From a bacterium DOLZORAL124_64_63 (GTDB lineage: Bacteria; Krumholzibacteriota; Krumholzibacteriia; LZORAL124-64-63), in the NCBI GenBank assembly GCA_002747875.1, contig PDQT01000299.1:1-37830 (forward strand): 37,830 nucleotides of DNA, read 5' to 3'. Below the pieces are notes generated by a model. The model did not search any database. It saw only the letters and a list, made by a program, of their open reading frames with translations, and had not been told where the DNA came from. The translations under genes and the position numbers were made by a program. Below, in pieces: positions 1 through 37,830 of this stretch (position 1 is its first letter; every line of letters starts with the position of its first letter).

Positions 1-2
1 AG

Positions 3-1655
3 CAGCTTCTGGCTGCCGGGGTGATGGACGAGGCGGCCCTTCTCAAGGCCCAGGAAATCCAGAAGAAGGAAGGCGGATCTCTCGGCCAGGCCCTGGTGCG
101 CAGCGGGGCCGTCGATGAACCGACCTACACCCAGTATCTGGGGCAGGTCTTCCGGCTGCCTGTCGTGGATCTGGATAGCGCCGAAATCGAGATGGAATGC
201 ATCGACCGCATTCCCGACGACGTGGTGCGCAAGTTCCAGGTGTTGCCCATCAGGCGGGTGGGACGTCAACTCACGCTGGCCATGGCCAACCCCGCCAACA
301 TCTTCGCCATCGACGACATCAAGTTCATCACCGGTCTGGAAGTCCAGTGCGTGGTGGCGGGCGAGATGGCCATCAAGAAGGCCATCGACAAGTATTACAG
401 CGATGCGGACAGCCTGGCCTCGATCATGGAAGGGCTCGAGGATGATATCGAGCTGGTGGAGGAGGATGAGGGTGACGACCTGCTGGGGCAGGACGGGCAG
501 AACGCCCCGGTGGTCAAGCTGGTCAACACCCTGCTGGCCGAGGCCGTGAAGATGGGCGCCAGCGATATCCATGTCGAGCCCTACGAACGCAACATGCGCG
601 TGCGCTACCGCGTGGACGGTGTGCTCAAGGAAGTGATGGAGCCGCCCATCAAGCTGAAGAACGCCATCATCAGCCGTTTGAAGATCATGTCCGAGCTGGA
701 CATCGCCGAGCGCCGCATTCCCCAGGACGGCCGCATCAAACTGAAGATCGGCGCCAAGAAGGTGGACCTGCGTGTCTCGACCCTGCCCTGCATCTACGGG
801 GAGAAGGTCGTGATGCGTATCCTGGACAAGGGCAACCTGAATCTGGACCTGGCCGACTTCAACATGGAAGAGAAGGCCATCGCGGATGTGTACCAGGCCA
901 TCGCCTCGCCCTTCGGCATGGTCCTGGTGACGGGCCCCACCGGTAGCGGCAAGACCACCACCCTGTACAGTTGCCTTTCCAAGCTGAACGTCGAAGACAC
1001 CAACATCATGACCGCCGAGGATCCCGTCGAGTACAACATCGACGGCATCAACCAGGTGCAGGTGCGGGACGAGGTCGGCCTGACTTTCGCCTCCGCCCTG
1101 AAGGCTTTCCTGCGGCAGGATCCGAACATCGTGATGGTGGGTGAGATTCGTGACCTGGAGACCGGCGGCATCGCCACCAAGGCTGCTCTGACGGGGCACC
1201 TTGTGCTCTCGACCCTGCACACCAACGACGCGCCCAGCACCATCAACCGTATGATCGACATGGGTATCGAGCCCTTCCTGGTGGCCAGCAGCACGGTGCT
1301 GATCATGGCCCAGCGTTTGGTGCGGCGAATTTGCTCCGGTTGCAAGGAGGAACTGAAACTGTCGGACGAGGCCCTGGCCGACGTGGGCCTCAAACCGGGA
1401 ACCCCCGTCTTCAAGGGCAAGGGGTGCGACAAGTGCAACGGTAGCGGGTATTCCGGGCGGCAGGGCCTGTACGAAGTCATGCCCATCACGCCGGGTATCC
1501 GAGAGCTGATTCTGGATCGGGCCTCGACCACCGAAATTCGCCATAAGGCCGTCGAAGAAGGCATGCTCACCCTGCGCGCCGATGGTCTGCTCAAGGTGGC
1601 CAAGGGCATCACCACCATCGAAGAAGTGCTGCGGGAAACCGCGGTTGCCGACTGA
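3..1655 (+). CDS. pilB: Type IV pilus assembly ATPase PilB (GspE family), 5'-truncated by the window edge
   Basis: Walker A GPTGSGKTTT, Walker B region DPNIVMVGEIRD, TAEDPVEY, and C-terminal CSGC...CDKC zinc motif. The frame stays open upstream of the listed start (QLLAAGVMDEAALL), so the true start lies outside the window. Confidence 0.95.
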   Translation, partial: QLLAAGVMDEAALLKAQEIQKKEGGSLGQALVRSGAVDEPTYTQYLGQVFRLPVVDLDSAEIEMECIDRIPDDVVRKFQVLPIRRVGRQLTLAMANPANIFAIDDIKFITGLEVQCVVAGEMAIKKAIDKYYSDADSLASIMEGLEDDIELVEEDEGDDLLGQDGQNAPVVKLVNTLLAEAVKMGASDIHVEPYERNMRVRYRVDGVLKEVMEPPIKLKNAIISRLKIMSELDIAERRIPQDGRIKLKIGAKKVDLRVSTLPCIYGEKVVMRILDKGNLNLDLADFNMEEKAIADVYQAIASPFGMVLVTGPTGSGKTTTLYSCLSKLNVEDTNIMTAEDPVEYNIDGINQVQVRDEVGLTFASALKAFLRQDPNIVMVGEIRDLETGGIATKAALTGHLVLSTLHTNDAPSTINRMIDMGIEPFLVASSTVLIMAQRLVRRICSGCKEELKLSDEALADVGLKPGTPVFKGKGCDKCNGSGYSGRQGLYEVMPITPGIRELILDRASTTEIRHKAVEEGMLTLRADGLLKVAKGITTIEEVLRETAVAD

Positions 1656-1673
1656 TGAGAAAGAGGGTTTGAC

Positions 1674-2747
1674 GTGGCCGGTATGCGAGAACTGCTGGAG
1701 GATATGGTCAACAGGGGAGCCAGTGATCTGCACATTACGGCCGGTCTACCGCCGTTGTTGCGGGTGGACGGTCAGGTGCTGCCGAGTTCTTTCCCTCCGC
1801 TGACGGGGGATGATACCCGGGCCCTGGCCTACAGCATCCTCAACGACGAGCAGAAGATGCGCTTCGAGAACGACATGGAACTGGATCTGAGTTTCGGCGT
1901 GCAGGGCATCAGCCGCTTCCGCGCCAATGTCTTTCAGCAGCGCGGCGCGACGGCCATGGCCATCCGCCAAATCCCTTACAAAATCAACAGTTTCGAAGAA
2001 CTGGGCCTGCCCCCGGTATGCCGGGAGATGATCAACCGCACCCAGGGGTTGATCCTGGTGACGGGGCCCACGGGCAGCGGCAAGAGCACCACCCTGGCCA
2101 CGATGGTGGACACCATCAACAGCGAGCGGCACGGGCATATCATCACTATCGAAGATCCCATCGAGTTCGTGCATCAGCACAAGAACTGCATCGTCAACCA
2201 GCGCGAGGTGAACAGCGACACCCACAGCTTCCCCGACGCGCTGAAGTACGTGTTGCGCCAGGATCCGGACGTGATCCTCATCGGCGAGATGCGTGACCGC
2301 GAGACCATTTCCGCGGCCCTGACCATTGCCGAGACGGGCCACCTGGCCCTGGCCACGCTGCACACCAACAGCACCTTCGAGAGCATCAACCGCATCGTGG
2401 ATGTCTTCCCGCCGGAGCAGCAGAACCAGGTGCGCAGCCAGCTGGCCTTCAGCCTGGCGGGTGTCATCACGCAGCAGCTGGTGCCCCGGATACGTGGCGG
2501 CGGACGGGTTCTGGCTCTGGAGATCATGGTGTGTACCCCGGCCATCAAGGCCATGATCCGCGACGACAAGGTTCACCAGATCTACGGTCTGATGCAGGCC
2601 GGCCAGAAACACGGCATGCAGACCATGAACCAGAGCCTTTACCAGGCCATCATCAACAAGTGGATTGATCCGACAGAGGCCCTGGGCCGCAGCAACGATG
2701 CTGCCGAACTGGCCCAGATGATCGGTCAACCCGCCATGATCAAGTGA
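1674..2747 (+). CDS. pilT: Type IV pilus retraction ATPase PilT
   Basis: GPTGSGKSTTLATMVD, TIEDPIEFVH, DPDVILIGEMRD and TGHLALATLHTN motifs; GTG start; follows pilB. Confidence 0.96.
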   Translation: MAGMRELLEDMVNRGASDLHITAGLPPLLRVDGQVLPSSFPPLTGDDTRALAYSILNDEQKMRFENDMELDLSFGVQGISRFRANVFQQRGATAMAIRQIPYKINSFEELGLPPVCREMINRTQGLILVTGPTGSGKSTTLATMVDTINSERHGHIITIEDPIEFVHQHKNCIVNQREVNSDTHSFPDALKYVLRQDPDVILIGEMRDRETISAALTIAETGHLALATLHTNSTFESINRIVDVFPPEQQNQVRSQLAFSLAGVITQQLVPRIRGGGRVLALEIMVCTPAIKAMIRDDKVHQIYGLMQAGQKHGMQTMNQSLYQAIINKWIDPTEALGRSNDAAELAQMIGQPAMIK

Positions 2748-2760
2748 GGAAGGTAAGCCC

Positions 2761-3978
2761 GTGAGCACCACCACGACGTTCATCTGGAAAGGCAAGACCA
2801 CCAAGGGAGAGACCCTCAGTGGGGAGCACGAGGCCGCGAGCGAAAAGGAAGTCGGGGAGTATCTGCGGAAGAAGCGGATCGTCATCTCCTCCATCAAGAA
2901 GAAGCCGCGGGACATCAAGTTCAGTTTCCTGCGGCGCAAGAGCGTGGGGGTGAAGGATCTGTCGGTCTTCACACGGCAGTTCGCCACCATGGTCAACGCC
3001 GGTCTGCCCCTGGTGCAGTGCCTGGACGTGCTGAGCCGCCAACTGCAGAAAGAGCACTTCAAGTCGGTGGTCCAGACGGTGATGAGCGATGTGGAGGGCG
3101 GCAGCACCCTGGCCGAGGCTCTGGCGAAACATCCCAAGGTCTTCAGCGATCTGTACGTGAACATGATCGCCGCCGGTGAGGCCGGCGGTATCCTGGACGT
3201 GATTCTCCAACGCCTGGCCGTTTTCCTGGAGAAGGCCGACGCCTTGCAGCGCAAGGTCAAGGGCGCCATGACCTACCCCTCCATCGTGCTGACGGTTGCC
3301 GGCGGTGCCTGCATTTTCATGCTCCTGTTCGTGATCCCGGTCTTCGCCAAGATGTTCAAGGATTTCGGCGGCACATTGCCGGCGCCCACGCGCATCGTCA
3401 TGGGGCTGAGCAACTTCATGCGGGCCTACTGGTGGGCCCTGTTCGCCGGCGGCGCGGGGCTGTTCTTCGGTTTCAAGCGGTTCCGGGCCACGGCGCGGGG
3501 TTGCTACCTGACGGACAAGCTGGCCCTGCGGATTCCCATCATCGGCAACGTGCTGCGCAAAAGCGCCGTGGCGCGCTTCACCCGCACCCTGGGAACTCTG
3601 ATCGGTTCAGGCGTGCCCATCCTGCAGGGCTTGGAGATCACCAGCCGCACGGCGGGCAACACCGTGATCCAAGAAGCCATCGGCAACACGGCGGAGGCCA
3701 TCAGCCAGGGCGAGAACATCAGCGGTCCCCTGCGTGAGAGCGGCGTCTTCCCGCCCATGGTCACGCAGATGATCGGCATCGGCGAGCAGACGGGCGCCCT
3801 GGATGAGATGCTGTCCAAGATCGCCGACTTCTACGACGACGAGGTGGACGCGGCCGTGGAGGCCCTGACCGCCGCCATCGAACCGCTGATGATCGTGCTG
3901 ATGGGGGGCATGGTCGGCTCCATGCTGGTGGCCATGTACCTGCCCATGTTCAAGATGTCCAGCATCGTGGGAGGCTAG
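2761..3978 (+). CDS. pilC: Type IV pilus inner-membrane platform protein PilC (GspF family)
   Basis: Duplicated GspF domains (FTRQFATMVNAGLPLVQCLDVL and FTRTLGTLIGSGVPILQGLEI); GTG start. Confidence 0.95.
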   Translation: MSTTTTFIWKGKTTKGETLSGEHEAASEKEVGEYLRKKRIVISSIKKKPRDIKFSFLRRKSVGVKDLSVFTRQFATMVNAGLPLVQCLDVLSRQLQKEHFKSVVQTVMSDVEGGSTLAEALAKHPKVFSDLYVNMIAAGEAGGILDVILQRLAVFLEKADALQRKVKGAMTYPSIVLTVAGGACIFMLLFVIPVFAKMFKDFGGTLPAPTRIVMGLSNFMRAYWWALFAGGAGLFFGFKRFRATARGCYLTDKLALRIPIIGNVLRKSAVARFTRTLGTLIGSGVPILQGLEITSRTAGNTVIQEAIGNTAEAISQGENISGPLRESGVFPPMVTQMIGIGEQTGALDEMLSKIADFYDDEVDAAVEALTAAIEPLMIVLMGGMVGSMLVAMYLPMFKMSSIVGG

Positions 3979-3983
3979 GGCAG

Positions 3984-5537
3984 TTGGCGTGCCTTCTCCA
4001 CGGCCTCGGTATCCTCAAGACCATCTCCCACCGAACCCTGGGCCGGGTGGTTCTGCTGGTGGCGCTCACCGCGGTGGCGGTCCTGGCCTGGCACTACGCC
4101 CCCCAGGACAGTTCGGGCCTCGGTCTGCTGGGTACCCTGACGGCTCTGGCTCTAAGCATCGGCCTGGGCTGGATGGCTGACCTGGGCCGCTGGTCCGGGC
4201 GGGCGATCCTGCCTCTGCAGATGGTCATCGACGTGCTGGCCGTGGTCCTGGTGGCCACCTTTGCGGGGCAGAAGACCAGCAACGTGATCCTGCTGGGTGT
4301 GGCCGGTACCCTGGCGGAATTCGGCCTGTGGCACTATTTCCAGCGCATCCAGGGCTTCGAGGACAGCGAGCAGAAAAGCCGCCGCCGGGTTCAGAAGGCG
4401 CTCTGGGAAATGCGCAACATCATCGACAACATCCGCAGCGGTTTGCTGACCATCGACACGGGCGGCGTGGTGGTGCGGGTCAATCCGGCCTGTTGCCGCA
4501 TCCTGGAGATGGAGGAAAGCGACCTGATCGGCTGTCGCCTGGAGGATGTGTGCCGTGGCGGCATGGAGCAGATGGTGGATGTCATCCTGCCCGTGGCCCG
4601 GGGCGAGGCTCCCGTGGATCGGGGCGAGGCGCTGATCAAGCGCATGGGGCGGGAGCTGCCCTTGGGGCTGAACGTGAACCATGTGACGGCTCCCGGCGGG
4701 CGCATCATCGGCGCCATCTGCATCTTCACGGACCTGACGCGGGAGAAAGAGATGACGGCCCGCGTGCGGGAGAACGATCGTCTGGCGGCCATCGGCGAAC
4801 TGGCGGCCAGCATCGCCCACGAGATCCGCAATCCTTTGGCCAGCATCCGCGGCAGCGTGGAGATGCTGGCGGACGACCTGGATCTGGAAGGTGACCATGC
4901 CGCCCTGATGACTCTGATCCTCAAGGAGAGCAGCCGGGTCAACACCATCATCAACGACTTCCTGGCCTACAGCCGCATGCGCCCCACCAACCGGCGGCGT
5001 TTCCGGGCCCGGGAATTCGGGGATGAGATCAGCCTGCAGATCCGGCAGCACGTGGCGGCCAAGAACGGCCGGGTCAACCTGCATTGCGACGTGCAACCGG
5101 AGGATATGGAACTGGTGGCGGACCCGGGCCAGTTGACGCAGCTGACCCTCAACCTGGTCATCAATGCCTGTGAAGCCATGCACTATCAGGGCGATCTGGG
5201 GCTGAATCTGCGCCTGCTGGCGGCGGGCACCAGCCAGGAGTTGGTGATCACGGATGACGGGCCGGGCATCGACGAGGATATCCGCCAGGACATGTTCACG
5301 CCCTTTGCCACCAACAAGGAAGGCGGCACGGGGCTGGGCCTGGCCATCGTGCAGCGTATTGCCGCGGCCCATGGCGGGCGGGTGCGGGCCGAGGACCGTC
5401 CCGGCGGCGGGACGGTGTTCCGGGTGCGCTGGCCGGTGGTGCACGTACCGGAACTGGGGCAGGACGGCCCTCGGGCAACGGACCGGCCCTCCGCGGAAGC
5501 GGCCGAGCCGGAACAGGCTGAAGCCCTTCTGGTGTGA
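3984..5537 (+). CDS. pilS: Membrane sensor histidine kinase, PilS-like (PAS, HisKA, HATPase)
   Basis: N-terminal TM segments; H-box IGELAASIAHEIRNPLASIRGSVEML; NLVINACEAM N-box; GTGLGLAIVQRI; TTG start. Located between pilC and pilR. Confidence 0.88.
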   Translation: MACLLHGLGILKTISHRTLGRVVLLVALTAVAVLAWHYAPQDSSGLGLLGTLTALALSIGLGWMADLGRWSGRAILPLQMVIDVLAVVLVATFAGQKTSNVILLGVAGTLAEFGLWHYFQRIQGFEDSEQKSRRRVQKALWEMRNIIDNIRSGLLTIDTGGVVVRVNPACCRILEMEESDLIGCRLEDVCRGGMEQMVDVILPVARGEAPVDRGEALIKRMGRELPLGLNVNHVTAPGGRIIGAICIFTDLTREKEMTARVRENDRLAAIGELAASIAHEIRNPLASIRGSVEMLADDLDLEGDHAALMTLILKESSRVNTIINDFLAYSRMRPTNRRRFRAREFGDEISLQIRQHVAAKNGRVNLHCDVQPEDMELVADPGQLTQLTLNLVINACEAMHYQGDLGLNLRLLAAGTSQELVITDDGPGIDEDIRQDMFTPFATNKEGGTGLGLAIVQRIAAAHGGRVRAEDRPGGGTVFRVRWPVVHVPELGQDGPRATDRPSAEAAEPEQAEALLV

Positions 5538-5605
5538 CCCCCCTCCTGTCCGGAATCACCCGGTCTTGAACAACGGAAGATGTTGCCTCGCAAAGGGCAA
5601 TGCGC

Positions 5606-5632
5606 ACGGCCCCTGTGGGGCTGTTGTTTTTT
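5606..5632 (+). terminator. Rho-independent terminator after pilS
   Basis: ACGGCCCC-TGT-GGGGCTGT stem (one G-U) followed by TGTTTTTT. Confidence 0.72.
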
Positions 5633-5737
5633 GCAAAGTCCAAGATTATCGCGATTTAGGTGTAAAGCGAGGTCCCGCAGAGGCCGATATCTCCTGCATC
5701 ACTGCAAATTGCCCTTTTCGCGGACGAAGGAGAGAAC

Positions 5738-7219
5738 ATGGCCGAGGAACGGATTCTGGTTGTCGACGATGAAGAGTCCATGTGCCAATACCTCGCCATC
5801 TTGTTGCGCAAAGAAGGATTTCAGGTTCGGGCGGCCAACGGCGGCGCTCAGGCCTTGCAGCTGCTGGAGCAGGAGAAATTCGACCTTGTGATGACCGATA
5901 TCCAGATGCCCAAGATGGACGGCATTCAGCTTCTGAAGGGCGTCAAGGCGATGAATCCCAACATTCCGGTGATCATCATGACGGCCTACGCCAGCGAGCA
6001 GTCGGCCATCGACGCGGTCAACCTGGGGGCCTTCAGCTATCTGCAGAAGCACTGCAAGAACGATGAAATCCGCATGGTCGTGCGCAACGCCCTGGCCCTG
6101 GGTCAGGCGCGCAGCGAGAACGTGGAACTGAAGAAAAAGCTGAATCGCTCCTCCAAGGCCAAGAAGATCATCGGCCAGAGCGCGCGCATGCGTTCGGTGT
6201 TCAAGATGGTCGAGAAGATCAGCGGCACCGGAGCCACGGTCCTGATCAATGGCGAAAGCGGCACGGGCAAGGAGCTGATCGCCCGGAGCATCCACATGCA
6301 AAGCGCGCGCGCGGACAAGCCGTTCGTGGCCATCAACTGCGGCGCCATCCCGGAAACCTTGCTGGAAAGCCAGCTCTTCGGGCACGTCAAGGGCAGCTTC
6401 ACGGGCGCGGATAAGGACCATGACGGTTTCTGCCGCCAGGCCGAGGGCGGGACCATCTTCCTGGATGAGATCGGCGAGACACCCCACGCCATCCAGGTCA
6501 AGCTGCTGCGCATGTTGCAGGAGCGGGAGATTTATCCCGTGGGCAGTTCCCGTCCCATCAAGGTGGATGTGCGCGTGGTGGCCGCCACCAACCGGGATCT
6601 GGAGCAGGAGGTGGCGGCGGGTAATTTCCGCATCGACCTCTTCTACCGGCTGAACGTCATCCCGCTGAACCTGCCGGCCCTGCGCGAGCGTCCGGACGAT
6701 ATCCCCCTGCTGGTGGATCACTTCCTGCGTCGCTGCTGTCCCAGAGAATACAAAGGGACCGTGGGATCCCTAGTGACCGAGAAGGCTCTGCAGGCCCTGC
6801 AGCGCTACGAGTGGCCCGGCAACGTGCGGGAACTGGAAAACGTCATCGAACGCGCCAGCATCATCCGCGACGGGGATCGCATCGAGGTGGGGGACCTGCC
6901 GCCGGAATTCCAGTCCGCGCCTTCCGGAGAAAACAGCGCCGGCGAGCTGACCGTGGGCGGAGCGGTGACCTTGGAGGCGCTGGAGAAGGCGCACATCCTG
7001 TCGGTTCTCCAGAGTACCGGCGGGGCGCGCAAGCAGACCAGCGAGATCCTGGGTATCAACGCCTCCACCCTGTACCGCAAGCTGAAGAAGTACGGTGTGC
7101 AGGATCCCGAGGACGCTTGCGAGGAGCAGAACGAGGATCTCACGCCGGGTTCGGATCTGCTGGACGCGGTGGAAAACGCCCTGCGGGAGCAAGAACCGCA
7201 AGAGGCGGTGCTGAGTTGA
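5738..7219 (+). CDS. pilR: Sigma-54-dependent response regulator PilR (NtrC family)
   Basis: Receiver ILVVDDEESMCQ...MTDIQMPKMDG; AAA+ GESGTGKELIAR; GSFTGA loop; WPGNVRELENVIE; C-terminal Fis-type HTH. Confidence 0.94.
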   Translation: MAEERILVVDDEESMCQYLAILLRKEGFQVRAANGGAQALQLLEQEKFDLVMTDIQMPKMDGIQLLKGVKAMNPNIPVIIMTAYASEQSAIDAVNLGAFSYLQKHCKNDEIRMVVRNALALGQARSENVELKKKLNRSSKAKKIIGQSARMRSVFKMVEKISGTGATVLINGESGTGKELIARSIHMQSARADKPFVAINCGAIPETLLESQLFGHVKGSFTGADKDHDGFCRQAEGGTIFLDEIGETPHAIQVKLLRMLQEREIYPVGSSRPIKVDVRVVAATNRDLEQEVAAGNFRIDLFYRLNVIPLNLPALRERPDDIPLLVDHFLRRCCPREYKGTVGSLVTEKALQALQRYEWPGNVRELENVIERASIIRDGDRIEVGDLPPEFQSAPSGENSAGELTVGGAVTLEALEKAHILSVLQSTGGARKQTSEILGINASTLYRKLKKYGVQDPEDACEEQNEDLTPGSDLLDAVENALREQEPQEAVLS

Positions 7220-7372
7220 GGGGAAATACCCTCTCATTTGCAAGGTTTTGCCGGGTGGGGGAAGCAAATTGCCCGGCTCGCGGGCCCTGGGGTTGGGGCA
7301 AAGAAGTTTCGGGAAAAGCTTAAGTCGCCTGTTTAAAAGGACTTGCAAGGACGAAAAATGGGCTAGGGCGAA

Positions 7373-7388
7373 TGGCATGCCCTATGCT
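7373..7388 (+). promoter_or_regulatory. Sigma-54 promoter upstream of pilA
   Basis: TGGCATG-CCCT-ATGCT; GG and GC separated by exactly 10 nt; about 106 bp upstream of the pilA start. Confidence 0.85.
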
Positions 7389-7493
7389 TACCGGGACTGC
7401 CATTGGCAGGCACCCGTGAGGCCGGTCCCCAACAAGACCGGAATCGGAACAACGAAGGTCTTTTCAAAGGGACCGCTACAAGGAGGACGTGTA

Positions 7494-7904
7494 GTGTTGA
7501 ATCGCAAGGGCTTTACTCTGATTGAGCTGATGATCGTGGTCGTTATTATCGGCATCCTGGCCGCCATCGCCATCCCCAACTTCATCAGCATGCAGGATCG
7601 TGCGAAGGAAGCCAAGGTCAAGGGCGCGGCGCACACCGTGCAGCTGGCCGCCGAGGATTTCGCCGTCCGGAACGATGGCATCTACTCGGATGCCGCTGGC
7701 GATCTGACCCCCTTGCTGCCCGGTGGTGCCCTGCTGGAGAACGCCTTCACCGGCGCGTCCACCGAGCCCCAGTTCGCCGGCGCGGCCGCGACCGCGGGCC
7801 AGATCGGCATCCAGGCCGTGGCCCAGGGTGGTGTGAACGTGGGTTACACCATCACCGGCTTCGGCAAGGACGCGAATGTCGTCACCCTGACCAGCGGTCA
7901 GTAA
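7494..7904 (+). CDS. pilA: Major type IV prepilin PilA
   Basis: Class III leader MLNRKG^FTLIELMIVVVIIGILAAIAIPNF; GTG start 7 nt after AGGAGG (7481-7486). The ORF-track start at 7248 is an artefactual upstream extension. Confidence 0.95.
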   Translation: MLNRKGFTLIELMIVVVIIGILAAIAIPNFISMQDRAKEAKVKGAAHTVQLAAEDFAVRNDGIYSDAAGDLTPLLPGGALLENAFTGASTEPQFAGAAATAGQIGIQAVAQGGVNVGYTITGFGKDANVVTLTSGQ

Positions 7905-7932
7905 GCGTAAGCATGGCCGACTGATACTCAGG

Positions 7933-7962
7933 AGCGGGGCTGGCCCAACCAGCCCCGCTTTT
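7933..7962 (+). terminator. Rho-independent terminator after pilA
   Basis: Perfect 11-bp stem AGCGGGGCTGG-CCCAA-CCAGCCCCGCT, then T-rich TTTCCTTTT. Confidence 0.88.
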
Positions 7963-7980
7963 CCTTTTGAAGGCGCACCA

Positions 7981-8427
7981 TTGCGAAACATGCGAACGAA
8001 CTTCAAGCTGCCCCGCAAGCCCATCGACAAGGCGGATCTGATCCTGGCCGCGGGCACGACCAGCCTGGTGCTTGTCTGCCTGTTCCTGCTGGGGGTTCCG
8101 GCGTTTCGGCACCTGGAGCACCGGGCTCATGAGGCCACCGTCCGGGGCAATGCCGCCACTTTGCAGTTGGCGGCGGAAACCTATGCCGCCGCCCACCTGG
8201 GCAACTACCCCCTGGATCCCTGGGACCTGGTGCCCTACCTGCCCAACGACCAGGCCCCCCGCAACCCCTACACCGGCAAGGCCAGCACCTTCACCGGGGG
8301 GGTGGGCGATCTGACCTATCGCTCGCCGACCCGTGGCCAGGACTATGTCATCGAGGCCTGGGGACAAGGAGAGAAACAGCGGCCGCGCCGTCTTGTCCTG
8401 CTGCAGGGACATCGCCCCCGGCTCTGA
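7981..8427 (+). CDS. Degenerate pilin-like protein lacking a prepilin peptidase motif
   Basis: HEATVRGNAATLQLAAETYAAAHLGNYPLDPWDLVPYLP aligns by eye with PilA KEAKVKGAAHTVQLAAEDFAVRNDGIYSDAAGDLTPLLP. N-terminal hydrophobic helix retained; GFTLIE absent. TTG 7981 or ATG 7990 start. Confidence 0.75.
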   Translation: MRNMRTNFKLPRKPIDKADLILAAGTTSLVLVCLFLLGVPAFRHLEHRAHEATVRGNAATLQLAAETYAAAHLGNYPLDPWDLVPYLPNDQAPRNPYTGKASTFTGGVGDLTYRSPTRGQDYVIEAWGQGEKQRPRRLVLLQGHRPRL

Positions 8428-8521
8428 TTATTCCCCGCCAGGGATTTCCCTTAATGCCGGCCGATGGAAGCCGAAACCCGAGCCAGTATTCTGGTTATTG
8501 GCGCCCCTCCGGAGGACTGTT

Positions 8522-8932
8522 TTGCACCACCACCGCGGTTTCACTTTCATCGAACTGATCACCGTCATTTTTATCCTGGGGATTCTGGCCCTCATGGCCA
8601 TCCCCAACTACATCCGCATGCAGAATCGCGCCAAGGAAAGCCAGGTCAAGAATAACGCCCACACGCTGCAGTTGGTGGTCGAGGACTACGCCGTCCAGCA
8701 TGAAGGCGTCTATTCCGACGTCCAGGCGGATCTGCTGCCTCTCATGCCCAACGGCACCCGCCTGGTGAACGCCTTCACCAGCGGGGTCACCGAACCCCAA
8801 TTCGGCGTGGCGGCGACGACACCGGGACAGATCGGGCTGGTGGGGGTGGTGGACGGCGGGCGCACCACGGGTTATCGGATCAACGGCTGGGGCCTGAGCC
8901 AGGAGATTCTTGTCCTGGTCGGCGGCCGTTAG
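8522..8932 (+). CDS. Second type IV prepilin / PilA paralogue
   Basis: Leader MHHHRG^FTFIELITVIFILGILALMAIPNY; TTG start after GGAGG (8511-8515); similar to PilA across its length, including TEPQF and GQIG blocks. Confidence 0.9.
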   Translation: MHHHRGFTFIELITVIFILGILALMAIPNYIRMQNRAKESQVKNNAHTLQLVVEDYAVQHEGVYSDVQADLLPLMPNGTRLVNAFTSGVTEPQFGVAATTPGQIGLVGVVDGGRTTGYRINGWGLSQEILVLVGGR

Positions 8933-8951
8933 ACCGACTTCGGGTCAATCG

Positions 8952-8967
8952 TGGCATCCGGTTTGCA
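8952..8967 (+). promoter_or_regulatory. Sigma-54 promoter upstream of the ABC transporter/TPR/pilD unit
   Basis: TGGCATC-CGGT-TTGCA; full core match with GG-N10-GC spacing; about 84 bp upstream of ATG 9036. Confidence 0.85.
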
Positions 8968-9035
8968 AAACCCTTCTCCGTGAAAAGGAAATACGTCCTG
9001 AAAACGATCTGAATACGGCTTTGGGCCGGAGGTGG

Positions 9036-10022
9036 ATGTTGAGTTTCCAGAAGGTGGTCGCAAACAATCCAGCGCTGGACGCCCCGGAACACCCGGTCGC
9101 GGCGCCCCCGACGGATACCGGATCCCGGCGCAAGGTCGAAACGGAGGCCTTGCGGGTGCTGGATCTGCGCAAGGAGTTCCGCTCGGATTTTCTGCGCAGG
9201 CGGCAGCGGGGTATCGACGGGGTCAGCTTCAGCGTGAACCGGGGCGAGGTCTTCGCCCTGCTGGGGCACAACGGTGCCGGCAAGACCACCACCATCAACT
9301 GCATCCTGGATCTGATCCGGGCCGATGGCGGCAGCGTTCAGATCCTGGGCCTGGCCAACACCGAAGTGGCCAGCCGCCGCCGCGTGGGCTATCTGCCGGA
9401 ACGTCCCTACTTCTTCGAACACCTCAGCGGCCGCGAGCTGCTGCATCTTTACGCGGGTTTGCTGGATGTGCCGGCGGCCAAGCGTGCCGATCAGGTGGAA
9501 AGTGTTCTCCATCGCACCGGCATGAGCGCGGCCGCGGGCCGTCCTTTACGCAAGTACAGCAAGGGTATGTTGCAGCGCATGGGCCTGGCCCAGACGCTGC
9601 TGGGAGATCCCGAATTGCTGATTCTGGACGAGCCCATGAGCGGCCTGGATCCCGTGGGCCGCCGTGAGGTGCGCCAATTGCTGCAGGAATTGCGGCAGGA
9701 GGGGCGCACCATCATCCTGTCCAGCCACATCGTGCCGGATGTGGAGATGCTGGCCGACAAGGTGGGCATTCTCTGCGAAGGCCGCATGGTCGAAACCTGC
9801 GACATGCGCCGCCTCCACCTGGAAAGCCGTTACGAGATCCGTCTGCGCGATGCCGCGGCGGTCACCGGCGTGGCCGTGCAGACCGCGCGGGATGTGGCCG
9901 CCCTCGGCGACGCGCTCCAGGCAGCCCGCGCGGCCGGACGCGAAGTCCTTTCGGTGGAAACCTGCCGTTCGGGCCTGGAGGACCTGTTCATGAAAATCCA
10001 CGACAGCAGGAGAGGAAACTGA
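9036..10022 (+). CDS. ABC transporter ATP-binding protein, PilH-like
   Basis: Walker A GHNGAGKTTT; signature YSKGMLQRMGLAQ; Walker B LLILDEPMSGLDP. Positioned in the pil locus like Myxococcus pilH. ATG 9036 preferred over the track start at 8910. Confidence 0.88.
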   Translation: MLSFQKVVANNPALDAPEHPVAAPPTDTGSRRKVETEALRVLDLRKEFRSDFLRRRQRGIDGVSFSVNRGEVFALLGHNGAGKTTTINCILDLIRADGGSVQILGLANTEVASRRRVGYLPERPYFFEHLSGRELLHLYAGLLDVPAAKRADQVESVLHRTGMSAAAGRPLRKYSKGMLQRMGLAQTLLGDPELLILDEPMSGLDPVGRREVRQLLQELRQEGRTIILSSHIVPDVEMLADKVGILCEGRMVETCDMRRLHLESRYEIRLRDAAAVTGVAVQTARDVAALGDALQAARAAGREVLSVETCRSGLEDLFMKIHDSRRGN

Positions 10023-10795
10023 TGTTTGCCCATGTCGGCATCCTGGCCTACAGCACCTTCCGCGAAACCGTTCGCGACCGCATCTTCTACCTGGTGGCCG
10101 TTTTCGGTTTCGTGATGCTGGCCGGTACGGCCGTGGTCTCGCCCCTGACCGTCGGGGCCCAGGGCAAGATCATGACCGATATGGGGCTGGCCGCCATGAC
10201 CGTCTTCGGTTTGCTGGTGGTGGTCTTCGTGGGCAGCAACATGGTGCGCAAGGAAATGGACAAGGGCACCATCCTGACCATCCTGTCCAAACCGGTCAGC
10301 CGTCGGCAATACCTGTGGGGCAAATTCCTGGGCCTGAGCATGACCCAGATCAGCATGATCGCCGTCATGGGCGTGCTGTTCATGCTCATGACCTTGCTGG
10401 CGCCGGGGGATTTCTCCCTGCGCTTTGTCGGGGCCATCTACATGGGCGTGCTGGAAATGCTGCTGATCACCGCGGTGGTGGTTTTCTTCAGCACCTGCGT
10501 GTCGCCGGTGCTGGCGGCCGTCTTCACCCTGGGCACGTTCGCGGTGGGGCATCTGAGCGAAAGCATCCGTGACTTCGGAGCCATGCAGGGGACCGTGGGG
10601 CAGGCCAGGGTGGCTGAGGTGGTCTACTATCTGGTGCCCAATCTGGAAGTCTTCAACGTGCGCGGGGCCGTGGTGCATGGCGAGACCGTGGCGCCGGAGC
10701 ATATGCTCATGGCCACCCTGTATGCCCTGGCCTATGCGGGCCTGCTGTTGCTGCTGGCCGGCAACATCTTCGCGCGCAAGGAGCTGCGCGGATGA
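10022..10795 (+). CDS. ABC-2 type permease, PilI-like
   Basis: Multiple TM helices; MVRKEMDKGTILTILSKPVSRRQYLWGKFLG motif typical of ABC-2 permeases; overlaps the ATPase stop. Confidence 0.87.
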   Translation: MFAHVGILAYSTFRETVRDRIFYLVAVFGFVMLAGTAVVSPLTVGAQGKIMTDMGLAAMTVFGLLVVVFVGSNMVRKEMDKGTILTILSKPVSRRQYLWGKFLGLSMTQISMIAVMGVLFMLMTLLAPGDFSLRFVGAIYMGVLEMLLITAVVVFFSTCVSPVLAAVFTLGTFAVGHLSESIRDFGAMQGTVGQARVAEVVYYLVPNLEVFNVRGAVVHGETVAPEHMLMATLYALAYAGLLLLLAGNIFARKELRG

Positions 10796-11484
10796 CGGCG
10801 GCCCGGCGCGACTCCCTGCTACAGGTGGGGGCTTTCCTGGTCCTGGCGCTGGTCATGGTCTTCAGTCTGCGGACCTTCGATACCGGCCACTCGCCACAGG
10901 AGAAATACGACCGTCTCTACTTTCCTTCGGGCAAGTTCCTGCGCGAAAGCAGCCTGGGTTTCCGCGAAGCCAACGCCGACTATCTCTGGTTCCGCTTCGT
11001 CCAGTACTACGGCGCTTTCGCCAAGGGTTACAACAACTTTCGCCACTTCGAGCTGCTCATCGACGCCATCACCCGGCTGGATCCGCACTTTGTCGAGGCC
11101 TATCATTTCGCCTCCCTGGTCACCTGGTCGGATCTGGGGAAACCCTACAAGAGTGTGGATATCCTCAAGGAAGGGCTGCTGCATAACCCGCACACGGCGC
11201 GGCTTTATTTCCAGATCGGTCTGATCTACTACGTGGTGGATCATGATTATGATCGCAGCAGCTACTGGTTCACCCGGGCGTCACGTTGCTCGGACGCCAC
11301 GGATCTGGAACGGCGTTTCGCGGCGTTCAGCCGCTACCGGGGCCGGAACCTGTTGGGCAGTCTGCAGATGTGGGAAGAACTGAGGGAAACCACCGACCAG
11401 CCCGGCATGAAGAAACTGGCGGAGAAGATGATCTCCATCATCCAGGAGAAGATGGCGACCGGACAGCAGGCAACGGAAACGTGA
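10792..11484 (+). CDS. Membrane-anchored TPR-type protein of the pil locus
   Basis: Single N-terminal TM (LLQVGAFLVLALVMVFSL), then repeat-like helices (LDPHFVEAYHFASLVTWSDLGKPYKSVDILKEGLLHNPHTARLYFQIG); overlaps the permease stop. Confidence 0.7.
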   Translation: MTAARRDSLLQVGAFLVLALVMVFSLRTFDTGHSPQEKYDRLYFPSGKFLRESSLGFREANADYLWFRFVQYYGAFAKGYNNFRHFELLIDAITRLDPHFVEAYHFASLVTWSDLGKPYKSVDILKEGLLHNPHTARLYFQIGLIYYVVDHDYDRSSYWFTRASRCSDATDLERRFAAFSRYRGRNLLGSLQMWEELRETTDQPGMKKLAEKMISIIQEKMATGQQATET

Positions 11485-11502
11485 AATGATGGGAGATTGG
11501 CC

Positions 11503-12282
11503 GTGAGCGGGAGCTTGAATCCATCCGTTTTCTGGTATGCCGTGGCCGCCGTGGTGGGGGCCTGTTTCGGTAGTTTCAGCAATGTGCTGGTCTACCGTCT
11601 GCCGCGCAACCTGAGCGTGGTGGGACCGCGCAGCTACTGTCCCAAGTGCAAGAAGACCGTGGCCTGGTACGACAACATCCCCCTGCTGAGCTGGGTTCTG
11701 CTGCGCGGACGTTGCCGGCATTGCGCCGCACCCATCAGCCCGCGCTACCTTCTGCTGGAGATGGCGGGCATCCTTTGCGTCCTGGTGGGCTTCGGGCGTT
11801 TCGGCGTGACGGGGCAGGGGGTTGGCGCGGCCCTGTACCTGCTTCTGCTGGTGAATGTCGCCATCATCGATTGGCAGCACATGATCATTCCCCACACCCT
11901 GACCGTTGCCGGCATGGTGGCGGGGCTGGGGCTGTCCTTCTTCACACCCCTGGGGCCCGTGGACAGCCTGCTGGGGTTGCTGGCGGGCGGCGGCATCATC
12001 CTGGGCGTCAGCTATGGCTACAAGCTGGCGCGCGGGGTCCTGGGCATGGGGGGCGGTGATGTCATGCTGATGGGCATGGTGGGCGCCTTCCAGGGGCCCT
12101 ATGGCGTGCTGGCGGTGCTTTTCGGCGGGGCTTTCCTGGGGTCGCTTTATGCGTTGACGGCCATGCGGGGCAAACCCGCGGGGGCGGCCAAGCTGCCCTT
12201 CGGCACCTTCCTGGCGGCCGCGGCGCTGGTGGTGCTGCTGGCCGGAGAAAGACTCTGGCAAGCCTATATCGCCCTGTTCTGA
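11503..12282 (+). CDS. pilD: Prepilin peptidase PilD
   Basis: GSFSNVLVYRLPR, YCPKCKKTVAWYDNIPLLSW, CRHCAAPISPRY and aspartyl-protease motif GGGDVMLM; GTG 11503 after GGGAG. Confidence 0.95.
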   Translation: MSGSLNPSVFWYAVAAVVGACFGSFSNVLVYRLPRNLSVVGPRSYCPKCKKTVAWYDNIPLLSWVLLRGRCRHCAAPISPRYLLLEMAGILCVLVGFGRFGVTGQGVGAALYLLLLVNVAIIDWQHMIIPHTLTVAGMVAGLGLSFFTPLGPVDSLLGLLAGGGIILGVSYGYKLARGVLGMGGGDVMLMGMVGAFQGPYGVLAVLFGGAFLGSLYALTAMRGKPAGAAKLPFGTFLAAAALVVLLAGERLWQAYIALF

Positions 12283-12432
12283 TTCATCTGCTGACGCCGC
12301 CGGTAAATTTTTCCCCGCTACGGTCGAAATATCTTTCCCACAAGGTCTTTACGTTTCTCACCACGGTTTGGAATTTCGCGTCATTCCGGGAAAAAAGCCT
12401 CAAGCCCGGATCTGGGCAGCCGAACCGGACAC

Positions 12433-12448
12433 TGGCACGAGAGTTGCC
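12433..12448 (+). promoter_or_regulatory. Sigma-54 promoter upstream of pilMNOPQ
   Basis: TGGCACG-AGAG-TTGCC; GG-N10-GC spacing; about 88 bp upstream of the pilM ATG. Confidence 0.87.
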
Positions 12449-12520
12449 AGCAAAGCGCTGGGATAGGGACCATGAGGGTCGATCCCGAGCCAAAGACATC
12501 AGCAGCAAGGCAGGATTCCC

Positions 12521-13699
12521 ATGTTTGGCTTCCTGAAGAAGAAGAGAAAAAGCCTCATCGCCATGGACATCGGTTCCAACGTGGTGAAGGTCTTGCGTCT
12601 GGATCTGAACGAAGAGCGGCCGGTGGTCACCCATTTCGCCATGGCCGACCTTCCGCCCGAGGCCATCGTCGACGGCGAGATCATGGACCGTGAACTGGTC
12701 ATTCAGACCATCCAGGACTGCGCTTCCGAGGCGGAGATTCCCGACGAGCCCGTGGCCAGCGCCGTGGCGGGTCGGGCGGTCATCGTTAAGAAAATTGTCA
12801 TGGACCAGATGAGCGAGGAAGAAGCGCGCGAGGCCATCTACTGGGAGGCCGAGCAGCACGTGCCCTTCGACATCGACGATATCAGCCTGGACTTCGAGGT
12901 TCTGCAAGAGGATATCGGCGCCGGGCAGATGGAATTGATGCTGGTGGCGGCCAAGAAGGACATGATCCTCACCCAGGCCGAACTGATCCGCGACGCGGGC
13001 TTCGTGGTGGAAGTTATCGATGTGGCCAGCTTCGCCAACCAGAACAGCTGGGAATTCACCGGTAAGCGGGATCTGGTCCTGGAAATGGCCGAAGAGGCGG
13101 CACCGGAGCCCGAGCCCGCGTTGGCCGGCTCTCTGGATGACGACATCGAGGGCTTCGGGCCGGAAGAGCCCGGGCTGGAAGAGGATGGCGACGAGGAGTT
13201 CGTCGCCCTGCTGGATGTGGGTGGTGGCGTGACGAACGTGCACATCGTCAAGGGCGGCGTGCCGTACTTCACCAAGGATCTGCCCCTGGGGGTGGGCCAT
13301 TTCATCGAGGAATTCCAGAAGCAGATGGGCCTGAGCTACGAGTCGGCCCAGAGTTTGGCCCGTGGTGAAGAGGCGGATGTGGACCAGGAACTGGTGCTGG
13401 ACATCGTGCGCACCGTGGCCTCGGAAATCTACAAGGGGCTGGAGCCCAGCCTCAGCTACCTGAAGACCGCCGGCGAAGCCGACGGCATCGACCGCATCGT
13501 CCTGAGCGGCGGCGGGGCGCACCTGCCCGGCCTGGCCGATTACCTGTCCGAGGTCTACGCCATTCCGGCGGAGAAGGCGGATCCCCTGGCGGGGCTGGAC
13601 TATGACCCGGATCTGTTTGCCGCCGGGCAGGCCGAACACCTGAGCCCGTTGCTGTCCGTCAGCGTCGGGCTGGCTCTGCGTCAGGGGGTGACGTCATGA
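12521..13699 (+). CDS. pilM: Type IV pilus assembly protein PilM (actin-like ATPase)
   Basis: AMDIGSNVVKVLRLD phosphate loop; FVALLDVGGGVTNVHIV; IVLSGGGAHLPGL; followed by pilN. Confidence 0.94.
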   Translation: MFGFLKKKRKSLIAMDIGSNVVKVLRLDLNEERPVVTHFAMADLPPEAIVDGEIMDRELVIQTIQDCASEAEIPDEPVASAVAGRAVIVKKIVMDQMSEEEAREAIYWEAEQHVPFDIDDISLDFEVLQEDIGAGQMELMLVAAKKDMILTQAELIRDAGFVVEVIDVASFANQNSWEFTGKRDLVLEMAEEAAPEPEPALAGSLDDDIEGFGPEEPGLEEDGDEEFVALLDVGGGVTNVHIVKGGVPYFTKDLPLGVGHFIEEFQKQMGLSYESAQSLARGEEADVDQELVLDIVRTVASEIYKGLEPSLSYLKTAGEADGIDRIVLSGGGAHLPGLADYLSEVYAIPAEKADPLAGLDYDPDLFAAGQAEHLSPLLSVSVGLALRQGVTS

Positions 13700-14274
13700 T
13701 CCGCATCAACCTGCTGCCTCATGAGGAACTGCCCAAGAAGAAGGGGTTGCAGATCCCGCAGCTGAACACCTTCGCGCCTCTGATCCTGATCCTGGTGGCG
13801 GCCCTGGCCATTGGCGGGGCTTATATCCACCAGAGCAAGCAGATCACGGCTCTGGAGGAAGTGATCGCCGAGGAGGAGGCGGAAAGCCGCCGCCTGGCGC
13901 CGGAGATCGCCAAGATCAAGCGGCTGAACCAGCAGCGCAAGGATCTGAACGATCGCCTCGACGTGATCACCGAACTGGATCGGGATCGCTACTTCCGGGT
14001 CCATCTGATGGATCAACTGAACCGCAGCCTGCCCGAGCACATGTGGTTGACCCGCTTCGAGGATATCGGCGGCGACAGCTACCAGGTGGAGGGCGTGACC
14101 TTCAGCAATTTTCTCATCAGCGACTTCATGCAACGCGTCACCAACAGCCCCTGGTTCGCTACCGTGGATCTGACGGTGGCGGAAAAGGGTGAGATCGGTG
14201 AAGTGGAAGTCATCAAGTTCAAGGCCAAGGCCCAAGCCGTGCGGCGCGCGCCCAGGGCCGAATTCGACGGGTAG
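13696..14274 (+). CDS. pilN: Type IV pilus assembly protein PilN
   Basis: MIRINLLPHEELPKKK N-terminus, one TM, overlaps the pilM stop. Confidence 0.93.
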   Translation: MIRINLLPHEELPKKKGLQIPQLNTFAPLILILVAALAIGGAYIHQSKQITALEEVIAEEEAESRRLAPEIAKIKRLNQQRKDLNDRLDVITELDRDRYFRVHLMDQLNRSLPEHMWLTRFEDIGGDSYQVEGVTFSNFLISDFMQRVTNSPWFATVDLTVAEKGEIGEVEVIKFKAKAQAVRRAPRAEFDG

Positions 14275-14285
14275 GAAGGACCATC

Positions 14286-14945
14286 ATGGATATCGACGTC
14301 AAAGATCCCAAATTTCTGCGCTGGGCCATGGCGATCCTGGTGGTGCTGGTGGCTGTGCCGATGTACTTCCTGTCGGCCATGTACCCCTTCACCTACGCCG
14401 CTCGCAAGAGCGATGTGGCCGCCTTGGAAGCCCGTCATCAGGAGCTGAGCCGGGACCTGGAGAAGGCCCGTCTGCTGGTGAGGAACCTGGAGCGGGTGGA
14501 GCAGGAGTACGCCATCCTGCATGACCAGTGGCAGGTGGCCCGCACGCTGTTGCCCGAGAAGAACCAGATGCCCGATCTGCTGCGCAAGGTCACGGCGGCC
14601 GGTCAGCAATCGGGGGTGGAATTCCAGATCTTTCGCCCGCAGAACGCCGTGGGGCGCGGCTTCTACGCCGACAACCCCATCGAGGTCAGCCTGGAGGGCG
14701 GGTACCACCAGACGGGTGTTTTCCTGAGCCGGCTGGCCAATATGAACCGCATCGTGAATGTCTCGAACCTGCGCATGGAAGGCATCAAGGAGCAGGAGGA
14801 CCAGCCCTTCACCATGAAGACGGACCTGATCCTGACGGCCTACACCCTGGATGGTTCCCAGCCCCGCGGTGTCGCGGGCGGCTCGGGCGGTAACGCCAGG
14901 AAGAAACCCCAAACCGCCAAGGTTCCGGCCCAGGCCGGTCGCTAA
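14286..14945 (+). CDS. pilO: Type IV pilus assembly protein PilO
   Basis: N-terminal TM, coiled coil, QVARTLLPEKNQMPDLLRKVTAAGQQSGVEFQIFRP typical of PilO; position after pilN. Confidence 0.92.
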   Translation: MDIDVKDPKFLRWAMAILVVLVAVPMYFLSAMYPFTYAARKSDVAALEARHQELSRDLEKARLLVRNLERVEQEYAILHDQWQVARTLLPEKNQMPDLLRKVTAAGQQSGVEFQIFRPQNAVGRGFYADNPIEVSLEGGYHQTGVFLSRLANMNRIVNVSNLRMEGIKEQEDQPFTMKTDLILTAYTLDGSQPRGVAGGSGGNARKKPQTAKVPAQAGR

Positions 14946-14957
14946 AGGAGGGTGGAA

Positions 14958-15413
14958 ATGAAGAACCTGGAAAAGACCACCCTGACGGCTCTGATCTGCG
15001 TGCTGTGCGCCGTGGTCGCACTGCCGGTGCTGGCGGATGACGGGCCGGGCTCGGTGAGCCCGTCGCAGGAGGCGCGGGAGCGCATCAACGCCCTGCGCGC
15101 CAATGAATTTTTCTACCAGAGCTACGGCAAGGAGGACCCCTTCAAGGTCCTCGTCAGCGGGGATTACGAAGCCTCCCCGGCCAACGATCTGGTCGATATG
15201 AACAGCGCCCACCTGGTGGGTGTGATGTGGGGCCAGGAGGATCGTTTCGCCCTGGTCGAAGATGGAGAAGGTTTCGGTTATATCCTGCGTGTGGGCGATC
15301 GTGTCCGCAGCGGCCGCGTCGTCAGCATCCGCAAAAATTCACTCACCGCGCGGGTCACTCTCTACGGAATCACCAACAAGGTGGTCCTGAAGCTCGAGAA
15401 ACTGGAGGACTGA
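14958..15413 (+). CDS. pilP: Type IV pilus assembly protein PilP
   Basis: DPFKVLV and HLVGVMWGQEDRFALVEDGEGFGYILRVGDRV; ATG 14958 after AAAGGAGGG; between pilO and pilQ. Confidence 0.9.
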   Translation: MKNLEKTTLTALICVLCAVVALPVLADDGPGSVSPSQEARERINALRANEFFYQSYGKEDPFKVLVSGDYEASPANDLVDMNSAHLVGVMWGQEDRFALVEDGEGFGYILRVGDRVRSGRVVSIRKNSLTARVTLYGITNKVVLKLEKLED

Positions 15414-15417
15414 GAAA

Positions 15418-16794
15418 ATGTTCGGAAGGATCCGCTTTGCCCACCTGATCGCCCTGTCCGTCCTGCTTTTGACCTCCGGCCTGGCCCTGGCGCAGGACGC
15501 GGAAGTCGTCCCCCCGGAGAAACCGGTCAAGGAAGATATGGGGCGCCCCATTTCTCTTGATGTCCAGGATGCCGACATCCAGACCGTGCTGCGTTCGCTG
15601 AGCAGTTTCAGCGGCAGCAACATCGTGGCCAGTCCTCGCGTGGAGGGCAAGGTCACGGTGCGTCTGGATCAGGTGCCCTGGAAGGAAGCTCTGGGGGTTA
15701 TCCTCAGGGCCCACAGCTTCGGCTACGTGGAAGAGGAAGGTGTCATCCGCATCGACACTTCCGAGGAGTTGCGGGAAGAGCAGCTGGCCCACCAGCGCGC
15801 CCGCAAGCAGGTCGAGGAACTCAGCATCCTGGACCTGGGGCTGGTGCCTTTGAAATACGCCAACGCCGACGAGGTGAGGGACGCCCTGGAGAAGATGCTG
15901 ACCGATCGCGGCAACATCGACGTGGACGTGCGCACCAACAGCCTGCTGATCAACGACGTGTCCGATCGTGTGGCCCTGATCAGCGAAATGGCCCGCCAGT
16001 TGGACAGCCGCACCCCGCAGGTGGAGATCAATGCCCGCCTGGTGGACATGAGCGTCAAGGCCACCCGGGAACTGGGCATCAACTGGGGCCTGGGCAACTT
16101 CCACCCCTCGGGCGCCAACATCGCCGGAGCGGGGACCATCGACAACAAGTTCACCGGCCCGTCGGCCGATGTGCAGGTGGCCACCGTCCAGGACTGGGGC
16201 GAGTTGATGATGCAGGTCCAGGCCCTGGAGAACTCCAACGATGCCCGGCTGATCAGCAACCCGGTCATCACGACCACGGACAACCGCGAGGCCAAGATCC
16301 TGGTGGGACAGAAAATTCCCCTGATCGTTTCCGATGAGGCGGGGAACGCCATCACCCAGCTGACGACCATCGGCATCATGCTGCAGGTCACCCCGCACAT
16401 CAACAGCGAGGACCGCATCACCCTGGACATCCACAACGAGGTGAGCGATCTGTCCAGCCAGGCCACGGTGCAGGGCGGCGTGATCATCAACACCTCCGAA
16501 TCGGACACCCGGGTGCTGGTGGCCAACGGTGAGACCGCCATCGTCGGCGGACTGATCCGTAAGGTGGAGAGCCAGCTGGAGAGCGGCGTGCCCGTGCTCA
16601 AGGACCTGCCTCTGCTGGGCGCCCTCTTCAAGCACAGCGGCACCACCCACGATGACCGCGAGCTGGTGGTGTTTGTGACCCCGCGCATCGTCACCGACGA
16701 GTACATCGGGCGCCAGACCCTGACTCCGGACAGCGAAGTGACCTATTCTCCCGAATACTTCGAGGAAATGCCGGTCGAAGACGTCTTGCGGTAG
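15418..16794 (+). CDS. pilQ: Type IV pilus secretin PilQ (short form)
   Basis: Signal peptide; STN-like ISLDVQDADIQTVLRSLSSFSGSNIV; secretin domain SNPVITTTDNREAKILVGQKIPL and VPVLKDLPLLGALFKH. Confidence 0.94.
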   Translation: MFGRIRFAHLIALSVLLLTSGLALAQDAEVVPPEKPVKEDMGRPISLDVQDADIQTVLRSLSSFSGSNIVASPRVEGKVTVRLDQVPWKEALGVILRAHSFGYVEEEGVIRIDTSEELREEQLAHQRARKQVEELSILDLGLVPLKYANADEVRDALEKMLTDRGNIDVDVRTNSLLINDVSDRVALISEMARQLDSRTPQVEINARLVDMSVKATRELGINWGLGNFHPSGANIAGAGTIDNKFTGPSADVQVATVQDWGELMMQVQALENSNDARLISNPVITTTDNREAKILVGQKIPLIVSDEAGNAITQLTTIGIMLQVTPHINSEDRITLDIHNEVSDLSSQATVQGGVIINTSESDTRVLVANGETAIVGGLIRKVESQLESGVPVLKDLPLLGALFKHSGTTHDDRELVVFVTPRIVTDEYIGRQTLTPDSEVTYSPEYFEEMPVEDVLR

Positions 16795-16822
16795 CCGCGA
16801 CCGGAAAGACGAAGTGCACACC

Positions 16823-16858
16823 CAGCGCCCTCCCGCATTGCCAGGCGGGGGGGCGCTG
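16823..16858 (+). terminator. Terminator-like hairpin after pilQ (no clear U-tract)
   Basis: CAGCGCCCTCCCGC-attgccag-GCGGGGGGGCGCTG, a 14-bp stem with one T-G wobble. Confidence 0.6.
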
Positions 16859-16874
16859 TATTACTGTACCGGAC

Positions 16875-17408
16875 ATGTGGATATCGTTTGTGGGATTCAT
16901 GGCCAGCGGCAAGAGCTCGGTGGCGGCCCGTCTGGAGGCCGGCACCCGGCGCCCGCGTGTATCCCTTGATGAGCTGATAGAAGAGCGTGCCGGTCGCAGC
17001 ATCGCTTCCATCTTTGCCGCCGAGGGCCTGGCGTCCTTCCGCCGGCGGGAATTGGAGGCGCTGCAAAGTCTGGATCCCGACCGCAATCTGCTGGTGGATA
17101 CCGGCGGTGGCATCGTGGAGACCGAGGCGGCGGTGGCTCGACTCCGCGCCAACGGCGTGGTCATTTGGCTGGACTGCGGCTGGGAAGATGTACGCGCCCG
17201 GCTCAAGGAAGGCCCCGCGGGGGTGCGCCCTCTGGTGCAGCAACTGGGCTGGGCGGGGCTGGAAGAGCTGTTCCGCCGTCGGCGTCCCCTGTATGCGGCC
17301 GCCGCCGATTTCCGTCTGAACGCCACCGGGGATCTGGAAGGACTGGGCCGCGCCGCCATGCACCGCAGCCTTGTCTGGCAGCGGCAACGGGAAAGGCGGG
17401 GCGCGTGA
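16875..17408 (+). CDS. aroK: Shikimate kinase-like P-loop kinase
   Basis: FVGFMASGKSSVAARL P-loop, SLDELIEERAGRSIASIFAAEGLASFRRRELEAL and DTGGGIV motifs. Confidence 0.8.
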   Translation: MWISFVGFMASGKSSVAARLEAGTRRPRVSLDELIEERAGRSIASIFAAEGLASFRRRELEALQSLDPDRNLLVDTGGGIVETEAAVARLRANGVVIWLDCGWEDVRARLKEGPAGVRPLVQQLGWAGLEELFRRRRPLYAAAADFRLNATGDLEGLGRAAMHRSLVWQRQRERRGA

Positions 17409-17968
17409 GGGTTATCTCCGGGCAGTGGCGGGGAAGGCGCCTGCTTTCTCCCGCGGGGGATGCGGTGAGGCCCACCACCGACCGCGTCAAAGAGGCCATG
17501 TTCTCCATCCTGGGGCCCCGCATCCGGGAGGCGGCGGTGCTGGACCTTTGCTGCGGCTCCGGCGGCCTGGGTATCGAGGCCCTCAGCCGGGGCGCCCGAC
17601 AGGTGGCCTTCGTGGATCGGGATCGGAGCAGCCTGCTGCTGGCGGGGCGCAACCTGGCCGCCTGCGGCGCGCGGGAAGACACCTACCAGCTGGTGACCGC
17701 GGACGCGGTGGATCACTTCCAGCAGGCTCTGCCGCGCCTTGCGGGTGCCGACGAGCCGTGGATCCTGCTGGCCGACCCGCCTTACCGGACGGAGTCGGCC
17801 GGCCGATTGGTGGCGGCGCTGCTGGCCGGGAACCCCGGGCCGGGTTTCCGTGCGGCCGTCATCGAGCACGACGACGGCAAGCTGGTGGAGGAAGCTTCCG
17901 GGGGCCCCTGGCGGATCCGCAACCGCCGCTACGGCAAGACCATCCTGACGGTGCTGGAAAGAGGTTAG
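17405..17968 (+). CDS. rsmD: 16S rRNA (guanine966-N2)-methyltransferase RsmD
   Basis: MRVISGQWRGRRLLSP, RPTTDRVKEAMFSIL, LDLCCGSGGLGIEALSRGA and DPPY; GTG start overlapping the previous stop. Confidence 0.92.
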   Translation: MRVISGQWRGRRLLSPAGDAVRPTTDRVKEAMFSILGPRIREAAVLDLCCGSGGLGIEALSRGARQVAFVDRDRSSLLLAGRNLAACGAREDTYQLVTADAVDHFQQALPRLAGADEPWILLADPPYRTESAGRLVAALLAGNPGPGFRAAVIEHDDGKLVEEASGGPWRIRNRRYGKTILTVLERG

Positions 17969-17970
17969 TC

Positions 17971-18447
17971 ATGGAAAAGCACGTGCTGTATCCCGGTTCC
18001 TTCGATCCGGTGACCCTGGGACATCTGGATATCCTGGAGAGGGGAGCGGCCATCTTTGACCGCATCACCGTGGTGGTGGCTGAATACGGCAAGGCCGATC
18101 TGCTGGATGTGGACACGCGGGTGCGCCTGTTCCGGGAATCGGTGACGCACCTGCCCAACGTGAGGGTGGAGCCTTTCTCGGGGTTGCTGGTGGACGAGGT
18201 CCGGCAGCGCGGGGCCATGGCCGTCTTGCGGGGGATCCGCAACAACACCGACTACGAACACGAATCCGCCCTGGCCGGGGTGAACGCCCTGCTGGATGCG
18301 GAGGTGGAGTACCTTTACCTGCTGGCCCGCCCCGGCATGGTTTCCGTCAGCAGCACTCTGGTGCGCGACGTGATCAAGCACCAGGGGCCCCTGGAGCGGC
18401 TGGTGCCCGCTCCGGTCATCCGTTTCCTGAGCAAGGCTCAAGGCTGA
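17971..18447 (+). CDS. coaD: Phosphopantetheine adenylyltransferase CoaD
   Basis: YPGSFDPVTLGHLDILERG, LRGIRNNTDYEHE, VSSTLVRDV. Confidence 0.96.
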   Translation: MEKHVLYPGSFDPVTLGHLDILERGAAIFDRITVVVAEYGKADLLDVDTRVRLFRESVTHLPNVRVEPFSGLLVDEVRQRGAMAVLRGIRNNTDYEHESALAGVNALLDAEVEYLYLLARPGMVSVSSTLVRDVIKHQGPLERLVPAPVIRFLSKAQG

Positions 18448-18473
18448 GAGCCGTTTCCCGAAAGGATCCGCCC

Positions 18474-19490
18474 GTGTTTCTGGATATCGCCACCATCACC
18501 CTGGAAAGCGGCCGTGGCGGCGATGGCTGCGTCAGCACCCGCCGCGAGAAATTTGTTTCCAAGGGCGGGCCCGACGGCGGCAACGGGGGGCAGGGGGGCT
18601 CGGTCTATCTGGAGGCCTCCAAGGACCTCAGCACCCTGCTGGATTTCCGCTACCGGCGCACCTACCGGGCCGGTGCCGGCAAACCCGGCGGGGGACAGCG
18701 CATGACCGGGGCCGACGGCGAGAGCATCGTCCTGAAGGTCCCCTGCGGCACCAGCGTGCTGCTGGCCGAGGACGGGCGCCTGCTGGGCGATCTGCTGGAA
18801 GACGGCCAACGCCTGCGGGTGGCCCCGGGCGGCCGGGGCGGCAAGGGCAATTGGGAGTTCCGCAACCCCCGCAACCAGACGCCCATGAAGGCCACCGAAG
18901 GCCAGGAGGGCCGGGTGGTGGAAGTCCGTCTGGAGCTGAAGCTGATCGCCGATATCGGCCTGGTGGGCGAGCCCAACGCCGGCAAAAGCACCCTGCTGTC
19001 GGCCATCACCGCGGCGCGACCCAAGGTGGCGGACTACCCCTTCACCACCCTGGTGCCCAACCTGGGGATCGTGGACCTGGGGGATTTCAGCAGTTGCACC
19101 ATGGCCGACATCCCCGGTCTGATCGAAGGCGCGGCCGAAGGCAAGGGCCTGGGGCACGAGTTCCTGCGGCACGTGGAGCGCACGCGGGCCCTGCTCTTGC
19201 TTGTGGATCCCACCTACGAGTCGCCGCGCCGGGCTCTGGACGTGCTGCGGGCGGAGCTGGTCCGCCACGGCAACCGCCTGGCCGAACTGCCCTTCGCCGT
19301 GGTCGTCACGAAGCAGGATGTCCTGGCTCCGGAGCGCAGCGCCGAGGTCATGGCCGAAGCCCGCGCCTGGTGCGAGGAACACGGCGGTGTCCAGACGCTG
19401 CAGATCTCCTCGGTGGCCCGCAAGGGGCTGGAACCCTTGCGCCACCTTATCCGGCGGCTTTATCGCGCGGATTCCACGCCGGAGTCCTGA
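18474..19490 (+). CDS. obgE: Obg/CgtA GTPase
   Basis: Glycine-rich Obg fold (GRGGDGCVSTRREKFVSKGGPDGGNGGQGG), G1 GEPNAGKSTLL, DIPGLIEGA; GTG start. Confidence 0.95.
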   Translation: MFLDIATITLESGRGGDGCVSTRREKFVSKGGPDGGNGGQGGSVYLEASKDLSTLLDFRYRRTYRAGAGKPGGGQRMTGADGESIVLKVPCGTSVLLAEDGRLLGDLLEDGQRLRVAPGGRGGKGNWEFRNPRNQTPMKATEGQEGRVVEVRLELKLIADIGLVGEPNAGKSTLLSAITAARPKVADYPFTTLVPNLGIVDLGDFSSCTMADIPGLIEGAAEGKGLGHEFLRHVERTRALLLLVDPTYESPRRALDVLRAELVRHGNRLAELPFAVVVTKQDVLAPERSAEVMAEARAWCEEHGGVQTLQISSVARKGLEPLRHLIRRLYRADSTPES

Positions 19491-19523
19491 CCCGTTCATC
19501 CGCCTCCCGGATCGGCGGTCGCC

Positions 19524-20432
19524 ATGGTGCGTACCCGTGTGGGGGGCACTGCCCCCGTCCGTGTCCTGAATCCCGAACACGCTCACTGGCCTCCCCTGTG
19601 GAAGCAGCTGACGGACCCGCCGCCGGCTGTCAACGCGCAGGGACAGAGCGCCTGTCTGGGGCTCCCCGCCGTGGCCATCGTGGGCACCCGCCGGGCCACC
19701 TTGCGCGGCATGGCTTTTGCCCGCGCCCTGGCCGCGGCCCTGGCCGTGCGGGGCTGGTGCGTGGTCAGCGGCCTGGCTCTGGGGATCGATGCCGCCGCCC
19801 ACCGCGGCGCCCTGGAAGCGGGGGGGGCCACCGTCGCGGTCATGGGCACGGGCCTGGGCCGCATCTACCCGGCGGTGCACGCGGATCTGCGCCGTCAGAT
19901 CGAGCAACAGGGCTGCGTGCTGACGGAATTCGCGACCGATGTGGGGCCGCGCAGACACCATTTCCCGCGCCGGAACCGCCTGATCGCCGGCCTGGTGCGG
20001 GGCGTGGTGGTGGTGGAGGCGCCCGCGCGCAGCGGGGCCCTGCTGACGGCGCAGATGGCCCTGGATGTTGATCGTGAGGTCTTTGCCGTGCCCGGCCCCG
20101 TGGACCTGGAAACCAGCCGGGGGTGCCACCATCTGCTGCGCGAAGGGGCCCATCTGGTGGAAAACGCCGAGGATGTGGTCCAGGTTCTGGGCGCTCCGGG
20201 CAAAGAGGGAGGAGGCGGGGTGGCGCCGGGCGTGCGCGGTCCGGCAGCGGGATCGGCGGCCCGCTGGATCCTGGACCGGCTGGATTTCGATGGCGTGCCC
20301 CGGAACCGTTTGCGTTCCCGTTTCCAGGGCAGCGAGGAAATGTGGTGCGAAGGTCTGCTGGCCCTGGAAATAGCCGGCCTGATTCGGCGGTTGCCCGGCG
20401 ATCGCCTGGCCCGTACGATATGGCGCGTCTGA
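19524..20432 (+). CDS. dprA: DNA processing protein DprA (Smf)
   Basis: VAIVGTRRATLRG, VVSGLALGIDAAAHRGALEAGGATVAVMGTGLGRIYP, FPRRNRLIAGL; C-terminal winged-helix-like segment. Confidence 0.94.
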   Translation: MVRTRVGGTAPVRVLNPEHAHWPPLWKQLTDPPPAVNAQGQSACLGLPAVAIVGTRRATLRGMAFARALAAALAVRGWCVVSGLALGIDAAAHRGALEAGGATVAVMGTGLGRIYPAVHADLRRQIEQQGCVLTEFATDVGPRRHHFPRRNRLIAGLVRGVVVVEAPARSGALLTAQMALDVDREVFAVPGPVDLETSRGCHHLLREGAHLVENAEDVVQVLGAPGKEGGGGVAPGVRGPAAGSAARWILDRLDFDGVPRNRLRSRFQGSEEMWCEGLLALEIAGLIRRLPGDRLARTIWRV

Positions 20433-20510
20433 ACTGTTCGTAACAAATGGCCGGCTTGGGCCGTATGGCCCTCATGTCGTTGCCCGTCAACCCATTCCAG
20501 GAGATATTCC

Positions 20511-21452
20511 GTGATCGAGGTTCAGGATCTGGTCAAGAAATATGGCGCGCAACGCGCCGTGGACGGCATCAGTTTCTCGGTGGTCCGGGGCGAGCTTTTC
20601 GGCCTGCTGGGCCCCAATGGCGCCGGCAAGACCACCACCATCAGCACCCTGGCCACCCTGCTGAAACCGGACGGCGGCCGGGCTCTCATCGGGGGGCACG
20701 ATGTGGCGGCCGAGCCGGGAGCCGCGCGCCGGCTGCTGGGCATGGTGCCCCAGGAAATCGCCCTGTACAAGGACCTGAACGCCCGGGACAACCTGCGCTT
20801 CTGGGGAGAGCTGTACGGTCTGTCGGGCCGGGGGCTGGAGCGGCGTATCGCCGAGTTGCTGGACATGACCAGCCTCAGCGAGCACGCCACCCAGAAGGTG
20901 GCCACCTTCAGCGGGGGCATGCAGCGGCGCCTGAACATGGCCGCGGGCCTGGTGCACAGCCCGGAGGTGCTTTTCCTGGATGAGCCCACGGTGGGCATCG
21001 ACGCCCAGGCCCGCAGCCGGCTGCTGGAACTTGTCCGGCAACTGGCCGATGCCGGCCTGACGGTCATCTACACCACCCATTATCTGGAGGAGGCGGAGCA
21101 GCTTTGCGACCGTATCGGCGTCATCGACAAGGGGCGCATGGTGGCCTTGGGGGACAAGGAGGAGTTGATCGCGCAGGTGGGGCATCATGATCGGGTCCGT
21201 TTCCACCTGCCGGAGGATCGCCAGACGGAACTGTCGGGCGCCGCGACGGCCTGGCCCGGGTACCAGGGCCTGTCCCGCAAACGGGGCAAGGCCGTGCTGG
21301 AGGTCCGGGATGGAGCCGCCGTTCTGCCGGCGCTGCAGGGCTGGCTCCAGGAACGCCATCTGGATCTTGAACAACTGGAGATCGAGCGTCCCAACCTGGA
21401 AAGCCTTTACCTGAATCTGACGGGCAAGGGGTTGAGGGAGGGTGTTAAGTGA
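20511..21452 (+). CDS. ABC transporter ATP-binding protein (DrrA/CcmA-like)
   Basis: GPNGAGKTTTISTL, FSGGMQRRLNMAAGL, EVLFLDEPTVGID; GTG start after AGGAGA. Confidence 0.93.
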   Translation: MIEVQDLVKKYGAQRAVDGISFSVVRGELFGLLGPNGAGKTTTISTLATLLKPDGGRALIGGHDVAAEPGAARRLLGMVPQEIALYKDLNARDNLRFWGELYGLSGRGLERRIAELLDMTSLSEHATQKVATFSGGMQRRLNMAAGLVHSPEVLFLDEPTVGIDAQARSRLLELVRQLADAGLTVIYTTHYLEEAEQLCDRIGVIDKGRMVALGDKEELIAQVGHHDRVRFHLPEDRQTELSGAATAWPGYQGLSRKRGKAVLEVRDGAAVLPALQGWLQERHLDLEQLEIERPNLESLYLNLTGKGLREGVK

Positions 21453-22792
21453 GCCCTCTCATAGCGCTGTTCAGAAAAGATTTGCGGCGTTTTTTGAATG
21501 ACCGTCGAGCCCTGGCCGTGCACATCACCCTGCCCTTCTTGCTGACGCTGATCATGGGGCTCAGTTTCGGGGGCGGCATCTTCGGCGGAGGCGGAGGGAT
21601 CAGCGCCATCCCGCTGGATCTGGTGGGTGGCGATCTGCCGGAAATGCTCCAGGAAAGCCTGAGCGAGGGCCTGCATGAAAGCGGCTTCTTCACGGTGACC
21701 TGGACCGACAGCCTGACGGCCGACGCCCGTGTGCGCCGGGGCGAGAGCGTGGCCGCCGTGGTTCTGCCGGCCACCCTGCTGGAGGATTGCCTGGCCTTTC
21801 GCCCGATTCGGATCCAGCTCTGGAAGGATCCCAACAGCCATCTCAAGGCCGGGATCGTGCAGCAGATTCTGGAACGCGGCCTGCGGCAGTACCAGGCTGG
21901 AGAAGCCGCTTACCTGGCTCTCTGGCCGGAAGATCAGGAGCCCTATCGCAGCCCGGCCGAAGAGCGAAAGGTCCAGAACCTGCTGGCGGGTGATTTCACC
22001 ACCCTCTGGCGTTCCTGGCGAGATGATCCGGACGATGAGAACTGGACCCGGGCCCGAGAACGCATCACCCGGGGGGTGGACCGTTTCGTGGCGCTGGAAG
22101 GAGCTCTGCGCCGGCCGGTCCTGAGTCTGGAGGTTCACGACAAGGCCCCCGCGGCCGCCGCCGAATCCGGGAACAAGGTGAACTTCTTCAACTATTTCTT
22201 GCCCAGCTTCTCGGTCTTCTTCCTCATGTTCGCGGTGGCGGCCAGCGCCCGGGATCTGCACCGGGAAAAAGGGACCGGCACCCTGCAACGCCAGCTGCTG
22301 GGGCCGGCCGGGCGCCGGGACCTGTTGCTGGGCAAGTGGCTGGCGGCCACGGTCCAGAGCATGGTCATGCTGGTGGTGCTGTACCTGGCGGGCGCCCTGG
22401 CGTTCCAGGTGAATCTGGGACCGGATCTGTTCGCCCTGCCGCTGATGGTCTTTTTCTGCTGCGCGGCGGCGGCGGCCTTCTTCATCTTTCTGGCGCAGCT
22501 GGTGAGCAGCGAGAAGATCATGGACAACCTCAGCACCGTCGTGGTGCTGGTCTCGGCGCTGATCGGCGGCAACATGATCCCCGTGGACCAGATGCCGCGT
22601 TTTTTCCACGTGGTGGGCCGGGTGGGCTTCAACTACTGGGCCAACCTGGGGTTCAGCGACATCATGGTCCGCAACCGGACCCTGTCCGAAAGCCCCGGTC
22701 CCGTGCTGGTGCTGCTGGCGATGACGGTGGGCTACACCCTGCTGAATCTGATGCTGGCGCGGTTGCGTCCCCATAAGGGGGTGTGGTCATGA
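21449..22792 (+). CDS. ABC-2 type transporter permease
   Basis: N-terminal TM, large extracytoplasmic domain, C-terminal five to six TMs with DLHREKGTGTLQRQLLGPAGRRDLLLGKWLA; GTGA overlap with the ATPase. Confidence 0.9.
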   Translation: MSPLIALFRKDLRRFLNDRRALAVHITLPFLLTLIMGLSFGGGIFGGGGGISAIPLDLVGGDLPEMLQESLSEGLHESGFFTVTWTDSLTADARVRRGESVAAVVLPATLLEDCLAFRPIRIQLWKDPNSHLKAGIVQQILERGLRQYQAGEAAYLALWPEDQEPYRSPAEERKVQNLLAGDFTTLWRSWRDDPDDENWTRARERITRGVDRFVALEGALRRPVLSLEVHDKAPAAAAESGNKVNFFNYFLPSFSVFFLMFAVAASARDLHREKGTGTLQRQLLGPAGRRDLLLGKWLAATVQSMVMLVVLYLAGALAFQVNLGPDLFALPLMVFFCCAAAAAFFIFLAQLVSSEKIMDNLSTVVVLVSALIGGNMIPVDQMPRFFHVVGRVGFNYWANLGFSDIMVRNRTLSESPGPVLVLLAMTVGYTLLNLMLARLRPHKGVWS

Positions 22793-24015
22793 ACCCCCGG
22801 ATTATCCTGAGCATGATCCGCCTGCGTCTGTTGCGCGTCCTGCGGGACCCCACTTCCCTGATCTGGTTGCTGCTGATGCCCATGGTCTTCTCTTTGCTCA
22901 TGGGGCAGCTCATGGGCGACTGGAGTCGGGGGAACGCCGACAAGCCCCGCTTCATGGTCTACGATGCCGATGGCGGCGCGGCGTCCGATCGTCTGCTGGC
23001 CCCCCTGTACGACCAGGAGAACTTCCGGCTGGTGCGCGCCGATTCGGTGATCGCGTCCTCGACGGCCCGCCGGCTGGTGGAAAAGGGGCGCATCACGGCC
23101 GCGCTTTTCATTCCCGCCGGGTTCACGGCGGCGGTTGACAGCGGGGCTCCCGTGACCCTGGAGCTACATTACGACAGCGACCGCCTCAGCAGCCAGACGG
23201 TGCGCACCCTGCTGGATGAACGGTTGCTGGAGACCAACGTGCGGGCCGGAGCCGCCACCCTGGTGGCCCCGCCCGGACCGGATGGCCGGCGCCCAGCAGG
23301 GACCAGCCCCGCTTTCGATGAGGCGGTCTTCCAGCACCACTGGCGGCAGCCCCGGATCCAGCTGGAGGCGACCACCCTGGGGCGGCGCGCGGACAGCGGT
23401 CTGAAACTGACCCGTGCCAGCCAGCACGTGGGGCCCAGCTACACCCTCTTATTCGTCATGATGTTCCTGATGCTGTCGGCCAAGGAGCTGGTGGCCGAGC
23501 GGCAGGATCGCACCCTGGCCCGCCTGATGACCAGCCGGGCCACCAGCCTGGATCTGGTGCTGGGCTTCTTCCTGGGCGGTCTGGTGCTGGGGCTGGTCCA
23601 GTCGGGCCTGTTGCTGGCGCTCAACATGCTGCCCCCGTTCCGCGTGGATTACGGGGACAGCGTGCCGGCCCTGGTCCTGGGGGTGCTGCTCTTTGCGGCC
23701 TTCTGCAGCGCGGCCTCCGTGCTGCTGGGATGCCTGGCGCGTAGCGGTGCCCAGGCCGATGGCCTGGGGGTGGCCGTGACCTCGGTCGGCGCCGCTCTGG
23801 GGGGGCTGTGGTGGCCCCTGGAAATCGTGCCGCCGTTCATGCGTCAGCTGGGGCAGGCCCTGCCCACGGGGCAGGCCATCAGCATCTTCCATGACCTGAT
23901 CGGCCGGGGATACGGCGTGGCGGAAGTCTCCGGCTGGCTGCTGGGGCTGCTGGCCTGGTTCGTGGTGGTGCTGGCGCTGGCCGTCTGGCGTCTGCGGCGT
24001 CTGGTGGCGGCCTGA
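22789..24015 (+). CDS. ABC-2 type transporter permease
   Basis: Same architecture as the previous gene (KELVAERQDRTLARLMTSRATSLDLVLGFFLGG); ATGA overlap. Confidence 0.9.
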   Translation: MNPRIILSMIRLRLLRVLRDPTSLIWLLLMPMVFSLLMGQLMGDWSRGNADKPRFMVYDADGGAASDRLLAPLYDQENFRLVRADSVIASSTARRLVEKGRITAALFIPAGFTAAVDSGAPVTLELHYDSDRLSSQTVRTLLDERLLETNVRAGAATLVAPPGPDGRRPAGTSPAFDEAVFQHHWRQPRIQLEATTLGRRADSGLKLTRASQHVGPSYTLLFVMMFLMLSAKELVAERQDRTLARLMTSRATSLDLVLGFFLGGLVLGLVQSGLLLALNMLPPFRVDYGDSVPALVLGVLLFAAFCSAASVLLGCLARSGAQADGLGVAVTSVGAALGGLWWPLEIVPPFMRQLGQALPTGQAISIFHDLIGRGYGVAEVSGWLLGLLAWFVVVLALAVWRLRRLVAA

Positions 24016-24066
24016 GCCGGATCGCACCCCCATTGTGCCGGATCGATGCCGGATCGAACCTTGGGC

Positions 24067-24378
24067 CTACTCCTGGTGGAAGCCGATCCCCGGCCCCTCG
24101 TGCCCCTGCTGCCCCTGGAGCTTGATCTCGCCGTGGGTCTGCTCGAAGCGCTCGATATTGGCGCCCAGGTTACGGTGCAGAGCCTTGACGGCCTGGGGCG
24201 TCATGATGATGCGCGCGTGCACCTTGGCCTTGGGTATGCCGGGCACCAGGCGGGCGTGGTCCAGGATGAATTCCGCGGCGCTGGTGCTGATCAGAACCAG
24301 GTTGGAGTAGATTCCCTCGGCCTCTTTCTCGCCAAGGTCCAGGGTGATGCGTTGCGGGTTCTGGGGGGGCTTGTTCAT
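24067..24378 (-). CDS. DUF3467 domain protein
   Basis: ITLDLGEKEAEGIYSNLVLISTSAAEFILDHARLVPGIPKAKVHARIIMTPQAVKALHRNLGANIERFEQTHGEI; GGAG RBS on the minus strand. Confidence 0.85.
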   Translation of the reverse strand: MNKPPQNPQRITLDLGEKEAEGIYSNLVLISTSAAEFILDHARLVPGIPKAKVHARIIMTPQAVKALHRNLGANIERFEQTHGEIKLQGQQGHEGPGIGFHQE

Positions 24379-24548
24379 GATGATCTCCTGACGGGGTGGG
24401 ACCCGGTTTTTTTGAAGAAGCGAATCCGGGCCGCTTTCGCCGCCACGGGGTTAGGTAGAGGTGAAGGGTATTCTGGCCACCGGTGCCCGGAAAATCCAGA
24501 CCGAAGTTTCCCTCCGGGCACTCCGCCAGGGCTTTCACCAGGCCGCCC

Positions 24549-24578
24549 TTGACACTCCAGGGGCGCTACCGGTAGCTT
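24549..24578 (+). promoter_or_regulatory. Sigma-70-like promoter for the POT transporter
   Basis: TTGACA-N18-TAGCTT. Confidence 0.6.
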
Positions 24579-24629
24579 GCTTCAGATCTCTAGCCCGCCC
24601 AAAATTCTTGCCGACCATGGGAGCGCACC

Positions 24630-26000
<1,371 letters not shown>

Positions 26001-26015
26001 CGGGTTCGCGCTTCA

Positions 26016-26044
26016 TTGACAGTCCCGGCACCCGGTGGTAGCTT
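26016..26044 (+). promoter_or_regulatory. Sigma-70-like promoter upstream of the hldE kinase gene
   Basis: TTGACA-N17-TAGCTT. Confidence 0.6.
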
Positions 26045-26090
26045 GCGCCGGGTCCTTTTCCTTCATTCCCTTCAACCCGAGGGCAGAACA

Positions 26091-27074
26091 TTGAACAACC
26101 GTCCTGATCCCGCCATCATCAACCGCTTCGGGGGCCTGCGTGTGGCCGTCATCGGCGACAGCATGCTGGACCGCTTCCTGTGGGGCAAGGTGGACCGCAT
26201 CAGCCCCGAGGCCCCCGTGCCCGTGGTCAAGCTGGAACGCGAAACGCGCAAGCTGGGCGGCGCCGCCAACGTGGCGGCCAACATCCGGGCCCTGGGGGCG
26301 GAGGTGGTGCTGTTCGGGCTCATCGGCCAGGACGATGCCGGCACCTGGATGGGAGAATTGCTGGCCGAGCGCGGCATCGACGCCGGTGGCCTGGTGCGGA
26401 GCACGGAGCGTCCCACCACCATCAAGACCCGCATCATCGCCCACAACCAGCAGGTGGTGCGCACCGACCGGGAGGACGACGCCCCCGTGGCCGACTCCGA
26501 GGTGGATATCCTGCTGGGCAAGCTGGAGGCCCAGGGACCCTTCGACGGCTACATCCTCAGCGATTACGGCAAGGGCGTCCTGACGGACGGGGCCCTGGCG
26601 CGCTGCGTGGCCGCGGCCCGTGCCGCCGGCAGCCCCGTGGTGGTGGACCCCAAGAAGGGCGACTACAGCCAGTACCGGGGCGTGACCAGCCTGACGCCCA
26701 ATCAGAAGGAAGCGGAGCAGGCCTGCGCCCTGCCCATCACCGACGGCCGGACCCTGAGCCGGGCGGGGGCCCTGCTGCTGGAGCGCACCCAGGCCGCCGC
26801 GGTGCTGATCACGCGGGGCGAGCACGGCATGGCCCTCTTCGACCGGGACGGTAGCGAGCAGCACCTGCCCACCGAGGCCAGCCACGTCTTCGATGTGACC
26901 GGGGCGGGGGACACGGTCATTGCCGTCTACACCACCGCCCTTGCCGCCGGTGCCGATTTCCGCACCGCCGCCGGCCTGGCCAACCACGCCGCCGGGGTGG
27001 CGGTGCGGGAGCTGGGCACCGTGGCGGTGACGGCGGACCAGTTGCGCGCCGCCCTGGGTGAAGGGGAGCGCTGA
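26091..27074 (+). CDS. D-glycero-beta-D-manno-heptose-7-phosphate kinase (HldE/RfaE domain I)
   Basis: VAVIGDSMLDRFLWGKVDRISPEAPVPVVKLERETRKLGGAANVAANI; DVTGAGDTVIA (PfkB). TTG 26091 start inferred from conservation. Confidence 0.92.
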   Translation: MNNRPDPAIINRFGGLRVAVIGDSMLDRFLWGKVDRISPEAPVPVVKLERETRKLGGAANVAANIRALGAEVVLFGLIGQDDAGTWMGELLAERGIDAGGLVRSTERPTTIKTRIIAHNQQVVRTDREDDAPVADSEVDILLGKLEAQGPFDGYILSDYGKGVLTDGALARCVAAARAAGSPVVVDPKKGDYSQYRGVTSLTPNQKEAEQACALPITDGRTLSRAGALLLERTQAAAVLITRGEHGMALFDRDGSEQHLPTEASHVFDVTGAGDTVIAVYTTALAAGADFRTAAGLANHAAGVAVRELGTVAVTADQLRAALGEGER

Positions 27075-27562
27075 TGGCCACCTACGATACGGGCATCGTT
27101 TTGTCGCGTAGCGAATTATCCGCCTGGTCGCAGAAAGTGCATGAGGCCGGTCGGCGCATCGCTTTCACCAACGGCTGCTTCGATCTGGTCCACAGCGGCC
27201 ACCTGGCCAGCCTGCGCCAGGCGGCCGATGGGGCCGACGAACTGGTCGTCGCCCTCAACAGCGACGCCTCCGTCACCCGGCTCAAGGGGGCGGGGCGTCC
27301 CATTCTGCCTCAAGAGGATCGGGCCGCCCTCATTGCCGCCTTGCGGCCTGTTTCCGCGGTCACCATATTTGATGAGCCGACACCGCTGGAGTGCATTCTC
27401 CGGATTCGGCCGGACGTGCTCGTCAAGGGGTCCGAGTACAGGGAAGAGGACATCGTGGGCGCTCCCGAGGTGAAAAGCTGGGGTGGCCGCGTCCTCCGTG
27501 TGCCGATGGTGCCTGGTTGGTCGACCTCCCAAATCATCGCCGCGATCCGCAACCTGCAGTGA
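27074..27562 (+). CDS. Heptose-1-phosphate adenylyltransferase (RfaE domain II)
   Basis: FTNGCFDLVHSGHLASLRQA, VALNSDASVTRLKGAGRPILPQEDRAALIAAL, VKGSEY; 1-nt overlap with the kinase gene. Confidence 0.93.
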   Translation: MATYDTGIVLSRSELSAWSQKVHEAGRRIAFTNGCFDLVHSGHLASLRQAADGADELVVALNSDASVTRLKGAGRPILPQEDRAALIAALRPVSAVTIFDEPTPLECILRIRPDVLVKGSEYREEDIVGAPEVKSWGGRVLRVPMVPGWSTSQIIAAIRNLQ

Positions 27563-27607
27563 TCGCGGTAATCGGCGGCCCTTAGCCAGTGGCCGCAAGG
27601 AGCGATA

Positions 27608-28924
27608 ATGAGCAGGATCAAGGTTATTATCTTGGGCGCGGCCGGGCGCGACTTCCACAACTTCAACTGTGTTTACAGAAACAACGAGGCCTACGAAGTC
27701 GTCGCCTTTACCGCCACCCAGATTCCCGACATCGATGGCCGCAAGTACCCCGCCGAGCTGGCGGGCGATCTTTACCCCGGCGGCATCCCCATCGAGGACG
27801 AGAGCAACATCGTCGAGCTGATCGCCAAGCACAACGCCGATCTGTGCGTCATGAGCTACAGCGACCGCAGCTACGAGCAGGTCATGAGCCTGGCCAGCGT
27901 GTGCAACGCCGCCGGCGCCGACTTCGCCATGCTGGGCGAGCGCGAGACCCAGCTCAAGAGCACCAAGCCCGTCATCAGCGTGGGCGCGGTGCGCACCGGT
28001 TGCGGCAAGAGCCAGACCAGCCGCCGCATCTGCGAGATCCTGCGCGCCGCCGGCAAGAAGGTCGTGGCCGTGCGTCATCCCATGCCCTACGGCGACCTGG
28101 TGGCCCAGCGGGTCCAGCGCTTCGCCGAGTACGAGGATCTGGCCAAGCACAAGTGCACCATTGAGGAGATGGAGGAGTACGAGCCCCACGTCATGGCCGG
28201 TGGCGTCATCTACGCCGGTGTGGATTACGAGGCCATCCTGCGCGAGGCCGAGAAGGAAGCCGACATCATCCTCTGGGACGGCGGCAACAACGACACCCCC
28301 TTCTACAAGCCCGACCTGCACATCGTCGTGGCCGATCCGCACCGCCCGGGCCACGAGAAGGCCTACTTCCCCAGCGAGACCAACGTGCGCCTGGCTGACG
28401 CGGTGATCATCAACAAGGTCGTCGAGGCCGAGTTCGAGAACATCGAAGCCGTGCGGGAGAACGTGCGCGGCATCAACCCCAACGCGGTGATCATCGACGG
28501 GGCCAGCCCCCTGACGGTGGAAGGCGACGTGGACCTGCGCGGCAAGAAGGTGCTGGTCGTGGAAGACGGGCCGACCCTGACCCACGGCGAGATGACCTAC
28601 GGGGCCGGCGTGGTGGCCGCCCTGCGCCAGGGTGCCGAGGAACTGGTGGATCCGCGGCCCTGGGCCGTGGGCCGTCTGGCCGAGACCTTCGAGCTCTATC
28701 CCGAGATCGGGACCCTGCTGCCGGCCATGGGCTATGGCGATGAGCAGGTGGCCGACCTGGAGAAGACCATCAACGCCGTCGAGTGCGACGCCGTGGTGAT
28801 CGGCACGCCCATCGATCTGAACCGGATCGTGAAGATCGACAAGCCCACCGTGCGTGTGAAGTACGAACTCCAGGAAATCGGTTCGCCGAACCTGGAGGAA
28901 TTGCTGGCCAGGTTCCTGGACTAG
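27608..28924 (+). CDS. P-loop GTPase-like protein related to cyclic 2,3-diphosphoglycerate synthetase
   Basis: VIILGAAGRDFHNFN, P-loop GAVRTGCGKSQTSRRI, VRHPMPYGDL, DGGNNDTPFYKPDLHIVVADPHRPGHE, EDGPTLTHGEMTYGAG. Confidence 0.8.
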   Translation: MSRIKVIILGAAGRDFHNFNCVYRNNEAYEVVAFTATQIPDIDGRKYPAELAGDLYPGGIPIEDESNIVELIAKHNADLCVMSYSDRSYEQVMSLASVCNAAGADFAMLGERETQLKSTKPVISVGAVRTGCGKSQTSRRICEILRAAGKKVVAVRHPMPYGDLVAQRVQRFAEYEDLAKHKCTIEEMEEYEPHVMAGGVIYAGVDYEAILREAEKEADIILWDGGNNDTPFYKPDLHIVVADPHRPGHEKAYFPSETNVRLADAVIINKVVEAEFENIEAVRENVRGINPNAVIIDGASPLTVEGDVDLRGKKVLVVEDGPTLTHGEMTYGAGVVAALRQGAEELVDPRPWAVGRLAETFELYPEIGTLLPAMGYGDEQVADLEKTINAVECDAVVIGTPIDLNRIVKIDKPTVRVKYELQEIGSPNLEELLARFLD

Positions 28925-28941
28925 CGATATTGTGCCGATAA

Positions 28942-28970
28942 GGTCGGCCGGTCATGAGGACCGGCCGACC
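28942..28970 (+). terminator. 12-bp hairpin between the cDPGS-like gene and sucC (terminator-like, no U-tract)
   Basis: GGTCGGCCGGTC-atgag-GACCGGCCGACC, perfect stem. Confidence 0.5.
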
Positions 28971-29002
28971 ACCTTCATTGTTCAATTCCGGGGAGGATTT
29001 GC

Positions 29003-30145
29003 GTGAATATTCACGAGTATCAGGCCAAGGAGATCTTCGCGAACTTCGGCCTGCCCGTGCCCGGCGGCACGGCCGTCCAGACCGTCGACGCCGCCGTGGC
29101 GGAAGCGGAAAAGTATGGGCTGCCCGTCATGGTCAAGTCCCAGGTTCTGACCGGCGGCCGCGGCAAGGCCGGCGGCATCAAGTTCTGCGCCACCATCGAT
29201 GACGTGCGCGCCAACGCCGAAAAGGTCCTGGGCATGGACATCAAGGGCCATAGGGTCAACACGGTGCTCATCACGCCCGCGGTGGACATCGCCAGCGAGT
29301 ACTACATCGGCATGCTCATCGACCGCAACACCAAGCGGGTGCTGCTCATGGCCAGCGCCGAAGGCGGCGTCGAAATCGAGCAGGTGGCCAAGGACACCCC
29401 GGAACTCATCTTCAAGCACGCCATCGACCCGCGCTACGGCCTGATGGATCACGAGGCCATGGAGATGGGCATGCGCCTGTGCCCGGACGACATCAAGAAA
29501 GCCCGCCAGTTGGCCGCCGCCATGCAGAAGCTGTATCAGGCCTTCATGCACGCGGATGCCAGCCTGGCCGAGATCAACCCCTTCATCTTCACCACCGACG
29601 GCGAGGGCCAGGCCATCGACGCCAAGGTGAATCTGGACGACAACGCCATCTTCCGCCACGCGAATTGGGAAGGTATGCGCGATCTGGAGGCCGAGGACCC
29701 CAGCGAGCGCGAGGCCCGCGAAGCCGGTCTGAGCTTCGTGAAGCTGAGCGGCAACGTGGGCTGCCTGGTCAACGGCGCCGGTCTGGCCATGGCCACCATG
29801 GACCTGGTCAAGTACTACGGTGGCCAGCCGGCCAACTTCCTGGACATCGGCGGCAGCTCCAACCCGGAGAAGGTCGTCAACGCCCTGAAAATCATTCTTT
29901 CCGACGAGGAAGTGAAGGTCATCCTCTTCAATATCTTCGGCGGCATCACCCGCTGCGACGACGTGGCCAAGGGGATCATCGAAGCCACCAAGCAGATGGA
30001 TATCGACGTGCCCATCGTGGTGCGTCTGACCGGGACCAACGAGGAGGAGGGCCGCGCGCTGCTGGCCGCCACCGACCTGCACCCGGCCGCCACCATGGAC
30101 GAAGCCGTCAAGAAGGCCATCGAACTGGGTCACGTTGCCGATTAG
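29003..30145 (+). CDS. sucC: Succinyl-CoA ligase beta subunit (ADP-forming)
   Basis: MNIHEYQAKEIFANFGLPVPGG, VKSQVLTGGRGKAGG, NGAGLAMATMDLVKYYGGQPANFLDIGG; GTG start. Confidence 0.96.
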   Translation: MNIHEYQAKEIFANFGLPVPGGTAVQTVDAAVAEAEKYGLPVMVKSQVLTGGRGKAGGIKFCATIDDVRANAEKVLGMDIKGHRVNTVLITPAVDIASEYYIGMLIDRNTKRVLLMASAEGGVEIEQVAKDTPELIFKHAIDPRYGLMDHEAMEMGMRLCPDDIKKARQLAAAMQKLYQAFMHADASLAEINPFIFTTDGEGQAIDAKVNLDDNAIFRHANWEGMRDLEAEDPSEREAREAGLSFVKLSGNVGCLVNGAGLAMATMDLVKYYGGQPANFLDIGGSSNPEKVVNALKIILSDEEVKVILFNIFGGITRCDDVAKGIIEATKQMDIDVPIVVRLTGTNEEEGRALLAATDLHPAATMDEAVKKAIELGHVAD

Positions 30146-30215
30146 GCTTGGCCGGTTCCCGGTCTTGAAGAATTTTACGGCGTCCGAGGGCGCCTTGAAG
30201 AGGAGTTAGATCAAC

Positions 30216-31091
30216 ATGGCAATTTTTGTCGACGACAATACCAAGGTTGTCGTGCAGGGAATCACCGGCCGTGACGGCGGTTTCCACTCGAGCCAGATGC
30301 TGGCGTACGGAACCAAGATCCTGGCCGGCGTCACCCCGGGTCGCGGTGGCCAGATGTTTGAAGACAAGGTTCCCGTCTACAACACCGTGAAGGAGGCCGT
30401 CCAGGAGCACGGCGTGAACACGTCCGTCATCTTCGTGCCGCCTTTCGGCGCCGCCGGCGCCATCTGCGAGGCCGCCGACGCGGGCTGCAAGCTCATCGTC
30501 TGCATCACCGAAGGCGTGCCCACCTGCGACATGGTCCGGGTCATGCCCTATCTGGAAGAGCGCGGCGTGCGCCTCATCGGTCCCAACTGCCCCGGCCTGC
30601 TGGCTCCGGGCATCGCCAAGCTGGGCATCCTGCCCGACAGCATCGTCAAAGAGGGCAACGTGGGCCTGGTCAGCCGCTCCGGCACCCTGACCTACGAGGT
30701 GGTCTACCAGCTTTCCGCCGCCGGCCTGGGGCAGACCACCTGCCTGGGCATCGGTGGGGATCCGGTCATCGGGACCACGTTCATGGATGCCATCAAGGCC
30801 TTCAACGATGATCCCAAGACCGAGGCCTTCGTCATGATCGGCGAGATCGGCGGGGACGCCGAGGAACAGGCCGCGGCCTGGCTCAAGGAGAACTGCAACA
30901 AGCCCGTGGTCAGCTTCATCGCCGGCCAGACGGCGCCTCCGGGCAAGCGCATGGGCCATGCCGGCGCCATCGTTTCCGGCGGCACCGGCACGGCGGCCGA
31001 GAAGAAGGCCGCCCTGGGCGAGGCCGGTATCCCGGTGGCGGACCGCCCCAAGGATATCGTGCCCTTGCTGCAGGAAATCTGGAACAAATAG
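30216..31091 (+). CDS. sucD: Succinyl-CoA ligase alpha subunit
   Basis: [55 protein letters not shown]. Confidence 0.97.
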
Positions 31092-31108
31092 GCGTTTGCT
31101 ACTATATT
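31080..31108 (+). promoter_or_regulatory. Putative sigma-70-like promoter for ndk
   Basis: TGGAAC-N17-TATATT. Confidence 0.45.
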
Positions 31109-31213
31109 GCGCGCCGTGAAGCTGATAGGTCGGCCCGGTCCCTGGATCGGGCCGATCGTTGAAAATGCGCGCCGGTATTTTGTTAAGGCGCCAATCCGAA
31201 AGAAGACAAGGAT

Positions 31214-31618
31214 ATGCAGAAGACTTACTTCATGATCAAGCCCGAGATCGTGGCCGCCGGCGAGCAGAAGATCGGGGCCATCCTGGCCATCGTCAACCGG
31301 GCGGGGTTCCGCATCACCGGCCTGGAGATGCGCCGGTTGGACCGTGCTCTGGTGGAGGATTTCTACGGTGAGCACAAGGAGCGCCCCTTCTTCGGCGAGC
31401 TTTGCGACTACATCACCGGCGGTCCCATCGTGGCCATCCGCCTGGAGCGGGAGAATGCCGTGGCGGCCCTGCGTGAACTGATCGGCGCCACCAACCCCGA
31501 GGAAGCCGCCGTCGGCACCATCCGTGATCTGTTCGGCACCAGCCTGAGCAACAACGCGGTCCACGCCTCGGCCAACCCCGAAGACGCCGCCCGCGAACTG
31601 GGCCTGATCTTCGGTTAA
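31214..31618 (+). CDS. ndk: Nucleoside diphosphate kinase
   Basis: TYFMIKPEIVAAGEQKIGAIL, DLFGTSLSNNAVHASANPEDAARE with catalytic His. Confidence 0.94.
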   Translation: MQKTYFMIKPEIVAAGEQKIGAILAIVNRAGFRITGLEMRRLDRALVEDFYGEHKERPFFGELCDYITGGPIVAIRLERENAVAALRELIGATNPEEAAVGTIRDLFGTSLSNNAVHASANPEDAARELGLIFG

Positions 31619-31655
31619 CTGGTTTGCTCGCATAACCCGGGAGTCCGCTGCGTGC

Positions 31656-31684
31656 TTGACAGGGGGCTTCCCACTGATTAAGGT
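31656..31684 (+). promoter_or_regulatory. Sigma-70-like promoter for the yceD-rpmF-plsX-fab unit
   Basis: TTGACA-N17-TAAGGT, 11 bp before the yceD start; the short leader makes the exact start uncertain. Confidence 0.5.
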
Positions 31685-31695
31685 GTGGCGCTTGC

Positions 31696-32184
31696 ATGAA
31701 ACTGGATATCGACAGGATTGAGCACGGTCGGTCCGAACTGCCCATTGCCGGCACCCTGCAGCTGGGCATGGGAGAGGACCACCCCGCCGAGGCCGCCATC
31801 AGCGGAAATCTGGTGGTGGATAACCTGGAAAACCGGTTTCTTGTGAACGGTGACCTGAAGGCCACGGGGTCGGTGCCCTGCGCCCGCTGTCTCAAGGAAT
31901 TCATGTTCGCCTGGGATGTCCCCGTCGAGGTCATGATTCTGCGGAATCTGGACAGCGACGAGGGCGAGGGCGACTCTCTGGTTCTGCATCAGAGCCGGGG
32001 CGAGGTGGACCTGCGCCAGGCGCTCACCGAGTGCGCGGTGCTGGCCTACCCCATCACCGCTGTCTGTCGGGAAGACTGCAAGGGGCTGTGTCCCCATTGC
32101 GGCGTCGACCGTAACAAGCAATCCTGTGATTGTGAACAAGAGGACTACGATCCCCGCTGGGCGGGGCTGGATGCCCTGGACTAA
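31696..32184 (+). CDS. yceD: YceD/DUF177 family protein (23S rRNA accumulation protein family)
   Basis: CARCLKEF, CREDCKGLCPHCGVDRNKQSCDCE; immediately upstream of rpmF as is typical. Confidence 0.92.
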   Translation: MKLDIDRIEHGRSELPIAGTLQLGMGEDHPAEAAISGNLVVDNLENRFLVNGDLKATGSVPCARCLKEFMFAWDVPVEVMILRNLDSDEGEGDSLVLHQSRGEVDLRQALTECAVLAYPITAVCREDCKGLCPHCGVDRNKQSCDCEQEDYDPRWAGLDALD

Positions 32185-32206
32185 CATGCTCGGAAGCGAG
32201 CATGTT
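32183..32206 (+). other. Perfect intercistronic hairpin between yceD and rpmF
   Basis: AACATGCTCG-GAAG-CGAGCATGTT, 10-bp perfect stem beginning inside the yceD TAA stop. Confidence 0.7.
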
Positions 32207-32259
32207 GGGAGTGAACAGGGCGCTTCGGCCGCGGGTGTCATGGAAAGAGAGCAAGGATC

Positions 32260-32439
32260 ATGGCTGTTCCCAAGAAAAAAACGTCCCAGTCCAAGAAGAA
32301 CCTGCGCCGCGCCAACTGGAATCTGGCCAAGCCCGATCCCAACAAGTGCCCGCACTGCGGTTCCGCCCGTCTGCCCCATCGCGTCTGCCGCGAGTGTGGC
32401 TACTACGGTGAGCGCGAAGTGATGGTCGTCGAGAGCTAA
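32260..32439 (+). CDS. rpmF: Ribosomal protein bL32 (zinc-binding form)
   Basis: Manual translation: MAVPKKKTSQSKKNLRRANWNLAKPDPNKCPHCGSARLPHRVCRECGYYGEREVMVVES (59 aa). Missing from the supplied ORF track, where no ORF shorter than 60 aa appears. Confidence 0.96.
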   Translation: MAVPKKKTSQSKKNLRRANWNLAKPDPNKCPHCGSARLPHRVCRECGYYGEREVMVVES

Positions 32440-32496
32440 GCTCTTTTCGCCTTTATCGACTCTGCGGCACGGCAATTTCGGCAAGGAGGTCGGACA

Positions 32497-33492
32497 GTGA
32501 GCAGCAATGGCAAACCCATGATCGCCCTGGACGCCATGGGCGGGGACCACGGCCCTGCGGCGTTGGTGCCTGGTGCCCTGGACGCCCTGTCGGTCGATTC
32601 GCCTTACGGCATCGCCTTCTACGGGGACGTCGCTGCCATCGAAGCGGAACTGGCCCGGCGCGATGTGTCCGGCCTGACGCTGGACGTGGTGCCCTGCACG
32701 CAGGATATCGCCATGGGGGAAAGCCCCGCCGTGGCCATCCGCAACAAGAAGGACAGCCCCATCGTGCGGGCCATGCTGGACCACAAGGCCGGCAAGGTGC
32801 AGGCCGTGGTTTCGGCCGGTAGCACCGGGGCCATGGTGGCCGGCAGCCTGCTGTTGCTGGGGCGTTTGCCGGGGGTGGACCGCCCGGCCATCGCCACCCT
32901 CATCCCCACCATCAAGGGTGAACTGCTTCTGCTCGATGCCGGGGCCAATACCCAGAGCACCCCTGAACACCTGCTCAGTTTCGCCCGCATGGGCACCGTC
33001 TTCGCCCGGGAGATCCTGGGCGTTGATGAGCCCAGCGTCGGTCAGCTGAATATCGGGGAAGAGCCCAAGAAGGGCACCGAACTGAACGTGGCTACCTACC
33101 AACTGTTGCAGGAATCCGGTCTCAACTTCATCGGCAATGTGGAGGGCAACCAGTTCATGCTGGGGCCTTGCGACGTGGTGGTGACCGACGGCTTCACGGG
33201 CAACAACACTCTGAAGCTGGTGGAAGGGTTCGCCCGTTTCCTGTACACCCTGGCCCGGCGGCCGGACCTCAGCGAGGAGGAAAAAGCCGCCTTCGGACCC
33301 GTGCTGGGTATCCTGCTGCGGGATTTCAGCTACGAGGTATACGGCGGGGCCATGCTGCTGGGCGTGGCCGGCAACAGCATCATCGCCCACGGGCGCAGCA
33401 GCGCTCGGGCCATCACCAGCGCCTTGAAGGTGGCCTGGCGCGAGATTGAACTGGACCTGCCGGCCAAGCTGGCCGCGGCCCACGGTGCGTGA
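32497..33492 (+). CDS. plsX: Phosphate acyltransferase PlsX
   Basis: IALDAMGGDHGP, VSAGSTGAMVAGSLLLLGRLPGVDRPAIAT, LDAGAN; GTG start. Confidence 0.96.
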   Translation: MSSNGKPMIALDAMGGDHGPAALVPGALDALSVDSPYGIAFYGDVAAIEAELARRDVSGLTLDVVPCTQDIAMGESPAVAIRNKKDSPIVRAMLDHKAGKVQAVVSAGSTGAMVAGSLLLLGRLPGVDRPAIATLIPTIKGELLLLDAGANTQSTPEHLLSFARMGTVFAREILGVDEPSVGQLNIGEEPKKGTELNVATYQLLQESGLNFIGNVEGNQFMLGPCDVVVTDGFTGNNTLKLVEGFARFLYTLARRPDLSEEEKAAFGPVLGILLRDFSYEVYGGAMLLGVAGNSIIAHGRSSARAITSALKVAWREIELDLPAKLAAAHGA

Positions 33493-33511
33493 ATTCCGAA
33501 AGAAAAGGACC

Positions 33512-34465
33512 ATGATCCAGTTACCCATGCTCTTTCCCGGCCAGGGATCCCAGACCGTCGGCATGACCGCTGATCTGGCGCAGGCCTCCGGTCCGGCGGC
33601 CGATTTCCTCGGCACCGTCAACGACAGCCTTGACGCCGATCTGCTGACCATCATGCACGAGGGCCCGGCGGAGGTGCTGACCGAAACCCGGAACGCCCAG
33701 CCCGCCATCGTGGCCCATTCGGTGGCCATCGTGAAGGCCCTGGAGGCCCGCGGAATCAAACCCTCCCTGGTGGCGGGCCACAGCGTGGGGGAGTTCGCCG
33801 CCGCGGTGGCCGCCGGGGCGCTGACGCCCGCCGACGGCCTGAAGGTGGTGCGTCGCCGCGGTGAGCTGATGTTCGCCGCCGGCCAGGAGATACCCGGCAC
33901 CATGGCCGCGGTCCTTGGGCTGAAGGGGGAGCAGGTCACGGAAATCTGCGCCCGGGTCACCGCCGAAACCGGCGTGGTGGTCCTGGCCAACCACAATTCC
34001 GCCGCCCAGGTCGTCATTTCCGGAGAGGTGGACGCGGTGGCCGCCGCGGGCCAGGCCCTCAAGGAGGCCGGCGCCCGGCGGGTGCTACCCCTGAACGTCA
34101 GCGGGGCATTCCATTCGCCCCTGCTGGAGGATGCGGCCACCCGCTTCAAGGAATTTCTGAAGGACATTCCCGTGCGGGACGCCCAGGTGCCGCTGGTGGC
34201 CAACGTGACCGCCACGGCCGTCACGGAGGCCGGTACCCTGGCCACCGGTTTCGGTCGGCAACTGACGGCTCCGGTGCGCTGGCACGAGACCATGGAAGCC
34301 CTGTGCGCCGCGGAAAAGGAAGCCCCTGCCGTCGTCCTGGAGGTGGGGCCGGGCAAGGTCCTGGCCAATATGGCCAAGCGGGCCTACCCGCATGTGAAAT
34401 TCATCTCGGTGGGAACCCAGGCCGATCTGGACGGTATCGAGGGTGCCCTGCGGGAAAGTCTCTAA
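33512..34465 (+). CDS. fabD: Malonyl-CoA:ACP transacylase FabD
   Basis: LFPGQGSQTVGM, VAGHSVGEFAAAVAAGAL (GHSxGE), FHSPLL; ATG 33512. Confidence 0.96.
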   Translation: MIQLPMLFPGQGSQTVGMTADLAQASGPAADFLGTVNDSLDADLLTIMHEGPAEVLTETRNAQPAIVAHSVAIVKALEARGIKPSLVAGHSVGEFAAAVAAGALTPADGLKVVRRRGELMFAAGQEIPGTMAAVLGLKGEQVTEICARVTAETGVVVLANHNSAAQVVISGEVDAVAAAGQALKEAGARRVLPLNVSGAFHSPLLEDAATRFKEFLKDIPVRDAQVPLVANVTATAVTEAGTLATGFGRQLTAPVRWHETMEALCAAEKEAPAVVLEVGPGKVLANMAKRAYPHVKFISVGTQADLDGIEGALRESL

Positions 34466-34483
34466 GAGGAAGGGGCCACAGCC

Positions 34484-35215
34484 ATGAGCAATGGAGCGGT
34501 CATCGTCACGGGAGCCAGTCGGGGTATCGGAACCGCCATCGCGCGGGAACTGGCGGCCGCCGGCTATGATCTGGCCCTGGTGGCCCGCAGCGAGGGCCCT
34601 TTGCGGGAACTGGCCGGAGAGCTGGATGGCCCGGTGAAGGTGCGGGCCTACCCCGGAGATATCGCCGACTGGGAGACCGTCGAAGGTATCGTCACCCGGG
34701 TGAACGAGGATTTCGGCAGGGTGTACGGGCTGGTCAACAACGCCGGCGTAACCCAGGACGGGCTCTTCGTGCGCATGAGCCCCGAGGCTTGGGGCAAGCC
34801 CATCGATATCAATCTGAATGGGACCTTCCACTTTACAAGGGCTGTCGCACCGCTTATGATGCGCCAGCGCGACGGGCGGATCATCAACATCTCGTCCGTG
34901 ATTGGCGTGACCGGTAATGCCGGTCAGGCCAATTATGCCGCCTCCAAGGCTGGCATCATCGCCCTGACCAAGTCGGTGGCCAAGGAACTGGGCGGCCGTG
35001 GGGTGACCGCGAACGCGATCGCTCCCGGCTTTATCACCACCGACATGACCGAAGACCTTCCACAGAAGGTCCGCACGGAAATGCTTAGCCGGATCCCTTT
35101 GAAGAGGTTTGGCGAGGGCAAGGACGTGGCGGGCGTGGTCAAGTTCCTGCTGTCAACCGAAGCCTCCTACATCACCGCGCAGACGCTGGTGGTCGATGGC
35201 GGCATGATCGCTTAA
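34484..35215 (+). CDS. fabG: 3-oxoacyl-ACP reductase FabG
   Basis: [43 protein letters not shown]. Confidence 0.96.
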
Positions 35216-35247
35216 AACCCACACGTTACCCAGGAGGGCAACACACA

Positions 35248-35484
35248 ATGGCCAGCATTCAGGAACAGGTGTACGAGATCATTCAGCGCAAGCTCACGGT
35301 GAACGCTGAGCAGATCACCCCCGAAGCTTCCTTCACCGAGGACCTCGGCGCCGACAGTCTCGACACCGTCGAACTGGTGATGGACCTGGAAGAGCAGTTC
35401 AACATCACCATTCCCGAGGAAGAGCAGGAGAACCTGAAGACCGTTCAGGACGCCATCGATTACCTCGAGCAGCATCTGGACTAG
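35248..35484 (+). CDS. acpP: Acyl carrier protein
   Basis: [20 protein letters not shown] phosphopantetheine attachment site; 78 aa. Confidence 0.98.
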
Positions 35485-35653
35485 ATCGGTTCTCGCCCGT
35501 TTCCGCCCCGTCGGGGTGGAAGGTGGGAACATGTCCACGCTGAAACTGTTTTTCCGGTCCCGTAACTGGTCAGAAGCCTGTTCAGTTGGGGACCGGAATT
35601 GGTATTCGCCGGAAGGGCCGCAGGGCCCTGCGGCCTCGTCGCGGAGGTAGGAT

Positions 35654-36892
35654 TTGAAGCACCGTAAAGTCGTCATCACGGGCCTGGGTATGGTCACCGC
35701 CGTCGGGAACGATCGGGACACTGCCTGGGAGGCCCTCAAGGCCGCCCAAAACGGTATCGGCCCCATCGAAAGTTTCGACACCGAGTCTTTCAAGGTCCAC
35801 TTCGCCGGCGAGGTGAAGGGTTTCGACCCCCATGTTTGCATGGACCCCAAGGAGGCCCGCAAGGCCGATCGCTTCTGCCAGTTGGCCGTGGGGGCCAGCG
35901 TGCAGGCCATGGACCAGGCCGACATCACCGAGGTGGAGGACCCCTACCGGGCCGGGGTGATCATCGGCAGCGGCATCGGCGGCATGCTCACCTTCGAAGA
36001 GCAGCACAGCAAATTGCTGAACCGCGGGGCCCGCGGTGTTTCTCCCATGTTCATCCCCATGATGATCGGGGACATGGCCAGCGGGCTGGTCAGCATCCGT
36101 TACGGCTTCCGGGGCGCCAACTTCTGCACCGTCAGCGCCTGTGCCAGCGGTGGTCACGCCATCGCTGCGGCCTACGACCAGATCGTGCTGGGGCATGCGG
36201 ATGTCATGATTACCGGTGGCGCCGAGGCGGCCGTGTGCCCCATGGCCCTGGCCGGTTTCGCCAACATGCGCGCCCTGAGCACCCGCAATGACGATCCCGC
36301 CACCGCCAGCCGCCCCTTCGATGCGGAACGCGACGGCTTCGTGTTGGGCGAGGGCGCCGGCATCCTGGTCATCGAGTCCGAGGAGCACGCTCTGAAGCGT
36401 GGCGCCAACATCCTGGGCTACCTGTGTGGCTACGGCGCCACCGGGGATGCCTACCACATGACCCAGCCCGACAACGAAGGCAAGGGCGCGTACGGCAGCA
36501 TGGCCCAGGCCCTGCGGGTGGCCGGTCTCAAGCCGGAGCAGGTGGGGTATATCAACGCCCACGGCACCAGCACCCACTTCAACGACAAGATCGAAAGCCG
36601 CGCCATCCGGCAGGTCTTTGGCGATCATGCCGACAAGTTGAAGGTCAGCAGCACCAAGAGCATGGTGGGGCATCTCCTGGGGGCCGCCGGGGCCATCGAG
36701 GCCGCCATCACCACCCTGGCTCTAAAAGAGGGCATCTTGCCGCCGACAATCAATTACCAGAACCCGGATGCGGAATGCGATCTCTTCTACTGCCCGAACG
36801 AGGCTGTCGCCGAAGAGGTGGATTTCGCCCTGTCGAACTCCTTCGGATTTGGCGGGCACAACGTCACGCTGTGCCTGGGCGCCGCCCGCTGA
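35654..36892 (+). CDS. fabF: 3-oxoacyl-ACP synthase II FabF
   Basis: VVITGLGMVTAVGND, TVSACASGGHAIA, NAHGTSTHFND, NSFGFGGHNV; TTG start. Confidence 0.96.
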   Translation: MKHRKVVITGLGMVTAVGNDRDTAWEALKAAQNGIGPIESFDTESFKVHFAGEVKGFDPHVCMDPKEARKADRFCQLAVGASVQAMDQADITEVEDPYRAGVIIGSGIGGMLTFEEQHSKLLNRGARGVSPMFIPMMIGDMASGLVSIRYGFRGANFCTVSACASGGHAIAAAYDQIVLGHADVMITGGAEAAVCPMALAGFANMRALSTRNDDPATASRPFDAERDGFVLGEGAGILVIESEEHALKRGANILGYLCGYGATGDAYHMTQPDNEGKGAYGSMAQALRVAGLKPEQVGYINAHGTSTHFNDKIESRAIRQVFGDHADKLKVSSTKSMVGHLLGAAGAIEAAITTLALKEGILPPTINYQNPDAECDLFYCPNEAVAEEVDFALSNSFGFGGHNVTLCLGAAR

Positions 36893-36921
36893 GCCGTTGA
36901 GGGAGGACGGAGCCTTCTGAT

Positions 36922-37764
36922 ATGGGATTGAAAGACAGTTTGCAGCAGATCCTGACCCGGCTGAGCGGCCCCGCCCCGGCCGGGTCCGGTTCTGCTCCTG
37001 TCAGCCCTTCGGACGCCACCACGGGGGGCGCTCCGGCCGTCGATTCTCACCAACTGGACGCTCTCGAGGCCAAGCTGGGCTACCATTTCCGCGACCGCTC
37101 GCTGCTGACCAACGCCCTGCTGCACCGCAGCCACATCCACGTCACCGGCCAGGACCGTGAACAGAGCAACGAACGCCTGGAATTCCTGGGGGACGCGGTG
37201 CTGGGCCTGGTCGTCAACGAGCAGCTTTTCCACCAGTACCCCGACCGCAGCGAAGGGGACTTGACGAAGATGAAAAGCCTGCTGGTCTGCGGTGCGCGCC
37301 TTTCCGAGGTGGCGACGAGCTTCGATCTGGGTATCCATATCCGGATGAGCCGCAGCGAGGCCGCCACCGGGGGACGCCAGCGCAGCAGCATCCTGGCCGA
37401 CACCACCGAGGCCCTTATCGGGGCCGTGTATCTGGATGGGGGGCTGCCCTCGGCCAAGGCCGTGATCCGGCGGGTGGTGCTGGCGGGCAGCGACAACGTC
37501 CTGGCCCGCCGCAGCCTGGGCAACTACAAGAGCCGCCTGCAGGAACTGATCCAGTCACGCTACAAGAGCCCACCGCGTTACAAGGTCCTGGATGTGAGCG
37601 GCCCGGACCATGCCCGCACCTTCCGGGTGGCCGTCACCTTCAACGGGACGGTCATGGGCGAGGGCGGCGGCCGCAACAAGAAAGCCGCCGAGCAGCACGC
37701 GGCCCGGGCGGCCCTGGAGCGTCTGGAAGAAGAACCGGATTTTCTGGACGGCCCCCAGGAGTAG
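36922..37764 (+). CDS. rnc: Ribonuclease III
   Basis: NERLEFLGDAVLGLV signature, ADTTEALIGAVYLDGG, C-terminal dsRBD (YKSRLQELIQSRYK...GGGRNKKAAEQHAARAAL). Confidence 0.96.
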   Translation: MGLKDSLQQILTRLSGPAPAGSGSAPVSPSDATTGGAPAVDSHQLDALEAKLGYHFRDRSLLTNALLHRSHIHVTGQDREQSNERLEFLGDAVLGLVVNEQLFHQYPDRSEGDLTKMKSLLVCGARLSEVATSFDLGIHIRMSRSEAATGGRQRSSILADTTEALIGAVYLDGGLPSAKAVIRRVVLAGSDNVLARRSLGNYKSRLQELIQSRYKSPPRYKVLDVSGPDHARTFRVAVTFNGTVMGEGGGRNKKAAEQHAARAALERLEEEPDFLDGPQE

Positions 37765-37830
37765 GCCGCGGAACCGACCCGCGGAACCCCGAAGCAAAGG
37801 ATCGTATCATCAACCATGCCAACCACATTC

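Follow-up and report, generated by a model that had tools for sequence, protein, structure and literature searches.

The closest described relatives of the element reported here are the SRPS stem-loops of the Clostridium cellulolyticum cip-cel operon, which have a mean folding energy of about -23 kcal/mol around processed 3′ ends and of which 28 out of 33 are devoid of a U-run (PMC4423207). SRPS stands for selective RNA processing and stabilisation. These stem-loops resemble the hairpin that we describe between acpP and fabF in being intercistronic and U-poor, with about -23 kcal/mol, and in lying 3′ of a gene for which high expression is needed; orthologous SRPS stem-loops also persist across species while their sequence drifts (PMC4423207), and orthologous hairpins are likewise kept here. 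The phylum and the operon differ, and processed ends and unequal transcript levels are a prediction for our hairpin. A second relative comes from the puf operon, a decay-blocking intercistronic stem-loop (Chen et al. 1988, cited in PMC5927463). As represented in the citing text, the puf hairpin also lies between two cistrons and is thought to block decay, with unequal expression as the result; it has a demonstration at the level of mRNA stability, whereas the evidence for the acpP-fabF hairpin is comparative.

Escherichia coli K-12 also carries a strong hairpin at the acpP-fabF boundary, CAGGCGGUC-GUUC-GACCGCCUG. It differs from ours in being followed by a U-rich stretch, GUUUUAUCUUUUU, and its sequence is unrelated. 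Hairpins at this boundary are common in unrelated bacteria, often with a T-rich stretch after them, as in E. coli. As a rule, cells need more acyl carrier protein than FabF, and acpP is generally the more abundant of the two.

Here we analyze a stretch of 37,830 nt (the window), a contig of a metagenome-derived genome of an uncultured member of the Krumholzibacteriota; for its fabF, the nearest relatives with a name belong to "Candidatus Krumholzibacteriia". A literature search on the acpP-fabF gap in this phylum found nothing. The gap contains a conserved RNA hairpin, a cis-RNA element that is undescribed and has comparatively good support, in a phylum for which there is no genetics.

The fab locus and the folding of its acpP-fabF gap

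The gene order around the gap is plsX-fabD-fabG-acpP-fabF-rnc, with the genes confirmed with NCBIfam (Table 1). The gap occupies exactly positions 35485-35653, that is, 169 nt from the acpP stop to the TTG start of fabF. An earlier note on this DNA had placed the other fab genes 18-32 bp apart, and we read the same spacings: 18 nt for fabD-fabG, 32 nt for fabG-acpP, and 29 nt for fabF-rnc. The rnc sequence at 37021-37761, at the end of the window contig, is 100% identical in protein to one at the start of a second contig of the same assembly (G000:C244:3-716), which is probably an assembly overlap.

The gap had been described as highly structured, and this is borne out by its minimum free energy of -88.1 kcal/mol, compared with -67.7 ± 4.7 in dinucleotide shuffles (z = -4.35, with none of the 200 shuffles as low). 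This is the strongest z among the window gaps tested, and a second shuffle set gave z = -5.1. The raw energy alone is not special, because 28 of 942 sliding windows of 169 nt fold at or below it in this GC-rich DNA. Since low absolute energies are common in such DNA, conservation is needed to decide.

Three elements had been read in the gap from the sequence, and all of them are present: element (a), TTCCGCCCC-GTC-GGGGTGGAA at 35501-35521, with one G-U pair; element (b), whose outer stem TTCCGGTCCC (35552-35561)/GGGACCGGAA (35589-35598) pairs perfectly and encloses nested stems; and element (c), GGCCGCAGGGCCCTGCGGCC, which is indeed a perfect palindrome. Overlooked at that time was a longer hairpin (hairpin 1), of which element (a) forms the inner half. 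Element (b) is referred to below as hairpin 2.

Table 1. Positions of the genes and hairpins discussed, in window coordinates
Feature	Position	Strand	Evidence or remark
acpP (acyl carrier protein), upstream gene	35248..35484	+	NCBIfam TIGR00517, 103 bits, above cut-off
Hairpin 1, extended element (a), 18 pairs and a 3-nt bulge	35489..35530	+	MFE fold; not sequence-conserved
Hairpin 2, element (b), conserved intercistronic RNA hairpin, outer stem 10 bp, nested 7 + 3 bp	35552..35598	+	Covariation, strand asymmetry, one strong model match per genome, positional conservation
T-enriched, interrupted tail TTGGTATTC after hairpin 2	35599..35607	+	Family mean T content
Element (c), perfect 20-bp palindrome	35616..35635	.	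Sequence reading; not conserved among relatives
fabF (beta-ketoacyl-ACP synthase II), downstream gene	35654..36892	+	NCBIfam TIGR03150, 609 bits
U-poor perfect 12-bp hairpin GGTCGGCCGGTC/GACCGGCCGACC, just upstream of sucC	28942..28970	+	Comparable to element (b)
U-poor GC hairpin in the sucD-ndk gap	31128..31157	+	Comparable to element (b)

Conservation and covariation of hairpin 2

Of 58 relatives, 57 yielded an acpP gene, and we extracted the gaps downstream of it. In the window's own family (14 genera), the acpP-fabF gaps measure 87-199 nt. A hairpin occurs at the position of element (b) in 31 of the 31 distinct gaps listed, all from this one Krumholzibacteriota family; in several genera (g7, g11, g12) its sequence differs, so that identity there is by position only and with arms chosen by eye. 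The family hairpin typically reads CCCGGTCCCAT...GTGGGACCGGG and is mostly found 25-60 nt upstream of the fabF start, and the segment has a mean z of -5.32 (22 sequences). Elsewhere in the class, the gaps of other families range from 33 to 154 nt; most are shorter than 75 nt, and most lack a strong hairpin. Because sister families mostly manage with such short gaps, the hairpin is dispensable for the function of the operon.

Covariation in relatives had been named in the earlier note as one of the checks to make, and the pairs of element (b) do covary. In 20 aligned hairpins, 90.4% of the cells are paired and the covariation score is 0.339, compared with 0.208 ± 0.019 in shuffles (0/500) and at most 0.150 in slid-register controls; when each of 10 genera contributes a single sequence, 92.1% are paired, both sides have changed in 12 cells, and the score is 0.421, compared with 0.237 ± 0.033 (0/500) and at most 0.152 when slid, although the sequences are kin and p-values overstate their independence, so that these counts are supportive and not exact probabilities. 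The middle stem provides examples: one C-G pair is replaced by U-A in two genera, and the adjacent U-A pair by U-G in four. The base of the stem, CCCGG/CCGGG, is nearly invariant, a constancy that exceeds the need of a pure stability element.

The flanks of hairpin 2 behave differently. The stretch upstream reaches z = -3.1 in the window with a family mean of only -0.95, and the one downstream has a family mean of -0.34 (p = 0.18). Because these stretches are weakly structured or not structured across the family, element (a) is, by this sequence comparison, a hairpin peculiar to the lineage of this genome, and element (c) an isolated palindrome. Loss of the pairings in relatives had been proposed as one part of the grounds for refutation; those of element (b) are conserved, whereas those of (a) and (c) are not. 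The idea that the three elements constitute a single module is rejected for the same lack of conservation. What is real is a conserved RNA hairpin of a known kind, to which (a) and (c) do not belong; they are auxiliary at most.

The hairpin could in principle be part of a translated leader or small protein, as an open frame of 39 codons runs across it from an ATG at 35531, which in the window is preceded by a purine-rich stretch. The relatives have conserved no comparable frame, and their loop lengths vary freely; we reject this candidate as scarcely credible.

RNA hairpin versus DNA site

It had also been suggested that the inverted repeat is a DNA operator, bound by a regulator of fatty-acid genes. 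The repeat is perfect and its half-sites CCGGTCCC are nearly invariant, as would suit such a site, but the departures from Watson-Crick pairing are predominantly wobble-compatible, with 24 of type G-T and four of type A-C. The coding strand of the hairpin also folds better than its complement by -3.71 kcal/mol, a difference beyond composition (-0.44 in shuffles of the same composition). A DNA site would have no strand preference, while an RNA transcribed together with acpP would, so that this asymmetry identifies the element as an RNA hairpin.

The number of copies points the same way. A covariance model made from 20 hairpins gave one strong match per genome, at acpP-fabF (E = 9.4e-8 in its own genome, with the next at 0.02), and across the genome the exact inverted repeat occurs no more often than a reversed control pattern. 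Among the weaker matches of the model are hairpins at other gene ends, some of which, in other families, have T-runs and are likely terminators. A scan of the gap found no promoter-like site either, and the operator reading is very improbable. A promoter for fabF was also considered and rejected: the hairpin is followed by a TAT-like stretch in which the last T of a -10 box is mostly missing, no conserved -35 box turned up, and the scan was negative. No Rfam covariance model matched the window at its gathering score, and matches at the hairpin site were at chance level only. The earlier description of the gap as a candidate cis-regulatory RNA is partly supported: covariation, strand asymmetry and family-wide position favor a cis-acting RNA for element (b), whereas (a) and (c) are not conserved.

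Termination, processing, and the proposed role

Hairpin 2 is stable, U-poor, and located inside an operon, 3′ of acpP. We consider that it probably (at roughly 0.6) acts as an intercistronic stem-loop of the fab operon mRNA, which would give acpP transcripts their 3′ end or protect them and leave acpP mRNA in excess over fabF-rnc mRNA. Endonucleolytic cleavage or partial termination would take place downstream of hairpin 2, the hairpin would then form the 3′ end of acpP-containing transcripts and block 3′-to-5′ exonucleases, and a single transcript would yield more acpP mRNA than fabF-rnc mRNA.

How the 3′ end might arise depends on the tail. A leaky intrinsic terminator or attenuator, in which the hairpin and an interrupted U-rich tail release some polymerases after acpP and lower transcription of fabF-rnc, is possible though unlikely. 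The first 9 nt after the hairpin are enriched in T, with a family mean of about 43% compared with 20% in the rest of the gaps, and a T-rich stretch follows the acpP-fabF hairpin in E. coli, many Gammaproteobacteria and Lentisphaerae. Long reads in E. coli continue from acpP through fabF to mltG (PMC6131387), as a leaky terminator would allow. Set against this, the scan called no terminator at the site, and the tail has interrupted T's where the likely true terminators of these genomes have T-runs. Hairpin 2 has the GC-rich hairpin of an intrinsic terminator, but not the uninterrupted U-tract directly after the stem. A tail of this kind, T-enriched but interrupted, makes a full terminator unlikely, while partial termination is possible. 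One likely true intrinsic terminator in the window, in contrast to the U-poor hairpins, is the hairpin at 5606-5634, which is followed by TGTTTTTTGC.

A 3′ end at the hairpin made by processing is more likely than one made by partial termination. Genes for RNase E/G, RNase Y and RNase III are present in the genome, whereas a model search for RNase J gave no match. Since rnc lies directly downstream of fabF, the earlier note had thought of RNase III, and a processing site in the hairpin could couple fabF-rnc expression to the level of RNase III in an autoregulatory manner. The length of hairpins 1 and 2 in the window, 18-20 bp, speaks for this, but hairpin 1 is not conserved and the stem is about 12-14 bp in most relatives, which is short for RNase III. 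The gene order lends nothing to the idea, as the fabF-rnc order is kept in sister families that have no hairpin. With rnc behind fabF whether or not the hairpin is there, we do not favor RNase III autoregulation and regard it as improbable.

If the protective intercistronic stem-loop is the right reading, a distant lineage joins those that tune operon stoichiometry by intercistronic hairpins. It would also suggest that hairpins were gained repeatedly at the acpP-fabF boundary, with unrelated sequences.

U-poor hairpins in other gaps

Hairpin 2 has counterparts elsewhere in the window, one just upstream of sucC and one in the sucD-ndk gap (Table 1). A strong hairpin was found upstream of sucC in 30 of the 30 family loci examined; its sequence has largely turned over and its stems are preserved. 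In two same-genus genomes, the apparent gaps matching sucD-ndk by position contain hairpins of other sequence. We also surveyed hairpins at gene ends in about 410 kb from three genomes of the same genus, in which genes were called with a home-made program: strong ones (at most -20 kcal/mol) occur in 35 of 130 co-directional gaps versus 2 of 36 divergent gaps (p = 0.006).

The best reading of these results is that element (b) represents one case of a lineage-wide habit of strong, GC-rich, U-poor intercistronic hairpins, among which it is set apart by the unusual constancy of its stem base. It is a much more speculative, and rather doubtful, proposition that U-poor hairpins between cistrons serve this family, systematically and across the genome, as a code for operon stoichiometry and that the nearly invariant CCCGG/CCGGG base of the acpP-fabF hairpin is in addition recognized by a dedicated RNA-binding protein or nuclease. 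We also noticed that the gene upstream of sucC, with 438 codons at 27608-28924, is without an NCBIfam match at E = 1e-20.
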